NCBI RefSeq assembly: GCF_017355855.1
Contig: NZ_JAFEWD010000004.1
Location: 1 to 64,000, forward strand
DNA: 64,000 nt
Origin: Pedobacter sp. SYSU D00535
Lineage (GTDB): Bacteria > Bacteroidota > Bacteroidia > Sphingobacteriales > Sphingobacteriaceae
Direction of reading: 5' to 3'
Below, one piece after another: positions 1 through 64,000 of the stretch. The translations under genes were made by a program, and so were the position numbers. The notes beneath the pieces were generated by a model. It saw nothing but the letters and a program-made list of their open reading frames with translations, was not told the DNA's origin and searched no databases. Position 1 is the stretch's first letter; every line of letters begins with the position of its first letter.

Positions 1-448
1 CCCCGTGAAGGGTAAAGACAAGTGAGTTGTCGCCGTTAAGTTTCTTGGTAAGAGCAGCACCAATGGCAACAGAGAGTCCCTGACCTAAAGATCCGGAAGC
101 TACACGTACACCCGGCAAGCCTTCGTGCGTGGTAGGGTGACCCTGCAACCTGGAGTTCAGCTTACGGAAAGAGGCAAGCTCAGCTACATCAAAATATCCG
201 GAACGGGCAAGCACGCTGTAAAAAACAGGAGAGATATGTCCGTTGGAGAGGAAGAACAGGTCTTCGCCCTGGCCGTCCATATTGAACTCAGGCTTGTGCT
301 TCATCACCTCGAAGTAAAGGGCAACAAGGAAATCAGTACATCCTAAAGAACCACCCGGGTGGCCCGACTGGCAGGCATGTACCATCCGTACGATGTCTCT
401 TCGCACCTGGGTGGCTACCTGGTTTAGTTTATTTATATCTGCGTTCAT
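1..448 (-). CDS. Transketolase, N-terminal subunit (partial, 3' end outside window)
   Basis: Reading the minus strand from an ATG at 446-448 gives 149 codons with no stop, running off the left edge. The protein begins MNADINKLNQVATQVRRDIV and contains SGHPGGSLGCTDFL and FFLSNGHISPVFYSVL, then QGHPTTHEGLPGVRVASGSLGQGLSVAIGAAL. These are the thiamine-diphosphate-binding segments of the N-terminal half of transketolase. In Bacteroidota transketolase is usually split into an N-terminal subunit of about 280 residues and a separate C-terminal subunit, so the partner gene probably follows beyond the left edge. Role: non-oxidative pentose phosphate pathway, cytoplasm. The enzyme family is clear; the split form is inferred from the phylum because the 3' end is not visible. 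Confidence 0.9.
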   Translation of the reverse strand, partial: MNADINKLNQVATQVRRDIVRMVHACQSGHPGGSLGCTDFLVALYFEVMKHKPEFNMDGQGEDLFFLSNGHISPVFYSVLARSGYFDVAELASFRKLNSRLQGHPTTHEGLPGVRVASGSLGQGLSVAIGAALTKKLNGDNSLVFTLHG

Positions 449-577
449 ACGATTTACAAAGCGGCTAAATTACTTATTTAGGGCGAATGCTCGGTTAGTT
501 AAATTTATTAACATCTGAAGAAAAGTGTGGAAAACGTAACCTTGTCAAATTGTATTCGTAAAAAGGTGAAAAATAGT

Positions 578-585
578 TATCTTTG
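578..585 (+). promoter_or_regulatory. Probable -7 promoter element of the collagen-like operon
   Basis: TATCTTTG matches the Bacteroidota -7 consensus TAnnTTTG exactly and lies 68 bases before the ATG of the collagen-like gene. A TTG at 550-552 could be the -33 element, but the spacer of 25 is longer than the usual 17-23, so the assignment is tentative. Confidence 0.35.
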
Positions 586-653
586 GAGAAATAATTTTTC
601 ACGGATTTCTATTCGTATCAACTAAATTAACGTCTCAAACAGAGGGTTCGAAT

Positions 654-2396
654 ATGAAAAAAAATTTACCTAACCTGTCTAAGTTTTCAAAAATGGCAGT
701 GTTTGCCATTGGAGTAATTGTTGCCAGCAGCGAGGCTGCGAGTGCACAGAACGGTTCAGTGGGAATTGGCACCACAGCTCCAAATCCTAAAGCAATCTTA
801 GACTTAACATCTCCAAACAAAGGTATATTACTCCCAAGGCTTTCCGAAGCCCAGCGAGAAACATTGCTACCATCAGGGACTAGCAATGCGGGAGCCATCG
901 GTCTTCTTATTTACAATACTACTTCCAATCGGTTTAACTACTGGTTGGGCGATAAATGGTGGGATATAGGTAATGGGCTTAATGGTCAATCTACCTATGA
1001 GCTCTGGAAAACATTTCCAGGAAACGCGGGCAAGACCGAAGCAGAGTTTTTAGCGTCGCTAAGGGGAACTGACGGACAGTCGGCTTATGAGCTTTGGAAG
1101 ACATTTCCAGGGAATGCGAATAAGACTGAAACCGAGTTTTTGACCTCGATAAATGGGCAGTCAGCCTACCAGCTATGGTCTTCTCAGGTTATTAATCAGG
1201 GAAAAACCGAACAACAGTTTTTAGCATCACTTGTGGGGCCAACCGGTCCGGCTGGTCCAATGGGGCTTACTGGTCCTGCAGGTCCTGCAGGACCGCAAGG
1301 GGTACCAGGTATTCAAGGGCCGCAAGGTGATCCGGGGGCAGTAGGTCCTGCTGGTCCAGCAGGACCGCAGGGTATTCAGGGAGATCCTGGCCCAGCGGGA
1401 CCAAAAGGTGATCAGGGAGATACCGGACCTGCTGGGCCTGCCGGACCGCAAGGATTACCAGGGCCACAAGGCTTGCCAGGACCAAAAGGTGATCAGGGAG
1501 ATACTGGACCTGCAGGCCCGGCGGGGCCCCAGGGTATTCAAGGCCCTGCCGGCCCAGCAGGTCCAAAAGGGGATCAGGGAGATACTGGTCCTGCCGGCCC
1601 AGCTGGGTTGCAAGGTATTCAAGGCCCTGCCGGGCCAGCGGGTCCGAAAGGTGATCAGGGAGAGACTGGCCCAGCGGGGCCCACTGGGCCTCAAGGTAGT
1701 CCGGGACAACCTGGTCCACAAGGTAGCCCTGGATCTCAAGGTCCACAGGGAGCGCCAGGAGCAGACGGCGCTACTTGGTTAACGGGATCGGGTGCACTGG
1801 CACCAGACGACATCAGAGGAAAAAATGGCGACTTGTACCTGGAGTTGCTTTCGGGCGACGTATACAAAAAAGATAATGGTCAGTGGTCATACACGGGGAG
1901 TAACTTAAAAGGGCCTGTATCCTCCGACTCCTGGGCAAAAGGAGGAAATACGGCGAGTAACAGTGATTTCCTGGGCACAACGAATGGTGTAGATCTTAAC
2001 CTTCGGACCTTTAATGTTACCCGTCTTACCATCAAGGGAACTTCCGGCAATGTCGGCATAGGCGAAATTAATCCTCAGGCAAAATTTGAAGTAAAAGGAA
2101 CGTTCAAACTAGGTGATGGGGGATCGCAACTGAATAAGGTGATCGCAGGAAGCGTTTCTTTAGACCTGCCAGCTATCGCTCCCGGTACAGCGTATAAACA
2201 AACAATCATTGTGGGAGGGGCTGCTGGAGGAAGTGGCTCAGTGAATATTTCTCCACAAACAGAACTTCCCGACGGACTTTTGATTTCCTACAGCCGCGTG
2301 TCGGCCAATAATACCGTTGAAATCAAATTCTTCAACGCTAGTGGTGTTGCTATCGACGCAAATCCAATTGTTTTTAATGCAACAGTGATTCAATAA
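654..2396 (+). CDS. Exported collagen-like (Gly-X-Y repeat) protein
   Basis: 580 residues. Residues 1-31 look like a signal peptide ending ASAQ. Residues 32-100 carry the [20 protein letters not shown]-type segment common at the start of exported Bacteroidota tail-fibre-like and surface proteins. Three diverged copies of a [23 protein letters not shown] unit follow (about 107-193). Residues 195-374 are 60 uninterrupted Gly-X-Y triplets rich in GPA, GPQ and GDQ, able to form a collagen triple helix. The remaining 206 residues are a non-repetitive C-terminal region ending in a beta-rich segment; I see no type A or type B T9SS sorting domain. It is the first gene of an operon; the next ATG lies one base after its stop. 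Likely a trimeric surface or matrix fibre (inference). Proline hydroxylation is not expected in bacteria, so the charged triplets GDQ and GPK probably help stabilise the helix. Confidence 0.85.
1344..1667 (+). repeat. Four tandem 81-bp repeats in the Gly-X-Y region
   Basis: Triplets 13-48 of the collagen region divide into four consecutive nine-triplet (27-residue, 81-base) units. Each starts GPAGPAG and ends GPKGDQGDT (the last copy ends GET). The two middle triplets vary between copies ([21 protein letters not shown]). The DNA copies differ mostly at third positions, so the array is old enough to have drifted but regular enough to change length by slippage or recombination. Confidence 0.85.
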
Positions 2397-2397
2397 G

Positions 2398-3615
2398 ATG
2401 AAGAAGAACGCACTCATATGGATTTTAGGTGCTGTCTTTTCCATGGAAGCATCGGCCCAGGTGGTCAACACCGGGCAGACGATTTCGGTGGATGCAGGGG
2501 GACTGTTTTTTGTCGATACCGATTATATCCATGAAGGAGGTCAAATTAAAAATGCCGGACTTTTTGACCTGAAGGGAGACTGGAAAAACAATTCGCTGAC
2601 TTCTGTGATTTTTGCTCCTGGCTCTAGCGGTGAAGTGCTGTTGTCCGGAAACCAACAGCAGTTGGGCGGGAAGACGAAGACGAGCTTCGTTAATTTGCGA
2701 TTGGCCGGTAATGGGGATAAAACATTGGGAGTGGATGCGGAAGTTGGCGGTGAACTCTATCTTGAAGACAAGCAGCTGCATGCTTCCCGATTTTCGCTTA
2801 CCATTTCAAATCCGGCAATTGATGCTATCAAGAGAACTACGGGTTTTATAACAACAGATGAAAAAGGATATCTAATAAGAAAGACGAATCAGGGGGCGTC
2901 ATATTTATTTCCGCTCGGTTCACTAAAGAATAACCCTAACTTCCTGTCGTATAATCCCTTATATCGGCCCATCAGCTTTGAGCCGGAGAACACGCAGGAA
3001 AATAGTTTCTCAGCAAGTCTTAACAATATCGACCCTTCCTTAGAAGGTTTTGATCGAAACAGGAAACGTTACGATATTGAAAGTGTGTCCGATCGTTACT
3101 TCTACTTGATCAGTCACAATTTTGGATCCTCCAAATTCAACGTCCGCTTTTATCAGAATAAAGATCTGGAGAGCAATACTCCTCAAGTGATCAATTGGGG
3201 GAGCTATTCCATGTGGGAGAAATTGCCATCTTCGGTGGAAGACGGAAACTTTGATGTGGGGCTAAACAGGAGCTTGGTGTATACCTCTGCGCAGCTGATC
3301 AATCAGATGCCCATCACTTTTGCAAGTACCACTGATCTCAGCAATCCATTTACGTTTTTCAACGCATTTTCTCCTGACGGAGATGGAAGAAACGATACCT
3401 GGACAATCGGGAATATCGATTATTTCCCTCAAAACGATCTGACGATCTTCAACAGGTGGGGAGATGAAGTGTTCAGAACGAGTGGTTATAGCAATGCCGG
3501 AGCCTGGGACGGAGGTAACATGCAGGCAGGGACCTACTTCTATGTTCTGAACGTGAAAATCAACGGTGACACGAAGACTTACAAGGGATTCATCACCATG
3601 ATAAAGAAAGATTAA
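2398..3615 (+). CDS. T9SS type B sorting domain (gliding-motility C-terminal) protein
   Basis: 405 residues. A signal peptide (MKKNALIWILGAVFSMEASAQ) is followed by a beta-rich region of unknown fold. The last ~90 residues (NAFSPDGDGRNDTW, then IFNRWGDEVFRT, AWDGGNMQAGTYFYVLNV and a final YKGFITMIKKD) are the gliding-motility-associated C-terminal domain, the type B signal for T9SS export. It starts one base after the collagen-like gene and ends one base before the PorP/SprF gene, so the four genes are almost certainly co-transcribed. In Flavobacterium johnsoniae, type B cargo such as SprB needs a partner SprF-type barrel; the adjacent gene fits that role. The N-terminal portion resembles the exported proteins that describe interrupted or missing values in a surface layer only in general composition, so no function is assigned. 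Confidence 0.88.
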   Translation: MKKNALIWILGAVFSMEASAQVVNTGQTISVDAGGLFFVDTDYIHEGGQIKNAGLFDLKGDWKNNSLTSVIFAPGSSGEVLLSGNQQQLGGKTKTSFVNLRLAGNGDKTLGVDAEVGGELYLEDKQLHASRFSLTISNPAIDAIKRTTGFITTDEKGYLIRKTNQGASYLFPLGSLKNNPNFLSYNPLYRPISFEPENTQENSFSASLNNIDPSLEGFDRNRKRYDIESVSDRYFYLISHNFGSSKFNVRFYQNKDLESNTPQVINWGSYSMWEKLPSSVEDGNFDVGLNRSLVYTSAQLINQMPITFASTTDLSNPFTFFNAFSPDGDGRNDTWTIGNIDYFPQNDLTIFNRWGDEVFRTSGYSNAGAWDGGNMQAGTYFYVLNVKINGDTKTYKGFITMIKKD

Positions 3616-3616
3616 A

Positions 3617-4615
3617 ATGAAACGCTATCTACCAACGGTCTTTCTGCTGTTCCTTTCGACGTTTGTAGTTGGACAGCAAGATGCACAATACAGTCAATAC
3701 ATGTTCAATACGATGGTAGTTAATCCAGCTTATGCAGGCTATAGGGAAACTATCAACGCAAGTCTCCTCCATCGGGATCAGTGGACGGGATTACAGGGGG
3801 CACCGAAAACTCAATCGCTGGTATTGGACGGTGCCTTTGGAAGGGACAACAAAGTAGGATTAGGACTGGCGGTGGTGAATGATAAGATCGGGCTGCAACG
3901 GCAGAGTTCGGTTTATGTAAATTATGCGTACCGCCTTCCAGTAGGTGAAGAAGGAGCGCGGCTATCCTTTGGTCTGGCGGCAGGTATTGGTCAATACGTT
4001 TTAAATGCTTCTGATGCGACCTTCGCTGATCCCAACGATCCCAATCTGGCAGCTAATCAGACGCATTTTGTTCCTGATGGCCGTTTTGGAATTTATTACA
4101 GTGACAATCGCTTTTACGCAGGGGTCTCGGCAGTTAATCTTATGTCGAAGGCCATGAACTACCAGGAGATAGAAAGAGACTCGGAGATAGGAAGAGGAAA
4201 CACTGTTGTGCGGCAGGGCAGACATTTCTTTTTAACAGCCGGATACCTGGTTAATTTGAATGAGGACTTTAAGTTTAAACCCTCCTTTCTTATAAAAGAA
4301 GACACTAAAGGCCCTACTAATCTGGATGTTAACTCTTTCTTTCTGGTGAAAGAATCTTTCTGGATTGGAGCTTCCTACCGGACGGGTGTTAATTTGTGGA
4401 AAAAAAGCAGTTTGAATAGCGGAACTTTTCACCAAAATTCGGTGGTAGGTGTGGTAGAAACATATTTTTCAAATAAGTTCCGTGTAGGGTATGCTTATGA
4501 TTACTCTTTATCCGATCTTGGAAATTACTCCAACGGAACTCATGAAATATCATTAGGAGTGGTATTAAATGGAAACAAGAAAAGTACAGCGCTGCTTACA
4601 CCACGCTACTTTTAG
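3617..4615 (+). CDS. PorP/SprF-family T9SS outer-membrane protein
   Basis: 332 residues with signal peptide (MKRYLPTVFLLFLSTFVVG) and the family's hallmark start of the mature protein, QQDAQYSQYMFNTMVVNPAYAGYR, followed by DQWTG and many alternating hydrophobic beta strands ending in an aromatic residue (TPRYF). Family members are about 300-350 residues outer-membrane barrels that take part in T9SS secretion or in surface attachment of type B cargo. Position between a type B cargo gene and an OmpA/TPR gene is the standard arrangement of such triads. This copy is probably dedicated to its neighbours rather than being the housekeeping PorP, an inference from context only. Confidence 0.9.
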   Translation: MKRYLPTVFLLFLSTFVVGQQDAQYSQYMFNTMVVNPAYAGYRETINASLLHRDQWTGLQGAPKTQSLVLDGAFGRDNKVGLGLAVVNDKIGLQRQSSVYVNYAYRLPVGEEGARLSFGLAAGIGQYVLNASDATFADPNDPNLAANQTHFVPDGRFGIYYSDNRFYAGVSAVNLMSKAMNYQEIERDSEIGRGNTVVRQGRHFFLTAGYLVNLNEDFKFKPSFLIKEDTKGPTNLDVNSFFLVKESFWIGASYRTGVNLWKKSSLNSGTFHQNSVVGVVETYFSNKFRVGYAYDYSLSDLGNYSNGTHEISLGVVLNGNKKSTALLTPRYF

Positions 4616-4624
4616 TCTTGTAAC

Positions 4625-6607
4625 ATGACCGTTAAAAAACTATTGCTTGTATTCTTAATTAGTTCGGCTGCCTTATTAATTCCTGGGAACATTTTTTCGG
4701 ATAACATTAAAAAGGCAAACAAGTACTATGAAAAGTACGACTACAAGCTTGCTTTAGATATCTATGAAGACATCATGCGCAAAAAACCTTCCCTTGAGGT
4801 TGCGCAAAAACTAGCGAATTGCTATAGGTTTATAAACGATACAGAAGGGGCAGAGCGGGCATACGCGCAGGTACTGACCTTCAGCGGATTTGATCCCATC
4901 AATTACAAATATTACGCCGACGCGCTGAAGCAAAATGGAAAATTTGAAGAAGCTAAGCGCAACTACACCCTTTGGGGCCAAAATGCACCTGCTCAGGCCG
5001 GAGAAGCAACGAGATTGGCTAATTCAACGGATGTTGCCAGAATGTGGGCGGAAAACCCCGACCAAAATGTAAAAATCGAGAACGCATCTGCGCTGAATAC
5101 GCCGTATTCTGAATTCTCACCGGTCATTTACAAAGAAGGCATTGTTTTCACCTCAGACCGACTATTTTCTCAAAAAACCAAAGGCAAAAAGAAGGAAGAA
5201 ATATTTGGCTGGACCGGAAATCCGTACCTGAAGATATATCAACTTACTAGCCTAAATGGGGGGAACCTACAGCCGTTCTCTTCAGTTTTGAATGAAGATT
5301 ATCACAACGGACCTGCTGTGTTCACTAATAGCGGGGACCTTGTATTTTTTACAAGGACCGAAGCACCTAAGGGTAAAAAGAAAGATCGTCCATCCATCGT
5401 GACAAAAAAGATTTACTACTCCCGTCAAAGTGGTAATACCTGGGAAAGTCCCCGACCCCTTGAATTAAACAGTCCCGATTATTCAATACAGCATCCTGCT
5501 TTAAGCCCGGATGGTTCAATCCTCTATTTTGCATCTGATATGCCTGGGGGGCTTGGGGGAATGGACCTTTATGCATCCAAAAAGACAGAAAATGGAGCTT
5601 GGGGACAACCTGTAAATTGTGGTCCCAATATCAATACAGCAGAGGATGAAGTGTTTCCCGTAGTAAGAAGCGACGGGCGTTTTTATTTTTCATCAAAAGG
5701 ACATGTTGGAATGGGTGGCCTGGATATTTTCACTGCCCAGGGTAGTTATAATACGTTCAAGCTCCCAGAAAATCTGAAGACGCCGACAAATTCAACCAAA
5801 GACGATTTTGGAATTTTATTCCTTGGCGAATTCAATGGCTATTTTTCCTCTAATCGCGGCGGTGGAAAGGGACTTGATGATATTTATAGTTTTTCTATGG
5901 ACGTTTCCAAGCCAGTGTTTGCTATCAAGGGCGAAGTTGTAGATAAAGCAACAGGAAGCGCCTTGAGCAATACAGAAGTTGTATTAGTAAATAAAACGAC
6001 GGGAGAACAAACAAGAGCACTGTCAGACGCGGCCGGAAAGTTCTATTTCGAGCTGGAGCCTGAGATGGATTATGTAGTGAGTGGGAACAGGGATAAACTT
6101 TATTCTCGGCAAGAGGGGCAAATATCCACTAAAGGACTCAAAGAGTCGACTGTCTTTGATGTTCAGTTTGAGCTGGAAAAGGCAGAGGACGATGTATATT
6201 TGGTAAGACTGGATAATATCTACTACAATTTTAATAAATGGAATATCCGCCCCGATGCGACCGATGAGCTCAACAAGGTAGTCTCTTTCATGAATAAAGT
6301 GACGGGGGTTAATATCGAGATGCGTTCGCACACGGATGCTCGGGGAAAGGCAGCGTACAACAAGTGGTTGTCTCAGAAGCGGGCAGAATCTGCTATTCGA
6401 TATCTGGTAAACCGAGGTGTTGCTAGCTCGAGATTAAGCGCTGTAGGTTTAGGAGAAACTGAATTAGTGAATCGTTGCAGTGATGGCGTGAAATGCTCAG
6501 AGCGGGAGCACCAGCTTAACAGGCGTACAGAGTTTAAAGTTGTAAAAATTAAGCCGGAAAATGCAGGGATGCCTACTGCGGTAGCGGTAAGCTCACGGAA
6601 AAAGTAG
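4625..6607 (+). CDS. PorE-like TPR / beta-propeller / OmpA-domain protein
   Basis: 660 residues. After an N-terminal signal (about 1-25) come TPR helices (about 29-110, KANKYYEKYDYKLALDIYE), a PD40/WD40-like propeller with repeated SPDG.LYFASD-type blades (about 150-415), a carboxypeptidase regulatory-like domain (about 425-505, IKGEVVDKATGSALSNTEV), and a C-terminal OmpA domain (about 525-640) with the peptidoglycan-binding pattern RSHTDARG...NKWLSQKRA. The same order of domains is known from PorE of Porphyromonas gingivalis, which links PorP to peptidoglycan. Located nine bases after the PorP/SprF gene, it likely anchors that barrel to the cell wall. No lipobox cysteine is obvious at the signal-peptide end, unlike P. 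gingivalis PorE, which is a lipoprotein. Confidence 0.88.
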   Translation: MTVKKLLLVFLISSAALLIPGNIFSDNIKKANKYYEKYDYKLALDIYEDIMRKKPSLEVAQKLANCYRFINDTEGAERAYAQVLTFSGFDPINYKYYADALKQNGKFEEAKRNYTLWGQNAPAQAGEATRLANSTDVARMWAENPDQNVKIENASALNTPYSEFSPVIYKEGIVFTSDRLFSQKTKGKKKEEIFGWTGNPYLKIYQLTSLNGGNLQPFSSVLNEDYHNGPAVFTNSGDLVFFTRTEAPKGKKKDRPSIVTKKIYYSRQSGNTWESPRPLELNSPDYSIQHPALSPDGSILYFASDMPGGLGGMDLYASKKTENGAWGQPVNCGPNINTAEDEVFPVVRSDGRFYFSSKGHVGMGGLDIFTAQGSYNTFKLPENLKTPTNSTKDDFGILFLGEFNGYFSSNRGGGKGLDDIYSFSMDVSKPVFAIKGEVVDKATGSALSNTEVVLVNKTTGEQTRALSDAAGKFYFELEPEMDYVVSGNRDKLYSRQEGQISTKGLKESTVFDVQFELEKAEDDVYLVRLDNIYYNFNKWNIRPDATDELNKVVSFMNKVTGVNIEMRSHTDARGKAAYNKWLSQKRAESAIRYLVNRGVASSRLSAVGLGETELVNRCSDGVKCSEREHQLNRRTEFKVVKIKPENAGMPTAVAVSSRKK

Positions 6608-6615
6608 AAAGGAAA

Positions 6616-6640
6616 AGCCCGCTTCGTCAGAAGCGGGGCT
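6616..6640. terminator. Hairpin between convergent operon end and bcp
   Basis: AGCCCGCTTC-GTCA-GAAGCGGGGCT forms a ten-base stem with one bulged G. On the minus strand the stem is followed by CTTTTCC, so it fits best as the bcp terminator; on the plus strand it lacks a T-run but may still stop the OmpA operon. Confidence 0.65.
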
Positions 6641-6647
6641 CACAGTA

Positions 6648-7112
6648 TCAGGCATTTAGCAGGTCAAGAACTTGCTTCGACGATTCTTTAGTATCTACCT
6701 TATCAATTATTTTCTTAATGGTGCCCTCTTTGTCTATGATAAAGGTCTTCCTGGCAGTTCCCATATATTTTTTTCCGTACATATTCTTTTCTACCCAAAC
6801 CCCGTAGTCGTTCACAATCTTTTGATCAGTATCGGCAATCAAGCTGAAGGGGAGTTGATACTTGCTAATAAACTTCTGGTGTGATTGCTCGTCGTCGGTG
6901 CTTACGCCGATGACGGTAAAGCCTTTTTGTTGCAGCGATTGGTAATTGTCGCGAAAATCGCAAGCCTCAGCCGTACAGCCCGGAGTATCGTCTTTAGGGT
7001 AGAAGTAAAGAATTACATCTTTACCAAGAAAATCACTAAGAGAAACGGTGTTCCCATTCTGATCTTTCGCTGTGAATACCGGAGCCTTGTCTCCTTCTTT
7101 TAATTCTGACAT
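6648..7112 (-). CDS. bcp: Thiol peroxidase, Bcp-type peroxiredoxin
   Basis: 154 residues, full length for the family. The motif TPGCTAEACDF places the peroxidatic cysteine at C46 and the resolving cysteine at C51, the spacing of Escherichia coli Bcp. The thioredoxin fold starts with APVFTAKDQNGN and VILYFYPKDD. It reduces hydrogen peroxide and organic hydroperoxides using thioredoxin in the cytoplasm. Its ATG lies four bases after the stop of the M23 peptidase gene, so it is probably the last gene of a three-gene operon with the fumarylacetoacetase-family and M23 genes. Confidence 0.95.
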   Translation of the reverse strand: MSELKEGDKAPVFTAKDQNGNTVSLSDFLGKDVILYFYPKDDTPGCTAEACDFRDNYQSLQQKGFTVIGVSTDDEQSHQKFISKYQLPFSLIADTDQKIVNDYGVWVEKNMYGKKYMGTARKTFIIDKEGTIKKIIDKVDTKESSKQVLDLLNA

Positions 7113-7116
7113 AGTT

Positions 7117-8868
7117 TTATTTATAAAATGATGCGGTATAAGTCCTTGAATTCATCTTCATATCAGTAACTATTAACTGGAATAGATGTTTTCCGGAAGA
7201 AGTCCGGTAGTCGAAGCTATGTTTCAGTGTGGCTGTCTTTGCGTCAAACTCCATTAATACCCATTGCCCATCGATCGTTGCCGAGTAGGACCGTATTCCG
7301 GATAAATTATCAGATATTTTAAATACTATTGAGGCGAGTCCCTTCATTGACTTGGCATCACTGATATTAACAGGGCGGATACTTGGAGGGACGGTATCAA
7401 CAGTTACGTAGAAACTACCGAAACTTCGCGGACTCGCTTTAACAAAACCATCCTTTTCATCGAAGCTGCCTCCCTGGGATATTCCTCTCGTATCTACAAT
7501 CAGCGCCTTGCCCAACAAGTGCTGGGGAAGGCCTGTTTCTGGCTTGATCCACAGATCGTAGTTGGTATGCAGGGGAGTTAGTCGGTTATGAACATCGTGC
7601 ACCGAAGAATAGCCGGCACGACGGTTTTTTTTAGCATACTGAAAGGTGATATCCGAATAAAGAGTGCCTTTGGGGACTGATATTTTAACCAAGTCTGTAC
7701 TAAAGTTATTATCGCTTCCAAAGGTAAATTTTTGCTGTCCTGTCGGAGCTTCTGCCTGAATAAACGATGCTGGATTTCTTTTTACTCTGAAAGAAAGGGT
7801 ACTCGTATTTCCGCGGGCATCTTTTATGACGTACCGCATCTGGTGTATGCTGTCGTCCCGAAGTGCAACTATCCCGCGGTTGACAGCCTTTTTGTAAATC
7901 TGAAGCGGATTCCCCGGCTCGATGAAACTCTTTTGGACAGTTCGCTTGTAAAGGATATAGGCCGGGTAGTCGATATGAGAATTAATAGCTCTGGTGTTAT
8001 GAAAAGCAAACTTTTCCTGAGCAGAAGCGTAGATAACTTCATTATCCAGGTATAGTTCTATCGAGTAAACTCCATTTTTATTTCCGCCGGGAACCTGCTG
8101 ATCATAGGTCATAATGCCAAATCCTACCTCTCCGTCAAACTGAATTACAGGAGATTGGTTCAAATGGTAATTTCCATCGCCACCTACCAGCTGAAAATAC
8201 TGCGAAGGAGTTTTCTCACTAAATGGAGCTCCTCCCAAGCGATACATGTACATTCCCGTCAAAATGGGTTTAACCCTGTCAGGTACTTCCAAACCAAAAA
8301 GCTGTGGATTGATTGTTTCCTCGGTTCGGGTATCCCGGAGCTCAAAGTGCAGATGCGGCCCACCGGAGCTGCCCGAGTTGCCCGACCAGGCAATAATGTC
8401 ACCTTTTTTTACCGGAATTTCGATAGGAAGCAAGGGGAAATCGACTTCAAAGCTCTGTTTTCGATATTGATAGTCATTAACAGTTTGGAAGATGCGATCA
8501 TTAAACCTCTGCAAATGTGCATAAACAGAAGTATAGCCATTGGGATGGGTAATATATACCGCATATCCAAAGCCTCCGGCTTGTACCCTTAATCGGGATA
8601 CAAAACCATCAGCAACTGCGTATACGGGATATCCTTCCCGCTGGTTCGTTCGGTAATCCAGCCCCGAGTGGAAATGGTTCCCTCGTATCTCTCCAAAGGA
8701 ACCTGCAAGGGATGGAGCAAGATCGAGGGGTGGTCTAAAATCGTTTGGATAGGCCTTGCTGACCAAGATATCCTGAGCTATAGTGACGGTACCGCTTAAG
8801 GTAAGTAGTATGAATAGTAGTGCGCTTGTGTTAATCTTATTTAATCTCAAAATCCAATAACTTCTCAT
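7117..8868 (-). CDS. M23-family metallopeptidase, exported
   Basis: 583 residues from the chosen ATG. The N-terminus MRSYWILRLNKINTSALLF.. followed by LLTLSGTVTIAQ is a signal peptide. The peptidase domain follows directly (about 40-200): zinc ligands H67 and D71 in HFHSGLDYR, YAHLQRF, and the closing HLHFE. About 380 more residues are beta-rich with Ig-like repeats near the C-terminus (VPPSIRPVNI...SGIRSYSATIDGQW). M23 enzymes cut peptide crosslinks of peptidoglycan or regulate other hydrolases from the periplasm. The open frame extends to 8898, but that start adds ten residues in front of the signal peptide and deepens the overlap with the upstream gene (its stop is at 8837), so 8868 is preferred. 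Confidence 0.9.
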   Translation of the reverse strand: MRSYWILRLNKINTSALLFILLTLSGTVTIAQDILVSKAYPNDFRPPLDLAPSLAGSFGEIRGNHFHSGLDYRTNQREGYPVYAVADGFVSRLRVQAGGFGYAVYITHPNGYTSVYAHLQRFNDRIFQTVNDYQYRKQSFEVDFPLLPIEIPVKKGDIIAWSGNSGSSGGPHLHFELRDTRTEETINPQLFGLEVPDRVKPILTGMYMYRLGGAPFSEKTPSQYFQLVGGDGNYHLNQSPVIQFDGEVGFGIMTYDQQVPGGNKNGVYSIELYLDNEVIYASAQEKFAFHNTRAINSHIDYPAYILYKRTVQKSFIEPGNPLQIYKKAVNRGIVALRDDSIHQMRYVIKDARGNTSTLSFRVKRNPASFIQAEAPTGQQKFTFGSDNNFSTDLVKISVPKGTLYSDITFQYAKKNRRAGYSSVHDVHNRLTPLHTNYDLWIKPETGLPQHLLGKALIVDTRGISQGGSFDEKDGFVKASPRSFGSFYVTVDTVPPSIRPVNISDAKSMKGLASIVFKISDNLSGIRSYSATIDGQWVLMEFDAKTATLKHSFDYRTSSGKHLFQLIVTDMKMNSRTYTASFYK

Positions 8869-9448
8869 TTTCCAAATAACCTGTAAGCCTGTCTCCAATT
8901 TTCACTCTTCCGACTCCATGAGGTGTACCAGTGAAAATGAGATCTCCTTTTTTCAAAGTAATGTATTGGGAGATAAAGGCAATCAACCTCTCAAACGAAA
9001 AAATCAGATCTTTTGTGTTGCCTTTTTGCACTGTTTGATCGTTCACTTCCAAATGGAAATTGAGGTTGTAAAGGTCGGAGAATTGGGATTTTGAAAAGAA
9101 GTTACTGATAGGAGCAGAATTGTCGAAGGCTTTGGCAAGTTCCCAGGGGAGGCCTTTTTCTTTGTGTTGTTGCTGCAAATCTCTGGCTGTGAAGTCAACG
9201 CCCAACCCGATTTCCTCGAAATAGTTGCCGGCAAACTTTTCCGAAATGTGCTTTCCTTCTTTCGAAATCTTCAGTACAATTTCGATCTCGTGATGAATTT
9301 CCTGGGAGAAGTCGGGGTGATAGAAAGGCTTATTATCTTTTAAAACAGCTGTGTCGGGCTTCATAAAGATAACCGGAACAGCAGGAACGGGGTTATTCAA
9401 CTCTTTGGCGTGCTCAGCATAATTACGCCCTACAGCTATAATCTTCAT
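8837..9448 (-). CDS. Fumarylacetoacetate hydrolase family protein
   Basis: 203 residues, the short form of the family. Metal-binding residues are visible in EIHHEIEIVLKI and in IGLGVDFTARD, and the C-terminal core has KKGDLIFTGTPHGVG and LENEKLLDFEIK. Members hydrolyse or decarboxylate acylpyruvates and related 2-oxo acids; the short bacterial form is often an acylpyruvate hydrolase or oxaloacetate decarboxylase, and the substrate cannot be told here. The 3' end overlaps the start of the M23 gene by 32 bases, implying translational coupling. TATCTTCG, one base off the TAnnTTTG element, ends four bases before the ATG, so transcription may start at or almost at the start codon. Confidence 0.92.
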   Translation of the reverse strand: MKIIAVGRNYAEHAKELNNPVPAVPVIFMKPDTAVLKDNKPFYHPDFSQEIHHEIEIVLKISKEGKHISEKFAGNYFEEIGLGVDFTARDLQQQHKEKGLPWELAKAFDNSAPISNFFSKSQFSDLYNLNFHLEVNDQTVQKGNTKDLIFSFERLIAFISQYITLKKGDLIFTGTPHGVGRVKIGDRLTGYLENEKLLDFEIK

Positions 9449-9486
9449 GCTGCGAAGATATTAAACATAGCTTTAGTAAAGGAGTG

Positions 9487-10032
9487 TTACATGATAGAAA
9501 TCCGCTTCACTACGGTTTCGTTGCCTACCACCAACCGGATGAAATAGTATCCGCTGTTCAGCTTGGAGGCAATAGGAAAGGAGTTCACTTGTTCTCCTGC
9601 AGGTATACGCTGTGAAAGCAGGGTAGCAATTTCGTTTCCCAAAACATCCATAATCTTAATGGTAACGTTTGAATCCTTATTAACCGAGTAGGACAAGTTT
9701 AACTGGTCCGCAACCGGATTTGGGTAAACTTTTACGTTGCTTACTACTTTCAAATCAGGACTGGCTGGTTTAGCAGTGGAAGTCGTGCTACTAGTACCGG
9801 CAGGCTTTATGGCAGCAGGTTTGAATGGGACAATGTTTACAGCTACCCCGTTTTTCAAATACGCAGGCTTGTCCTTCCGAGTATCTGTAATTTTGGTAGT
9901 TACTTTTATTGTCGCTTTTTTGGCCGTATCCACCCCCTGTTGAACCATAAGCCCACTTATCCTACTGTTGTATGCGTGTGCAGTAAACAGTAGTAAGTAA
10001 AATGTAGTTGCAAGTGAGTAAAATTTTTTCAT
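9487..10032 (-). CDS. Small exported protein with T9SS type A sorting domain
   Basis: 181 residues. Signal peptide at 1-20 (MKKFYSLATTFYLLLFTAHA), a Thr/Lys/Ser/Pro-rich linker (about 36-92), and a type A T9SS C-terminal domain of about 80 residues: VYPNPVADQLNLSYSV, IKIMDVLGNEIATL, LNSGYYFIRLVVGNETVVKRISIM. There is no separate catalytic domain, so the cargo part is essentially the linker. Its function is unknown; it may be a surface-displayed spacer or structural peptide. It stands alone, transcribed toward the fumarylacetoacetase-family gene, with its own promoter element. Confidence 0.85.
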   Translation of the reverse strand: MKKFYSLATTFYLLLFTAHAYNSRISGLMVQQGVDTAKKATIKVTTKITDTRKDKPAYLKNGVAVNIVPFKPAAIKPAGTSSTTSTAKPASPDLKVVSNVKVYPNPVADQLNLSYSVNKDSNVTIKIMDVLGNEIATLLSQRIPAGEQVNSFPIASKLNSGYYFIRLVVGNETVVKRISIM

Positions 10033-10046
10033 CCAGCGTGTTTTAA

Positions 10047-10054
10047 CAAAGCTA
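10047..10054 (-). promoter_or_regulatory. -7 promoter element of the type A cargo gene
   Basis: On the minus strand TAGCTTTG matches TAnnTTTG, 14 bases ahead of the ATG at 10032. No clear TTG is found at the -33 spacing; the direct repeat GGTTAAGGTTAAG lies just upstream instead. Confidence 0.4.
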
Positions 10055-10170
10055 TCAATAAAAAAAATAAAATCTTAACCTTAACCTTTTTCTTAGATTC
10101 TTTTAACAATATTTAACAAAAGTTGAGCCGATATGTCGGAAATGTTTTTAAAAAACATTGAAAATCAACA

Positions 10171-10200
10171 TTGTTTAGTTGTTTTAGTTCTGTACTTTTG
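10171..10200 (+). promoter_or_regulatory. Promoter of kup (TTG-N19-TACTTTTG)
   Basis: TTG at 10171-10173, a 19-base spacer, then TACTTTTG at 10193-10200. Both elements match the Bacteroidota sigma-factor consensus (-33 TTG, -7 TAnnTTTG) at normal spacing, 24 bases before the GTG start of kup. It is the best full promoter match in the window. Confidence 0.65.
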
Positions 10201-10224
10201 TGCCCGTTTATAACAAATAGATAG

Positions 10225-12165
10225 GTGGCAAATCATAAAGACCTTCACAAACTGTCCGCCGCGGGCTTGCTCATAAGTTTAGGGATAATTTACGGCGATA
10301 TTGGTACCTCACCGTTATACGTTTTCAAAGCAATAGTTGGCGACAGGTTAATTACGACAGATTTAATTTTAGGAGGACTATCCTGCATCTTCTGGACGTT
10401 GACTCTTCAGACTACGATCAAGTACGTCATCATAACGCTTCGGGCAGACAATAAGGGAGAGGGTGGTATTTTCTCATTGTATTCGCTGGTAAAGCGAAGG
10501 GCAAAATGGTTGGTTATTCCAGCGATGATCGGGGGATCTTCGCTGTTGGCGGATGGAATGATTACCCCACCGATTACAGTGTCAGCTGCAATCGAGGGAC
10601 TTCAAATCTTCTACCCCGACCTGCAGACCATTCCGATCGTTATTGTAATCATTACGCTGCTTTTTATTATACAGCAATTCGGAACCTCCTTGGTGGGAAG
10701 GGCTTTTGGTCCCTTGATGCTAGTATGGTTTACCATGATGGCCGTAGTGGGAAGTTTGTATGTGGTACAGTTTCCTGAGATACTAAAAGCGGTGAATCCG
10801 TACTACGCTTACCACATACTCAGCACCAACCCCGCCGCATTATTTATAATAGGAGCTGTATTCTTGTGTACAACAGGTGCCGAGGCTCTTTATTCTGACC
10901 TGGGTCACTGTGGCAGATCGAATATCCGGATTAGCTGGATCTATGTTAAAAGTTGTTTACTGCTGAATTACTTCGGACAAGGTGTTTGGTTGTGGCAGCA
11001 TCAGGGAGGACGTCTTCAAGATGGCGAGAATCCCTTTTATCTGATCTTTCCGCCCGAGTTCCTTTGGTTTGGGATTGGTATTGCAACCCTGGCCGCCGTT
11101 ATTGCCAGTCAGGCGATGATATCAGGATCTTTTACCTTGATTTCAGAAGCAGTACGCCTGAACCTATGGCCGAAGGTGAAAATTAATTACCCTTCCAATC
11201 AAAAGGGGCAATTGTACGTACCTTCTATCAACTGGCTTTTGTGGTTCGGATGTTTGGTGGTAATTTTCATTTTCAGACGATCTGAAAACATGGAGGGCGC
11301 CTATGGGCTGGCTATTACGTTGACATTCATGATGACCACCATCTTAATGTGCGTTTATCTGCAAAGAAAGAAGTTCCCAACTTATTTAATTCTACTATTT
11401 GCCATAGTCTATGGCCTTTTAGAGCTTACTTTCCTAACCGGTAACCTAGCCAAATTCCTCCACGGAGGATGGTTTACCATGCTTCTATCGATGGTGATCT
11501 TTTCGGTGATGTATGCCTGGACTAATGCTCGTCGTATTAAAAACCGTTACGTAAAGTTCGTGGAGATTGAGGATTACTATCAGATCATCAGTGAACTTAC
11601 TGAAGACTCGTCGGTGCCGAAATACGCTTCCCAACTAGTATATCTAACGAGTGCGAATTTCAACTCAGAAATAGAGTCAAAGATCATGTACTCCATTTTG
11701 CAAAAGCAGCCAAAGCGGGCAGACGTCTACTGGCTTGTGCATGTAGATGTGACAGACGAACCGTATACAACAGAATATAAAGTTGATTTTCTGATTCCGG
11801 GAAAACTGATCAGAATCGATTTCAAATTAGGATTCCGTATTGAACAACGAATTAATGTCCTGTATCGCCTGGTAGTAGAAGACCTCGTTAGACGTGGAGA
11901 AGTCGACATTACAAGTAAATACGAGTCGCTTAACAAATACAAAATTGTGGGGGATTTCCGTTTCGTAGTCCTCGAGAAAGTTCTATCGAGATCGAATCGT
12001 CTGAACCTGAGAGAGCGGCTTATTATGGCGTATTACTTTATCCTTAAGCGGCTGAGTCTTTCGGAGGAGAGGGGTTTTGGATTGGATTTAAGTTTTGTAA
12101 CGGTAGAAAAAGTGCCGCTGATTATCTCGAATCCGGATAATATCAATTTGAGAAGAATTGAATAA
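10225..12165 (+). CDS. kup: KUP-family potassium transporter
   Basis: 646 residues, usual length about 620-650. The N-terminus has the family signature LGIIYGDIGTSPLYVFKAI, then KGEGGIFSLYSLV, LLADGMITPPITV and GAEALYSDLGHCG. About twelve membrane helices occupy residues 1-440 and a cytoplasmic C-terminal domain follows. It imports K+ with protons across the inner membrane. The start is GTG: an in-frame TAG stands immediately before it and the GDIGTSPLY region follows at the right distance, so no upstream start is possible. Confidence 0.95.
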   Translation: MANHKDLHKLSAAGLLISLGIIYGDIGTSPLYVFKAIVGDRLITTDLILGGLSCIFWTLTLQTTIKYVIITLRADNKGEGGIFSLYSLVKRRAKWLVIPAMIGGSSLLADGMITPPITVSAAIEGLQIFYPDLQTIPIVIVIITLLFIIQQFGTSLVGRAFGPLMLVWFTMMAVVGSLYVVQFPEILKAVNPYYAYHILSTNPAALFIIGAVFLCTTGAEALYSDLGHCGRSNIRISWIYVKSCLLLNYFGQGVWLWQHQGGRLQDGENPFYLIFPPEFLWFGIGIATLAAVIASQAMISGSFTLISEAVRLNLWPKVKINYPSNQKGQLYVPSINWLLWFGCLVVIFIFRRSENMEGAYGLAITLTFMMTTILMCVYLQRKKFPTYLILLFAIVYGLLELTFLTGNLAKFLHGGWFTMLLSMVIFSVMYAWTNARRIKNRYVKFVEIEDYYQIISELTEDSSVPKYASQLVYLTSANFNSEIESKIMYSILQKQPKRADVYWLVHVDVTDEPYTTEYKVDFLIPGKLIRIDFKLGFRIEQRINVLYRLVVEDLVRRGEVDITSKYESLNKYKIVGDFRFVVLEKVLSRSNRLNLRERLIMAYYFILKRLSLSEERGFGLDLSFVTVEKVPLIISNPDNINLRRIE

Positions 12166-12199
12166 ACAAATAAAGCGGGATGTCCCGCTTTATTTGTTT
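12164..12199. terminator. Bidirectional terminator: perfect 17-bp inverted repeat
   Basis: AAACAAATAAAGCGGGA, a two-base loop TG, and the exact reverse complement. The A-rich outer arm becomes a T-rich tail on either strand after the GC-rich inner stem (AGCGGGA/TCCCGCT). It overlaps the last two bases of the kup stop codon and the last base of the converging permease stop, and so serves both genes. Confidence 0.9.
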
Positions 12200-13917
12200 T
12201 AGATAGTCTTGTGTAGTTTGCTGTTCTTATAACTGTAGCTGAAGTAAATTACCAGTCCGATAGCTAACCAGATCAGAAACCTTTCCCAGCTTTGGTACCC
12301 TAGTTCTGTCATCAAATATAGACAACTGAGCATGCCAAGTACAGGTATCAATGAAAGATTTTTCAGAAATGAAAGGGCCGACATTACCAGTGCCAGGATC
12401 AGGAAAAGAAAATACGGAAGACTATCTTTATAGGTATGCCAATCGCCCGAGTAGCTGAACAAGTCTGCTATCGAACCTCGAAAAACAAACAATCCTGCAA
12501 GGAAGAGCCCCGGAACAATGAATTTGGAGTTGATGTAGGGAATTCGAAACTTTCCTGGCCGTCTTTCCGGATCTTTCTCCAAAACCAGTACACCGCCGCA
12601 CACAAGTACGAAAGCAAAAAGGGTTCCGATGCTTGTCAAGTCTGTTACCTCCGTCAGGTTCATGAAAAGGGCAGGTACCGCTACCACGATTCCTGTCACG
12701 ATAGTGGAGAATGAGGGCGTTCTGTATTTGGGATGAATGCGTGAAAAAGCCTTGGGCAGCAGGCCGTCTCTGCTCATGCTCATCCAAATTCTGGGTTGTC
12801 CCATTTGAAAGATCAGGAGAACACTTGCGGTTGCGATGACCGCACTGACTGAAATAATGTAGCTGATATTATCTAGTCCGATCCTTTTGAAAACAAAGGC
12901 CAAAGGATCTCCCACCTGCAGTTCGCTGTAGTTCACCATCCCGGTAAGGACAAGGGCAATCAGAATGTAGAGGACCGTACAGATGATGAGCGAATAGATC
13001 ATTCCTTTTGGAAGGTCCCGCTGCGGGTTTTCGCATTCTTCGGCAGTGGTAGAAATGGCATCAAAACCGATATAAGCGAAAAATACTCCGGAGACCCCCT
13101 TCATTACTCCCGTAAAACCGTTGGGCATAAAAGGCGACCAGTTCTCCGGCGTAACGTAGAAGAAACCGAGAACAATCACCGCTACGACCACCCCTATTTT
13201 TAAAAGCACCATCGCGTTAGTGACTCTTTTCGTTTCGCGTATACCGATATAAACCAAATAGGTGATAAGGGCTACAATCAGCAGCGCGGGTAGGTCTGCT
13301 ATCAGCCTGAAATTGCCAAAACCAGGAGCAGCATTCCACGCGGCAGCATTGAACTTCATTGCGTCCGTAATCTCCGTAATCTTTCCAGAGGCGTTAAGTT
13401 GCTGAAGGCTCTCGTTTGCCCTAAAGGCAGAGAGGTAGTCCATAGTGAGATAGGAGGGGACGTGAATCCCGAAACCTTCTAAAAGATTAGTGAAGTACTC
13501 ACTCCAAGAAATAGCCACTGCGATATTGCCAATTGCATATTCCATCAACAAGTCCCAGCCAATGATCCAAGCTATGAGTTCCCCGAATGATGCATAAGCA
13601 TAGGTGTATGCACTGCCGGATACCGGGATTCGCGAAGCAAATTCAGCATAACAAAGGGCAGAAAAACCGCAGGTAATGGCTGTAAGTATGAAGAGTATTG
13701 TCACTCCAGGTCCACCATTAAAAGCCGCTTCGCCAATCGTTGAAAAAATGCCGGCGCCAATGACTGCTGCGATCCCCATAAACGTGAGGTCTCTTACAGT
13801 CAGCACCTTGTTGAGTTGGGCTTTGCCCATTTCCGGATTCTCTCCGTCACCATACCCCTGATCTACATCCGCCAGAATTTTAGAAATGGGCTTTTTTCGT
13901 AAGTAGTTCTTCTGCAT
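12199..13917 (-). CDS. APC-superfamily amino acid permease (cationic amino acid transporter type)
   Basis: 572 residues. The cytoplasmic N-terminus (MQKNYLRKKPISKILADVD) leads into LTVRDLTFMGIAAVIGAGIFSTIG, the first-helix glycine motif of the amino acid-polyamine-cation superfamily. Also visible are GSAYTYAYASFGELIAWIIGWDLLMEY and GFDAISTTAEECENPQRDLPKG, typical of the CAT/YfnA branch. About 12-14 membrane helices are predicted. It imports amino acids, probably cationic or neutral; the substrate is not decidable from sequence. It converges on kup and is divergent from the PAP2 gene, with only 65 bases between their starts. Confidence 0.92.
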   Translation of the reverse strand: MQKNYLRKKPISKILADVDQGYGDGENPEMGKAQLNKVLTVRDLTFMGIAAVIGAGIFSTIGEAAFNGGPGVTILFILTAITCGFSALCYAEFASRIPVSGSAYTYAYASFGELIAWIIGWDLLMEYAIGNIAVAISWSEYFTNLLEGFGIHVPSYLTMDYLSAFRANESLQQLNASGKITEITDAMKFNAAAWNAAPGFGNFRLIADLPALLIVALITYLVYIGIRETKRVTNAMVLLKIGVVVAVIVLGFFYVTPENWSPFMPNGFTGVMKGVSGVFFAYIGFDAISTTAEECENPQRDLPKGMIYSLIICTVLYILIALVLTGMVNYSELQVGDPLAFVFKRIGLDNISYIISVSAVIATASVLLIFQMGQPRIWMSMSRDGLLPKAFSRIHPKYRTPSFSTIVTGIVVAVPALFMNLTEVTDLTSIGTLFAFVLVCGGVLVLEKDPERRPGKFRIPYINSKFIVPGLFLAGLFVFRGSIADLFSYSGDWHTYKDSLPYFLFLILALVMSALSFLKNLSLIPVLGMLSCLYLMTELGYQSWERFLIWLAIGLVIYFSYSYKNSKLHKTI

Positions 13918-13982
13918 TCAGTAATTTAACCTGTCGTAAACATAAAAAATATTTAGCTTTGAAGCTCATTTAACCATGAATA

Positions 13983-14633
13983 ATGCATAGAAGTCTGGTT
14001 TTGTTGTTAAAAAGGCACAGATCCTTCCTTATCCCATTTTTACTGTTTATTGTTCTGGGAGCAGCATTGCAATTAGTGTTTAAAAAATCGGAGCTTTTCC
14101 TGATCGTAAACCGCAACCACAACGAAGGCTGGGACAGTTTCTTTCTTGCTTATACCTGGCTGGGAGACGGTATTACAATCGTAGTTGCCGCTCTGCTGGT
14201 AAGTTTACTGAAGTATCGCTACACCGTGTTAATCATGCTTGCCTATCTCTATACCTCGCTGGTTGCGCAGTTGCTAAAATATCTATTCAACTCGCCACGC
14301 CCGGTTAAATTTTTCGAGGGCGGCGAAAAGATCAGGCTTATTGAAGGATTAAGTGTTTACTCCTGGAAGAGCTTCCCCTCGGGTCATACGGTTTCTGCTT
14401 TCGCATTTGCTGTTGTTATTGCTTACCTGATCCCCCAAAAGAAATGGGGCTGGCTGATATTTTTACTCTTTTTGCCGGTCGCTTTTTCGCGCGTATACCT
14501 TGCCCAGCACTTCTTTCAGGATATTTACGCCGGGGCAGTGATTGGCACACTGCTAACTTTTCAATTAATTGTTTGGTTGGAAAACCAAGGCTGGTACAAA
14601 TCAGAAAAGCTGGAAGGGAGGTTGTTTGGGTAA
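13983..14633 (+). CDS. PAP2-family membrane phosphatase
   Basis: 216 residues with six hydrophobic helices. The three PAP2 phosphatase motifs are present: KYLFNSPRP (K-x6-RP), PSGH in SFPSGHTVSAF, and SRVYLAQHFFQD (SR-x5-H). Bacterial relatives remove phosphate from undecaprenyl pyrophosphate, phosphatidylglycerol phosphate or lipid A. Eight bases of its 3' end overlap the chosen start of an ArnT-like glycosyltransferase, which uses undecaprenyl-phosphate sugars; a shared role in recycling that carrier or modifying lipid A is an inference. TAGCTTTG at 13954-13961, 21 bases before the ATG, is a likely -7 element. Confidence 0.9.
   Translation: MHRSLVLLLKRHRSFLIPFLLFIVLGAALQLVFKKSELFLIVNRNHNEGWDSFFLAYTWLGDGITIVVAALLVSLLKYRYTVLIMLAYLYTSLVAQLLKYLFNSPRPVKFFEGGEKIRLIEGLSVYSWKSFPSGHTVSAFAFAVVIAYLIPQKKWGWLIFLLFLPVAFSRVYLAQHFFQDIYAGAVIGTLLTFQLIVWLENQGWYKSEKLEGRLFG
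14615..14620 (+). promoter_or_regulatory. Shine-Dalgarno-like site deciding the glycosyltransferase start
   Basis: GGGAGG lies five bases before a TTG at 14626, inside the end of the PAP2 gene. Strong Shine-Dalgarno sites are rare in this phylum, so its presence supports 14626 as the true start. Confidence 0.5.
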
Positions 14634-16200
14634 GCTGAAAATCAATGGAATTGTAGTGTTTTTAGTGAGTCTGGTTTTGCTCCTGCTGAATCTGGGCCAG
14701 CCCATGATTTACATACTGGATGAGGCAAAGAATGCGGAATGTGCGCGGGAAATGTTGGTGAGCGGCGACTTCTTTGTTCCTAATTTCAATGGCCAGCTAA
14801 GAACGGATAAGCCGCCCTTGCATTACTTCTTCATGGTGCTCTCGTACAAGATTTTTGGAGTTTCAGCCTTTTCTGCGCGTTTTTTCTCGGCAGTATTCGG
14901 AGCACTTACGGTGTTGATCAGCTTCCTTTTTACCCGTCGATATCTGGGGGAAACAGCATCATGGCTGACAGCACTGATCTTAATAGCCTCTTTGCACTTT
15001 AACTTTCAGATGCGGCTTGCCGTGCCCGATCCCTACCTTATTTTCTTCATGACGGCCTGCTTTATGTGCTTTTATTTGTACTATTCCGATGGGAAAAAGC
15101 AATGGTTATGGCTGATGTATGCCGCTTTCGGATTGGGAGTATTAACCAAGGGACCAGTAGCTATTGGCCTGCCCGGGCTGGTCATGTTTTTGTTTTTACT
15201 GATCAGCAGGAACTTCAATGTTTCCAGAATCAAGTCTTTTCATATTCCGGCTGGTACCGTGATTGTGCTTTTGATAGCCCTACCCTGGTATCTGCTGAAC
15301 TATATCAGGACCAATGGAGAGTGGACGGAGGGATTCTTTTTGAAACACAATCTGCAGCGGTACACTGATACAATGGAGGGGCATGGTGGCTTTTTTCTTC
15401 TACCAATTATCATGGTTGTGTTAGGACTGGTGCCTTTTGGGGTGTTTGGAATACAATCAGTTTTGAAGAGCTGGAAAGAGCGGCACAACCACTTTCTCTT
15501 ATTTAGTCTGATAATCGTAGCGACCATTGTTATCTTTTTTTCTTTTTCTCAGACCAAGCTACCTAACTACACCGCCCCGGCTTATCCCTTTGCTGCTATT
15601 CTCATTGCTTTTCTATTGAAAGACCTGGATCAGCGCGTGTTTAAGAGCAGCGCTTTTTTGGCAGCCTTCGGATTTTATACTTTCCTTGCACTAGCAATTC
15701 CTGCAGGAGTTTTTATCGCTTTCCGCCTGGATCCAAAAATGGAGGCCTTCGCCTACCTGGCGCTTTACTTCCTGCTGTTGCCGGCCGGAGCCCTGTTAGG
15801 CTGGCGTTTTTTGAAGTCGGCACAATACAACAATTTTATCTACGCAGTGTCCCTTTCGTTTGTTGTTACCAATATTTTGTTCTTTGCGTTTGCTTATCCG
15901 GCTGTTTACTCCAAAAACCCCGTGAGTGCTTCTTTTGAGGCGCTGCAAAAGCAGGAAGAACTAGTCTACTACAAAATGATGAATCCTGCTTACGTTTTCA
16001 ATTTGAAGCGAGTGATTCCCGGATTCCACACGGTGGAAGAGTTGAAAAGCTACGTTGATGAGCACCCACATGCGTTAATTATCAGCCGTGAGAAATATCA
16101 GGCCGAAATTGATTCAGCATTCAAGGTGAAAGTCGTGTTTGAGCAGCAGGATACTTTTGAAAAACCTGTCACAGTCATCCTCCAGAAAAGTAAGAATTAG
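14626..16200 (+). CDS. ArnT-like glycosyltransferase family 39 membrane protein
   Basis: 524 residues from a TTG start. N-terminal helix, then the first periplasmic loop with the catalytic acidic pair in ILDEAKNAECAREML and the conserved RTDKPPLHYFFM, as in ArnT and protein mannosyltransferases. About eleven to twelve membrane helices follow and a soluble C-terminal tail of about 90 residues. The family transfers a sugar from a polyprenyl-phosphate donor to lipid A or other surface acceptors at the periplasmic face; donor and acceptor are unknown here. The open frame reaches 14569, but those extra residues are charged, lie entirely within the PAP2 gene and have no ribosome site. The 3' end overlaps the converging downstream gene by four bases. 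Confidence 0.88.
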   Translation: MGKLKINGIVVFLVSLVLLLLNLGQPMIYILDEAKNAECAREMLVSGDFFVPNFNGQLRTDKPPLHYFFMVLSYKIFGVSAFSARFFSAVFGALTVLISFLFTRRYLGETASWLTALILIASLHFNFQMRLAVPDPYLIFFMTACFMCFYLYYSDGKKQWLWLMYAAFGLGVLTKGPVAIGLPGLVMFLFLLISRNFNVSRIKSFHIPAGTVIVLLIALPWYLLNYIRTNGEWTEGFFLKHNLQRYTDTMEGHGGFFLLPIIMVVLGLVPFGVFGIQSVLKSWKERHNHFLLFSLIIVATIVIFFSFSQTKLPNYTAPAYPFAAILIAFLLKDLDQRVFKSSAFLAAFGFYTFLALAIPAGVFIAFRLDPKMEAFAYLALYFLLLPAGALLGWRFLKSAQYNNFIYAVSLSFVVTNILFFAFAYPAVYSKNPVSASFEALQKQEELVYYKMMNPAYVFNLKRVIPGFHTVEELKSYVDEHPHALIISREKYQAEIDSAFKVKVVFEQQDTFEKPVTVILQKSKN

Positions 16201-16859
16201 TGCCTTCGTCGGCGCCGCCAAAGAATGTAGATTATACCAATAAGGATCAGGAGTACACCTGCAGAAATAATTATCTTTCTTTTTCCTCCCGGCGGAGTTT
16301 CCCCTGTTGTATTTTCAGGATTGGTAAATTGAGTGGCGACATCTGCGTCCGCGGGAAAGCGAATTGAATGGAAAAAAGTTCTACTTTCCGGGAGTGCGTA
16401 CTCCCGATGGATATCTTTGAATAGATACTGAAAAGTGTAAGTGTTGCCCTCCTCATGCAGGATGCGGATATTGCGGTATTGCTTGCCGCTGCCGCTGTCA
16501 ACCGCCAGGGTAAGATCTTTTACCTTCAGTTTTCCTACTGTGGTATCTCGTTCGTTTAAAATTGATCCGCCTGCAGAAGTGGAGAGTAGCCTATTCCGAA
16601 AGTCGTCGTAATATCTTTTTAGGTGGCGCTCTTTTTCAATATCCGGGGTGGTTTTGGGATTGTCGGGAGATATGGTGATCTGGATAGTTCCAAAGGGAGC
16701 ATCCGAGCTGATTAGAGTTTGACCCAGTGTATCTTTTCTTTCGAATTTCTCGGGAAGAGACACTTGAATTACGGGATCTATGCGGTACATTTTCCATTCC
16801 TGCGCAATTGCAGCCATAGAAAAGAGTACAAATATATAGGTGAGATGAAGGTATTTCAT
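16197..16859 (-). CDS. Hypothetical exported protein with C-terminal membrane anchor
   Basis: 220 residues. Signal peptide (MKYLHLTYIFVLFSMAAIAQ), a soluble domain of about 150 residues, a Thr/Pro/Gly linker (about 180-190), a single membrane helix (IIISAGVLLILIGIIYILW) and a terminal RRRRRH. The topology is a periplasmic domain held in the inner membrane with a basic cytoplasmic tail. The soluble part (FGTIQITISPDN, ERHLKRYYDDFRNRLL, YTFQYLFKDIHREYALPESRTFFHSIRF) resembles small uncharacterised envelope stress or PsbP-like folds only loosely; no function is assigned. The start ATG and signal peptide make the reading frame convincing. Confidence 0.75.
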   Translation of the reverse strand: MKYLHLTYIFVLFSMAAIAQEWKMYRIDPVIQVSLPEKFERKDTLGQTLISSDAPFGTIQITISPDNPKTTPDIEKERHLKRYYDDFRNRLLSTSAGGSILNERDTTVGKLKVKDLTLAVDSGSGKQYRNIRILHEEGNTYTFQYLFKDIHREYALPESRTFFHSIRFPADADVATQFTNPENTTGETPPGGKRKIIISAGVLLILIGIIYILWRRRRRH

Positions 16860-16906
16860 GCCAGTTTTAACCAGAGGAGGGGCTAAATGTTTGGCGGGGA
16901 GGAGAG

Positions 16907-16935
16907 CGCAGACAGCGTTATAAACGCTGTCTGCG
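16907..16935. repeat. Perfect 13-bp inverted repeat, no T-run
   Basis: CGCAGACAGCGTT, a three-base loop ATA, and the exact reverse complement, between the M3 peptidase gene and the membrane-anchored hypothetical gene, both on the minus strand. Neither side has a T-run, so it may be an RNA stability or attenuation hairpin or a protein-binding palindrome rather than a standard terminator. Confidence 0.7.
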
Positions 16936-16998
16936 TTGGAAGAACATCATCCGCGCTATTGGCGGAACTGGCAGTCCGGTTGGTTTTATTCTCTAGTT

Positions 16999-18708
16999 TC
17001 AGCCCTCCAGCTGCTCTAGTTCCTTACGGATAAATTTGGCCAGCTGGTGCACATAATCCTGGCTGAAATCAAACTTGATACCTGCCGTCTTATAGATCTC
17101 CTTGATTGTTTTTGTATAGCCCAGTTTCAAGGCTGCGAGGTACTTTTGAAGGCCTTCTTCCGGATTTTCCTTGTAGTTTTTCCATACTGCAATGGCGCCG
17201 AGTTGCGCGATGGCATACTCGATGTAGTAGAATGGCACCTCGAAAATGTGCAGCTGTTTCTGCCAGAGGTTTTCGAGGGCTTCTTCGTAGCCCTTCCAGT
17301 CGGCGAAGTTATACCCAAACGGTTCAAAAATTTCCTTCCAGGCTTCTCTGCGCTGCTCGGTAGTATGATTGGGATTCGTGTAGATCCAATGTTGAAACTG
17401 ATCAACTACCGCAACCCAGGGAAGGGTTTTCAGCACGTCCCTTAGCTGGTCTTTTTTAGCACGTTTCAGATCTTCCTCATTATCAAAGAAGACCTCCCAT
17501 TTATCCATCGAAATCAGCTCCATACTCATAGAAGCTAATTCGGCTACTTCGGAGGGGAGATGTTTGAAGTCGTTCAATTCAAGATCCGAGGAGATGAACG
17601 TATGCACGGCGTGCCCTCCTTCGTGCACCATCGTCGTGAGATCGCGAAAGGTGTTGGCAGAATTCATGAAGATGAAAGGCGCTCCTGTTTCCGAGAGCGG
17701 ATAGTTATAGCCTCCTGGTGCTTTCCCCTTCCGGCTTTCCACGTCGAACAGGTTATTGGCCTGCATGATTCTCAGGCGCTCGCCCAGGTAAGGGTTAAGG
17801 CCTTCAAAACAGCTGATAGATTTTTCGATCAGCTCCTGTCCGTTGTTGAAAGGTTTTAGAGCAGGTTTGCCCGAAGGATCTACGTCCATATCCCAGGGGC
17901 GGAGGGTATCCAATCCCAGCGCTGCTTTTCGCTTGTCAGCTTCTTTTTTGAGTATCGGTACAATTTCGCGTTCTATCGCCGCGTGGAATTTATAGCAGTC
18001 GTGCGGCGTGTAATCAAAACGACCCAGCGCATGGAACATATAGTCGCGGAAGTTTTCAAAACCTGCGTTCAGTGCAACCTGGTGACGTAGTTTCAGCAGT
18101 TCATTAAAAAGCTCGTCCAGCTGATCTTTGTCCTGTAATCTTCTTGCAGTGATCGCCTCCCAGGCCTTCTGCCGTTTGTTTCTGTCGGTATCTTTCAGAA
18201 ATACAGAAGCTTGTTCCAGCGTGTATTCTTTGTCGTCGATCACCACACTCATCGCTCCTGTAATGGCCTGATATTTCTGTTGCTTAACCTGGATTTCAGT
18301 TAAGATAGGGACGTTCTCCTCCCTGAAAAGCTCCAAAGCTCTTTTGATTCCTCTGATGTAGACGAAGTATTTGTCCTTATCTAGTTTATCAGTAAAGGGA
18401 CTGGCGATGAATTTCTTATTCAGTTCATTAGCGATCGGCGCTATTTTAGGTTCGATCTCTGTGGCAAAATATTGAAAGTCCTGTAGTAGCTGCTCATTCG
18501 CGGTATCGCAGGTCATTCTGATATATCTCCAGGCAAAATCCTCTTCCAGCACAGCCTCGAGTTCACTTCTGTTCTGAAGCCATTTTTCAAGATCCTCCAC
18601 CGACTGGATTTCTCTGTTTCTCAATTCATCAAACAGAGGCTCCAATGTTTCCCATTTTATTTCAAGGTTTTGCGGGACAAAAACACGTGGTTTTTTCTCG
18701 ATAATCAT
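16999..18708 (-). CDS. M3-family oligoendopeptidase (PepF type)
   Basis: 569 residues, the normal size for the M3 family clan. The zinc motif HEGGH is at residues 362-366, in TTMVHEGGHAVHTF, with the third ligand region in PSEVAELASMSMELIS about 25 residues later. The C-terminal helices include FYYIEYAIAQLGAIAVWKNY, a conserved substrate-pocket segment of oligoendopeptidase F. It cleaves short peptides in the cytoplasm. No signal peptide. Start: ATG at 18708 followed by a charged, non-hydrophobic N-terminus. Confidence 0.93.
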   Translation of the reverse strand: MIIEKKPRVFVPQNLEIKWETLEPLFDELRNREIQSVEDLEKWLQNRSELEAVLEEDFAWRYIRMTCDTANEQLLQDFQYFATEIEPKIAPIANELNKKFIASPFTDKLDKDKYFVYIRGIKRALELFREENVPILTEIQVKQQKYQAITGAMSVVIDDKEYTLEQASVFLKDTDRNKRQKAWEAITARRLQDKDQLDELFNELLKLRHQVALNAGFENFRDYMFHALGRFDYTPHDCYKFHAAIEREIVPILKKEADKRKAALGLDTLRPWDMDVDPSGKPALKPFNNGQELIEKSISCFEGLNPYLGERLRIMQANNLFDVESRKGKAPGGYNYPLSETGAPFIFMNSANTFRDLTTMVHEGGHAVHTFISSDLELNDFKHLPSEVAELASMSMELISMDKWEVFFDNEEDLKRAKKDQLRDVLKTLPWVAVVDQFQHWIYTNPNHTTEQRREAWKEIFEPFGYNFADWKGYEEALENLWQKQLHIFEVPFYYIEYAIAQLGAIAVWKNYKENPEEGLQKYLAALKLGYTKTIKEIYKTAGIKFDFSQDYVHQLAKFIRKELEQLEG

Positions 18709-18778
18709 GATCGTATTTTTTAATTGTCGGAATAGTTAAAACTGTACGAAGTTAAACCAAAATACGAGCATCTTGTTG

Positions 18779-19717
18779 TCAAACTCTTTTTTCGCGATAG
18801 AAATTGGTTGAGAGTTCTTCAATCCCGGTTTTATAGGGAACCGCTGTTATTTTAAATGCTTTTTCAAACTTCTCAGAGTTGAATTGGTAGTCATATTGAT
18901 ACTGATAGTACATTTCTACTGTGCCTTGTATTGTTGGGTTAAAGAGGCCGAGGGTTTGTAGCATAAGTTTGTTCACCCTCGTGAATTTTGGTTTCTCTTC
19001 AAAAGCCTCTGCAGCTAGTGTAATAAAGTTTCGTCCTTTCAAAGATTTCGCTGTAGGTAAATGCCATGTCTGATTGTCGCTATCCGGGTTCTGTCCAAGC
19101 AGATAAACTGCTTTAGCGGCATCGGGAACGTAAATGAAAGAATGTAGGGTGTCGGGATTGCCGAGCCACATGGCCTTTTGTTTTTTGGAGAACTTAGTCA
19201 ACACCATCATGTCAAAAAAGCTGTTCATAGAATCAGTGGCTCCATAAAAATCAGGAGCCCGGGCAATACTTGCCCGAAGATTTCCCGCTTTAACTTCGTC
19301 CATCAACTGCCTGGCGATCTGCGCTCTTACTTCTCCTTTTTTACTGATTGGATTGTAGGGCGTTTCCTCCGTCATTTCGCCTTCCACCAATCCGTACATG
19401 TAGACATTATCGAAGAAAATAAGGCGGGTATTTGTCTCTTTCACGGCGTTGATTACATTCGTCATCACGACGGGCCACTGTTGCTGCCAAACCGTAATGT
19501 CGTATTTCAATCCTGCACAAAGGTACACTACTTCTGAACCTTTTACTGCGTTTAGAACTTCAGCGTAGCTGAGCAGATCAGCTTTCATCCAACTGGTATG
19601 GGAATTTTGAGAAGATACAGGCCGGCGGCTAACCAGCCTAACCGAGTGCTGATGCTGTTCTAACTGTCTGCAAAGAGCGTTGCTTACCGGTCCTCCGGCT
19701 CCTAATATCGTATGCAT
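18779..19717 (-). CDS. NAD-dependent epimerase/dehydratase-family protein
   Basis: 312 residues. The N-terminus MHTILGAGGPVSNALCRQL holds the dinucleotide-binding glycine motif (GAGGPVS, a variant of GxxGxxG), then VYLCAGL. VYMYG replaces the usual catalytic YxxxK context, and a conserved lysine is not obvious after it, so this is probably an atypical extended SDR (NmrA-like or nucleoside-sugar-epimerase-like) rather than a classical epimerase. It lies 71 bases downstream of the Crp/Fnr regulator gene on the same strand, an arrangement suggesting that the regulator may control it. Confidence 0.82.
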   Translation of the reverse strand: MHTILGAGGPVSNALCRQLEQHQHSVRLVSRRPVSSQNSHTSWMKADLLSYAEVLNAVKGSEVVYLCAGLKYDITVWQQQWPVVMTNVINAVKETNTRLIFFDNVYMYGLVEGEMTEETPYNPISKKGEVRAQIARQLMDEVKAGNLRASIARAPDFYGATDSMNSFFDMMVLTKFSKKQKAMWLGNPDTLHSFIYVPDAAKAVYLLGQNPDSDNQTWHLPTAKSLKGRNFITLAAEAFEEKPKFTRVNKLMLQTLGLFNPTIQGTVEMYYQYQYDYQFNSEKFEKAFKITAVPYKTGIEELSTNFYREKRV

Positions 19718-19788
19718 GATTTATCTTATTTGTTCAAGACAAAGCTAGTCAGGTGTTTCTGTCGGAAACGTTAACAAAAGATAATTAA

Positions 19789-20421
19789 TCAGGGGCTTTG
19801 AAGGGTTTCTAAAAGTGAAATGTGTGGTTTCATAATCCGGCTCCTGATCCGGGACAGGGAGACCGGCGTGATGCCGAGGTAGTTGGCGATGTAGTGCTGA
19901 GGAATGCGGGCTAAAATATCGCTCCGGCTGCTTAGCAGCTCGAGGTAACGCTGTTCGGGAGTTTGGGTCACAAATGAAAATACGCGATCATCGTAACAGC
20001 AGAGGTAGTATTCCGCAACTGTTCGCCCAAACCGTTCCATTTTATACTTAATCCGGGAGTCTTCTAAGAGCAGTTGCAGCGACTTCTTTGAGAAAACAAT
20101 CAACTCCGTATTTTCCATTGCTTCCACATAGGTAATAGAAGGTGTCTCAGTAAGAAAACTCTTATAGCTACTGATCAACTCGTTTTCAAAGCTAAAGTAA
20201 GTCGTTACTTCTGTGCCGTCTTTTACATAATAGCAGCGTACCGTCCCCTGAAGAATGAAGCCCACTTCCTGACACACTTTCCCCGCTTCCATGAAGAAAG
20301 ACTTTTTCTTTAGCTTTTTAAGCTCCAGAACGGGGAGGAAAATAGCCCATTCTTCGTCTGTAAACGACACAAACTTTTCGAGGAATTTTCGGTAAATGTT
20401 GCCCTGAATTTCCGATATCAT
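19789..20421 (-). CDS. Crp/Fnr-family transcriptional regulator
   Basis: 210 residues. Residues 20-130 form a cyclic-nucleotide-binding-like beta roll (GKVCQEVGFILQGTVRCYYV, FENELISSYKSFL), and the C-terminal region has a helix-turn-helix (IPQHYIANYLGITPVSLSRIRSR). This is the Bacteroidota type, about 190-210 residues, which generally lacks the Fnr iron-sulfur cysteines and canonical cAMP-contact residues, so the ligand is unknown. It is probably a local regulator of the downstream epimerase-like gene (inference). Confidence 0.9.
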   Translation of the reverse strand: MISEIQGNIYRKFLEKFVSFTDEEWAIFLPVLELKKLKKKSFFMEAGKVCQEVGFILQGTVRCYYVKDGTEVTTYFSFENELISSYKSFLTETPSITYVEAMENTELIVFSKKSLQLLLEDSRIKYKMERFGRTVAEYYLCCYDDRVFSFVTQTPEQRYLELLSSRSDILARIPQHYIANYLGITPVSLSRIRSRIMKPHISLLETLQSP

Positions 20422-20433
20422 TTTAAGAGGTGT

Positions 20434-21294
20434 TTAACCTAAATTACGGGAATATACATCTAAAAGAAAGCATATAGCAAAAACGACCGACGCTATCCCG
20501 TTGGTAGTACCGAAGGCCAGGTTTACCCTGCTTAAATCATCAGGTTTTACCAGGCGGTGCTGATAAATGAGAAGGCCAATAAAGAAGACTACTCCCGCAA
20601 TGTAAAATCCGCCAAGCTGCGTAATAAATAGGGGGATAATGACGAAAACTACGCAAAGCACATGGAGTAGGGTTGAAACCAGCAGCGCTTTTTTTCTGCC
20701 CAATACAGAGGGGATGGAATACAGGTTGGCGCTTTTGTCAAACTCATCGTCCTGAAGCGCATAAATTATATCAAAGCCGCCTACCCAGCAAATTACAGCA
20801 AGGGAGAAAAATATAGGTAAAGCGGCAAATTCTCCTGTCACCGACAGGTAGGCGCCTAGTGGTGCTAGCCCAAGGCCTACTCCCAGGATCAGGTGACAAA
20901 GGGGAGTGAAGCGCTTAGTGAAACTATAGCCAAGTACTACGGCAAGTGCCACAGGAGAAAGAAAAAAGCAAAGGGTGTTTATAAAGTAGGTTGCAAATAC
21001 GAAGAGCACGCAATTGATCAGCGTAAAAATCAAGGCGTTTTTAGCGGGAATTCGTCCCGCAGGGATATCCCGAACTGCAGTTCTCGGGTTTTTAGCATCG
21101 AAATTACGATCCAGGTATCGATTAAAGGCCATAGCCGCATTGCGTGCGAAAACCATACACAATATCATCAGCCCCAGCTTTACCCAACTAAAGGTATAGT
21201 CCGTGGTGCTTAAGGCAAGGAAAAAACCTATGAAAGCAAAGGGCATTGCAAAGATGGTATGTGCGAAAAGAACAAGTGAAAGATATTTTTTCAT
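20434..21294 (-). CDS. UbiA-family prenyltransferase
   Basis: 286 residues with eight or nine membrane helices. The first aspartate-rich motif is NRYLDRNFDAKNPRTA and the second region has DIIYALQDDEFDKSANLYSIPS, the two Mg-prenyl-diphosphate sites of UbiA enzymes. In ubiquinone-lacking Bacteroidota this subgroup, annotated as 4-hydroxybenzoate polyprenyltransferase, is a candidate for menaquinone-related prenylation (MqnP of the futalosine pathway) rather than ubiquinone synthesis; the window alone cannot decide. ubiE lies under 1 kb away on the other strand, consistent with quinone synthesis. The 3' end is only 12 bases before the Crp/Fnr gene, so the three minus-strand genes may form one transcript. 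Confidence 0.88.
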   Translation of the reverse strand: MKKYLSLVLFAHTIFAMPFAFIGFFLALSTTDYTFSWVKLGLMILCMVFARNAAMAFNRYLDRNFDAKNPRTAVRDIPAGRIPAKNALIFTLINCVLFVFATYFINTLCFFLSPVALAVVLGYSFTKRFTPLCHLILGVGLGLAPLGAYLSVTGEFAALPIFFSLAVICWVGGFDIIYALQDDEFDKSANLYSIPSVLGRKKALLVSTLLHVLCVVFVIIPLFITQLGGFYIAGVVFFIGLLIYQHRLVKPDDLSRVNLAFGTTNGIASVVFAICFLLDVYSRNLG

Positions 21295-21354
21295 GAATTG
21301 ATATCCACAAATTTAAATCAACAAAGAGGAATTTAGTGCGATGTTCAGATGGTA

Positions 21355-21963
21355 TCAGATAGGAGACACAAATCGTTCATTAATCCCTCCGATAAACTCC
21401 AGTAGTTCTTCCCTGCCTAATTTTTCTTCTGAAGAGGTAACAAACTCTTGCGGAATTTCTTCAAAGTACTGCAGCAAAGCCTTTTTGAACTTCTCAACGT
21501 TTTGTGCCGTTTTTAGCCTCGATTGCTTGTCTGCTTTTGTAAAGACCAAAACAAAAGGAATGCCTTGTTCGCCCAGCCAAAAGCAAAAATCCAAATCCAC
21601 TCTTTGGGGTTCCAGCCGGCTGTCAATCAACACGAAGACACACTGCAAACTCTCTCTGTTTTTCAGATAGTACCTGATAAAGCGCTCCCACTCACCTCGA
21701 TTCGTCCTGGAAGTTTTAGCATAACCATAACCGGGCAGGTCGACCAGGTACCAGTTTTGATTAATCAGGAAGTGATTAATCAGCTGCGTTTTTCCCGGCG
21801 TCTGCGAGGTTTTCGCCAAGCCCTTCCGCTGCGTAAGCATATTAATTAAGGAGGATTTTCCAACGTTAGAACGCCCGATAAAGGCGTACTCGGGAAGTAC
21901 CGGAGGAGGTAACTTATCCGTCCGGGTGTTACTGCACTTAAATTCTGCTGACTGGATTTGCAT
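21355..21963 (-). CDS. engB: Ribosome biogenesis GTPase EngB/YsxC
   Basis: 202 residues from the ATG at 21961-21963. The TrmE-Era-EngA-EngB GTPase motifs are visible: G1 GRSNVGKS at 30-37, G3 DLPGYG, and G4 TKAD. It assists large ribosomal subunit assembly in the cytoplasm. The open frame extends to 22083, but that start would pass through the ubiE promoter and over its start; MQIQSAEFKCS matches the usual beginning of the family, and a TAnnTTTG element stands directly in front. Divergent from ubiE. Confidence 0.95.
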   Translation of the reverse strand: MQIQSAEFKCSNTRTDKLPPPVLPEYAFIGRSNVGKSSLINMLTQRKGLAKTSQTPGKTQLINHFLINQNWYLVDLPGYGYAKTSRTNRGEWERFIRYYLKNRESLQCVFVLIDSRLEPQRVDLDFCFWLGEQGIPFVLVFTKADKQSRLKTAQNVEKFKKALLQYFEEIPQEFVTSSEEKLGREELLEFIGGINERFVSPI

Positions 21964-21968
21964 CGGGG

Positions 21969-21976
21969 CAAAGGTA
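21969..21976 (-). promoter_or_regulatory. -7 element five bases before the engB ATG
   Basis: TACCTTTG on the minus strand, a perfect TAnnTTTG match, separated from the ATG by CCCCG. Transcription would begin at or within a few bases of the start codon, giving a leaderless or nearly leaderless mRNA. No -33 TTG at normal spacing. Confidence 0.5.
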
Positions 21977-22061
21977 GGAATTAAAGTTTTGAGTTCCGTC
22001 TGTCCAGTTGTGACAATGTCATGTTTCATTGGTTGCCGCTGCAAACTCCCGGCGCAATAAT

Positions 22062-22069
22062 TATCTTTG
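22062..22069 (+). promoter_or_regulatory. -7 element five bases before the ubiE ATG
   Basis: TATCTTTG followed by CCGGC and the ATG at 22075. The layout mirrors that of engB on the other strand and guaA far downstream. The nearest upstream TTG triplets lie 26-30 bases away, somewhat too far. Confidence 0.5.
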
Positions 22070-22074
22070 CCGGC

Positions 22075-22806
22075 ATGTCTCAACCGGTTACTCCCTACAA
22101 AAATGAGAATGCTACCAAAAAGGAACAGGTAGCGACCATGTTTAATAATATCTCCAAAACTTACGATTTTCTAAACCATTTCCTATCGCTGGGGATCGAT
22201 ATTATCTGGAGAAAAAAGGCGATCGCGGAGTTGAAAAGGCTGAAACCAGGACATATCCTGGACGTAGCAACCGGTACAGGCGACTTCGCTTTTGAAGCTA
22301 TCCAAATGCTTCATCCCGATAAGGTAACCGGCGTGGATATTTCCCAGGGTATGCTGGATGTGGCGCAAGAAAAGATCAATAGACGAGGTTTACAAAATAA
22401 GTTTGAGGTAACACTGGGAGACTCAGAAAGACTCTTGTTTGAGGATAATACCTTCGATGCTGTTACAGTGGCTTATGGAGTGCGGAACTTCGAGAACCTG
22501 GAAAAAGGACTGTCAGACATGTTACGGGTGCTTAAACCGGGGGGGAAGGCTGTGATTCTCGAGTTCTCCAAGCCGAAAGTATTTCCAGTTAAGCAACTAT
22601 ATAACTTCTACTTTCACTTTATTACGCCTGCTATCGGAAAGGTGTTTTCTAAAGATAACAGTGCCTATAAATACTTGCCTGAATCGGTGGCTGCATTTCC
22701 CGATGGAAAGGATTTTATTACACTGATGGAAAAAGTTGGGTACAGGGAGACTAAAAACCGACCCCTAGCGTTTGGGATTTGTTCTATTTACACCGGAACT
22801 AAATGA
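22075..22806 (+). CDS. ubiE: Demethylmenaquinone methyltransferase (UbiE/MenG)
   Basis: 243 residues from the ATG at 22075. SAM-binding motif ILDVATGTGDFAFEA, then VTGVDISQGMLDVAQ, FDAVTVAYGVRNFENLEKGL and VLKPGGKAVILEFSKP, all hallmark UbiE/MenG segments. It methylates demethylmenaquinone, the last step of menaquinone synthesis. The open frame reaches 22021, but the extra 18 residues run through the promoter element; MSQPVTPYKNENATKKEQV is the usual start in this phylum. Its TGA overlaps the ATG of porT (ATGA), so the pair is translationally coupled. Confidence 0.95.
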   Translation: MSQPVTPYKNENATKKEQVATMFNNISKTYDFLNHFLSLGIDIIWRKKAIAELKRLKPGHILDVATGTGDFAFEAIQMLHPDKVTGVDISQGMLDVAQEKINRRGLQNKFEVTLGDSERLLFEDNTFDAVTVAYGVRNFENLEKGLSDMLRVLKPGGKAVILEFSKPKVFPVKQLYNFYFHFITPAIGKVFSKDNSAYKYLPESVAAFPDGKDFITLMEKVGYRETKNRPLAFGICSIYTGTK

Positions 22807-23537
22807 TCAAAAAGCTATCCGCGTCTGTTCTCTTCTGCTTGATATCCTTAAATCTTTGTGCTCAGAATTGGGGCGGAGGGGTGGATTATGATCGTCTGCA
22901 CTTCGGTTTTACCTTCCAATACATCAGTTCGGAGTTGAAGGTGTACAAAAAGGCAAACTGGCGTGATCCCTTCTATGATAATTCCGGCCAAATGATCAAA
23001 GATTCCCCTTACAGTATTAGTTCTCCTAAGAGTCCGGGATTTGCTTTAGGCTTCGTATCAGATTTGAAACTAACTGAAAATTTAAATTTGCGACTCACGC
23101 CACTTCTGGTATTTACCGATCGGATGCTTGATTACAGATATGGGAATGAAGAAGATAATCAGCTAAAGAAGACCTCCGCTACCATGGTAGATATTCCTTT
23201 AGGATTTAAAATTAAATCTGACAGAATAAATAATTACCGTGCATATTTCATCGCCGGAGGGAAGTATTCGATCGATATTATCTCCAAGAAGAAGACGAAT
23301 AACGAACTGATCAATGATCCTCTCGAAAAGCTGGTTTTGAACAAGCGGAACTTCTTTTCGTACGAGGCAGGTATCGGCCTCGACCTTTATTTCGAGTTTT
23401 TCAAACTCTCTCCGGAAATCAAGTTATCTAATTCCTTTGGCTCCATACTGCACCGCGATAAGGAGGAGAACGCTTTTTCGCAACCTCTTGACAAGGTCTT
23501 TCTTCGTAATTTTCAATTCAGTCTTTACTTCGAATAA
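22803..23537 (+). CDS. porT: T9SS protein PorT
   Basis: 244 residues with signal peptide (MIKKLSASVLFCLISLNLCAQN) and an eight-strand type outer-membrane barrel pattern ending in LRNFQFSLYFE. NWGGGVDYDRLHFGFTFQYISSELKVYKK and KSPGFALGFVSDLKLTENLNLRLTP are typical of PorT. The ubiE-porT pair is a recurring gene order in Bacteroidota. PorT is required for type IX secretion in Porphyromonas gingivalis and for gliding motility protein export in Flavobacterium johnsoniae. ATGA overlap with ubiE. Function assigned by family and gene order. Confidence 0.85.
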   Translation: MIKKLSASVLFCLISLNLCAQNWGGGVDYDRLHFGFTFQYISSELKVYKKANWRDPFYDNSGQMIKDSPYSISSPKSPGFALGFVSDLKLTENLNLRLTPLLVFTDRMLDYRYGNEEDNQLKKTSATMVDIPLGFKIKSDRINNYRAYFIAGGKYSIDIISKKKTNNELINDPLEKLVLNKRNFFSYEAGIGLDLYFEFFKLSPEIKLSNSFGSILHRDKEENAFSQPLDKVFLRNFQFSLYFE

Positions 23538-23681
23538 TCTGAGCATCAGCTCAGCAAGTGTGGAGATCACATGTCGTTGCATCTCTATCCTCAGCAAATA
23601 GAAGGCTTCTCCTATAAAAAAACTTTTTTTAAGCTCAGCTTTTCAAGCTTTATAGTAATTTCGGCCTTTCAATTTTTGATT

Positions 23682-24452
23682 ATGTCAAAAATAGCGTTGA
23701 TAACAGGAGCAACAGCGGGAATAGGAGAAGCTTGTACTAAACGCTTTGCTAAGGAGGGGTACAACTTAATCGTTACCGGCCGCAGGACAGAGAGACTTCA
23801 AAAGCTGGCTGAAGAAATTACTAGGACATTTTCCGTAAAAGTGGTTGAGCTAACGCTCGACGTGCGAGACAAGCTGGAGGTTGAACGACAGCTGAATCAA
23901 CTTCCTGAAGAATGGAAGGCAGTGGATGTCCTAATCAACAATGCAGGTTTAAGTCAGGGATTGGAGCCGATCCACCAGGGTAGCACCGACGACTGGGATA
24001 CCATGATTGACACCAATATTAAAGGCCTCCTGTATGTTACCAAGGTGGTGTCCAATTGGATGGTCGGCCGTAAGTCGGGGCATATTGTCAATCTAGGTTC
24101 GATAGCAGGAAAAGAAACGTACGCAAATGGCAACGTCTACTGTGCTACTAAACATGCCGTTGATTCTTTGAACAAGGCCATGCGCATCGATCTTTTGCCT
24201 TACGGGATAAAGGTGTCCGGCATTCACCCGGGAGCCGTTGAAACGGAATTTTCGGAGGTGCGCTTTAAGGGGGATACAGATCGGGCCAGAAAAGTGTATG
24301 AAGGTTTTGAACCTTTGGCGGCGGAGGACATTGCCGACACTATTTGGTTCGTAGTTTCGCGACCTGCTCATGTCAATATTAATGATCTGCTTATCATGCC
24401 TGTAGCTCAAGCTAATTCCAGTCACTTAATCAGGAAAGAACCAAGCGCATAA
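23682..24452 (+). CDS. Short-chain dehydrogenase/reductase (YdfG-like)
   Basis: 256 residues from the ATG at 23682. Coenzyme motif TGATAGIG near residue 8, NNAG, the serine in LGSIAGKETY, and catalytic YCATK. The R-R pair after the second strand (TGRRTERL) suggests NADP(H). Closest known type is the NADP-dependent 3-hydroxy acid / serine dehydrogenase group (YdfG). The open frame extends to 23571 but the first 37 residues do not belong to the fold. TAATTTCG at 23656-23663 is a near match to the -7 element. Confidence 0.9.
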   Translation: MSKIALITGATAGIGEACTKRFAKEGYNLIVTGRRTERLQKLAEEITRTFSVKVVELTLDVRDKLEVERQLNQLPEEWKAVDVLINNAGLSQGLEPIHQGSTDDWDTMIDTNIKGLLYVTKVVSNWMVGRKSGHIVNLGSIAGKETYANGNVYCATKHAVDSLNKAMRIDLLPYGIKVSGIHPGAVETEFSEVRFKGDTDRARKVYEGFEPLAAEDIADTIWFVVSRPAHVNINDLLIMPVAQANSSHLIRKEPSA

Positions 24453-24494
24453 CTATTGATCAGCGCTTAGCTTTTCATGCCAATATAATTCATC

Positions 24495-24941
24495 ATGTTA
24501 GAACAGAAAATCAACCAGGAAATAAAGTCAGCAATGCTGGCAAAAGACAATATACGTTTACAGGGACTACGGGCAATCAAAGCTGCCGTTCTGCTTGCTA
24601 AGACAGAAAAAGGAGCTTCCGAGGAACTAACAGAAGAGGCAGAAATAAAGGTGCTGCAAAAACTGGCAAAGCAACGGAAGGAGTCTGCTGATATCTACAA
24701 ATCTCAAAACAGAGACGATCTTTACCAGGTAGAGACTGCCGAGCTGGCGGTAATAGAAGAGTTTCTTCCAAAACAATTAAGTCGTGAAGATATTGTAGCT
24801 TTTGTAAAAGACGCAATAGCCAGAACTGGTGCTTCGTCTGTAAAAGACATGGGAAAGGTGATGGGGTTGGTAAACAAGGAGTTAGCAGGAAGAGCCGACG
24901 GAAAAACGATCTCCGAAGTGGTGAAGGAGCAGTTGGGTTAA
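24495..24941 (+). CDS. GatB/YqeY domain protein
   Basis: 148 residues, all-helical, with MLEQKINQEIKSAMLAKDNIRLQGLRAIKAA, the conserved KLAKQRKESADIYKSQNRDDL, EEFLPKQLS and MGKVMGLVNKELAGRADGKTISEVVKEQL. YqeY proteins resemble the tail domain of the GatB amidotransferase subunit but act alone; a tRNA-related role is assumed and not proven. Confidence 0.93.
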   Translation: MLEQKINQEIKSAMLAKDNIRLQGLRAIKAAVLLAKTEKGASEELTEEAEIKVLQKLAKQRKESADIYKSQNRDDLYQVETAELAVIEEFLPKQLSREDIVAFVKDAIARTGASSVKDMGKVMGLVNKELAGRADGKTISEVVKEQLG

Positions 24942-25045
24942 AAATTGTTCGGCAATATTAATAAGTGGTATAAAAGCTTACTTTTAATTATAATTATCTA
25001 ATTTTAGAAAATAATAACATAGCTAAACACGCTGGTTTAGAATTT

Positions 25046-25810
25046 ATGAGTTTTACTGTAAAAGAAGAAAACGGATTTAAATATATAGAAGAAGGAGAAG
25101 GAGATGTTCTGTTGCTGCTTCATGGCTTATTTGGCGCATTAAGTAACTGGCAGGATGTCACTGAAACTTTCAAAACTCACTATCGGGTAGTAATCCCCCT
25201 GTTGCCCATTTATGAGCTACCGCTTTTAACTACGGGCGTCACTACGCTTGCTAAGCATGTGCACAAGTTTGTAAAGTTCAAGAAACTGCAAAATATCAAC
25301 GTGCTGGGTAATTCCCTTGGAGGGCATGTTGGCCTGATATTCACTCTGAATCACCCGGAGTTTGTAAAAACGCTGGTACTAACGGGAAGTTCAGGACTGT
25401 ATGAGAATTCGTTTGGAGGAACTTTTCCTCGTCGGGAAAGCTATGACTTTATCAGGGACAAAGTGGCTTTTACGTTCTATGATCCTGAATTTGCAACTAA
25501 AGAACTTGTAGACGAAGTGTTTGCAACGGTGAATGATCGCAACCGGGTGATCCGTATCCTGGCAATGGCAAAATCGGCCATCCGTCATAATATGGCAAAA
25601 GAATTGCATAAGATTACCATACCAACGTGTCTGATTTGGGGTAAGGATGACAGGGTGACGCCTCCCGAGGTTGCGGAAGAGTTTCATCAATTGCTTCCTA
25701 ATTCAGAGCTGAACTGGATTGATAAGTGCGGGCACGCTCCGATGATGGAACAGCCCGAGCAATTTATAACGCACCTGAAAACGTTTTTGGATAGGGTATT
25801 ATTGAAATAA
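25046..25810 (+). CDS. Alpha/beta-fold hydrolase
   Basis: 254 residues. The oxyanion-hole strand LLLLHGLFGALSNW, nucleophile elbow GNSLGGH (Ser), acid in WGKDDRVTPP (Asp), and the histidine in DKCGHAPMMEQP complete the triad. It resembles the C-C bond hydrolases of aromatic meta-cleavage (MhpC-like), but this branch is common in Bacteroidota without such a pathway, so the substrate is unknown. Two bases separate its stop from the CBS gene start, so they form an operon, probably continuing to nadK. Confidence 0.9.
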   Translation: MSFTVKEENGFKYIEEGEGDVLLLLHGLFGALSNWQDVTETFKTHYRVVIPLLPIYELPLLTTGVTTLAKHVHKFVKFKKLQNINVLGNSLGGHVGLIFTLNHPEFVKTLVLTGSSGLYENSFGGTFPRRESYDFIRDKVAFTFYDPEFATKELVDEVFATVNDRNRVIRILAMAKSAIRHNMAKELHKITIPTCLIWGKDDRVTPPEVAEEFHQLLPNSELNWIDKCGHAPMMEQPEQFITHLKTFLDRVLLK

Positions 25811-25812
25811 AC

Positions 25813-26475
25813 ATGATAGCACGTGAACTCATCGCCGATATAATTACGCCTGTAGTCACTTCTGATACTATTCAGAAAGTGATGGACCGGATGAATGAGT
25901 TCCGCGTGTCCCATCTTCCTATTGTTGAGGAAAATCAGTTAGTGGGTGTAGTTAGCGACGACGACCTTATCGAAACACCGGATTTTAACACTTTGCTGGG
26001 GGATGTAAATCTGTCTTTAAATAATGCCTGTGTCAATCAGAATCAACACATCTATGATGTCATCAGGTTGTTTTACGATAAAAGATTAAGCCTCGTTCCC
26101 GTTCTTGACGACAATAAGAACTACCTGGGGGTGATTTCTGCCAACGCTCTGCTTGAACATTTTGCTTCTATTACAGCAGTGAAAGAGCCGGGAGGTATCA
26201 TTGTACTCGAAATTAGTAACAGAAATAACTCTCTGGCCCATATAGCTCAAATCGTTGAATCTAATAATGCCCAAGTTTTAAGCTCTTATATTAATTCATT
26301 TGCCGATTCTACCAAGCTTGAAGTAACCTTAAAGGTTAACCGTACCGATGTTTCAGCAATAGTTGCTTCTTTCGGAAGGTATGATTATAATGTTATTGCC
26401 GTTTACAGCGACCAACAGGCAGATCAAAACAATTCAGGCAGATACGATCAGCTGATGAATTATTTAAACATATAA
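25813..26475 (+). CDS. CBS-domain protein
   Basis: 220 residues. Two CBS motifs at about 8-58 (ITPVVTSDTIQKVMDRMNEFRVSHLPIVEENQLVGVVSDDDL) and 75-125 (YDVIRLFYDKRLSLVPVLDDNKNYLGVISANALL), followed by an ACT-like C-terminal region (GGIIVLEISNRNNSLAHIAQIVESNNAQVLSSYINS). The layout matches AcuB-like proteins, which bind adenine nucleotides or regulate nearby enzymes. Immediately upstream of nadK, a conserved position in this phylum, so a link to NAD(P) or nucleotide levels is possible. Confidence 0.9.
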   Translation: MIARELIADIITPVVTSDTIQKVMDRMNEFRVSHLPIVEENQLVGVVSDDDLIETPDFNTLLGDVNLSLNNACVNQNQHIYDVIRLFYDKRLSLVPVLDDNKNYLGVISANALLEHFASITAVKEPGGIIVLEISNRNNSLAHIAQIVESNNAQVLSSYINSFADSTKLEVTLKVNRTDVSAIVASFGRYDYNVIAVYSDQQADQNNSGRYDQLMNYLNI

Positions 26476-26478
26476 AAA

Positions 26479-26523
26479 GACGAAAAGTGGGAGCTCTCTG
26501 GTCCCTCTTGATATCTTTTCGTC
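26479..26523. repeat. Nested hairpin between CBS gene and nadK
   Basis: Nine-base arms GACGAAAAG and CTTTTCGTC enclose an inner GGGA/TCCC stem. It sits in the 64-base gap upstream of nadK with no T-run after it on the plus strand; it could be an attenuator or processing site. Confidence 0.45.
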
Positions 26524-26539
26524 CCGAAACAATATTCTG

Positions 26540-27424
26540 ATGAAAATTGCGATCTACGGCAGAGAATTCAGTAATAATACACTACCATACGTACAGCAGG
26601 TTTTTGATTGTTTAGTCGAGTTGGGTATCCAACCGCTCGTATATGATAAATTTTATGAGTTTATCTCCGGAAAAGTCTTCCTGCCAAAGCAATTGGACAC
26701 GTTCCAATCATCTCTTGAGATTAAGGAGCAACAGGTTGATGTCCTGATTAGTCTTGGCGGGGATGGAACTTTACTGGATACAGTTACCCTCATCCGCGAT
26801 TCAGGTATTCCTGTGATCGGGATCAACTTTGGGCGACTTGGCTTCCTGGCCAGTATCAATAAAGACAATATTAGATCAGCTATTCAGAATCTGGTAGACC
26901 AGCAGTTCACTCTAGACAGTCGTGAATTGCTAAGCATTGAATCTGAAACTCCTGTATTTGGGAATGAGAACTTCGCCCTCAACGATGTTACCATCCATCG
27001 AAGAGATAACTCAGCGATGATGATCATTCACACCTATCTGAACGGGGAGTTTTTGAATTCTTACTGGGCCGATGGTTTGATCATCGCTACGCCCACCGGA
27101 TCAACCGCTTATTCTTTAAGTTGCGGCGGTCCCATTATTTTTCCGAATTCTGATAATTTTGTAATTACACCAGTAGCTCCGCATAATTTGAACGTACGGC
27201 CGGTTGTCGTGTCCGATTCAAACGTCCTGTCTTTCGAGTTAGAAGGTCGAAGCTCAAAATATCTTCTTTCCTGTGATTCCAGAACGGAGGTGATTGACTG
27301 TTCTCTGAAATTCAGCGTTCGCCGGGCCGACTTTAAAATTAATTTAGTGAGGCTGAACAATGAATCCTACTTGTCCACGTTAAGGAACAAGCTTCTGTGG
27401 GGTATTGATACCAGAAACTACTAG
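26540..27424 (+). CDS. nadK: NAD kinase
   Basis: 294 residues. The NAD kinase signature GGDGTLLD is at 73-80, followed by PVIGINFGRLGFLASI and WADGLIIATPTGSTAYSLSCGGPI, which form the NAD and ATP sites. It phosphorylates NAD to NADP in the cytoplasm. The long frame of the next gene overlaps its 3' end; the preferred porG start lies after the stop. Confidence 0.96.
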   Translation: MKIAIYGREFSNNTLPYVQQVFDCLVELGIQPLVYDKFYEFISGKVFLPKQLDTFQSSLEIKEQQVDVLISLGGDGTLLDTVTLIRDSGIPVIGINFGRLGFLASINKDNIRSAIQNLVDQQFTLDSRELLSIESETPVFGNENFALNDVTIHRRDNSAMMIIHTYLNGEFLNSYWADGLIIATPTGSTAYSLSCGGPIIFPNSDNFVITPVAPHNLNVRPVVVSDSNVLSFELEGRSSKYLLSCDSRTEVIDCSLKFSVRRADFKINLVRLNNESYLSTLRNKLLWGIDTRNY

Positions 27425-27479
27425 TAAATCCTTATGGCGGAAGCAGGGGATAACAATAAAAGATCTTACAAATAGAACG

Positions 27480-28298
27480 TTGAATTCATCCGTAAAACTA
27501 AGTCTCTTACTTCTCCTGTCTATCATTTCCCTGGGAAGTTTTGCGCAAAGCTGGGATATAGGGGGATTTGTTGGGGGAGCAGCTTATATGGGAGACCTTA
27601 ATCCTGTAAACCCTTTGAAAGTGAATAACCTCGCTTTTGGTGCACAGGTAAAACGGAATTTCAACCCGCATTGGTCTTTGAAACTGAACTTTGTGAAGGG
27701 AAAGGTTGAGGCCTATGATGGTCAGTCTGACAGCGAGCAGCAGCGAATTCGTAACCTTAGTTTTTTTTCCCCTGTCAACGAGATTAGCTTACAAACAGAG
27801 TTTAACTTCTTCAAATACGTTCCTTCCTTTAGCCGCAAGCGATATACTCCTTTCCTTTACGCTGGCCTAGGCATGGTAACCTTTAATCCAAAAACGATTC
27901 ACAGCGACGGAAATACTTACGAGCTAAATTTATTAGGGACTGAAGGTCAGGACTTCTACAAACCTTACAATACCTATGCGTTGGTGATCCCATACGGGGG
28001 AGGAGTTAAATATAATATCAGCGGAAACTGGAGCCTGATTGCAGAGGCCGGATATAGAACTGCTTATACCGATTATCTCGACGATGTGAGTGGAAAGTAT
28101 GCTTCTCCCGCCAGTCTTGTTGTGCCTAATGACCCGCAAACTACTCGCCTTCGACAGGAGCTTGCTGATCGTTCTGTTGGCAAGGTGGGAGTTCCAGGTA
28201 CTCAACGTGGCGATTTCAGAACTAAGGACACTTATATGTTTGTCGGACTGAGCATCACTTATTCGATTTTCAGTCAAAAATGTCCTGTTGTTGAGTAA
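27480..28298 (+). CDS. T9SS outer-membrane protein PorG-like (DUF6089)
   Basis: 273 residues from a TTG start that puts a signal peptide at the front (MNSSVKLSLLLLLSIISLGSFAQ). The mature part is a small barrel: SWDIGGFVGGAAYMGDLNPVNP, then FNPHWSLKLNFVKG and FAGLG-type strands (FLYAGLGMVTFNP), ending YMFVGLSITYSIFSQKCP. In Porphyromonas gingivalis PorG lies directly before uppS and the omp85 gene, the same order as here, and PorG holds the PorK/PorN ring to the outer membrane. The open frame starts at 27405 (TTG) inside nadK; those 25 extra residues would precede the signal peptide and are unlikely. Confidence 0.82.
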   Translation: MNSSVKLSLLLLLSIISLGSFAQSWDIGGFVGGAAYMGDLNPVNPLKVNNLAFGAQVKRNFNPHWSLKLNFVKGKVEAYDGQSDSEQQRIRNLSFFSPVNEISLQTEFNFFKYVPSFSRKRYTPFLYAGLGMVTFNPKTIHSDGNTYELNLLGTEGQDFYKPYNTYALVIPYGGGVKYNISGNWSLIAEAGYRTAYTDYLDDVSGKYASPASLVVPNDPQTTRLRQELADRSVGKVGVPGTQRGDFRTKDTYMFVGLSITYSIFSQKCPVVE

Positions 28299-28370
28299 GA
28301 TACAGTTCCTCCCGGCCTACACTGGTATGGGATTAATTCTTAATCTGAACGAGAAATATCAAAACTTTGC

Positions 28371-28378
28371 TACCTTTG
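28371..28378 (+). promoter_or_regulatory. Possible -7 element upstream of uppS
   Basis: TACCTTTG matches TAnnTTTG, 37 bases before the ATG. No TTG at the -33 position, so a promoter for uppS-bamA-ompH is plausible but unproven. Confidence 0.4.
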
Positions 28379-28415
28379 AACCCCAAATGTCGACTCTGCG
28401 GACTTCAATTAAAAG

Positions 28416-29156
28416 ATGGGTTTACTCGATCAAATAGATAAAAATAAGCTACCTAGACACATTGCTGTTATCATGGATGGTAACGGGCGTTGGGCAAAAG
28501 AAAAAGGAAAACTGAGGGTTTTTGGCCACCAAAATGGTGTGTTGGCGGTTCGTGATACGGTGGAAGGGGCCGTTGAAGCAGGAATCGAATTTCTTACCTT
28601 ATATGCCTTCTCAACTGAAAATTGGAACCGACCTAAACTGGAAGTAATGGCCTTGATGGAACTGCTGGTAGCAACCATAAATAAGGAGACCAAAACACTA
28701 ATGGATAACGACGTTCGTTTAAATGCTATTGGTGATTTATCCCAACTTCCTGATCGCTGTTATAAGCAATTACAGGAGGCCATAAACAAAACTGCTAATA
28801 ATAAACGTTGCACATTAACGCTCGCTCTAAGCTATAGTTCAAGATGGGAGATTGTTGAAGCTGCAAAGAAACTTGGCAGGCAAATACAGGAGGGGCGTTT
28901 AAATCCCGATGATATTAATGACCAGGTGTTTTCAGGCGCCTTATGCACTGCTGATATGCCCGATCCGGAATTAATGATTCGTACAAGTGGGGAGCATCGG
29001 ATAAGTAACTATTTATTATGGCAACTGGCCTATGCAGAGTTATACTTCACACAGAAGTTATGGCCTGACTTCAGGAGAGAAGACCTCTTTGAAGCCATCC
29101 TGGATTTTCAGAAAAGGGAGCGTCGCTTTGGAATGACCAGTGAGCAAATCAAGTAA
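28416..29156 (+). CDS. uppS: Isoprenyl (undecaprenyl) diphosphate synthase
   Basis: 246 residues. Catalytic start MDGNGRWAK (D21), then FLTLYAFSTENWNRP, the RTSGEHRISNYLLWQLAYAELYF and LWPDF region of cis-prenyltransferases. It makes the C55 carrier lipid for peptidoglycan and surface glycans. It precedes bamA by 59 bases on the same strand; the group nadK-porG-uppS-bamA-ompH is conserved in the phylum. Confidence 0.96.
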   Translation: MGLLDQIDKNKLPRHIAVIMDGNGRWAKEKGKLRVFGHQNGVLAVRDTVEGAVEAGIEFLTLYAFSTENWNRPKLEVMALMELLVATINKETKTLMDNDVRLNAIGDLSQLPDRCYKQLQEAINKTANNKRCTLTLALSYSSRWEIVEAAKKLGRQIQEGRLNPDDINDQVFSGALCTADMPDPELMIRTSGEHRISNYLLWQLAYAELYFTQKLWPDFRREDLFEAILDFQKRERRFGMTSEQIK

Positions 29157-29215
29157 TTTCCCATTTAACAAAAATTAACAAGTGTTTAAGCTAATTTAGC
29201 GACGTAAGAAAAGAA

Positions 29216-31771
29216 ATGAATAAGTTTTTAATAACCTTATATTTATTATTGATCGCTTCGGCAACTATGGCTCAAATAGGTGGTCGTCCTCAACCTGGTA
29301 TTCGAAGACCAGCGGCTGCTGAAGATGAACTGAGCTATTTAAATCCGAAGGAATACGTTATCGGCGGAACTTCTGTAACGGGCACACAATACCTGGATAA
29401 AGACATTCTGGTACAAATTGCTAAACTAACGCCTGGTGAAAGAATTGAAGTACCAGGAGAGGCAACTGCCAATGCAGTAAGAAATTTGTGGTCTCAAGGA
29501 CTGTTTGATGATGTTCAACTGAATATCGCTCAGATCAGAAGTGATACTGTTTTCTTTAACATCAGCGTGGTTGAAAGACCAAGATTAACGCGAATTGATA
29601 TCAAAGGCCTTCGAAAAGGAGAGACGGAAGATATTCAGGAAAAATTGAATGATAAGAAAGGTAAGATTGTTAATGAGGCGCTTTTAAGTACAAGTACTGC
29701 GATTATCAAAAAATACTTCAATGAGAAAGGGTATCTCTATGCGGATGTGAATTTTAAGCAGGTTAAAGATACTTCGGAGGCTAACAACGTTGTTTTGCAG
29801 GTACTGGTTGACAAAAATGCCAAGACCAAAATCGAAGATATTACTTTCGAAGGGAACGAAGAGTTTTCAGACAGTCAGTTGAAGAAGCTGATGAAGAAGA
29901 CGAAAGAGAAGTCTACCCTTAATATTTTCCGCTCTGCAAAGTTCCTTCAGGATAAGTATGAGGAGGATAAAAGAAATTTGATAGCCAAGCTGCATGACAA
30001 GGGCTACCGCGACGCGGAGATTGTCAGTGACTCTGTCATCAGAAACCCCAATCAAACAGTAGATATTACTATTAAGCTGCATGAAGGTCCTAAGTATTAT
30101 TTTGGTAATATCACCTGGGCTGGCAATGCGGTATACAGTACCGATTACCTGAATACTTTGCTCGCTATTGAGAAAGGCGACGTGTTTAGCGAAGAAAAAC
30201 TTGAGAAAAAACTTCGGGGTAGTCCTCACGGAACCGACGTATCATCTTTGTATCTGAATAACGGCTACTTAACTTTTGGTGTGGATCCGGTACAGACAAG
30301 AGTGCATGGAGATACAATCGACTTGGAGCTGCGGATATTCGAAGGGCCTCAGTACACTATCAACAAGGTATCCTTAAAAGGGAATGAAATTACTAATGAT
30401 AAAGTAGTTTTACGTGAGATCCGTACCAAACCAGGACAAAAGTTTTCTAAGGAACTTGTTGTTCGTACTACCCGTGAAATTGCGCAGTTAGGAAACTTTG
30501 ATGAACAGAAAACAGACGTTCGTCCTATTCCAAACCCTGCAGATGGTACAGTTGATATTGAGTACACCGTAGTTGAAAAGCCTTCTGATCAGATTGAACT
30601 TTCAGGTGGTTTTGGCGGGGGAAGGATTATCGGTACCCTGGGATTAACCTTCAATAACTTCTCAGCCCGTAACTTGTTCAACTTTAAAGAGTGGAAACCA
30701 CTTCCAAAAGGTGACGGCCAGAAGTTAAGTATCCGGGGACAAACGAATGGAAAATTCTATCAGTCGTTTAACTTTTCGTTCTCAGAACCATGGTTAGGTG
30801 GTAAGAAGCCAGTTTATTTTGGGGTAAGTGCTTTCACTTCTCTTTATTCTTCGGGGTATAGTATCTACAATACCAATATTCCTGACGAGGACATGTCCCG
30901 AATTAGAATGAACGGTGTGACCGTGAGTTTAGGAAAGCGATTGAAATGGCCGGATGACTACTTCCAGGTAAACTATGCGGTGAACCTTCAGCAGTACAAC
31001 CTGAAGAACTACACCGGCTTCCTGATCCAAAACGGAAATTCGTACAACTTCAACTTAACCCAGCAATATAGCCGGAACTCCGTAGATGCTCCTATTTATC
31101 CGACAACTGGTTCTCACTTGCGACTGACGATACAGGCAACGCCTCCATACTCGTTGTTAAATAACGTCAATTACGCAACTGCTACCCCTGAAGACCGCTA
31201 CCGGTTTACAGAGTATCATAAATGGAAGTTCGAATCGCAGTGGTATCAACGCATCGCAGGAAAACTGGTGTTAAAGGCCCAGGCTCAATTCGGGTTCCTG
31301 GGACAGTACACCAGAGCGGTAGGACAGTCTCCGTTTGAACGGTTTAAACTGGGTGGTGATGGTATGCAAGGATTCGATTTCCTTCAGGGATCGGAAGTGA
31401 TCGCAATGCGTGGTTACGAAAACGGCGCAGTAATACCAAATGGATCTGATCCAACCATCGCAAGGAACTCAGGAAGCCCGATCTTTAATAAATATATTTT
31501 AGAGTTGAGACATCCCCTTACCCTCAATCAGCAAGCAACAGTTTTCTTACTAGCTTTTGCTGAAGGTGGTAATACCTGGGACAGATTCCGAGATTTTAAT
31601 CCATTCAACGTTCGTCGTTCGGCGGGTGTTGGTGCTCGTATCTTCCTGCCCATTTTTGGTTTGCTCGGAATTGACTACGGTTACGGATTTGACCGTATCC
31701 CCGGATTACCCGACGCCAGTAGAGGACAGTTCCACTTCAGTATTGCGCAGCAGTTGAACGGAGGATTCTAA
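29216..31771 (+). CDS. bamA: Outer-membrane protein assembly factor BamA (Omp85)
   Basis: 851 residues. Signal peptide (MNKFLITLYLLLIASATMAQ), then consecutive POTRA domains (about 50-450) with the typical GLFDDVQL, LRKGETEDIQEKL and GNEEFSDSQLKKLM segments, then a 16-strand barrel (about 460-851). The barrel carries the lid-loop motif near GGDGMQGFDF and ends HFSIAQQLNGGF with the final aromatic residue. It inserts beta-barrel proteins into the outer membrane. The next gene encodes a Skp-like chaperone, matching the usual bamA-skp order. Confidence 0.95.
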   Translation: MNKFLITLYLLLIASATMAQIGGRPQPGIRRPAAAEDELSYLNPKEYVIGGTSVTGTQYLDKDILVQIAKLTPGERIEVPGEATANAVRNLWSQGLFDDVQLNIAQIRSDTVFFNISVVERPRLTRIDIKGLRKGETEDIQEKLNDKKGKIVNEALLSTSTAIIKKYFNEKGYLYADVNFKQVKDTSEANNVVLQVLVDKNAKTKIEDITFEGNEEFSDSQLKKLMKKTKEKSTLNIFRSAKFLQDKYEEDKRNLIAKLHDKGYRDAEIVSDSVIRNPNQTVDITIKLHEGPKYYFGNITWAGNAVYSTDYLNTLLAIEKGDVFSEEKLEKKLRGSPHGTDVSSLYLNNGYLTFGVDPVQTRVHGDTIDLELRIFEGPQYTINKVSLKGNEITNDKVVLREIRTKPGQKFSKELVVRTTREIAQLGNFDEQKTDVRPIPNPADGTVDIEYTVVEKPSDQIELSGGFGGGRIIGTLGLTFNNFSARNLFNFKEWKPLPKGDGQKLSIRGQTNGKFYQSFNFSFSEPWLGGKKPVYFGVSAFTSLYSSGYSIYNTNIPDEDMSRIRMNGVTVSLGKRLKWPDDYFQVNYAVNLQQYNLKNYTGFLIQNGNSYNFNLTQQYSRNSVDAPIYPTTGSHLRLTIQATPPYSLLNNVNYATATPEDRYRFTEYHKWKFESQWYQRIAGKLVLKAQAQFGFLGQYTRAVGQSPFERFKLGGDGMQGFDFLQGSEVIAMRGYENGAVIPNGSDPTIARNSGSPIFNKYILELRHPLTLNQQATVFLLAFAEGGNTWDRFRDFNPFNVRRSAGVGARIFLPIFGLLGIDYGYGFDRIPGLPDASRGQFHFSIAQQLNGGF

Positions 31772-31833
31772 AAAAATAAAATTGTAGGAGGCCTTAAACT
31801 TTTAGTAGGGCCAATGATCAAAGCTGAAAATAG

Positions 31834-32367
31834 ATGATGAAAAAGTTTTTGTTTCTTATTTCTTTTACATTACTTGCAAGTGTATCGGCTTTCGCTCAGC
31901 GTTTTGCTTACGTGGATAGCGAGTATATTCTGAAGCATATTCCTGAATATACATCCGCGCAAAAACAGCTTGATGCGCTTTCGCAGCAGTGGCAAAAAGA
32001 GGTGGACGGCAGGTTTGCCGAGATTGAGAAGATGTATAAGGCCTACCAGGCTGATCAGGTACTGCTAACAGACGAAATGCGGAAACGGCGGGAAAATGAA
32101 ATAGTGGAGAAAGAGAAAGCCGCTAAAGATTTCCAACGCCAGAAATTCGGTTTCGAAGGAGATCTTTATCAGCAACGTGTAAAACTGATTAAGCCTATAC
32201 AAGAAAGGGTAGCAAAGGCCGTTGAAGCGGTTGCAGAGAGTAGTGGCTTGGACATGATCCTCGACAAAAACAGCAATGTAATAATGTTGTATGCGAGTTT
32301 ACGTTTAGATAAAAGCAACGATGTAATTACAAGGCTTGGATACAAGCCGGGTACACTAGCAAAGTAA
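31834..32367 (+). CDS. OmpH/Skp-family periplasmic chaperone, first copy
   Basis: 177 residues: signal peptide (about 1-21, ending SVSAFAQ), then RFAYVDSEYILKHIPEYTSAQKQL and a long charged coiled-coil (residues 50-115) before the small beta core (SGLDMILDKNSNVIMLYAS). Skp trimers carry unfolded barrel proteins across the periplasm. The two tandem copies after bamA correspond to the two ompH genes of Porphyromonas gingivalis. Confidence 0.93.
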   Translation: MMKKFLFLISFTLLASVSAFAQRFAYVDSEYILKHIPEYTSAQKQLDALSQQWQKEVDGRFAEIEKMYKAYQADQVLLTDEMRKRRENEIVEKEKAAKDFQRQKFGFEGDLYQQRVKLIKPIQERVAKAVEAVAESSGLDMILDKNSNVIMLYASLRLDKSNDVITRLGYKPGTLAK

Positions 32368-32400
32368 GAGTTTAGAAATAAAATAAATTTAATACCAGTA

Positions 32401-32958
32401 ATGAGAAAATTAGTTAAAGTAGCAGTAGTTGCAGTTGGATTATTCTTCGCAGGTAATGCTGTTCAGGCACAGCAGAAGTTTGCGCATATTAATTCTGGCG
32501 ATCTTTTGCAAGCCATGCCTGAAATGAAAGCAGCAGATGCGAGTTTTAAGACTTTTCAGGATCAGAAAGAGAATCAGCTAAAGCAAATGGATGCTGAACG
32601 TCAAAAAAAGATTACCAGTTACCAGGAAAAAGCCAGAACCCTAAGCGAGGCAAATAAAGAGCAAATTGGTAAGGAGATGGAAGCTCTTGCGAAAGAGATT
32701 CAGGATATGGAAAAACGTATCGGTGAGACTCAACAAAAAGCTCAGCAAGAGTTGCAGGCTAAACAGGCGGAGCTTTATCAACCGGTTTACAAGAAAGCAG
32801 AAGAGGCTGTAAAAGCAGTTTCCAAAGAAAAAGGATACGCTTACGTTTTTGATGTCTCTCAACCTGGGGTGGTTTACTTCGATGGCGGTGACGACATCCT
32901 GACAGCGGTAAAAGCAAAGTTGGGTATTGCGGGTGGTGCACCAACAGCAAAGAAATAA
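32401..32958 (+). CDS. OmpH/Skp-family periplasmic chaperone, second copy
   Basis: 185 residues: signal peptide (MRKLVKVAVVAVGLFFAGNAVQAQ), FAHINSGDLLQAMPEMKAADASFK, and a Lys/Glu/Gln-rich coiled coil (about 50-125), then YAYVFDVSQPGVVYFDGGDD. A paralogue of the preceding gene, 33 bases downstream. It is the last gene of the envelope operon; a strong terminator follows 22 bases after the stop. Confidence 0.93.
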   Translation: MRKLVKVAVVAVGLFFAGNAVQAQQKFAHINSGDLLQAMPEMKAADASFKTFQDQKENQLKQMDAERQKKITSYQEKARTLSEANKEQIGKEMEALAKEIQDMEKRIGETQQKAQQELQAKQAELYQPVYKKAEEAVKAVSKEKGYAYVFDVSQPGVVYFDGGDDILTAVKAKLGIAGGAPTAKK

Positions 32959-32980
32959 AAGAAATTAAAAGGTTAAGAAA

Positions 32981-33007
32981 GCGGAGCAGAGATGCTCCGC
33001 TTTTTTT
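32981..33007 (+). terminator. Rho-independent terminator after the ompH genes
   Basis: GCGGAGCA-GAGA-TGCTCCGC, a perfect eight-base stem with a GNRA-type tetraloop, followed by seven T. It separates the bamA-ompH unit from nuoH. Confidence 0.93.
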
Positions 33008-33071
33008 GTTTTATAACTGCCGTTTATTAGTCATAATTAATATTAATGACCGCATTTTCCCGCCTATTTGC

Positions 33072-33079
33072 TAAGTTTG
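33072..33079 (+). promoter_or_regulatory. Probable -7 element of the nuoH-N operon
   Basis: TAAGTTTG matches TAnnTTTG, 16 bases before the nuoH TTG start and downstream of the terminator. No -33 TTG at the expected spacing. Confidence 0.45.
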
Positions 33080-33095
33080 CACGCAGTTTTATAAT

Positions 33096-34166
33096 TTGAA
33101 TCCATACTTCACATATATCCTGATAGCTGTAGCTCTATTCTCATTTACAGCAATTTTTGCGCTCTTTGCAGTATATGCTGAACGCAAGGTGTCTGCATTT
33201 ATACAAGATAGGCTGGGACCGATGGAAACAGGAGTGTATGGGAGCCTACAAACGCTGGCTGATATTTTGAAAATGCTGCAAAAGGAGCTCATCGTCCCTG
33301 CCGCAGCAGACAAAGTGCTATTCGTAGTGGCACCAGTCATCATTTTTGTATCGGTCTACATGGGCTTTGCAAGTTTGCCCTGGGGACCGGGGCTTATACC
33401 GGCTTCATTAAATTTGGGAGTATTCTACGTTTTTGCAATTATCTCCGTAGAGTCGGTTGGTATTTTGATGGCAGGGTGGGGCTCGAATAACAAGTACTCT
33501 CTTCTCGGTGCCCTGAGGTCTGTCGCCCAGGTTGTATCTTATGAAATTCCGGCTGGGATAGCAATTATTTCAGCAGTAATGATCTCACAAAGTTTGGATC
33601 TGCAGGTAATTGCCACGAAGCAAGGCATATTGTCTACAGAAGGAGCAAAGTTTTTAGGACTGTGGGATGTGAGTGGGGTTGGAGGTTTCCTTGCCTGGAA
33701 TGTTTTTCAGGCGCCGCATCTGCTGTTAGCGTATGTGATTTATTTTATAGCCTCTCTCGCCGAATGCAATAGAGCTCCGTTTGACATCCCTGAGGCAGAA
33801 TCAGAGCTTGTTTCTGGTTTTCACACTGAATATACAGGAATACGATTTGCATTGATTTTTTTGGGTGAATATTCCATGATGTTCCTGGTGGGAATGTTTG
33901 GTGTTTTGCTCTTCTTGGGAGGATGGAACACGCCGTTGCCCAATATAGGTAGCTTTACCCTCGCCGACTGGACCACGGGTACAGGTTGGGGCGTGTTTTG
34001 GATAGTGGCTAAAGTACTGCTAGTTGTATTTGTGCAAATGTGGCTAAGATGGACTTTGCCCAGGTTGCGCGTAGATCAGCTGATGAACCTGTGCTGGAAG
34101 GTGCTAACGCCTCTGGCATTTCTTTGCATGCTGATTTCCGGAGTGTGGCAATTATTGGTGATGTAG
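33096..34166 (+). CDS. nuoH: NADH-quinone oxidoreductase subunit H
   Basis: 356 residues, slightly above the usual 320-350. Eight membrane helices with the conserved quinone-site loops: [63 protein letters not shown] and [16 protein letters not shown]. NuoH connects the membrane arm to the hydrophilic arm of complex I and forms much of the quinone chamber. Start is TTG: the upstream frame has a TAA at 33072 and no ATG, GTG or other TTG between. Confidence 0.96.
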
Positions 34167-34254
34167 AAGGAGTGTGTTTAGGATTTGTGTTGATTTATCA
34201 GGAAGACAATCAAAGGTTGTAATTAGCTCCCTTTGATTCCATTCCCCAAATTGA

Positions 34255-34854
34255 TTGAACTTGATAATTAGGAATACGATATCTGCTTTTATAACTGCCT
34301 GGAAGGGTTTAGCTCTTACATGGAAGCATATGTTTGCGGCCGGTAAGAAACGTAAAAGCATTGATATAAAAAACGATAATTACTTTGCAGAACAAGAGGG
34401 TGTCGTAACCGTCCAATATCCGAAGGAAAAAATTCCAATTCCCGAAGTAGGCCGATATCAGCTTCATGTAGAGATAGACGATTGTATTGTTTGCGATCTT
34501 TGCGCTAAAATCTGCCCGGTTGATTGCATCGAAATCGAAAGTATTAAAGCGACAGGGCCTATTGGCCAAACTTCTGATGGAACCACTAAAAGGTTGTATC
34601 CGGCAAAGTTTGATATCGATATGGCGAAGTGCCTTTACTGTGGCTTGTGCACAGTGGTCTGTCCAACAGAATGTATTACCATGACCAACCAGTACGACCG
34701 AAGTGTGACTCATATCTCAGAATTAACCTATAAGTTTTCGGATATGACGCCTCAGGATGCGGAGGAGAAACGACAGGAACTCGCAAAGCAGCAAGCAGAA
34801 AAGCAGGCGGCTAAAGAGGCAGCAATGAAAGCTGCGAAAAAGAAGGAAGAGTAA
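34255..34854 (+). CDS. nuoI: NADH-quinone oxidoreductase subunit I
   Basis: 199 residues. Two 4Fe-4S motifs, CIVCDLCAKICPVDC and CLYCGLCTVVCPTEC, carry clusters N6a and N6b that pass electrons toward the quinone. The C-terminal 35 residues are a Lys/Ala/Glu-rich tail. The start is TTG, preceded directly in frame by TGA, so nothing upstream is possible. An 88-base gap separates it from nuoH. The TAA shares its last A with the ATG of nuoJ. Confidence 0.96.
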   Translation: MNLIIRNTISAFITAWKGLALTWKHMFAAGKKRKSIDIKNDNYFAEQEGVVTVQYPKEKIPIPEVGRYQLHVEIDDCIVCDLCAKICPVDCIEIESIKATGPIGQTSDGTTKRLYPAKFDIDMAKCLYCGLCTVVCPTECITMTNQYDRSVTHISELTYKFSDMTPQDAEEKRQELAKQQAEKQAAKEAAMKAAKKKEE

Positions 34855-35402
34855 TGAACATAGAACAAATCGTGTTTTATTTTTTATCTGCAGTGGTGTT
34901 GGTTTCAGCACTTCTGGTGGTTGCAATGAAAAACCTGGTGCGTTCTATATTCTTGTTTTTTCTAACACTGTTTTCAATGGCAGGACTCTTTGTTTTTGCC
35001 TTGGCCGACTTCGTTGCTATTACACAGGTAGTGGTGTATGTAGGAGGAGTCTTGGTCCTGATGATTTTTGCGTTTCTGCTTTCCAACAGGGATATTCTAA
35101 ACAACCCTGACGCAGTAAAGATTAACGGAAAGTTCCTGACGGCTCATCATCTTCCGGGCCTGGTTGTCTCATTTCTCTTTTTTACGGCTTTGATGTTTGC
35201 TTTTTCACAGTTCCAGGTGGATGAACTGGAATGGATAGCTGCATCGGAGGGAAATACATTATCGCCTTCCGATAACACCATCGAGTTGCTGGGCATTAAT
35301 ATCATGACCCGCTATTTGCTACCGTTCGAGACGATTTCCGTATTGCTCATGCTTGCTTTAATTGGAGCGGCCCATTTGGCCAGGAAGGAGCGAAAGATAT
35401 GA
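34854..35402 (+). CDS. nuoJ: NADH-quinone oxidoreductase subunit J
   Basis: 182 residues with five membrane helices. FYFLSAVVLVSALLVVAMKNLVRSIFLFFLTLFSMAGLFVFALADFVAITQVVVYVGGVLVLMIFAFLL contains the conserved third helix with the pi-bulge region of complex I. Both ends overlap their neighbours (TAATG with nuoI, ATGA with nuoK), so translation is coupled. Confidence 0.94.
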   Translation: MNIEQIVFYFLSAVVLVSALLVVAMKNLVRSIFLFFLTLFSMAGLFVFALADFVAITQVVVYVGGVLVLMIFAFLLSNRDILNNPDAVKINGKFLTAHHLPGLVVSFLFFTALMFAFSQFQVDELEWIAASEGNTLSPSDNTIELLGINIMTRYLLPFETISVLLMLALIGAAHLARKERKI

Positions 35403-35704
35403 TACCATTATCGCATTTCATGCTGGTAAGCGCAGCTTTGTTTTGTATCGGGCTCTATGCTGTCCTTTCAAAACGGAACGCCATCATGGTTCTTATCGGG
35501 ATAGAGTTTATGTTAAATGCTGCGATTCTCAATTTTGTAGCTTTTTCCCGGCACGACAAGTTTGCTGCCAGCGGACAGGTGTTTGCTTTATTTGCAATAG
35601 TATTGGCAGCAGCTGCGGTAGCGGTTGCTCTTGCCATTATTTTGAATGTATACAAGTATTATAAGACGATTGATCCAACGGAGATAGATCAACTGGGAGA
35701 TTAA
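35399..35704 (+). CDS. nuoK: NADH-quinone oxidoreductase subunit K
   Basis: 101 residues, three membrane helices, normal length. The conserved MVLIGIEFMLNAAILNFVAFS with the buried glutamate (E in IGIEFM) and the second glutamate-region segment (here AIVLAAAAVAVALAIILNVY) are present. It forms part of the proton-translocation path. ATGA overlap with nuoJ. Confidence 0.95.
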   Translation: MIPLSHFMLVSAALFCIGLYAVLSKRNAIMVLIGIEFMLNAAILNFVAFSRHDKFAASGQVFALFAIVLAAAAVAVALAIILNVYKYYKTIDPTEIDQLGD

Positions 35705-35705
35705 A

Positions 35706-37766
35706 TTGGAGACCTTTATAACTGGAAATTTAAGTTTACTAGCCCTGGTAGCTGCGCTGATGCCGCTACTTTCGTTTTGCGGAATCTTACTTTTTACCGG
35801 CAGACCTGACAGAGGCGGCGCTTTTTCTATTTTTAATATTGCAGTTAGCTTCGTTTCCTCTCTTATCCTTTTCTTTTCTATTTGGAATCAGGATCCCCTG
35901 CACCAGCAGGTTGATTGGTTTACCATAGGGAACACGACTTTTCGGGTGGGGATTCTTTTAAACAACCTTTCGGTAATGATGATGCTGCTCGTCTCATTGA
36001 TTGCGACACTGGTACATATCTATTCTACCAGGTACATGAAAGGCGATTCTTACTTATTCAGATATTGGGCATACCTGGGCTTGTTTTGTTTCTCCATGTT
36101 TGGATTGGTGATTGCAGACAACCTCTTACTTATTTATATGTTCTGGGAGCTGGTCGGCTTTTCCTCTTACCTGCTCATTGGCTTCTGGTTTACCCGCGAA
36201 TCTGCCGTAAGGGCAAACAAAAAGGCATTCATTATGAATCGCCTGGGCGACCTCGGCTTCCTTACCGGGATCATGATCCTGTTTACGCAGTTTCAAACAC
36301 TTGATATAACCGAGCTTTTTGCACCGAACGGCCTGGTTGCACAAACCATTCTGTCAGGCGACTACTGGACTTTTGGTACTCAACAAATGCCGGCAATCTG
36401 GCTGACGCTGGCAGGACTGGCTTTCTTCTTTGGTGCAACAGCCAAGTCTGCGCAGTTTCCGCTGCATACCTGGTTACCAGATGCGATGGAAGGACCTACC
36501 TCTGTGTCTTCACTGATCCATGCTGCCACCATGGTTGCAGCCGGCGTGTTCCTGCTCGGAAGAATCTATCCGCTATTTGATGAAACGGTACTGTTCGTAA
36601 TTGCTTCAATTGGTGCTTTTACCGCTTTCATGGCTGCCACAATAGCGCTCACGCAAAATGATATTAAGCGGATCTTAGCCTATTCAACTATCTCTCAACT
36701 GGGATTTATGATGCTGGCTATGGGAGTTGGAGGCTTTAACTCGGGCTTGTTTCACCTGGTGACTCATGCGTTTTTTAAATGTTTGCTTTTCCTCGCCGCG
36801 GGTGCAGTTATTCACGAAATGCACCATCTGAAGGATCATAAAGGTTTAGACTTCGACCATCAGGACATTAGGAACATGGGCGGACTGAAGAAGTATATGC
36901 CCATCACCTTCATCACTATGACGTTGGCTTCTTTAGCTTTGATCGGCATCCCGTTCACCTCCGGGTATCTTTCAAAAGATGCAATATTAATTCAGGCTTT
37001 TGATTGGGCAGAAGGGAAAGGAGGACTGGTCAGGTTAATTCCTTATTCGGCACTGCTAACGTCGTGGCTGACGGCTTTTTATATTTCCCGCTTGATATTT
37101 AAAGTGTTCTTCGGGGAATTAAGAGTGCCAGGTTACAATACAGCAGCTGTTTCGCTTCATGAGGCACCGGCAGCAATGAAAAACGTGCTGGTGATACTTG
37201 CCCTGTTCTGTCTTTTTCCATTTTTTTCTCTCGATCCGCTTAATTACGATAGCGCCTGGTTGATGGAAGGAATGAAAAGTAGCCCTCGGGCAGAACATAC
37301 CGCCAGTATTTTTCATACACTTATTCCCATCGTGGTAAACGTTATTGCTCTTTTGGTTATTTCGCTCGCCTATTTTTGGTATGTCCGACGGGAAAAAGCA
37401 CCCGACTTTTCAGGAAATCCACTCTATCGCTTTTCCGAGGGCCAATGGTTCTTCGATAAGTTATACTTCCGGACCTTTGTCGGTGGCACCACCTCTTTGG
37501 CCAGATCTTCGTTCCTGTTTGATAAAAGAATAGTCGATGGCCTGGTAAATTTATTAGGGAAGGTTGGACTTGTATTGTCGGTGATTTCACATTGGGTCGA
37601 TCGCTATATAGTAGACGGTCTGGTAAATGGAGCAGGTCTGCTGGCGAAAGCTATCGGTAACTTTTCCAGAAATTTTCAATCAGGGCGCTTACAATACTAT
37701 TTAGTTTGGATGCTTCTTGTTGTTTTGACATTTTTTATGATTAAATATTTTAGCCTGGCTATATGA
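35706..37766 (+). CDS. nuoL: NADH-quinone oxidoreductase subunit L
   Basis: 686 residues. Antiporter-like subunit with 14 core helices: MFWELVGFSSYLLIGFW (catalytic-pair glutamate), GATAKSAQFPLHTWLPDAMEGPTSVSSLIHAATMVAAGVFLL (lysine and histidines of the channel), and FFKCLLFLAAGAVIHEMHH. The long C-terminal lateral helix follows. The start is TTG one base after the nuoK stop; a possible internal ATG at codon 19 would cut the first membrane helix and is less likely. Its 3' end overlaps nuoM (ATGA). Confidence 0.95.
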   Translation: METFITGNLSLLALVAALMPLLSFCGILLFTGRPDRGGAFSIFNIAVSFVSSLILFFSIWNQDPLHQQVDWFTIGNTTFRVGILLNNLSVMMMLLVSLIATLVHIYSTRYMKGDSYLFRYWAYLGLFCFSMFGLVIADNLLLIYMFWELVGFSSYLLIGFWFTRESAVRANKKAFIMNRLGDLGFLTGIMILFTQFQTLDITELFAPNGLVAQTILSGDYWTFGTQQMPAIWLTLAGLAFFFGATAKSAQFPLHTWLPDAMEGPTSVSSLIHAATMVAAGVFLLGRIYPLFDETVLFVIASIGAFTAFMAATIALTQNDIKRILAYSTISQLGFMMLAMGVGGFNSGLFHLVTHAFFKCLLFLAAGAVIHEMHHLKDHKGLDFDHQDIRNMGGLKKYMPITFITMTLASLALIGIPFTSGYLSKDAILIQAFDWAEGKGGLVRLIPYSALLTSWLTAFYISRLIFKVFFGELRVPGYNTAAVSLHEAPAAMKNVLVILALFCLFPFFSLDPLNYDSAWLMEGMKSSPRAEHTASIFHTLIPIVVNVIALLVISLAYFWYVRREKAPDFSGNPLYRFSEGQWFFDKLYFRTFVGGTTSLARSSFLFDKRIVDGLVNLLGKVGLVLSVISHWVDRYIVDGLVNGAGLLAKAIGNFSRNFQSGRLQYYLVWMLLVVLTFFMIKYFSLAI

Positions 37767-39364
37767 GTATACTTTCTCTGTTGATATTTCTTCCCTTGCT
37801 TGCAGGTCTTGTGATCCTTGTACTTCCTGCTTCGTTTCAACAGCGTTATAAGTATGTGGCTTTAGCAGCGGTGATTGTTCAAATGCTGTTGAGTGCTTAC
37901 ATCTATATAAACTATAATGGTAATGCGTTTTCCGGTATTGATGAAGAAAGCAAGTATCAGCTCGTAGAAAAACTGTCGTGGATACGTTTGGATCTGGGTT
38001 CACTCGGACAGCTGCAAATCGATTATTTTCTAGGAATTGATGGCTTGTCCATGCCCTTCCTGGTGCTTACTTCACTGGTAATGCTGGTTGCGATACTCTC
38101 CTCCTGGGAAATAAAGAGCAACCTGAAGGGATACTTTGCGCTGTTGCTACTGTTAGATACCGCTGTAATGGGCGTGTTCTCAGCACTCGACTTCTTCCTG
38201 TTTTACATATTCTACGAATTGATGCTCCTTCCGCTTTATTTCCTTATCGGGATGTGGGGCGGAGTGCGGCGGGAATATGCGGCTATCAAGTTCTTTCTGT
38301 ATACGCTGTTTGGGTCGGTGTTCATGTTGCTGGTAATTATCGGTCTTTACTTTTCGGTGGTTGATCCGGTTACAGGAAATCATACCTTCAATATGGTGCA
38401 TATGATGAACCCTGCAAATTATGTAGATGGTTCCATATTCAACTTAGCAGCAAATCAGGAGTTGTTCGGAATTGGAGCGCGCCTGCTCGCTTTTATTGTG
38501 CTGTTTGTTGCTTTCGCGATCAAAGTGCCGATAGTGCCCTTGCATACCTGGCTGCCGGATGCCCACGTAGAAGCTCCCACTCCAGTGTCTATCATTCTCG
38601 CGGGGATACTCTTAAAGATTGGAGGCTACGGAATCCTGCGCATCTGCGTAAGCATTTTCCCTGATGCCGCGATTGCATCAACCTGGTGGCTTGGATTAAT
38701 CGGAGTCGTTTCTATTCTGTACGGGGCTCTGAATGCACTTGCACAGAAGGATCTGAAACGCTTAATCGCTTATTCTTCCGTGTCGCATATGGGTTTTGTT
38801 CTTTTAGGGATAGCCTCGGTTACTTCAGAAGGGATTAATGGCGCCATGATGCAGATGATCAGCCACGGATTTTTATCCTCCATGTTGTTCTTTATCGTCG
38901 GTATTGTCTACAACCGGGTTCATAACCGCGAGATCCCAAGCTTTCGTGGCTTAGCACTCATCATGCCGAAGTATACCACTTTCGTGATGATTGCTTTCTT
39001 TGCCTCCCTGGGCTTACCCGGCTTCTCCGCTTTTATCGCGGAAGCTTTTAGTCTTATTGGAGCATTTAACTCAGAGAGTATAAATGGATTGATCCCCCGT
39101 TGGATGGCTGTAGCTGGTTCTTTGGGTATCTTGTTGGGCGCTTCCTATTTGTTGTGGACACTTCAGCGGATGTTTTTTGGACAAACCCGGCTGATGGGAG
39201 GAGAGGACTGGAAGCTTAAACTTACCGATATAAACGGTCGGGAAACTTTGGCCTTAACGATCTTAGCAGCTATGGCATTGCTGTTGGGAATACTTCCATC
39301 GCTGGCGTTCGACAAGATGAATGCATCGGTTCTGGAATTGATAAGACTTGTAAATTCAATTTAA
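37763..39364 (+). CDS. nuoM: NADH-quinone oxidoreductase subunit M
   Basis: 533 residues. FYIFYELMLLPLYFLIGMWGG holds the channel glutamate, AFAIKVPIVPLHTWLPDAHVEAPTPVSIILAGILLKIGGYGILR the key lysine and histidine, and RLIAYSSVSHMGFVLLGI the central helix. Antiporter-like proton-pumping subunit of complex I. ATG start, four-base overlap with nuoL. Confidence 0.96.
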   Translation: MSILSLLIFLPLLAGLVILVLPASFQQRYKYVALAAVIVQMLLSAYIYINYNGNAFSGIDEESKYQLVEKLSWIRLDLGSLGQLQIDYFLGIDGLSMPFLVLTSLVMLVAILSSWEIKSNLKGYFALLLLLDTAVMGVFSALDFFLFYIFYELMLLPLYFLIGMWGGVRREYAAIKFFLYTLFGSVFMLLVIIGLYFSVVDPVTGNHTFNMVHMMNPANYVDGSIFNLAANQELFGIGARLLAFIVLFVAFAIKVPIVPLHTWLPDAHVEAPTPVSIILAGILLKIGGYGILRICVSIFPDAAIASTWWLGLIGVVSILYGALNALAQKDLKRLIAYSSVSHMGFVLLGIASVTSEGINGAMMQMISHGFLSSMLFFIVGIVYNRVHNREIPSFRGLALIMPKYTTFVMIAFFASLGLPGFSAFIAEAFSLIGAFNSESINGLIPRWMAVAGSLGILLGASYLLWTLQRMFFGQTRLMGGEDWKLKLTDINGRETLALTILAAMALLLGILPSLAFDKMNASVLELIRLVNSI

Positions 39365-39367
39365 GGT

Positions 39368-40864
39368 TTGAACGAATACATTCCATATCTCTCGGAATTA
39401 GTGTACGGAGCCATATCCGGCCTGCCACTTTTTGTGCCTGAAATAGCCCTCGTTGCTACTTTTGTTATCGTAATTCTGGCCGACTTATTCTTACCGGGCA
39501 GGAAATCGAGCCTTACCTTTTGGCTCTGTCTTGCGGGTATTATCTTGTCCGGTATCCTGAGTTTCGGTCAACTTTCTTTCCTTGATCAGGGAGTTCCCTT
39601 GTTTCATGAGCATATCGTACTAGATCCGCTTGCCGTACGCTTTAAGCTGATCTTTGTAGCTGCAACCCTGCTTTTTTCTCTGTTTATCCGAAGCAACAGA
39701 ACATTGATGGAGCACAAGAAGGGAGTCGGCGACCTTTATCTGTTATTACCAGCGGTGCTGTTAGGGTTAAACCTGATGGCGATGGCTAGCAGCTTGCTAA
39801 TGATTTATGTTTCCGTTGAGATGGTATCTATCGCTTCTTACCTGATGGTAGGCTATGTTTCAGGAGCGAACAAGCAAACGGAAGCGGCCATGAAGTATGC
39901 TTTGTTTGGCTCTGTCTGCTCGGCTGTTATGCTTTACGGCATGTCCCTGCTTTACGGCTTTACCGGAACGATAAACATCACAGACGAAAGCTTTTTGCCC
40001 GGTCTTAGTGCACTGCCTGACTCATCAGTGACCCTGGCAGTGATATTAACAATGGTGGGAATCGGCTTCAAACTGTCTTTCGTTCCCTTGCATTTTTGGA
40101 GTCCGGATGTGTATGAGGGAGCGCCGACACCTGTTACTGCCTTTCTTTCTACTGCACCTAAAGTGGCTGGCTTTGCCATCCTCATCCGCTTTTTGGGTCC
40201 TTTCTATTCATTTGCTTCCGTTTCCGGCCGTGTGGTATTCGACTTTGATACGATTCTTTGTGTAGTTGCCATCATCACGATGATCGTCGGGAACTTTGCT
40301 GCTATTTGGCAAAATAATATCAAGCGGATGCTTGCTTATTCCTCCATCGGACATACCGGTTTTGCTATGATGGCCCTGGTTGCTTTTTCACAGGCCGGCT
40401 TCAGTTCGTTGATTTTCTATTTCGCTGTCTACGTAATTATGAATATGGCGGCATTTATGCTTGCCGACCGGATAGAGACTGAATCGGGAGCGGAGACAGC
40501 AAGCGCTTACAAAGGACTTGGGAGATTTTTTAAACTGGAAATGGCGTGCTTTGTAATTGTGTTGATTTCTCTAACAGGACTACCGCCGACAGTCGGATTC
40601 GTAGCGAAGCTGTTGGTGTTTTCTTCCGCTTTTGAACAATATGCTGCAACTAAGTCTGTTTTCTTTTTGCTATTGCTGGTCACTGGCGCAGTTACCACGG
40701 TTGTTTCGCTGTTCTATTATTTAAAGATCCCACTCAATGCCTACCTCCGGAAGGCCGAAGGAGAAAGGGAGCTAACTGTAAAGCCAGCTTTCCTCACCTA
40801 TGTCATTGCATTGCTAAGTTTCCTGCTTGTACTGCTTGGGGTATTCCCAGACGTACTTGCCTGA
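39368..40864 (+). CDS. nuoN: NADH-quinone oxidoreductase subunit N
   Basis: 498 residues. MIYVSVEMVSIASYLMVGYVSG carries the channel glutamate, FKLSFVPLHFWSPDVYEGAPTPVTAFLSTAPKVAGFAILIR the lysines, and RMLAYSSIGHTGFAMMALV the central helix. The last subunit of the operon. It starts with TTG three bases after the nuoM stop; no ATG occurs until well inside the first helices. Confidence 0.95.
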   Translation: MNEYIPYLSELVYGAISGLPLFVPEIALVATFVIVILADLFLPGRKSSLTFWLCLAGIILSGILSFGQLSFLDQGVPLFHEHIVLDPLAVRFKLIFVAATLLFSLFIRSNRTLMEHKKGVGDLYLLLPAVLLGLNLMAMASSLLMIYVSVEMVSIASYLMVGYVSGANKQTEAAMKYALFGSVCSAVMLYGMSLLYGFTGTINITDESFLPGLSALPDSSVTLAVILTMVGIGFKLSFVPLHFWSPDVYEGAPTPVTAFLSTAPKVAGFAILIRFLGPFYSFASVSGRVVFDFDTILCVVAIITMIVGNFAAIWQNNIKRMLAYSSIGHTGFAMMALVAFSQAGFSSLIFYFAVYVIMNMAAFMLADRIETESGAETASAYKGLGRFFKLEMACFVIVLISLTGLPPTVGFVAKLLVFSSAFEQYAATKSVFFLLLLVTGAVTTVVSLFYYLKIPLNAYLRKAEGERELTVKPAFLTYVIALLSFLLVLLGVFPDVLA

Positions 40865-40882
40865 AATTTTTTCCGTTCAATG

Positions 40883-40915
40883 TTGTAACAAATTTTAGTT
40901 TTAATCTTAATTTTG
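40883..40915 (+). promoter_or_regulatory. Promoter of the amidophosphoribosyltransferase gene
   Basis: TTG at 40883-40885, a 22-base spacer and TAATTTTG at 40908-40915. Both elements match the Bacteroidota consensus, 17 bases before the ATG. Confidence 0.55.
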
Positions 40916-40932
40916 CATACTCATAACAGATC

Positions 40933-42828
40933 ATGAGTGAATCGATAAAACATGAGTGCGGTATAGCCCTCATTCGTCTCTTAAAACCCCTCTCTTATTA
41001 TCAGCAAAAATACGGGACATCACTTTACGGTTTAAATAAACTGTATTTGTTGATGGAGAAGCAGCATAATAGAGGACAGGATGGTGCAGGTATAGCTACA
41101 ATCAAATTTGACGTAGCGCCGGGAAACAGGTACATCAGCAGGTATAGGGCGATGGGCTCAAGTGCAGTGGCGGAGGTATTTGAACATGTTCAGAAAAAGT
41201 TTGCAGATATTCCTTCTGATCTTCTTCAGGACGCAGATTGGCTAAAAGAAAATATTAGTTTCACCGGCGAAGTTTTGATGGGCCATCTCCGTTATGGTAC
41301 CCATGGGAAAAACAGCATTGAAAACTGCCACCCCTTCCTTCGTCAAAATAACTGGATGTCGCGGAACCTTGTTATTGCAGGGAACTTCAACATGACGAAT
41401 GTGGATGAACTGCTGGAGCAGTTGTATGAATTGGGGCAGCATCCGAAAGAAAAGGCAGACACAGTAACGGTTCTTGAAAAAATTGGTCATTTCCTGGATG
41501 ACGAAAATCAAGTGCTGTTCGATAAGTTTAAGCAGCAAGGGCATAGTAACGTAGAAATTAGCAGGCTAATTGCGGACAACCTCGACGTTGCAAACATTCT
41601 TAGGCGCTCGGCGAAGACCTGGGATGGAGGTTATACCATTGAGGGTATCTTCGGTCATGGTGATGCCTTTGTTATGAGAGATCCTTCAGGGATCAGACCC
41701 GCATTCTACTATGTAGATGATGAAGTTGCTGTAGTAACTTCTGAAAGACCTGCCATTCAAACGGCTTTTAATGTTCCATTCAGTGCTGTAAAGGAGATCA
41801 AGCCGGGTCATGCTTTAATCATCAAGAAGAACGGACAGATTACCGAAGAGCAATTCCGCGAGCCATATGAGCAGAAATCGTGTTCCTTCGAACGGATTTA
41901 TTTCTCACGCGGAAGCGATGCTGCTATCTACCGGGAGAGAAAGCAACTTGGTCGCTTGCTTTGTCCGCAAATACTTAATTCAGTAAACCACGATCTAAAA
42001 AATACCGTATTCTCATTCATTCCGAACACTGCAGAAGTAGCGTTTTTTGGAATGGTGGAAGGGCTCCATAAGTATATCAAGCAAGTGCAGAAAGACACCC
42101 TGCTAAATAGAGCAGATAAGATTTCTGATCAGGAGCTGGACGAAATGTTGAGCATGGCGCCAAGAGTAGAGAAGATTGCGATCAAGGACGTTAAGCTTCG
42201 TACTTTCATCACCCAGGATGCCGACCGGCAGGACATGGTTTCTCACGTGTATGATACGACTTACGGACTAGTTAAGGCAGGGCAGGATAATCTGGTACTT
42301 ATCGACGACTCTATCGTTCGCGGAACAACCCTGAAGCAAAGTATCCTAAAGATCCTCGATCGTTTGGGACCGAAAAAGATTGTAATTGTTTCATCAGCAC
42401 CACAAATCAGGTATCCGGATTGTTATGGTATTGATATGTCCAGGATGGGTGAGTTTGTCGCTTTTGAAGCTGCGATCAGGCTTTTAAAAGAATCGGGACG
42501 TGAGCATATCATCTGGGAGACCTACGAGAAGTGTAAGGCTTCCATGACCATGGAAAAGGAGGAAGTGGAGAACTATATCAAAGCCATTTACGCTCCTTTC
42601 ACTGACGACGAAATTTCAGCGAAGATCACTGAAATCATATCGCCTAAAGGCATAAATGCAGAAGTTGAAGTGATTTATCAAACGCTCGACAATCTACATA
42701 TCGCTTGTCCGGATCATCATGGCGACTGGTATTTCTCCGGAAATTATCCAACACCAGGAGGAAATAAGGTAGTTAACCGGGCATTTATGAACTGGGTAGA
42801 AGGTAAAAATCAACGGGCTTACGTATAG
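40933..42828 (+). CDS. Amidophosphoribosyltransferase (long Bacteroidota form)
   Basis: 631 residues, longer than the ~500 of Escherichia coli PurF. The N-terminal HECGIALIR presents the Ntn-type cysteine (C9, not at position 2), followed by EKQHNRGQDGAGIA, LRYGTHG and RDPSGIRPAFYYVDDE of the glutamine amidotransferase domain. The PRPP-binding loop LIDDSIVRGTTLKQS is in the C-terminal half. The catalytic cysteine sits internally, so an eight-residue propeptide would have to be removed to free it if it follows the Ntn mechanism. A second, shorter PurF may exist elsewhere; in this phylum this longer paralogue is common. It catalyses the first step of purine synthesis, or a related reaction. Confidence 0.85.
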   Translation: MSESIKHECGIALIRLLKPLSYYQQKYGTSLYGLNKLYLLMEKQHNRGQDGAGIATIKFDVAPGNRYISRYRAMGSSAVAEVFEHVQKKFADIPSDLLQDADWLKENISFTGEVLMGHLRYGTHGKNSIENCHPFLRQNNWMSRNLVIAGNFNMTNVDELLEQLYELGQHPKEKADTVTVLEKIGHFLDDENQVLFDKFKQQGHSNVEISRLIADNLDVANILRRSAKTWDGGYTIEGIFGHGDAFVMRDPSGIRPAFYYVDDEVAVVTSERPAIQTAFNVPFSAVKEIKPGHALIIKKNGQITEEQFREPYEQKSCSFERIYFSRGSDAAIYRERKQLGRLLCPQILNSVNHDLKNTVFSFIPNTAEVAFFGMVEGLHKYIKQVQKDTLLNRADKISDQELDEMLSMAPRVEKIAIKDVKLRTFITQDADRQDMVSHVYDTTYGLVKAGQDNLVLIDDSIVRGTTLKQSILKILDRLGPKKIVIVSSAPQIRYPDCYGIDMSRMGEFVAFEAAIRLLKESGREHIIWETYEKCKASMTMEKEEVENYIKAIYAPFTDDEISAKITEIISPKGINAEVEVIYQTLDNLHIACPDHHGDWYFSGNYPTPGGNKVVNRAFMNWVEGKNQRAYV

Positions 42829-42850
42829 TTTTAGTTGCTAAAGAAAAACG

Positions 42851-42896
42851 AGCGGCTGAAGGATTGATACAGGATCAATCTCTCAGCCGCTTTTTT
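42851..42896. terminator. Bidirectional terminator between amidophosphoribosyltransferase and LysE genes
   Basis: Outer stem AGCGGCTGA/TCAGCCGCT and inner stem GATTGAT/ATCAATC with loop ACAGG form a nearly continuous hairpin. Six T follow on the plus strand, and TTTTTC follows on the minus strand after CGCTCG. It reaches the LysE stop codon at 42895-42897. Confidence 0.88.
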
Positions 42897-43527
42897 ATAA
42901 TATGGTGCTATTGGGGAAAAACAGGTTGTAAATCAGCTTCAGCGCAAAAATGACGATCAGCGTTCCGGCTACCCTGTTGAGGAGTATAATAGTCTGTTCC
43001 TTGATGCGATACCTGAACTTGTTAGCGTAGTAGGCTTTTAATGTGTCCATACTAAATTGCGTCACGAGGATGAAGCCGAAAAATAGTGCCGTTTCTTTAG
43101 GAGCGAGCTGCCCTCTTACTGAAATAATACTGCTGGTAACGCTTACCCAATAAAGAAATAACGAGGGGTTGAATACGCACATCAGAAAACCTTTCAGAAA
43201 ATATCCGGTGTTTCTTTTCTTGGAGGTGGAATTCTGGTAGTTGATCTTGACCTCTTTGAATAAGTAAAAACAGCCAATTCCAAGCAATACGGCACTTCCA
43301 ACAATGCCTATCGGCAGGCGATATTGATTCTCAAATTTGATGAAGGACGAACCGTAAATGGCCAGTCCAACATATACTACGTCGCTAAGAACAACTCCTG
43401 CAGCCAACCACATCCCTGCATGGAAGCCTTTTTCGATACTGGTTTTAAGCAGTGCAAAGAATACTGGCCCTGTTGCAAACGATAGCACTATCCCAAGTCC
43501 AATTCCAGATATAATCGATTCAAGCAT
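42895..43527 (-). CDS. LysE/RhtB-family exporter
   Basis: 210 residues, six membrane helices. SGIGLGIVLSFATGPVFFALLKTSIEKGFHAGMWLAAGVVLSDVVYVGLAIYG is the family's N-terminal signature with the G-P motif. Members export amino acids or related metabolites; the substrate is not evident. Monocistronic, ending in the shared terminator. Confidence 0.9.
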   Translation of the reverse strand: MLESIISGIGLGIVLSFATGPVFFALLKTSIEKGFHAGMWLAAGVVLSDVVYVGLAIYGSSFIKFENQYRLPIGIVGSAVLLGIGCFYLFKEVKINYQNSTSKKRNTGYFLKGFLMCVFNPSLFLYWVSVTSSIISVRGQLAPKETALFFGFILVTQFSMDTLKAYYANKFRYRIKEQTIILLNRVAGTLIVIFALKLIYNLFFPNSTIL

Positions 43528-43671
43528 AAAGTGGCTCGTTCAAATAACGCGAATATGCAAATTTTGAAGCAATATCTTAGTGTATCTTTATTCCCTTATA
43601 AGTCTGTAACTGACTTTAAACGGTCGTCCGCCTTTTAAAGTATGGTTTAAAATCAACTTGAACCGGATGCT

Positions 43672-43706
43672 TTTGTTCTACAATTAAAGCTTATTAATTA
43701 TCTTGG
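43672..43706 (+). promoter_or_regulatory. Possible promoter of the sugar transporter
   Basis: TTTG at 43672-43675, a 23-base spacer and TATCTTGG (one mismatch to TAnnTTTG) at 43699-43706, 17 bases before the ATG. Confidence 0.3.
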
Positions 43707-43723
43707 CTATCTAAAGAAACATT

Positions 43724-44998
43724 ATGTCAGACAATAAAGGAGGTTCAAATCCTATCATTATCATCGGGATCCTATTTTTTATTTTCGGGTTTGTAACCTG
43801 GTTAAATGGTACCTTAATTCCCTTTCTAAAGTTGGCATGCAATTTAAATAGCGACGCACAGGCATTCTTTGTGACCTTTGCTTTTTATATGGCCTATTTC
43901 TTTCTGGCGATTCCCTCATCAGCTATTCTTAAACTTACGGGCTTGAAAAATGGTATGGGACTGGGATTACTTGTGATGGCTTTAGGCGCTCTGATTTTTA
44001 TCCCAGCCGCTAATTCCCGCAGCTTTGGTCTTTTTCTTACAGGCTTATTCGTACAGGGCGCCGGCTTATCTATCCTTCAGACAGCCTCCAATCCGTACAT
44101 CAGCATTGTGGGGCCCATTGAAAGTGCGGCCCAAAGAATAAGTATTATGGGCATCTGTAATAAAGTAGCAGGTATTCTTAGCCCGATCATCTTAGGCGCA
44201 ATTGTCCTGGCTGATGCTACCGAACTTGAGCAGCGCATAACTGCCGCAACAAGTGCGGTGACGAAGGATCAACTGTTAGATGAGCTGGCTGGGAGAGTGA
44301 TTCTGCCCTATATAGTAATGGCAGTTGTTTTGGTTCTTCTGGCTATCTGGGTGCGAAGATCTTCTCTTCCGGAGATTGATGCACAAACAGCTAATGCTCA
44401 GCCGGAAGGAGCATCTCTTGCTGCCGGGCGGACTAGTGCCCTTCAGTTTCCCCATCTTTTGCTTGGAGTGCTATGTCTGTTCTTGTACGTGGGAGTGGAG
44501 GTGATGGCGGGCGATGCGATTGGAGTGTACGGTAAAAGCTTCGGCATTCCCTTAGATGAGACTAAGTATTTTACCTCTTTTACCCTTGGAGCGATGCTTG
44601 TTGGCTATGTAGCAGGTATCATAGCAATTCCGAAGTATATCAGCCAGGAGAAAAGTCTTTTGATATCAGCCGTCTTGGGAGTAGTGTTTTCGGCCGGGGC
44701 GCTCTTAACGTCCGGTTATGTTTCGGTTGGTTTTGTCGCTGCCCTGGGATTGGCCAATGCCTTAATGTGGCCTGCCATCTTTCCAATGGCTATTCGGGGT
44801 TTGGGGCGGTTTACCGAAATGGGATCAGCCTTCCTGATTATGGGTATCGCCGGCGGCGCCATTGTTCCTCTGCTATTTGGCTATCTAAAAGAGCAGTTTG
44901 ATTTTCAGTGGGTATTTTTTTTAATCATGGCTCCTTGTTATCTCTATATTTTATACTATTCGATCAGTGGTCACAAAGCTGGTGTGAACCGGAATTAA
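43724..44998 (+). CDS. FucP-type sugar:proton symporter (MFS)
   Basis: 424 residues, twelve membrane helices. IIIGILFFIFGFVTWLNGTLIPFLKLACNLN is the FucP/GluP signature, followed by GLGLLVMALGALIFIPAANSRSFGLFLTGLFVQGAGLSILQTASNPYISIVGP, in which N-P is conserved. Substrates of the family are fucose, glucose, galactose or N-acetylglucosamine; Bacteroidota members are usually annotated as glucose/galactose transporters. The gap to the dCMP deaminase gene is short and contains that gene's promoter. Confidence 0.9.
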   Translation: MSDNKGGSNPIIIIGILFFIFGFVTWLNGTLIPFLKLACNLNSDAQAFFVTFAFYMAYFFLAIPSSAILKLTGLKNGMGLGLLVMALGALIFIPAANSRSFGLFLTGLFVQGAGLSILQTASNPYISIVGPIESAAQRISIMGICNKVAGILSPIILGAIVLADATELEQRITAATSAVTKDQLLDELAGRVILPYIVMAVVLVLLAIWVRRSSLPEIDAQTANAQPEGASLAAGRTSALQFPHLLLGVLCLFLYVGVEVMAGDAIGVYGKSFGIPLDETKYFTSFTLGAMLVGYVAGIIAIPKYISQEKSLLISAVLGVVFSAGALLTSGYVSVGFVAALGLANALMWPAIFPMAIRGLGRFTEMGSAFLIMGIAGGAIVPLLFGYLKEQFDFQWVFFLIMAPCYLYILYYSISGHKAGVNRN

Positions 44999-45000
44999 AT

Positions 45001-45008
45001 TACCTTTG
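45001..45008 (+). promoter_or_regulatory. -7 element of the dCMP deaminase gene
   Basis: TACCTTTG, a perfect TAnnTTTG, just after the sugar-transporter stop and 15 bases before the chosen ATG. No -33 TTG at normal spacing. Confidence 0.45.
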
Positions 45009-45023
45009 CGATCGATTTTTAGA

Positions 45024-45485
45024 ATGAACAATAGTAAACCGAGCTTCGAGAATATTTTTATGAACCTGGCTTCCGACCTCGCCAGGCGCTCGCATTGCGT
45101 GAAGGCTCAGGTAGGCGCCGTTCTCACAAAAGATACACGGATAATTTCTATTGGCTATAATGGTCCTCCTGCGGGCACTCATAACTGCGATGAGGAATGG
45201 CCGGAAAGCGGTTGTCCCCGTGACGCTCGGGGAAGCTGTTCGTTAGCGCTTCATGCGGAGGAAAACGCCATTCTTTATGCCGTGAAAAACGGTGCTGCGC
45301 TTGAAGGCTCTACCTTATACGTAACTTTATCACCTTGCCTGCCCTGCGCCCGTCTTATCTACTCGTCGGGAATAAAAAAGGTGATCTTCAAAAACTCCTA
45401 CGCGGAATATAAAGGGCTTGCGTCAGACGAGGGGGTGGACTTTCTGAACCGCTTCGGCGTTCTGGCTATAAAAGCCGAAAGCTAG
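45024..45485 (+). CDS. dCMP/cytidine deaminase-family protein
   Basis: 153 residues from the ATG at 45024. Zinc-binding motifs are CHAEENA-type (LHAEENAILYAVKNG) and SPCLPCARLI. GYNGPPAGTHNCDEEW and CPRDARGSC match deoxycytidylate deaminases, which turn dCMP to dUMP for thymidylate synthesis. The frame extends to a TTG at 45006, but that lies in the promoter element, so the ATG is preferred. It converges with the SDR gene, overlapping by four bases. Confidence 0.92.
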   Translation: MNNSKPSFENIFMNLASDLARRSHCVKAQVGAVLTKDTRIISIGYNGPPAGTHNCDEEWPESGCPRDARGSCSLALHAEENAILYAVKNGAALEGSTLYVTLSPCLPCARLIYSSGIKKVIFKNSYAEYKGLASDEGVDFLNRFGVLAIKAES

Positions 45486-46303
45486 ATTTTAACGAGATCC
45501 TTGCTTAAACGGTATAGCTTATCCCTTGCAATCGGGTCATACGCTTGTGGGTCGGCTTTGGCTGGAGTTGCCTTATTGAAGTAGACGCCAGTGAGGTTTT
45601 CTACTTCGGTGGAAGTAGCAACATACCAAACGTTCTCTGTCCCCGCTTCAATAGTACTTTCAGCCGATCCATAATAATCCAGGACCATTTTGGTGTTCAT
45701 CCGGGTTTCTGGGTGGATTGCATTAACCCGAAGGGTGCTGTCCTTCGACTGGCCAGCAAGGGTAAACGTGAATAAAATAAGGGCGAGTTTGCTTTGGGCA
45801 TAAGCTTTTCGACCAGAGTAATTGTGGTCCAGCATCAGATCATCGAAGTTGAGCTCCTGTTGGGAACCTGAAGCTATATTTATAATTTTCGAAGTGTCCC
45901 GGTGATGTAGCATGGGCAGGAGAAGGTGGGTAAGGAGGAAAGGGGCAAGATAGTTTACACATAAAGTTAATTCATAACCGTCTGTGCTTAATTCTCTTAC
46001 GTTCATCTTTGTGCTGCCAATGCCCGCATTATTGATCAGTATGTCTAAGTTTTGATACTGTTTTTTAAGTTCGCCTCCTAAATCCCGTACACTTTGAAGT
46101 GAAGCGAAATCGGCGTTAAAATATCTTAAATTTTTGTTTCCAGTTTTTTGAATGATTTCTTCCAAGACAGCCTGGCCTTTTTCAGGGTTTCGTCCATGTA
46201 AAAGTACCATAGATCCCTCCTTAGCGAACCTGAGTGCCAGATCTTTACCTAATCCATCAGTTGCCCCTGTTATCAGAACAGTTAAATCTTGTATTGCTTT
46301 CAA
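45482..46303 (-). CDS. Short-chain dehydrogenase/reductase (retinol dehydrogenase-like)
   Basis: 273 residues. TGATDGLG cofactor motif, LHGRNPEKGQ, NNAGIGS, the serine in INIASGSQ and catalytic YAQSK. The long version with R-N after the second strand and a C-terminal extension (YDPIARDKLYRLSKDLV) resembles retinol dehydrogenase/WW-domain-oxidoreductase-like bacterial SDRs. The only available start is TTG at 46303; the preceding codons contain no ATG in frame. Substrate unknown. Confidence 0.88.
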   Translation of the reverse strand: MKAIQDLTVLITGATDGLGKDLALRFAKEGSMVLLHGRNPEKGQAVLEEIIQKTGNKNLRYFNADFASLQSVRDLGGELKKQYQNLDILINNAGIGSTKMNVRELSTDGYELTLCVNYLAPFLLTHLLLPMLHHRDTSKIINIASGSQQELNFDDLMLDHNYSGRKAYAQSKLALILFTFTLAGQSKDSTLRVNAIHPETRMNTKMVLDYYGSAESTIEAGTENVWYVATSTEVENLTGVYFNKATPAKADPQAYDPIARDKLYRLSKDLVKI

Positions 46304-46370
46304 GGTTGATATGTTTCTGGTATAACTTTTGGAATAACGAAGATGTTTTGATAACTAAAAAACTAATACT

Positions 46371-46553
46371 ATGAGAAACTTCGTTCCCGCTTTAGAAGAG
46401 ACATTGATGAAATTTACACCAGCTGAAATCACTCGCGATCAGCCGGAAGCAAGGTATGCGGCGCATGGTGGCTGGTTCGGAGTTGAAAGCATCGTTTTTG
46501 ACGCCAACAAGAAGAAGATTTCTACAAGAAATAAAAAGGCAAAAAAGAGCTAA
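46371..46553 (+). CDS. Small ORF, hypothetical 60-residue protein
   Basis: ATG-started, 60 residues: a neutral front half (MRNFVPALEETLMKFTPAEI, then HGGWFGVESIVFDA) and a lysine-rich end. I do not recognise it. In favour: it fills an otherwise empty 298-base gap, and a plus-strand terminator-like hairpin follows 21 bases after its stop. Against: no promoter or ribosome site is clear and no homology test was possible. Confidence 0.5.
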   Translation: MRNFVPALEETLMKFTPAEITRDQPEARYAAHGGWFGVESIVFDANKKKISTRNKKAKKS

Positions 46554-46574
46554 TTTTTATTCGATTGCTCTTTC

Positions 46575-46626
46575 GCAATATATCTTAACTCCCAGAAGGG
46601 GTTAGGGTATATTGCTTATTTTTTCC
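46575..46626 (+). terminator. Terminator-like hairpin with T-rich tail on the plus strand
   Basis: GCAATATATCTTAACTCC and its near complement, ending TATATTGC, form an 18-base stem (mostly Watson-Crick with some G-T pairs) around CAGAA. It is followed by TTATTTTTT. The right arm lies in the 3' end of the minus-strand pncC gene. The T-run is only on the plus strand, pointing to transcription from the small ORF. Confidence 0.6.
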
Positions 46627-47087
46627 AGAAGGACAGTAGCGATCGCGTCTATTGTCTGAGCTACAATCTCGTCGGGCGTGCCATCAAACAGGAACTGAGC
46701 TTTCCACTCTTCATCTTTAATGATGCCGTGAACAAACATTGTTCCTACCGGTTTTTCCTCACTTTCACTTCCTCCTTCAGATGCTAATCCTGTAACAGCT
46801 ACAACCACATCAGCTGGAATTAGTTTCTTGGTTGCCTGAGCAAGGAGGCTCGTTACCTCCGCCGACTCTGCAGTATATTTATCAATAATCTCCCCTGGAA
46901 TTCCCAATAACTGTTCTTTAACCGAGCGGTCGTAACAGACAATGCTGCCTTTTACAACTGTCCCGCAATTTGGAACTGAGGTGAAATCATACACCAACTT
47001 ACCAGTAGAGGCGCTTTCTGCGAAGGCGATGGTAAGGTTTTTGGCTAAGAGATTGTGTGCACAGGCGATTACAGATCTTGATGGCAT
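46602..47087 (-). CDS. CinA C-terminal / PncC-type nicotinamide-nucleotide amidohydrolase
   Basis: 161 residues from the ATG at 47087. FAESASTGKLVYDFT holds the catalytic serine (AES), GSIVCYDRSVKEQLLGI the conserved Tyr and Lys of the pocket, and VTGLASEGGSESEEKPVGTMFV the glycine loop. PncC hydrolyses NMN to nicotinate mononucleotide. The loop after AES is ASTGK rather than CTGG, as in a Bacteroidota subgroup with AESATAG. The frame extends to 47129, overlapping the preceding gene; 47087 leaves 14 bases and is preferred. Confidence 0.85.
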   Translation of the reverse strand: MPSRSVIACAHNLLAKNLTIAFAESASTGKLVYDFTSVPNCGTVVKGSIVCYDRSVKEQLLGIPGEIIDKYTAESAEVTSLLAQATKKLIPADVVVAVTGLASEGGSESEEKPVGTMFVHGIIKDEEWKAQFLFDGTPDEIVAQTIDAIATVLLEKISNIP

Positions 47088-47101
47088 GTTTGCTTTATGG
47101 T

Positions 47102-47353
47102 TTAACTGGCTTTTCCTTTTAGTTCCCAATGATCTTTAATGGTATTTCCATCACGATCCTTTTTTAAGGTGCGGGCATACCTTTCTCCTTTCACACTTCC
47201 TTTCTCGGTCATCTTACCCATAAAGAGTAATATCGGCAGCCCTTCCTCGTTAGTTTTGAAAGCTAGATCATAGCCTTTAAAAGTCGAGTTGATCATGGTT
47301 GAGGGCTCGTAAGTTTTGCTTAACAGCTTCAATAGGTCTTCACTTAATTTCAT
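47102..47353 (-). CDS. Conserved-looking small hypothetical protein
   Basis: 83 residues beginning MKLSEDLLKLLSKTYEPSTMINSTFKGYDLAFKTNEEGLP, with ILLFMGKMTEKGSVKGERYARTLKKDRDGN near the end. It has no signal peptide or membrane helix. The start is an ATG and the next gene begins 14 bases after its stop, which suggests an operon with pncC. No domain recognised. The composition is protein-like. Confidence 0.7.
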   Translation of the reverse strand: MKLSEDLLKLLSKTYEPSTMINSTFKGYDLAFKTNEEGLPILLFMGKMTEKGSVKGERYARTLKKDRDGNTIKDHWELKGKAS

Positions 47354-47430
47354 ACGGTAGTATGTATAATTTGATTTTTTAAAGGATGTTTGATTTTTCT
47401 GATATATTTACTGAAAGCAAATTTTATTCT

Positions 47431-48813
47431 ATGTTAAAAAAGTTTTATTGCCTGCTTATAGCCGGTTTGATCGGCTTTTCTGTGCAGGCTCAGCTGCCTA
47501 ATTCCCCCTCCAGGCTCCCTTCCAATATGTTCTATAAAACCTTGCCCAACGGACTCGATATTTTCGTGGTTGAGGATAATAGTGTACCTCTGGCGACTAT
47601 TGAATTGGCGGTAAAAAATGGAGCCTATACGGAAACTCCCGAGTACAATGGCTTGAGCCACTTGTACGAGCACATGTTTTTTAAAGCCAACAGAGATTAT
47701 CCTAGTCAGGAGGATTTTTTGAATCGGGTGAGTGAGTTGGGGATACAGTTTAACGGCACTACTTCTTACGAACTGGTTAACTACTATTTCACTCTGCCGA
47801 AGTTCAACTTGAATGAAGGTTTGAAATTTATGAATTCGGCCATTCGCTATCCTAAATTTGACAAGGAAGAAATGGCTAAAGAGAATATTGTAGTGGATGG
47901 CGAGTTTCAGCGGAATGAGTCCAATCCCTACTTTGCTTTAAACGATGAGATGAATCGCCGCCTTTGGGGAGATTTGTATAGCAGGAAGAATACAATTGGT
48001 AATCATGATGTGATCCGCAATGCGACTTCAGCCCAGATGGACACGATCAAAAATAAGTACTACTGGCCTAATAACTCGTTGTTGACCATAGCGGGCGACG
48101 TGAAACACGAAGACGTCTTCCGGCAAGTGGAAGCTATTTTTGGCGATTGGAAGTCATCAGGCTTTGATCCTGCAAAAAGATGGCCCGTTCCCGAGTTTAA
48201 GCCGTTGCAGAAAAACGACTATTTTATCGTTGAATCAGACTTGTCGAAAGTCCCCCTGATTATGTACAACTGGCACGGTCCGGACACCAGGACAGATATC
48301 CCCGCTACTTATGCAGCTGATGTGTTTTCGTTTATCCTTAACCAAAACGGTTCCAAGCTTACGAAATCACTGGTAGATGCTGGCTTAGCTTTGCAGGTAA
48401 ACATCGGTTATCTCACCCAGAAGCATACTGGGCCTATCAGCCTTTTTGTAGTTCCCAATCCCGCAAGGATAAAAGAATGTATTGAAGAAGTGAACCGTCA
48501 GGTTGCCCTATGGGATACGGATGCCTACATTACAGACGAGCAGATCGAGACGGCGAAAAGGCAATTAGAGATTTATCAGGTGAAAAGTGAAGAAATCACC
48601 TCCGAATTTACGCACACCATTTCTTTCTGGTGGGCCTCCGCTTCAATTGATTATCTGACGACCTATATCGAAAACCTGAGAAAGGTGAATCGGGACGATC
48701 TTAAACAGTACGTAAGGAAATATATTAAAAACAAGCCATATGCTGCAGGTATGCTGATTAGTGCGGAAGCGAAACAACAACTAAAACCTGAACTATATTT
48801 TAAAGCTCAATAG
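47431..48813 (+). CDS. M16-family zinc peptidase, active subunit
   Basis: 460 residues from the ATG at 47431. Signal peptide MLKKFYCLLIAGLIGFSVQAQ, then the peptidase core. The inverted zinc motif HLYEH is at residues 77-81 and the third ligand region is ENIVVDGEFQRNESNP. The frame extends to 47386 but the extra residues precede the signal sequence. It pairs with the next gene in a two-subunit M16B arrangement, in which one subunit carries the zinc site and the other the arginine-tyrosine pair. Exported to the periplasm or cell surface. One base separates its stop from the partner ATG. Confidence 0.92.
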   Translation: MLKKFYCLLIAGLIGFSVQAQLPNSPSRLPSNMFYKTLPNGLDIFVVEDNSVPLATIELAVKNGAYTETPEYNGLSHLYEHMFFKANRDYPSQEDFLNRVSELGIQFNGTTSYELVNYYFTLPKFNLNEGLKFMNSAIRYPKFDKEEMAKENIVVDGEFQRNESNPYFALNDEMNRRLWGDLYSRKNTIGNHDVIRNATSAQMDTIKNKYYWPNNSLLTIAGDVKHEDVFRQVEAIFGDWKSSGFDPAKRWPVPEFKPLQKNDYFIVESDLSKVPLIMYNWHGPDTRTDIPATYAADVFSFILNQNGSKLTKSLVDAGLALQVNIGYLTQKHTGPISLFVVPNPARIKECIEEVNRQVALWDTDAYITDEQIETAKRQLEIYQVKSEEITSEFTHTISFWWASASIDYLTTYIENLRKVNRDDLKQYVRKYIKNKPYAAGMLISAEAKQQLKPELYFKAQ

Positions 48814-48814
48814 A

Positions 48815-50113
48815 ATGAAACGAATAACCCTAAATATATTCTTCTTATTTATTTCAATAGGAGTTTTTGCGCAGGCTCCGGCTACTTCTTTCGATGTTGC
48901 AGGGATAAAGGTGATATTGAAGCCTACTGTAAAAGAGGTGATTGATGTAAATATGTATTACCGGGGCGGAGTAGCTAACTATCCTGCCACACAGGCTGGT
49001 ATTGAGAACCTAGCTTTGGCTGCTACAGCGGAAGCGGGAACGAAAAAATATCCTGCCAGCGCTTTTAAAGATCGCGCCGACGCTTATGGGATCGACATCG
49101 GCGGCTCTTCTGGTTATGACTTTGGTACAGTGAGTATGACTTGTATATCTCGTTTTTTTAATGAGGGTTGGGACCTGTTTGCTGAGGCGGTAGCAAACCC
49201 GGTGTTCGACGAGCGGGAAGTAGGCATGCTGAAGGAAAAGCTGGTTTCGGGAATCAAGCAGTCCGAGTCAGATCCGGATGAGCGTATCGAACAATTAGCG
49301 ATGCAGAATGCATATACCGGAACTCCTTACGCTACAGACCCAAAGGGTAATGAAACGTCTCTGGCTGGCATTAACGCCGCTGCTGCAAAAAACTACTATT
49401 ACAACACGCTGCTTAACAAGAACAGGATGTTCATCGTGGTAGTTGGGAAAATTTCTAAGGAAGATCTGACAAAAAAAATCATGGCCTCGTTCGCCAGCCT
49501 ACCTAGCAAGGCTTTTAAACCGGTAAGTCTTAAGGCTCCTGCTACAGCTGGAAAACTATTATCAGAATCGAGAGAACTAGCTACTAATTATATCACGGGT
49601 ACCATTGATGCTCCGCCAGTAAGTAGCAGTGATTACCTCCCTTTCCGTCTGGCGATATCTAATCTGAGCACCAGATTGTTTAGGGAAATCAGAACTAAAC
49701 GTAATCTTTCTTATGCTCCCTATGCTTACACTACCACACGTATGATGCCATATGCAGTGATGTATGTAAGTACAACAGATCCAAAAGCATCTGTAGAAGT
49801 AATGCTGAATGAGTTGAAGGATTTGCGGGACTATGGGTTTACTGAGGAAGAGCTTAAATCGGGGAAGAGTAACTTCATCACCAATAACTACATGAAGGAA
49901 GAGAGCAGCGGGGCTATTGCGGCGGCTTTAGGAAATGCAGAGGTGTTAGGTGATTGGAGAATTGCTGACGAGGCAGCAGAAAGGATCAATAAAGTGACCC
50001 TCAAGGAGATGAACGAAGTGCTTAAAAAGTACGTTAAAACGATCAGGTGGAGTTACCTGGGAGATCAGAAGCTGGCGACTGAAGCTGCGGCGGTTTTCAA
50101 AAATAAAATATAA
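48815..50113 (+). CDS. M16-family peptidase-like protein, partner lacking the zinc motif
   Basis: 432 residues with signal peptide (MKRITLNIFFLFISIGVFAQ). Where the active subunit has HxxEH this one has ENLALAATAEAG, so the zinc ligands are missing. It keeps the C-domain arginine-tyrosine segment (RTKRNLSYAPYAY) that contacts substrate in M16 dimers. It should therefore be the non-catalytic partner of the gene just before it. A rho-independent terminator follows the pair. Confidence 0.92.
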   Translation: MKRITLNIFFLFISIGVFAQAPATSFDVAGIKVILKPTVKEVIDVNMYYRGGVANYPATQAGIENLALAATAEAGTKKYPASAFKDRADAYGIDIGGSSGYDFGTVSMTCISRFFNEGWDLFAEAVANPVFDEREVGMLKEKLVSGIKQSESDPDERIEQLAMQNAYTGTPYATDPKGNETSLAGINAAAAKNYYYNTLLNKNRMFIVVVGKISKEDLTKKIMASFASLPSKAFKPVSLKAPATAGKLLSESRELATNYITGTIDAPPVSSSDYLPFRLAISNLSTRLFREIRTKRNLSYAPYAYTTTRMMPYAVMYVSTTDPKASVEVMLNELKDLRDYGFTEEELKSGKSNFITNNYMKEESSGAIAAALGNAEVLGDWRIADEAAERINKVTLKEMNEVLKKYVKTIRWSYLGDQKLATEAAAVFKNKI

Positions 50114-50118
50114 ATAAT

Positions 50119-50142
50119 GCCCTGCGAGAGCGGGGCTTTTTT
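50119..50142 (+). terminator. Rho-independent terminator after the M16 pair
   Basis: GCCCTGC-GAGA-GCGGGGC, a seven-base stem with one G-T pair and a GAGA loop, followed by six T. Confidence 0.88.
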
Positions 50143-50206
50143 GTTTTAAAGCTTCAACAATCAAGGAGCCAATTCGTTACTTGTTCAGTTTACAAAAGCG
50201 TTATTC

Positions 50207-51139
50207 ATGAAAAATATCCTCACTATCACCCTCAACCCAACAGTAGACAAAAGTACCAGTATTGATCATCTGGCTCCCGAGAAGAAGCTAAGGTGTCAGC
50301 AACCCAAGTTTGAACCAGGTGGGGGAGGAATCAACGTGTCGAGGGGATTGAAAAGATTGGGACTCTCATCGACTGCCTTCTTTCCGGCAGGGGGGCGGAC
50401 CGGCTCGCTTTTGCGCGAATTGCTGGCGAAGGAAAGTATCGATAATGAGACCTATGAGGTGAGCGGCGAGACACGGGAAAATTTTATCGTGGTAGAGACC
50501 GCAACTAACCAACAGTATCGATTTGGAATGCCTGGTTCTGAGATATCAGTTTTGGAGCAGGAGGGGATCCTAAATGCAATTGCAAGTTTACAACCCTTTC
50601 CGGGCGTTGTGGTAGTAAGCGGAAGCTTGCCTCCAGGGATTGAACCACAGTTTCTGCGAGAGATTGTTCGGTTGGTGAAGTCGAAGGGAGCTCAGGTTGT
50701 TGCGGATACTTCCGGGGATGCTTTGCAGGCTATGGTAGAAGAAGGTGTGTATTTGTTAAAACCGAACTTGGGCGAGTTAGGGAAGTTGATTGGAAAGGAA
50801 GCGCTGGATAATGATTCTGCCGATGAAGCTGCCCGTGAGCTGATAACAAAAGGAAAAACCGAGGTGATCGTCGTATCGCTCGGGGCTCAGGGGGCCTATC
50901 TGGTAACTAAGGATCTCACAGAACACGTACCTGCCCCAACGGTTAAAAAACTGAGTACTGTGGGAGCTGGAGACAGCATGGTCGCGGGGATGGTGTCTAT
51001 ATTGGCCAAAGGAGGAAGTTATCAGGAAATGGTTTGGATGGGGGTAGCATGTGGGACGGCAGCCACGATGAATTCAGGGACCGAGCTTTTTAAACGGGAG
51101 GATGTGTTACGCCTCTTTGAATGGCTGCAGAACCGATAG
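50207..51139 (+). CDS. pfkB: PfkB-family 6-phosphofructokinase / hexose phosphate kinase
   Basis: 310 residues. The residues FEPGGGGINVSR, FPAGGRTG, QYRFGMPGSEI, SGSLPPGIE, LLKPNLGELGKL, VVSLGAQGA and STVGAGDSMVAG track Escherichia coli PfkB (phosphofructokinase II) closely. GAGDS holds the catalytic aspartate of the ribokinase fold. It phosphorylates fructose 6-phosphate, or 1-phosphofructose/tagatose phosphate in related enzymes. Monocistronic, between a terminator and a palindrome. Confidence 0.88.
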   Translation: MKNILTITLNPTVDKSTSIDHLAPEKKLRCQQPKFEPGGGGINVSRGLKRLGLSSTAFFPAGGRTGSLLRELLAKESIDNETYEVSGETRENFIVVETATNQQYRFGMPGSEISVLEQEGILNAIASLQPFPGVVVVSGSLPPGIEPQFLREIVRLVKSKGAQVVADTSGDALQAMVEEGVYLLKPNLGELGKLIGKEALDNDSADEAARELITKGKTEVIVVSLGAQGAYLVTKDLTEHVPAPTVKKLSTVGAGDSMVAGMVSILAKGGSYQEMVWMGVACGTAATMNSGTELFKREDVLRLFEWLQNR

Positions 51140-51148
51140 CTATTATTA

Positions 51149-51178
51149 AGTGATCGGATCGGGAGGTATCCGATCACT
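51149..51178. terminator. Perfect 11-bp hairpin between convergent genes
   Basis: AGTGATCGGAT-CGGGAGGT-ATCCGATCACT lies between the pfkB stop and the converging Gfo/Idh gene stop at 51184. It has no T-run on either side, so termination strength is uncertain; a bidirectional stop is the simplest reading. Confidence 0.55.
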
Positions 51179-51183
51179 CAGAC

Positions 51184-52164
51184 TTATCTACTGGTACAGA
51201 AGCTGTCCATAATTTTCATCACTTCAACACCAACTTCAGCAGAACATGGATTGCTTCTTTCACCTTTAAAGTACTCCACCACCCATTGGATCATCGGCTG
51301 TTGAATGTGCTGCGGCATCTCGAACTCAATCTTCTCTTCCTTGCCATCCCGGTACAACATGAAATAATTTGCACCGAAAACAGTAAACTCGATTTTTCCT
51401 TCCGATCCTACAATTTGTACTATGTCTTTCGTCTCCTCAGGCGGAACTGTGAAACACCAGGTGCCATTGAAGATCACGCCATTTTCAAAGAGCATACTTC
51501 CAGTAACGATATCATCAGCAGGATAAAGGCCGGCTTGATTGCCTGAATAGCCTGAATAGCTTTTGACCTTACCAAAGAAGTAGAGCATCAGGTCCAGCTG
51601 GTGAGGAGCAAGGTCATGAAATAAGCCCCCGCCCGATACTTCAGGATTGACGCGCCAGTTGTCCTCCGTCTGCGTAATAATCTGAGACTGGGCTGGCTGA
51701 AGCATTTGCAGGTGGACAAATCGCACGTCTCCAATCAATCCTGATTCAACAGCCTCTTTGATCTTCAAAAAAAGTGGTAATCCTCTTCTGTAATGAGCAA
51801 CTGTTAATTTGGTCTGGCTTTCTTTCTCTGCCTCTGCCATTCTTACCGCCGAAGCGGTGTTCATTGTCATTGGCTTTTCCACATATACCGGCTTAGCAGC
51901 TTTTAATGCCATCAAGGTATATTCCTCGTGATAAAGTGGTGGAGTTGCTACGTAAATAGCATTCACTTCGGGATCATTTATCAGCTCTTCCGCGTTTGAA
52001 TACCATTTCGGAACTCCGTGCCTTCTTGCATAATCTTCGGCTTTAGCTGCGTCTCTCCGCATCACCGCCACCAGGGAAGATCCCGGAACTTTATTGAAGG
52101 CGGGGCCGCTTTTTACTTCAGTTACATCTCCGCAACCGATGATTCCCCAATTAATATTTTCCAT
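51184..52164 (-). CDS. Gfo/Idh/MocA-family oxidoreductase
   Basis: 326 residues. N-terminal Rossmann fold with GCGDVTEVKSGPA, YVATPPLYHEEYTLMAL and the EKPM motif, then the alpha/beta substrate domain (FHDLAPHQLDLMLYFFGK). NAD(P)-dependent sugar or inositol dehydrogenase; some relatives (GH109) act as glycosidases by an NAD mechanism, but no signal peptide is present and GH109 hallmarks are not clear. Last gene of a minus-strand run with an esterase, glycosidase and pectin lyase, so it probably processes a sugar released by them. Confidence 0.9.
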   Translation of the reverse strand: MENINWGIIGCGDVTEVKSGPAFNKVPGSSLVAVMRRDAAKAEDYARRHGVPKWYSNAEELINDPEVNAIYVATPPLYHEEYTLMALKAAKPVYVEKPMTMNTASAVRMAEAEKESQTKLTVAHYRRGLPLFLKIKEAVESGLIGDVRFVHLQMLQPAQSQIITQTEDNWRVNPEVSGGGLFHDLAPHQLDLMLYFFGKVKSYSGYSGNQAGLYPADDIVTGSMLFENGVIFNGTWCFTVPPEETKDIVQIVGSEGKIEFTVFGANYFMLYRDGKEEKIEFEMPQHIQQPMIQWVVEYFKGERSNPCSAEVGVEVMKIMDSFCTSR

Positions 52165-52171
52165 TTTTAGT

Positions 52172-53089
52172 CTATTTCTGTAGGAATCCTAAACCCTTCA
52201 GCCAATGTTGTACCCTGTCAGTCCAATGGTCAGGAGCCCGGGTCGGTCCGATACCAAATCCATGTCCGCCTTTTGGATATAAATGCATTTCAGCGGAGAC
52301 ATTGTTCTTCAACAGCGCTTCGTAAAAGCGAAGGCTGTTTTCCACCTTTACGGTTTTGTCGTCAGCAGCGTGTATTAGCATAGTAGGAGGCGTCTGAGGT
52401 GAGACCTGCATCTCGTTGGAAAACCGGCTGGTTAGCTCTGATGAAGGAGCAGCACCGATCAGGTTGTCCCTTGATCCTTTATGCATCAAGTTTTCGGTTA
52501 AGCTGATTACAGGATAAACAAGTACCATAAAATTAGGGCGAAGGCTGATGTTATCTTTATTATCAATGACGGATTTTGAAAAATGAGTACCAGCGGTTGC
52601 CGCCAGATGGCCTCCAGCAGAGAAACCGATGATCCCTACCTTTGAAGTATCTACTCCCCACTCTTTTGCCCGTGACCTTACTGTCTTTATTGCCTGTTGG
52701 GCGTCCTGTAGGGGGCCAATCGTTTTATCGGGCATTGTTTTGTCTGAGGGGAGCCTGTATTTCAGTATAAAGGCCGCTATCCCCATTTTCGTAAACTCGG
52801 CAGCTATGTCTGTGCCTTCATTGGTGTAAGAAACGATTCGGTAACCTCCACCCGGAACAATTACGACGGCAGCACCAGTAGCTTTCTCTTTTGCAGGAAG
52901 GTGAATTTCAAGAGTCGGTTTCGATACTTTTTCGTACCGGATCTGACCCGTATTATTGACGTGTTTTATTTCCTCATCTGCACCGGCAATAGCATTCGGG
53001 ATTTTACCGGGGTACAGGGGGATAACTGTTTGTGAATTACCAGTCATAGAAATTGCGGTAAAAAGCACAATAGATAAGAACTTATACAT
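52172..53089 (-). CDS. Exported alpha/beta hydrolase (acetyl esterase-like)
   Basis: 305 residues. Signal peptide MYKFLSIVLFTAISMTGNSQ. Oxyanion region VVIVPGGGYRIVSYTNEG, nucleophile GFSAGGH (Ser), acid HAADDKTV (Asp) and histidine in KGGHGFGIG. It resembles BD-FAE/axe-type carbohydrate esterases, which remove acetyl groups from plant polysaccharides. The neighbouring rhamnogalacturonan lyase makes deacetylation of rhamnogalacturonan a reasonable job, by inference. Seven bases separate its stop from the oxidoreductase ATG. Confidence 0.85.
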   Translation of the reverse strand: MYKFLSIVLFTAISMTGNSQTVIPLYPGKIPNAIAGADEEIKHVNNTGQIRYEKVSKPTLEIHLPAKEKATGAAVVIVPGGGYRIVSYTNEGTDIAAEFTKMGIAAFILKYRLPSDKTMPDKTIGPLQDAQQAIKTVRSRAKEWGVDTSKVGIIGFSAGGHLAATAGTHFSKSVIDNKDNISLRPNFMVLVYPVISLTENLMHKGSRDNLIGAAPSSELTSRFSNEMQVSPQTPPTMLIHAADDKTVKVENSLRFYEALLKNNVSAEMHLYPKGGHGFGIGPTRAPDHWTDRVQHWLKGLGFLQK

Positions 53090-53138
53090 TGGCAGTTTTT
53101 TACCGCAATTATAACAATTTCTCGATTTGGGCGATGTA

Positions 53139-54356
53139 TTATTTGTAATACCCCGACTTGAAAGTCAGCACATAGCTTTCATGCTCCAGCGTATCTTTCC
53201 AAGTTTCGATCAGGTGTTTGTAGGCTTCCCCAACCGGGCGGATTTTTCTGTCAAGGTCGTACAATCCAAGGGAGTTTACGTTACCAGCGTCATTTCGTAA
53301 AGCAGAGTCCCAGTCCACCTGGTCGGTTAAACTATACCAGGTAAATCCTACGATTGGTATCCCATCGCGTTTCAAACGCCTAACATTAGCCCATTGTGTT
53401 TGAAGCCATCTGATTGCATGAGCTTCCGAGATGTTTGTCTCGGTATGCATCACCGGTAACTTATAGCGGGTATAATATTGATGCGTAATCACATAATAAC
53501 CGAAAATTTCACCCGCAGCTGAAGTACTTCCATTCTCATGAACCATATGCTCATTGGTAATGTAATAATCGTTACCCATGATACAGTTCCCCTTGATGAT
53601 GTTGTTCTCGAACCAATTATACTCTTTCTTGGTCATTCCGTTCTCTAGCAAGTACTCGTACATCACCACGCTGATGGGGTAGCCATAGCTAAGGTCAAGT
53701 GACAAGAACCGTTTCTGGTTAAGAAAAGCCGCAAGAGCGTCACAGTCAGGACTTTCAGGGTGAAAATACTCCGAGGACTCGCTCTGCACGAAGGTGGCGT
53801 TAGGCTGCACTTCAATAATTGCGTTCATGGCCAGCACGTTCGCTTTACACAGGTTGGTAAGTGCCCTAACAAAAGAGCGGTCGTCAGTTTTGCACTCGTT
53901 CCACCAGCCGTATTGCCCTGAAAACATAGCTGCAACGAAAATTTCGTTTACAGGTGTGTAGAATTCGATATGTGGGAATCGTTTCGCAAATTCTCGCGCA
54001 TATTCTGCAAAGTACTGAGGCCAGTCTGTGTTCTGGAAGTCACCAATAAAGTCTGGAACCCCGAAATGGCAGAGATCCACAATAGGTGTAATGCCGTTTT
54101 CCTTCATGTAGTTGAAGGTTTCATCGCAGAAGCTCCAGTCGTACTGCCCGGGGCCGATGTGAGTTTTATGCAGGGGAGCACCGTAGCGAAGAAACTCGAT
54201 TCCCATCTCTTTAACCAGGTTGAAATCTTCTTTCCAATACTTGTAATGGCCACATTTCTCCATTTCATCTACTCGTTTCCTTGTCCCGTCAGGAAGAGTA
54301 ATCATTGGATAGCTATTTTCTATCCCGGTTGCAAACATGAACTTATTTCTTCTCAT
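53139..54356 (-). CDS. Family 1-like glycoside hydrolase
   Basis: 405 residues, no signal peptide. A TIM-barrel hydrolase of clan GH-A: acid/base glutamate in YTPVNE (E138) and nucleophile glutamate in HTETN (E306), with WYSLTDQVDW after it. The spacing and TPVNE/HTETN pair fit glycoside hydrolase family 1 or a close relative; family 1 usually has TFNEP and ITENG, so this is a divergent branch. Substrate unknown; beta-galactoside or beta-glycoside side chains of pectin are candidates given the context. Confidence 0.8.
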   Translation of the reverse strand: MRRNKFMFATGIENSYPMITLPDGTRKRVDEMEKCGHYKYWKEDFNLVKEMGIEFLRYGAPLHKTHIGPGQYDWSFCDETFNYMKENGITPIVDLCHFGVPDFIGDFQNTDWPQYFAEYAREFAKRFPHIEFYTPVNEIFVAAMFSGQYGWWNECKTDDRSFVRALTNLCKANVLAMNAIIEVQPNATFVQSESSEYFHPESPDCDALAAFLNQKRFLSLDLSYGYPISVVMYEYLLENGMTKKEYNWFENNIIKGNCIMGNDYYITNEHMVHENGSTSAAGEIFGYYVITHQYYTRYKLPVMHTETNISEAHAIRWLQTQWANVRRLKRDGIPIVGFTWYSLTDQVDWDSALRNDAGNVNSLGLYDLDRKIRPVGEAYKHLIETWKDTLEHESYVLTFKSGYYK

Positions 54357-54483
54357 GGTGTAGATTAGTCTGATTCAATTAACCTATTTTACAATGAGAA
54401 CAACGTAATTGTTTTGCTTTAGAAAGTGCTGGTAGGAAGTTTAAATGTTTGAAAAGATTAAGTCCTTAACTCGCAGTTTTTTA

Positions 54484-56400
54484 TTATTTGCCCTTCTTAT
54501 TTACCTTCAGCGCTGGTCTGACCGGCGTCTTCATGCCTTCTCCCAGATAAAAGCTAGTATGTGGCGGCTGATTGTAGGAAACATTCTGCCATGCCACACT
54601 CAAGCGGTATTGTGAGTCTTGCATCAGCGAAACAAATCTGTAGCTCGTTGGGATAGTGCTGGTGTAAATCCTCAACTCTTTGTTGTCATCTGATCGCCAG
54701 AGCACTTCTTCTCTCCAGTCGCCCAGAATGTCAGCAGTTAAGCATGGCGTTGCCTTGGTACCGTTATTTGAAACGCAGCCTTCGGCAGTTAGCAGGCGTA
54801 CGGCCTCCTCTTTTTCCCAATCCCATTTGTCGATGTAGTTCTTGTCGAGCAGTTCCCGCAGAAGATCGCCATCCCACCAGATAGCAAAGTTTGTTGAAGG
54901 CGGAGTTTTTTGAGAGATGGTTTTGCCATGCACATCACGCAGTCCGCCTGGCCCTCCCCAATTCTCAAAGCCCCGATGCCGAGGATCGATATCGGCTGCT
55001 ACTCCGCGGCCAACATCTACTCCCGGACTCTGACCAAAAAGTATTTCACCTGTTCTGGCATCAAAGGCGGCAACACCAGGAGTTTGGAGGGCTACGGTTC
55101 TTTCTTCGCTTTCATGAACACCGAACACTTCCAGGCCCGGGCGGTCAGGGTCGAGGTCGGCGAGATGAAGAGCGTCCCCATGTCGTAAACCTGTTGTGTA
55201 CAAGCCCTTTCCGTTATCATCTACAGTCATGGCCCCAATGCAAACCTCGTCCTTTCCGTCATTGTCAACATCTGCTACGGATAAGCTATGGTTACCCATT
55301 CCTGAGTAGTTTTTCCATTCAGGCATAGCAGAGTCGAAAACCCAGCGTTTAGAAAGTTTTCCTTTCCTAAAGTCGTAGGCAGCCAACACAGAACGCCCGT
55401 ACCAACCTCGAACCATTACGATACTCGGTAAGTTCCCGTCCAGGTAGGCAACGCAGGCGGTAAACCGATCTGAGCGGCTGGCAGTATTGTCGTTCCCGCC
55501 GTTTCCACCAATCCCGCCCCAGCCATCCAGAGGGTATCGGGTTGGAATGTAATCCGTAGTAGCGAGTGCAGCGCCTGTGAGTCCGTCAAAAACAGTGAGG
55601 TATTCAGGTCCATCTGCTATTTTTCCATATTTCGGATCTTTTTCATCTTTCGTTCGCCAGTCTTTTGATTTGTCGCCAATTATTTGGCCTGTACCATCCA
55701 CGGAGCCATCCGCCGTTTTACAAGCCATCTCAGCTTTGCCATCCCCATCGAAATCAAATACCAAAAATTGGGTATAAGCTGCACCGGATCGTATGTTGAT
55801 ACCTAAGTCAATTCGCCACAATCTTTTGCCGTTCAACTTGTAAGCGTCAATAATCTGGTTCCCTGTGAAGCCTTTTTGAGGAGGGTTTTTAGCGTTGGAC
55901 GGATCCCATTTCAGGATGATTTCATATTCTCCATCGCCGTCCAGGTCTGCTACCGAAGCATCGTTAGCCGAATAGGTGTATTTACTTCCATAAACATCTC
56001 CACCAGGGGGAGGGCTTATCGGTATTGCTAAATAATTCGCTGTCTTTCCCGCAACCCTCGCGATTCCATCGGTTTCGGCTTCCTTACCGTTTAGTACGGA
56101 TTTCACTGTGTAGCTATACGTTTCATTCGGGTTTGCCGTAGAGTCAACGAAGAACGTTACGGAGGTAATAGGTTCAGCATTAAGTTTTTCGGTCTTGCCG
56201 TTCAGGGCGCGATATACATTAAAGGAAATATTTTGGGGATCGTCGAGGAGCATTCTCCAACTTACAAAAGTTGTTTTGCTGTCTTTCTTCACTGCTACAA
56301 TTCCGCGGTTAAGATATTCAGAAACACGCTGGGCAGTAATAATACCGGGAAAAAGCGTGGCGATTAGTAGTGGGATGAGGAGTTTTTTGAGTGTACGCAT
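54484..56400 (-). CDS. Rhamnogalacturonan lyase, PL11 family
   Basis: 638 residues. Signal peptide (about 1-23), a fibronectin-like front part (SWRMLLDDPQNISFNVYRALNG), then an eight-bladed propeller with repeated calcium-binding D-x-D-x-D-G loops: DLDGDGEYEI, DFDGDGKAEMACKTADGS, DVDNDGKDEVC. The sequence matches YesW/YesX-type PL11 enzymes, which cleave the alpha-1,4 bond between rhamnose and galacturonic acid of rhamnogalacturonan I by beta-elimination. Exported. It is the first gene of the minus-strand group; the esterase and glycosidase follow. No SusC/SusD or hybrid sensor lies nearby. Confidence 0.92.
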   Translation of the reverse strand: MRTLKKLLIPLLIATLFPGIITAQRVSEYLNRGIVAVKKDSKTTFVSWRMLLDDPQNISFNVYRALNGKTEKLNAEPITSVTFFVDSTANPNETYSYTVKSVLNGKEAETDGIARVAGKTANYLAIPISPPPGGDVYGSKYTYSANDASVADLDGDGEYEIILKWDPSNAKNPPQKGFTGNQIIDAYKLNGKRLWRIDLGINIRSGAAYTQFLVFDFDGDGKAEMACKTADGSVDGTGQIIGDKSKDWRTKDEKDPKYGKIADGPEYLTVFDGLTGAALATTDYIPTRYPLDGWGGIGGNGGNDNTASRSDRFTACVAYLDGNLPSIVMVRGWYGRSVLAAYDFRKGKLSKRWVFDSAMPEWKNYSGMGNHSLSVADVDNDGKDEVCIGAMTVDDNGKGLYTTGLRHGDALHLADLDPDRPGLEVFGVHESEERTVALQTPGVAAFDARTGEILFGQSPGVDVGRGVAADIDPRHRGFENWGGPGGLRDVHGKTISQKTPPSTNFAIWWDGDLLRELLDKNYIDKWDWEKEEAVRLLTAEGCVSNNGTKATPCLTADILGDWREEVLWRSDDNKELRIYTSTIPTSYRFVSLMQDSQYRLSVAWQNVSYNQPPHTSFYLGEGMKTPVRPALKVNKKGK

Positions 56401-56614
56401 AAAGGATAAAGAAATACATAGTTACTCTTTCATCCACATTTTAGCAACCCGAGCTGTTCTGGTAATTGTGTGGAAAAATGGGGAAATTGGGGAGTCGTCG
56501 TCCCCATGGAAATTTGTCACTGGGTAATACTTTCCATAGTCTTTTCCCCAGATGCTAATTGGCATCGCATATCTCGATGAATAAAGCTCCGGAAAGGGCT
56601 ATTTTTTACTTTTT

Positions 56615-56646
56615 TTGAGGGGTATTGTCTGTTGGCTTCACATTTG
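56615..56646 (+). promoter_or_regulatory. Possible promoter of the small exported protein
   Basis: TTG at 56615-56617, a 21-base spacer and CACATTTG (first base differs from TAnnTTTG) at 56639-56646, 16 bases before the ATG. Confidence 0.3.
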
Positions 56647-56662
56647 CATTATAAGTGGCAAG

Positions 56663-57157
56663 ATGAAAAATTTACTTCCAGTTATTCTGTTTCTAATTAG
56701 CCTCTCAGTTAAAGCGCAGAATGTAAATTGGTTTGTTTCAGCTCATGCCGGAGCAAGTAATTTCAAGTCTGCCACGATGAACGGTGCTGTTGTGGGCGGA
56801 TTTCAAACAGCGGAAGGTCATCAGGTTGCTTTTGGTCCGGTGATGAAGAGTTTCATGATGAATGGAACGTATCGTAACCGTATCGGGGCGAGAGTTTATT
56901 CTCAGATGCATATTTCCGATAGGGTGAGCGCTTACCTACAAGCGGATCTTTCAAACGGAAATCAATTTTCCATGTTTACTTCAAATATGCCTCGTTTAGA
57001 AACCGGCATGGGGGTAAATGTAATGATACAGGAAAACCTGGGAGTAGGTTGTGGCTTCAACTTAGGGGAGGTAAATCCCTTCACAAGCGCTAGGTCAAGT
57101 AGTCCTGCTGTCAAACTTATCTACTCATTGCCTCTATCGAGAAACAATGGTTGGTAA
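56663..57157 (+). CDS. Small exported beta-rich protein
   Basis: 164 residues from the ATG at 56663. Signal peptide MKNLLPVILFLISLSVKAQ, then strands with glycine and aromatic residues (WFVSAHAGASNFKSATMNGAVVGGFQ, RVYSQMHISDRVSAYLQADLS, MGVNVMIQENLGVGCGFNLG). It looks like a small outer-membrane barrel or periplasmic beta protein; family not recognised. The frame reaches 56615, but that N-terminus is not needed. Its stop lies two bases before the ATG of the hydrolase gene, so the two are likely an operon. Confidence 0.75.
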   Translation: MKNLLPVILFLISLSVKAQNVNWFVSAHAGASNFKSATMNGAVVGGFQTAEGHQVAFGPVMKSFMMNGTYRNRIGARVYSQMHISDRVSAYLQADLSNGNQFSMFTSNMPRLETGMGVNVMIQENLGVGCGFNLGEVNPFTSARSSSPAVKLIYSLPLSRNNGW

Positions 57158-57159
57158 GC

Positions 57160-57972
57160 ATGATCGAAGAAAAACAAGTTTTAGTTGATAGTTTAAATGT
57201 TTCGTATTTTGCAAAAACAGCAGTAAATCCTAAACTTACTGCTGTTTTTATTCATGGTTTTCCCTTCAATAAAGCTATTTGGCGGGCGCAACTTGAAGGT
57301 CTTCCGGAGGACGTAAGCGGTGTTGCTTACGATATCAGAGGCTTTGGAAGTAGCGAAGCCGGTCACCAGTTTTTTAGTATTGACCTTTTTGCTCGTGATC
57401 TCTTAAATCTTCTCGAAGTTCTGCATATCGAGAGACCTCTGCTCTGCGGCATTTCAATGGGCGGGTATATTGCGCTGAGAGCAGCAGAAATTGCGCTTCA
57501 GAAACTGGGAGGGTTGGTACTTGCGGACACAAATGCTGTCGCTGACTCAGAAGAAGGTAAGCTGAGGCGTTTTGCAACTATCGACCAGGTACTGAGCGAT
57601 GGAAGGCAAGCGTTTGCCGATAATTTCGTGAAAAACGTTTTTTCTCCCAGATCTTTCAGTGACCTGCCTGAACAAATAGCCGCTGTAAAACAAATGATTG
57701 AAAGTACTGAGGTATCGACTATTTGCTCGTCCCTTCTTGCGCTCGCTTCCCGAACATCGACGCTTGAGTTTTTGCCCGCTATCGATGTTCCTGTGCTGGT
57801 GATTCGGGGTGAGGAGGACAAGCTGATGACGGAGGAACATTTAAATCAACTCGGCGAGCATGTCAGAAATGCTGAAGTGGAGCTGATACCGGAGGCCGCC
57901 CATTTACCAAATATTGAAAGTCCAGAGATATTTAACTTTTATTTGAACCGATTCATTAGCAAACATTTCTGA
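57160..57972 (+). CDS. Alpha/beta-fold hydrolase
   Basis: 270 residues from the ATG at 57160 (a TTG three codons upstream overlaps the previous gene). FIHGFPFNKAIWRAQL is the oxyanion hole, GISMGGY the nucleophile elbow, GEEDK the acid and EAAHLPN the histidine. Resembles the 3-oxoadipate enol-lactonase/esterase group (PcaD-like); the substrate is unknown. No signal peptide. Confidence 0.9.
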   Translation: MIEEKQVLVDSLNVSYFAKTAVNPKLTAVFIHGFPFNKAIWRAQLEGLPEDVSGVAYDIRGFGSSEAGHQFFSIDLFARDLLNLLEVLHIERPLLCGISMGGYIALRAAEIALQKLGGLVLADTNAVADSEEGKLRRFATIDQVLSDGRQAFADNFVKNVFSPRSFSDLPEQIAAVKQMIESTEVSTICSSLLALASRTSTLEFLPAIDVPVLVIRGEEDKLMTEEHLNQLGEHVRNAEVELIPEAAHLPNIESPEIFNFYLNRFISKHF

Positions 57973-57993
57973 GTCAGATTGTTTTAAAAAGCA

Positions 57994-59064
57994 ATGATAG
58001 ATTCTGAAACCGAATTATTGCTTGAAGAAAACGGTCTGGTTTATATGACGGATTCATCCCCCGGTATTAGTCGGAAAGTTACGGAGGATGGTTTCGTATA
58101 CTATAACTCGAGAGGCCAGGAAGTAGTCGACCAGAAAACCCTCGATCGTATCAAGAAATTAGTGCTGCCTCCCGCCTGGGAAAGTGTATGGATTGCTCCT
58201 AAAGCTAACGCCCATCTCCAGGCAACAGGAATAGACAAGGCAGGACGAAAGCAATACCGCTACCATAACGACTGGGCAAAGTCGCGAAACGAGAACAAGT
58301 TTTACCGCCTACTTGAGTTTGGTAAAAAGCTTCCTGAATTCAGGAAAAACCTGCAGAAAGATCTAAAGCGGAAGGAGTATGACGACCGTAAAGTACTTGC
58401 TATCTCCGTCAGCCTGATGCAAAAGACTTTGATTCGCGTGGGAAACGAGGCTTATAAGCAGCTCTATGGATCCTACGGACTGACAACCTTACGCGACAAG
58501 CACGTGAAGATTGACGGAATCAACTTGAAACTATCCTTTCGCGGGAAAAAAGGTGTAAATCACGATATAAAGTTGACGGACCGAAGCCTGGCCAGGCTGG
58601 TTAAGAAGTGCCGTGATATTCCAGGCCAGGAGCTTTTCCAATACTACACCCCAGATGGAGAAAGGCGATCTATTGATTCAGGATTAATTAATAAATACAT
58701 CAAGGAGATAACCGACTGCGATTTTACTGCCAAGGATTTCAGAACATGGTTCGGTACATTGGAAGCATTGCGAAGTTATGCTCAGTTCGATTTTCCAGAG
58801 AGCGAGAACAAAAGGAAGAAGATAAGTGCGGCTGTTTTAGACGAAGTAGCTACCAAGCTGGGGAACACCCGCTCAGTTTGCAAAAAATATTACGTCTTTC
58901 CCGCCCTGATCGATGCGTTTGAAAGCGGCTCCTTAATGCCCTACCTGAAGAAAGTAAAAAATAAGCGAACTGACATAACGGAGATTGATCTGGATCCGGA
59001 CGAAAAAGTGCTTCTCAGCTTTTTGAAGGCTGAACGCAAAAGGAAGCTACAGGAGAGTAGCTGA
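57994..59064 (+). CDS. DNA topoisomerase IB
   Basis: 356 residues, the bacterial poxvirus-like form. The catalytic elements are visible: TLIRVGNEAY (Arg), the TTLRDKHVKIDG segment (Lys region), KDFRTWFGTL (second Arg/His region) and the C-terminal NTRSVCKKYYVFP, whose tyrosine forms the 3'-phosphotyrosyl link. It relaxes supercoils of both signs without ATP. Present in scattered bacteria, including many Bacteroidota. It converges with the TauE/SafE gene six bases later. Confidence 0.95.
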   Translation: MIDSETELLLEENGLVYMTDSSPGISRKVTEDGFVYYNSRGQEVVDQKTLDRIKKLVLPPAWESVWIAPKANAHLQATGIDKAGRKQYRYHNDWAKSRNENKFYRLLEFGKKLPEFRKNLQKDLKRKEYDDRKVLAISVSLMQKTLIRVGNEAYKQLYGSYGLTTLRDKHVKIDGINLKLSFRGKKGVNHDIKLTDRSLARLVKKCRDIPGQELFQYYTPDGERRSIDSGLINKYIKEITDCDFTAKDFRTWFGTLEALRSYAQFDFPESENKRKKISAAVLDEVATKLGNTRSVCKKYYVFPALIDAFESGSLMPYLKKVKNKRTDITEIDLDPDEKVLLSFLKAERKRKLQESS

Positions 59065-59069
59065 GGGCT

Positions 59070-59828
59070 CTAATATCTAAACAGCATAAAAGCGGCTGCA
59101 ACGATCGTCATGAGAATGATAAAGCCGCGGTAATGCTCTTCAGATAATCTTTTTACAATGAATATCCCGACAAGCGCCCCGAGAATAATGGCAGGAGTGG
59201 TGCTGAGGGCAAGTAGGGCGGTGTTTAAGTTGATGGTGTGCCAACTGAACACGTGAAATGGCACCTTGAACCAGTTAATCACCAGAAAAAACCAGGCAGT
59301 TGTACCAATGAAAATGTTTTTGGGAAGCCGCGCAGCTAAAAAATATACGGCCATAACGCTGCCAGCGAGATTCCCGACCATGGATGTAAAGCCTCCGGCA
59401 ATTCCGGTAACCGACGAGAATAAGTTGTTTTTAGGCACCTCTTCCGCATGTCCTTTCTTAATCCAAAGCATAATCACCACGCTCAACACAATGGTAATTG
59501 CCATGATCAGCCGAAAGGCAGCATCATTGATGAACTCTCCGATTACCGTTCCTGCCACAATTCCGATTGCCGCCCAGGGAAAAAGAATTTTAAGATGTTT
59601 CCAGGATGCATGGCGGTGATAGTACCAAACACCTATTCCGTCGGCAATTAACAGAATCGGAAGCATTACCCCGCTTGATTTCTGTCCGCCAAAGATGATC
59701 GCTAGTAAAGGAACCGATAACATTCCTGCGCCGTGTACTCCAGTTTTTGACATTCCTGTAAGAATTGCAACCAGGAGTAAAAGAAATAAACTGAAGTAAT
59801 CGAAATTGTAAGAAAATATGCTGATCAA
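59070..59828 (-). CDS. TauE/SafE-family membrane exporter
   Basis: 252 residues with eight hydrophobic helices. LTGMSKTGVHGAGMLSVPLLAIIFGGQKSSGVMLPILLIADGIGVWYYHRHASW is the N-terminal repeat, and GIAGGFTSMVGNLAGSVMAVYFLAARLPKNIFIGTTAWFFLVINWFKVPFHV the second. Members export sulfite, sulfoacetate or related anions. The only start for a whole first helix is TTG at 59828; an ATG appears only inside helix one. TACTTTCG, one base off the -7 consensus, lies upstream. Confidence 0.88.
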   Translation of the reverse strand: MISIFSYNFDYFSLFLLLLVAILTGMSKTGVHGAGMLSVPLLAIIFGGQKSSGVMLPILLIADGIGVWYYHRHASWKHLKILFPWAAIGIVAGTVIGEFINDAAFRLIMAITIVLSVVIMLWIKKGHAEEVPKNNLFSSVTGIAGGFTSMVGNLAGSVMAVYFLAARLPKNIFIGTTAWFFLVINWFKVPFHVFSWHTINLNTALLALSTTPAIILGALVGIFIVKRLSEEHYRGFIILMTIVAAAFMLFRY

Positions 59829-59924
59829 CGTGAAACTTTTAACGAAAGTAAACTAAAAATAACTTAGGTGTAACTTTTTTTCAGAATGTGCGTATTCCCC
59901 AGAACTTAAATTATCACTCCTGTT

Positions 59925-60344
59925 ATGAAAAGAGGTTTCATCATAACCTTAATAAGTTTTGTAGTTGTACTAGCATTCGGAAAACAAATTAAAAGACATT
60001 GCGCAAGCTTAATGTGTTCTGACGATTTCAAAATAGTGTCGGTACGGTTTAAAGATGCACTTGGAAATCCGATCGCTGTGAAAGATTTTAAGGCTGTCAA
60101 CTTACGGACAAGGCAATCGATGGTGGTAGGAAGTGTTACGGATACGATGTATTCGAAAGGAAACTACACCATAGCCAGCGATTTGCACGTGAAGAAAGTA
60201 TCGGAAGAGGGAGATACGATCATCGTATCAGGTATTCATCCGGACAGTAACATTGGCCAGGTGGCGAAATTAGTTATTGCCCGTGACGATTGTTCTTGTC
60301 ACGTCGCCAAGCTCGCTGGTCCGGAGGAGATTGTCTTTCACTAA
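59925..60344 (+). CDS. Hypothetical protein with N-terminal membrane segment
   Basis: 139 residues. MKRGFIITLISFVVVLAFG is a signal peptide or anchor, followed by CASLMCSDDFKIVSVRFKDALGNPIAVKDFKAVNLRT and a beta-sandwich-like stretch (SKGNYTIASDLHVKKVSEEGDTIIVSG), and a cysteine pair near the end (DDCSCH). Four cysteines in the exported part may form disulfides. No family recognised. Confidence 0.7.
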   Translation: MKRGFIITLISFVVVLAFGKQIKRHCASLMCSDDFKIVSVRFKDALGNPIAVKDFKAVNLRTRQSMVVGSVTDTMYSKGNYTIASDLHVKKVSEEGDTIIVSGIHPDSNIGQVAKLVIARDDCSCHVAKLAGPEEIVFH

Positions 60345-60536
60345 CCTCTAAAGCGGTTTATTTCGGAGACTTGCCAATTTATAGCATTAGCGCGCAGTTG
60401 TTATTGCTTAATTTATCAGGCAGTCTTCCTGAACTTTCTACCGCTTCCGGTAGTTTCCTTCTTTTAAATAGTTAAAACCCAAGTACTGATCATCTCGTAG
60501 AAGAGCCTGATTTAGAAGAAGGGGATTAACGTTTTC

Positions 60537-62006
60537 ATGAAATTTAAACCATCCGAAAGCCTGAGTGAAAAGGAAGTTCAATCAGGTCTTAGATTAGTGA
60601 TAGCCGATGGCTTATTTGCAGAGTCAATGGTTTCATTTACAGGAGGAGCTTTCCTGGTAGCAATGGCCATTCACCTCGGCGCCACTAACTTCCAACTCGG
60701 AGTTCTTGCGGCTCTGCCCACCTTTAGCAGTATTTTTCAACTAGTTTCCGTTTGGCTCGTCAGGCAATACAACAATCGAAAGGCTATAACTGTAATCTTT
60801 AGTTTTCTGGCTCGTTTTCCGCTTTTCGTTATTGGTCTGTTGCCCTTTTTATTCAGCACGGGCACTAGCATTTACGTGCTCATATTCTTTCTATTCTTTC
60901 ATTATTACTTTGGATCTGTTGCAGGTGCAGCCTGGAATTCATGGATGAGAGATTTGATACCAACACAGCAACTGGGTACTTATTTTTCTCATAGAAGCCG
61001 ACTCACCCAAAGTTTGAATGTTATACTTAGTCTTACCATTGCTTTTTGCCTGGATTACTTAAAAGCGCATTATCCGGAACATCAAATGCTCACTTATTCG
61101 GGAATGTTTTTAGTCGGGGGTGTATTTGGGATGCTCGGGATATACATGCTTGCTCGTACTCCCGAACCGCAGTCGGTAATGGTGAAGGATAACATGTTTA
61201 AACTTCTGCAGATGCCTCTGAGAGATAAAAACTTTCGGAAGCTGCTAGCCTTCAATTCTTTTTGGGCATTCTCGCTTAATTTGGCAACTCCCTTCTTCTC
61301 GGTTTACATGATGAAAACATTGAACATCGAACTTTCTTTCATCATCGCTTTAGGGATCGTGTGTCAGCTAAGCAGTATCTTTTCGATAAAGATGTGGGGC
61401 AGATTGTCAGACCGGTTCAGTAATAAAACCATTATACGAATTTCAGCCCCTGTCTATATTCTCTGCATCCTTTCCTGGGCGTTTACAGGGATGGCAGACT
61501 CGAAGGTTGCAGTGCTCGGAATTTTAGTGCTCATCAATATTTTCAGTGGAATATCTACAGCGGGAGCCAATCTTGCCATTGGCAACGTGGGGATGAAGCT
61601 GGCTCCGCGGAACGAAGCGATCGTGTATCTTTCTGTTAAGAATATGATGGTAGCATTCTTTGCCGCAATAGCCCCGGTTATTGGAGGACTCATGGCGGAT
61701 TTCTTCGCTACGCACGAGTTGATATGGAGCTTTGAGTGGAAAGGAGCAGAGGGTACATCTGTACTGCCACTGATAGCATTGAAAGGCTGGAGTTTCTTCT
61801 TCATAATAGGCGGCCTGCTGGCTATGCTTTCCCTCCGGTTATTATCCAGAGTGAGAGAAGAGGGAGAAGTACAAAAAGACCGCGTGGTATTTTACATGCG
61901 ATCCAGAATGGCCAGGACTGTAAGCCGAGAAGCCAGAGCTGTCTATTCTGGAGAGTCATTCGCTGGATTGAAAAAAGCTGTTGGAAGCTGGACGGTGATG
62001 AAATAA
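60537..62006 (+). CDS. Major facilitator superfamily transporter
   Basis: 489 residues, twelve membrane helices. The first half has GGAFLVAMAIHLGATNFQLGVLAALPTFSSIFQ; the loop between helices carries GAAWNSWMRDLIPTQQLGTYFSHRSRLTQS; the second half has FNSFWAFSLNLATPFFSVYMMKTL and SIKMWGRLSDRFSNK, a classic MFS loop (GRLSDR). Substrate unknown. A strong terminator follows the stop. Confidence 0.88.
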   Translation: MKFKPSESLSEKEVQSGLRLVIADGLFAESMVSFTGGAFLVAMAIHLGATNFQLGVLAALPTFSSIFQLVSVWLVRQYNNRKAITVIFSFLARFPLFVIGLLPFLFSTGTSIYVLIFFLFFHYYFGSVAGAAWNSWMRDLIPTQQLGTYFSHRSRLTQSLNVILSLTIAFCLDYLKAHYPEHQMLTYSGMFLVGGVFGMLGIYMLARTPEPQSVMVKDNMFKLLQMPLRDKNFRKLLAFNSFWAFSLNLATPFFSVYMMKTLNIELSFIIALGIVCQLSSIFSIKMWGRLSDRFSNKTIIRISAPVYILCILSWAFTGMADSKVAVLGILVLINIFSGISTAGANLAIGNVGMKLAPRNEAIVYLSVKNMMVAFFAAIAPVIGGLMADFFATHELIWSFEWKGAEGTSVLPLIALKGWSFFFIIGGLLAMLSLRLLSRVREEGEVQKDRVVFYMRSRMARTVSREARAVYSGESFAGLKKAVGSWTVMK

Positions 62007-62026
62007 GATATGGCGATATGAAATTG

Positions 62027-62056
62027 AAAGCCGGTTGAATCTTCACCGGCTTTTTT
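62027..62056 (+). terminator. Rho-independent terminator after the MFS gene
   Basis: AAAGCCGGT-TGAATCTTC-ACCGGCTTT, a nine-base perfect stem, running into six T in total. Confidence 0.93.
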
Positions 62057-62114
62057 GCTGTACAGCAGTGCGCAAATCTGTGTCAATTACATTTCGTAAA
62101 AGTCGGTAAATTCC

Positions 62115-62122
62115 TATCTTTG
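62115..62122 (+). promoter_or_regulatory. guaA: -7 element three bases before the guaA ATG
   Basis: TATCTTTG followed by CCC and the ATG at 62126. The closeness implies a leaderless or near-leaderless transcript, as at engB and ubiE. Confidence 0.5.
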
Positions 62123-62125
62123 CCC

Positions 62126-63655
62126 ATGCAAGAAAAAATCATCATTCTTGACTTCGGCTCACAATATACTCAGCTGATTGCGCGAAGGGTAAGAGAACTA
62201 AACGTATACTGCGAAATCCATCCTTACAACAAGCTCCCGGAATTTGACGAAACAGTTAAGGGAGTTATTTTCTCTGGTAGTCCTTACTCTGTTAGACAAG
62301 AGGATGCGCCTCAAATTGACTACAATTTATTCCATAATAAACTGCCTTTGCTGGGCGTATGTTACGGAGCTCAGTATTTAGCTCATCAATCTGGTGGAGA
62401 AGTGGTACCATCTACTATCCGTGAGTATGGAAGAGCGAACTTGCACTACATCAATACTGATCATCCCCTTTTCAAAAATATTCCAACCGATTCTCAGGTG
62501 TGGATGTCACACGGTGATACCATTGCCGAAATCCCTGGCGAATTTGAAGTGATAGCTAGCACTGATTCAGTTCGTGTGGCGGCATATCATATCAATGGTA
62601 CCCAAACTTATGGCATTCAGTTTCACCCCGAGGTGACGCACAGTACCGACGGTAAGCAATTGTTGGAAAACTTCTTAGTCGATATCTGCGGCTGCTCTCA
62701 GGACTGGACCCCTGATTCATTTGTAGAGACTACCATTGCTGCTTTAAAAGAAAAATTAGGCAATGATAAGGTAGTACTGGGACTGTCGGGCGGTGTAGAT
62801 TCTTCTGTTGCGGCGGTGTTGCTTCACCGGGCAATCGGCGAAAATCTTCATTGTATTTTTGTGGATAACGGATTGCTGAGGAAAGATGAGTACGCTCAGG
62901 TGCTGGATTCTTATCAGCATATGGGTTTGAACGTTCGTGGTATTGATGCTAAAGATCGTTTTATCGGCCAATTAACCGGTGTAAAAGATCCCGAGCAGAA
63001 AAGGAAAATCATCGGTCGCGTCTTTATTGAAGTGTTTGATGATGCAGCCCATGAAGTGCAGGATGTAAAATGGCTCGGTCAGGGAACCATTTATCCTGAT
63101 GTCATTGAATCAATCTCCGTAAAAGGGCCCTCAGCTACAATAAAATCTCACCATAATGTTGGTGGGTTGCCTGACTTTATGAAGTTACAGGTGGTAGAGC
63201 CCCTGAACACTCTATTTAAAGACGAGGTTCGGAAAGTGGGGAAAAGTTTAGGTATTGATGATATTATCCTTCAGCGTCATCCGTTCCCTGGTCCGGGACT
63301 AGCGATAAGAATCCTTGGTGAAATCACTCCTGAAAAAGTGGCGATCCTTCAGGAAGCCGACGCAATCTATATCAACAATTTGAAAAGCTCTGGTTGGTAC
63401 GATAAAGTATGGCAGGCAGGCGCTATCTTCCTTCCCGTGCAATCGGTCGGAGTGATGGGTGATGAGCGGACCTACGAAAATGTAATTTGCTTAAGAGCAG
63501 TAGGCTCTGTAGACGGAATGACAGCCGATTGGAGTCATCTACCTTACGAGCTACTGGCTAAAATATCCAACGAAATTATCAACAACGTGAAAGGTATCAA
63601 CCGCGTTGTTTACGATATCAGTTCGAAACCTCCCGCAACTATTGAATGGGAATAG
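62126..63655 (+). CDS. guaA: GMP synthase (glutamine-hydrolysing)
   Basis: 509 residues from the ATG at 62126. Glutaminase domain: C79 in LGVCYGAQ and H168-E169 in IQFHPEV. ATP pyrophosphatase loop SGGVDSS at 221-227, then the dimerisation domain with [14 protein letters not shown] and the C-terminal IEWE. It converts XMP to GMP. A TTG at 62120 opens the frame further but lies inside the promoter element, so it is not the start. Confidence 0.97.
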
Positions 63656-63735
63656 TTTTTTTCTCTTTATCTCATCGCAATGCTCTTTCTTATTTGGGAT
63701 AAACAAAAGTCGGTATTGCTTATTCTTAGAGGGTA

Positions 63736-64000
63736 ATGCGATTCGAACAACAACTTAAAACATTCCTGCGGATACTCGATGAGTATTCGCAGGATATGCC
63801 TTTAACGAAATTTCTTCCCGTCTTTTTTCGGGCAAACAGGCAGATGGGGTCCAACGACCGGCGCACTGCGAGCCGATTGCTGTATAACTATTTCAGGCTT
63901 GGAAAGGCAGTAGCAAATCATCCGTCTGAGGAGCGGTTGTTCCTCGCCGAGTTTCTCTGCAGCTCAGGGCCGTCTCCCTTTCTTGCACATTTTAAACCAG
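63736..64000 (+). CDS. RsmB/NOP-family RNA methyltransferase (partial, 3' end outside window)
   Basis: From the ATG at 63736 the frame stays open to the right edge (88 codons). MRFEQQLKTFLRILDEY, FLPVFFRANRQMGSNDRRTASRLLYNYFRLGKA and EERLFLAEFLCSS match the N-terminal RNA-binding helices of Bacteroidota RsmB/NOP class I methyltransferases. The catalytic domain lies beyond the window. These methylate cytosine C5 in 16S rRNA or tRNA. Confidence 0.75.
   Translation, partial: MRFEQQLKTFLRILDEYSQDMPLTKFLPVFFRANRQMGSNDRRTASRLLYNYFRLGKAVANHPSEERLFLAEFLCSSGPSPFLAHFKP

Follow-up and report, generated by a model that had tools for sequence, protein, structure and literature searches.

Four adjacent genes near the start of the window, a 64,000-nucleotide stretch of DNA from Pedobacter sp. 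SYSU D00535, are supported as one conserved unit encoding a collagen-like, phage-tail-fibre-like protein, a small type B T9SS substrate, a PorP/SprF-family carrier and a PorE-like anchor. We consider it fairly probable that this block is inherited as a cassette and builds a static surface adhesin anchored to peptidoglycan, in which a fibre without an export tag is displayed through its type B partner. If this reading is correct, a protein need not bear a CTD to leave through the T9SS, and a phage-type fibre can ride on a tagged partner; more proteins of a very common phylum would then count as predicted surface proteins. For this bacterium and its relatives, this would amount to an apparently undescribed way of displaying an untagged fibre.

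Layout and conservation of the block

All four genes lie on the + strand with intergenic gaps of 1, 1 and 9 bases, exactly as given in the preliminary description. The block and its parts are as follows.

654–2396, + strand: gene 1, collagen-like, phage-tail-fibre-like protein; 580 aa, signal-peptide-like start, T9SS sorting domain not found
747–983, + strand: conserved N-terminal domain of gene 1 (GIGT...KGxLxPRL...LLIYN...FNxWxxxxW); alignment A4, 62% mean column identity, 13 rows
978–1235, + strand: three repeats of gene 1 (SxYELWKxFPGNxxKTExEFLxSLxG), common to phage proteins; phrog_26303 at 8.3e-18 over 3 stretches
1236–1775, + strand: Gly-X-Y stalk of gene 1, 60 triplets without a break; residues 195–374
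2142–2393, + strand: C-terminal knob of gene 1, 84 aa; alignment A3
2398–3615, + strand: gene 2, predicted small type B T9SS substrate; 405 aa
3617–4615, + strand: gene 3, predicted PorP/SprF-family outer-membrane carrier; 332 aa, C-tail ...LLTPRYF
4625–6607, + strand: gene 4, PorE-like periplasmic anchor; 660 aa
6648–7112, − strand: bcp-like flanking gene outside the block, named by eye from the sequence

Since the gap after gene 1 is a single base, a terminator has no room inside it. Over positions 1–7200, terminator-like matches (8 vs 7.5 expected) and promoter-like matches (11 vs 9.9 expected) both occurred at chance level. In the stretch ending at the start of gene 1, TATCTTTG lies 79 bases before the end, and TAAGTTTG lies at 74–83 in 10/10 of loci L111–L120. 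Among all 29 upstream stretches, the pattern TAnnTTTG was present in 15 on the forward strand, 16 on the reverse strand and 5 of the reversed sequences. The reverse strand of these stretches faces the divergent transketolase gene. Given these counts, we make no firm claim for TAnnTTTG as a gene 1 promoter.

Relatives were found by a profile search of genome contigs with the cargo encoded by gene 2; a search of the contigs with the single cargo sequence gave no confirmed relative. The best 80 matches listed comprise 30 named loci with an orthologous type B gene and 50 lower-scoring type B loci. Among these matches, gene 1 with both constant domains lies directly upstream, on the same strand, in 28 of the 30 orthologous loci; the two misses are a locus at a contig edge and one with a frame-split gene 1 (L122). 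PorP is next in 30/30 of the same loci and PorE in 29/30, L108 being without it. The preliminary description had staked its proposal on this order recurring in relatives, and it does recur. Within the 50 lower-scoring loci (35 with the upstream gene in view), no same-strand match to the N-domain profile was found within 3 genes; a looser motif does place a GIGT-type fibre-like protein upstream in one of these loci, L133. The orthologous loci are not independent of one another, as linkage could have preserved a single ancestral block.

The block behaves as a single unit, present or missing in its entirety. Across 151 genomes of the family, a knob match of at least 63 bits and a full-length cargo of at least 35% identity occur in exactly the same 28, so that the C-terminus of the collagen-like protein and the type B protein co-occur one to one, a check proposed at the outset. 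The block is kept beside tkt in 29/30 named relatives and bordered by the bcp-like gene in 18/30 (both among the matches listed). In 8/9 relatives without the block, bcp adjoins the transketolase gene directly, with an M23 gene behind. SprA, the T9SS translocon, is kept in 9/9 relatives that lack a full-length cargo gene.

Domain make-up of the four proteins

The constant parts of gene 1 are its N-domain and its knob, and collagen is a variable spacer between them. Pfam and NCBIfam domain searches found no T9SS sorting domain in its product, in agreement with the earlier claim that it lacks one. Signal peptides here and elsewhere were judged by eye rather than by a predictor. The 60 uninterrupted triplets claimed for the stalk are real: the longest Gly-X-Y run in 2000 shuffles of the protein was 8, and Collagen PF01391 matches at 6.7e-28. 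Collagen rises 0.286 nm per residue, giving a stalk of ~51 nm if fully triple-helical and up to 152 nm summed in relatives. A stalk of such length would be too long to stand upright in a periplasm. Across orthologues the number of triplets ranges from 0 to 177, and 7 of the 28 complete named orthologues (among the matches listed) have none or only 5. These seven rule out collagen as the conserved core: six are proteins of 252–263 aa, among them L102 with its 5 triplets, and the seventh, L097, carries other repeats. The proposal of a collagen-type fibre at the front of the operon thus holds for this genome, but not as a constant part of the system. If our reading is correct, the protein offers a natural, length-tunable scaffold for collagen display.

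We propose that the N-domain serves in trimerisation and docking, and the gene 1 product is expected to be a trimer. The N-domain part of L104 gave weak fold matches to the N-terminus of phage Mtd and to the collagen XV trimerisation domain (Z 4.9 for the latter, a weak score from a single-chain model). All structure models were single chains, the minimal gene 1 model reached a mean pLDDT of 75.6 and a pTM of 0.47, and the fold comparison barely tested parts of the models.

The knob is present in all 28 complete named orthologues (among the matches listed). Its A3 profile matches (56 bits, E 1.1e-14) a 699-aa protein of the same genome whose gene neighbours an Amidase_2 gene; searched against the phage collection, the knob of that protein matches 9 records. 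A prophage-like cluster of this genome thus holds a fibre that ends in a relative of the knob, and by profile matching the gene 1 knob appears related to a phage fibre end via these two steps only. Searched against the phage collection, the window's own knob found no direct phage relative; PHROG matches for 20 knobs all had E above 0.005, and a sequence search of solved structures with the C-terminal part of gene 1 gave no match up to E 1. The knob model resembles phage depolymerase C-termini (6tku, Z 6.7, rmsd 2.9 over 78 residues) and a pyocin fibre (6cxb, Z 4.8), with dUTPases close behind the phage proteins. Foldseek returned no E below 0.001 for either the knob or the N-domain, and the fold matches of both are weak (Z below 8).

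Gene 2 is assigned as a T9SS type B substrate from a sorting domain that scores over the cut-off (NCBIfam TIGR04131, 46.5 bits, cut-off 35; CHU_C type IX signal PF13585, 1.1e-22, 80 bits, cut-off 27) and a CTD (about 316–405) predicted to have the substrate fold. The CTD model superposes on the T9SS substrate CTD 8glk_D of the NucA complex (Z 9.2, rmsd 2.0, 74 residues) and on 8gl6_D of the RemA-CTD complex (Z 7.2, rmsd 2.6 over 75). Two beta-rich parts precede it, at about 20–175 and about 190–312. The N-terminal one is probably a beta-helix; its model matches 4wa0, which we take to be a beta-helix (Z 10.4, rmsd 3.3 over 134 residues) and whose title names a possible adhesin domain, a fold match that shows no function. 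SprA is encoded in this genome, and the PorP gene is the one next to gene 2. A viral home for the cargo was rejected, as no match was found among viral contigs.

Gene 3 is predicted to encode a PorP/SprF-family carrier (PF11751, 2e-79, 267 bits, cut-off 22.3; TIGR03519, 277 bits, cut-off 90.6). Because it contains no cysteine, it lacks the twin-cysteine motif of SprF. Its PRYF tail is of the type that goes with PorE: the PorP tail PR[YF][FYL] was found in 48/49 cases with PorE next vs 8/54 others, a pattern that was widened to P[RQ][YF][FYL] after exceptions had been seen. PorE is built of four domains, namely TPR, beta-propeller, carboxypeptidase-regulatory-like and OmpA. In gene 4, OmpA, PD40 and CarboxypepD_reg are over their cut-offs, whereas TPR models stay below theirs (best E 0.0021), as do CHU_0125_OmpA (467 bits, cut-off 620) and PorE (397 bits, cut-off 600). 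Since the cut-off of the NCBIfam PorE model is not reached, we call gene 4 PorE-like only. The cargo and barrel named in the preliminary description therefore stand on scores over the cut-offs, and the anchor keeps the looser name.

Proposed display of the fibre and alternative readings

A partnership of the gene 1 and gene 2 products, suggested when the sequence was first read, is retained as the best reading of these data. Gene 1 would encode a phage-tail-fibre-like subunit in which a length-variable stalk (in this genome a collagen triple helix) links an N-domain to a receptor-binding knob of phage type, and its product would enter the periplasm by its own signal peptide, without a T9SS signal. 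The gene 2 product would act as an adaptor whose N-terminal beta part binds the fibre, probably at the fibre N-domain, and whose CTD directs both proteins via SprA to the carrier encoded by gene 3. The carrier would keep hold of the pair in the outer membrane, and the gene 4 product would pin the carrier to the peptidoglycan. For published homologues, the available portion of one account describes PorP-like carriers that anchor type B proteins and a PorE that binds PorP (PMC9143113). We infer export by hitchhiking and, along with it, trimerisation, fibre–adaptor binding, an outward-facing knob and an adhesive role. By analogy, a PorP without cysteine and with a PorE-type tail would make the assembly static rather than gliding. 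A point against this scheme is that a fibre with its own signal peptide could leave by another route.

The arrangement is wider than one operon, as phage-fibre-like proteins also stand beside T9SS-tagged partners in other gene orders. A T9SS type A or B CTD or a PorP is a close same-strand neighbour at 10/33 non-orthologous N-domain loci vs 3/120 control genes, the controls being drawn from those loci rather than from random positions in the genome. Type A CTDs were recognised by the pattern [YFL]PNP near the end, and the 5 sent to NCBIfam were all confirmed. Close relatives contribute several of the 10 positives. L269, scored negative by the rule, continues into the L063 row of fibre, type B, PorP and PorE genes. 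The rule used leaves the other 23/33 loci without a T9SS neighbour, so N-domain fibres need not depend on one; four of these 23 follow another fixed gene set. Four genomes of genus g21 have the order type B-like, PorP, fibre with knob, in which the type B call is weak (L212, the one sent to NCBIfam, scored 30.4 bits vs a cut-off of 35). Among partial cargo matches from a search of the phylum, the N-domain was next door in 1/4 examined (of six).

These observations leave room for a broader and more doubtful proposal, namely that Bacteroidota possess a two-part T9SS display route in which tagless, phage-fibre-derived proteins might be exported and kept at the surface because their constant N-domain docks on a small adaptor that bears a CTD. 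The type of adaptor CTD and the C-tail of the carrier would then decide the fate of the pair (a PRYF tail would mean PorE and the wall, a cysteine tail the gliding track, and a type A CTD lipopolysaccharide), and fibre stalks and tips would be exchangeable.

The 23 loci without a T9SS neighbour, together with the signal-peptide-like start of gene 1 and its lack of a T9SS domain, are also consistent with shared regulation only, the fibre being secreted by its own route or staying in the envelope, and the operon being shared, without contact, since all its products serve one condition. We regard this as unlikely: the presence or absence of the whole block, the one-to-one co-occurrence, and the pairing of fibre and T9SS-tagged partner in different gene orders all fit physical partnership better. 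Conservation along the whole length of gene 2, not in its CTD alone, beside a gene 1 middle that varies strongly among orthologues, would agree with a reversal of roles, in which the gene 2 product does the work at the surface and gene 1 supplies not an adhesin but a helper, periplasmic or at the surface (for example an assembly scaffold). Such a reversal seems improbable, given that the knob weakly resembles phage receptor-binding ends and that the type B protein has shrunk to 170–175 aa in L064 and L065.

Genes 2–4 might instead be core T9SS parts, equivalent to PG1035-PorP-PorE and serving general secretion, with gene 1 as an accessory cap. The kinds of protein do match, to the extent that the available text describes them (PMC9143113), but this genome has 13 PorP-family genes, three of them followed by a PorE-like gene, and the nine relatives checked that have no full-length cargo gene keep SprA; a core role is thus very improbable. 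The partnership of fibre and adaptor remains our preferred reading.

Comparison with known systems

Phage tail fibres and collagen-like phage tail proteins (PHROGs 6320, 5073 and 1806) are likewise modular, with an N-domain, repeats of collagen or another type and a C-terminal knob, and gene 1 matches these three PHROGs mostly through its collagen part. Unlike phage fibres, gene 1 is chromosomal, with a fixed place beside tkt, a signal peptide and adjoining T9SS genes. Scl1/Scl2, Lcl and other bacterial collagen-like adhesins combine a Gly-X-Y stalk with terminal globular domains, a layout that gene 1 shares. However, gene 1 scores far below the cut-offs of these adhesin families (117 of 325 bits for Scl2, 106 of 500 for Lcl) and would be displayed through another system.

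In the PorE-PorP-PG1035 system of Porphyromonas gingivalis, a PorP-like barrel holds a type B protein and PorE ties it to peptidoglycan (PMC9143113). The available part of that account describes the same three kinds of protein as genes 2–4 and a similar PorE domain layout, but mentions no fibre gene; it gives a single PorP, with PG1035 as the only type B protein, in contrast to the many PorP-family genes here. Our reading, if true, suggests what small type B proteins such as PG1035 may do. Operons of Flavobacterium johnsoniae for a type B, an SprF-like and a PorE-like protein, for example Fjoh_3952-3951-3950, hold a matching triad with proposed static cell-wall anchoring; the available text names no upstream fibre partner (PMC12618676), whereas here a fourth part, a fibre without a T9SS signal, is constant.

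The sprC-sprD-sprB-sprF operon of F. johnsoniae likewise places extra genes beside a type B protein and its carrier, and the portions available describe SprC as moving along the gliding track (PMC12635249, PMC9870892). According to the same portions, SprB is a mobile gliding adhesin (PMC12635249, PMC9870892) and the twin-cysteine motif in the periplasmic C-tail of SprF bonds it to GldK (PMC12635249), in contrast to the cysteine-free gene 3. The SprB/SprF-type triad of the preliminary description thus gives way to the PorE-linked layout, which the available sections of PMC9143113 and PMC12618676 read as static. As a candidate for an undescribed system, the block is divided: its triad is already known, and its fibre partner appears undescribed.

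Composition and distribution of the block

The window is the start of contig C14 in a 4.89 Mb genome, that of a Bacteroidota whose relatives place it in Pedobacter's family. The row of four open reading frames named in the preliminary description, with gaps of 1, 1 and 9 bases, proved exact at its coordinates, and the 60 Gly-X-Y triplets ascribed to gene 1 are present and unbroken.

654-2396, plus strand: gene 1, collagen-like fibre
747-983: conserved N-terminal domain (N-domain) of gene 1
2142-2393: knob, the C-terminal 84 residues of gene 1
2398-3615, plus strand: gene 2, type B cargo
3617-4615, plus strand: gene 3, PorP
4598-4612: C-terminal end of the window's PorP, TPRYF
4625-6607, plus strand: gene 4, PorE-like

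Gene 1 begins with a signal-peptide-like stretch followed by the N-domain. It contains three SAYELW-type repeats common to phage proteins (phrog_26303, 8.3e-18), and its C-terminal part has no Pfam match. Family models assign gene 2 as a type B T9SS substrate, gene 3 as a PorP/SprF carrier and gene 4 as PorE-like.

Named genomes were scanned with a profile of 22 cargo proteins, and 30 orthologous cargo loci (L093-L122, one cut by a contig end) were found among the best 80 matches listed. These belong to Desertivirga, Paradesertivirga, Daejeonella, Hufsiella, Nubsella, Pseudopedobacter, many Pedobacter and some MAGs; the names of two records suggest other families. The four-gene order, whose conservation the preliminary description left to be checked, recurs: in 28 of the 30 named loci, the cargo gene is directly preceded, on its own strand and across no more than 12 bases, by gene 1 with both N-domain and knob. 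The exceptions are L121, where the cargo gene stands at the very start of the contig, and L122 (Pedobacter sp. UBA4863 MAG), where gene 1 is split over two frames, possibly through decay or misassembly of the repeats. PorP directly follows the cargo in 30/30 loci and PorE is present in 29/30, while a transketolase gene lies at most three genes upstream in 29/30 and bcp at most four genes downstream in 18/30, some contigs stopping before that distance. The scan's 50 lower-scoring type B loci served as controls; an upstream gene was visible in 35, and no N-domain match lay within three genes on the cargo's strand at any of them. One Flavobacteriales MAG outside the family (L133) has consecutive genes for a GIGT-type fibre-like protein of 266 aa, a type B protein of 189 aa, PorP and PorE; its upstream protein was found by a looser motif and gives no match to the N-domain profile.

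A full-length cargo gene of at least 35% identity is present in 28 of 201 family genomes. Among these 201, one further genome (G057) has a distant full-length cargo (29% identity), and matches in the remainder are limited to the C-terminal sorting domain (CTD) or to contig ends. The suggested co-occurrence of the gene 1 C-terminal part with the type B protein was borne out: among 151 family genomes searched, those with a knob match of 63 bits or more number 28 and coincide with the 28 that hold the cargo, and the knob sits just upstream of the cargo. Across 395 phylum genomes, with four candidates per genome scored, full-length cargo appeared only in the window's genome and one same-family relative. 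As far as tested, the block is a trait of Pedobacter's family.

Twelve genomes lacking full-length cargo were queried, and a transketolase match at E 1e-90 was obtained in nine. In eight of these nine, bcp adjoins transketolase with the M23 gene behind, an arrangement that represents the empty site of the block. The translocon protein SprA is present in all nine, indicating that the block is dispensable for having the T9SS translocon.

Stalk, terminal domains and phage likenesses

Across 28 complete named orthologues, gene 1 carries 0 to 177 Gly-X-Y triplets in total, counting runs of at least five. There are 12 or more triplets in 21 orthologues. Another six are only 252-263 aa long, of which five lack triplets and one has 5, and the last orthologue has other repeats in place of collagen. 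The N-domain and knob are kept, with mean column identities of 62% (13 rows) and 51% (20 rows), respectively. Because triplet number varies this widely while both ends are retained, the collagen is an adjustable-length spacer.

The knob profile also matches a 699-aa protein elsewhere in the same genome (56 bits, E 1.1e-14), in which a GDSL lipase domain precedes the knob.

C12:215000-227000: locus L209 of the 699-aa protein, a collinear row, then a same-strand Amidase_2/PG_binding_1 gene

We take this row to be the tail and lysis region of a prophage. The knob of the 699-aa protein matched nine phage-collection records at 38-43% identity; the window's own knob matched none in that collection.

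Structure models were compared with known folds. For the stalkless gene 1 orthologue of L104 (mean pLDDT 75.6), the fold nearest the knob was that of the ends of phage depolymerases (6tku, Z 6.7, rmsd 2.9 over 78), dUTPases following closely. Its N-domain came near two folds, the N-terminus of phage Mtd (1yu4, Z 5.5, rmsd 1.9 over 43) and, from collagen XV, the trimerisation domain (3n3f, Z 4.9, rmsd 3.9 over 51). With all Z below 8, these likenesses are only suggestive. The gene 2 model was of good quality (mean pLDDT 89): its CTD fits those of T9SS substrates (8glk_D, Z 9.2, rmsd 2.0 over 74), and its N-terminal part fits a beta-helix described as a possible adhesin domain (4wa0, Z 10.4, rmsd 3.3 over 134).

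Fibre genes beside other T9SS partners

We inspected by locus the 14 weaker knob matches from the search of 151 family genomes. Four genomes of genus g21 (L212, L216-L218) have the order type B-like, PorP, fibre with knob; the type B-like protein of L212 scores 30.4 bits, below the model cut-off of 35. Knob-bearing g21 genomes have either the block (G021, G055, G076, G143) or this other order (G042, G085, G091, G097), with no overlap. L058 has two fibre genes followed by type B, PorP and PorE, and in L215 the gene beside the fibre encodes a type A CTD (confirmed by NCBIfam). In genus g18 (L210, L211, L213, L220), a collagen fibre with knob (27-338 triplets) accompanies a small same-strand type A-like gene, which is adjacent at 232-456 bases except in L213, where it lies two genes off; NCBIfam, applied to L210 only, confirmed the assignment there. 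Of the rest, one is the prophage-like fibre of L209 and three have no T9SS neighbour. In the genomes of L210, L211 and L213, the block's own fibre has no stalk and the collagen fibre is separate; in that of L220 the block is cut by contig ends.

Among 33 N-domain loci outside the block (61 family genomes), 10 have a close same-strand gene for a type A or B CTD or PorP, seven of these being type B or PorP, versus 3 and 0 of 120 control genes from the same loci (Fisher about 1e-5, uncorrected for relatedness among loci). The phylum search gave six partial cargo matches, four of which were examined: L222, from another family of the class, reads fibre, type B, PorP, PorE, and the other three have no N-domain neighbour.

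Several further arrangements were seen. In L064 and L065 (g18), PorP and PorE are preceded by a type B protein shortened to 170-175 aa, in which about 75-80 residues accompany the CTD; the genes upstream include a collagen-like ORF. In L279, L281, L283 and L287, an N-domain fibre precedes same-strand genes of about 195-204, 337-440 and 590-600 aa, perhaps a candidate sigma/anti-sigma set and another fixed fibre context. The window's genome also holds several tandem type B-PorP pairs at C16:1-37000 (L088, L089) and C1:18000-29900 (L090), whose PorP ends and CTD ends are nearly identical; this suggests that a type B export pair was duplicated recently.

Proposed working and relation to known systems

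Published work describes dedicated PorP/SprF carriers that serve type B proteins, which stay bound to them (PMC12635249, PMC12618676), and PorE as binding PorP and peptidoglycan (PMC9143113). The complexes from type B operons that include a PorE gene are regarded there as probably static (PMC12618676; PMC9143113). Genes 2-4 agree with this scheme, and gene 1 is thus best read as a functional fibre that would dock on gene 2. Fibre tips differ among N-domain loci: the knob, a C1q-like tip in L063 and a coiled-coil-like end in L271 (the latter two judged by eye). Since N-domains recur beside T9SS-tagged partners while tips differ, we propose docking as the role of the N-domain and binding as that of the tip. 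We infer that gene 1 would be exported together with gene 2; SprA forms a very wide channel.

The C-terminal end of PorP correlates with the gene that comes next. After clustering at 70% identity and with block loci left out, PorE is next in 15/16 cases where PorP ends in P[RQ][YF][FYL], versus 2/30 for other ends. This pattern was widened after a first count, in which a narrower one gave 48/49 versus 8/54 with block loci included. A cysteine occurs in the last 14 residues of 10/47 PorP proteins without PorE next, versus 1/56 with it. L108 (Pedobacter duraquae), the sole orthologous block of 30 without PorE, also has a PorP without the PRYF end. The association looks like a docking code, and we read the P(R/Q)(Y/F)(F/Y/L) tail as a putative PorE docking peptide. 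It would be a counterpart of the SprF cysteine tail, which bonds to GldK (PMC12635249).

Judged by title and start of abstract, none of the papers listed paired a collagen-like or tail-fibre protein with a T9SS type B unit, subscription papers and preprints lying mostly outside this scope. The type B-PorP-PorE triad is already known; the fibre as its constant fourth part, and the wider pairing of fibres with T9SS partners, seem new.
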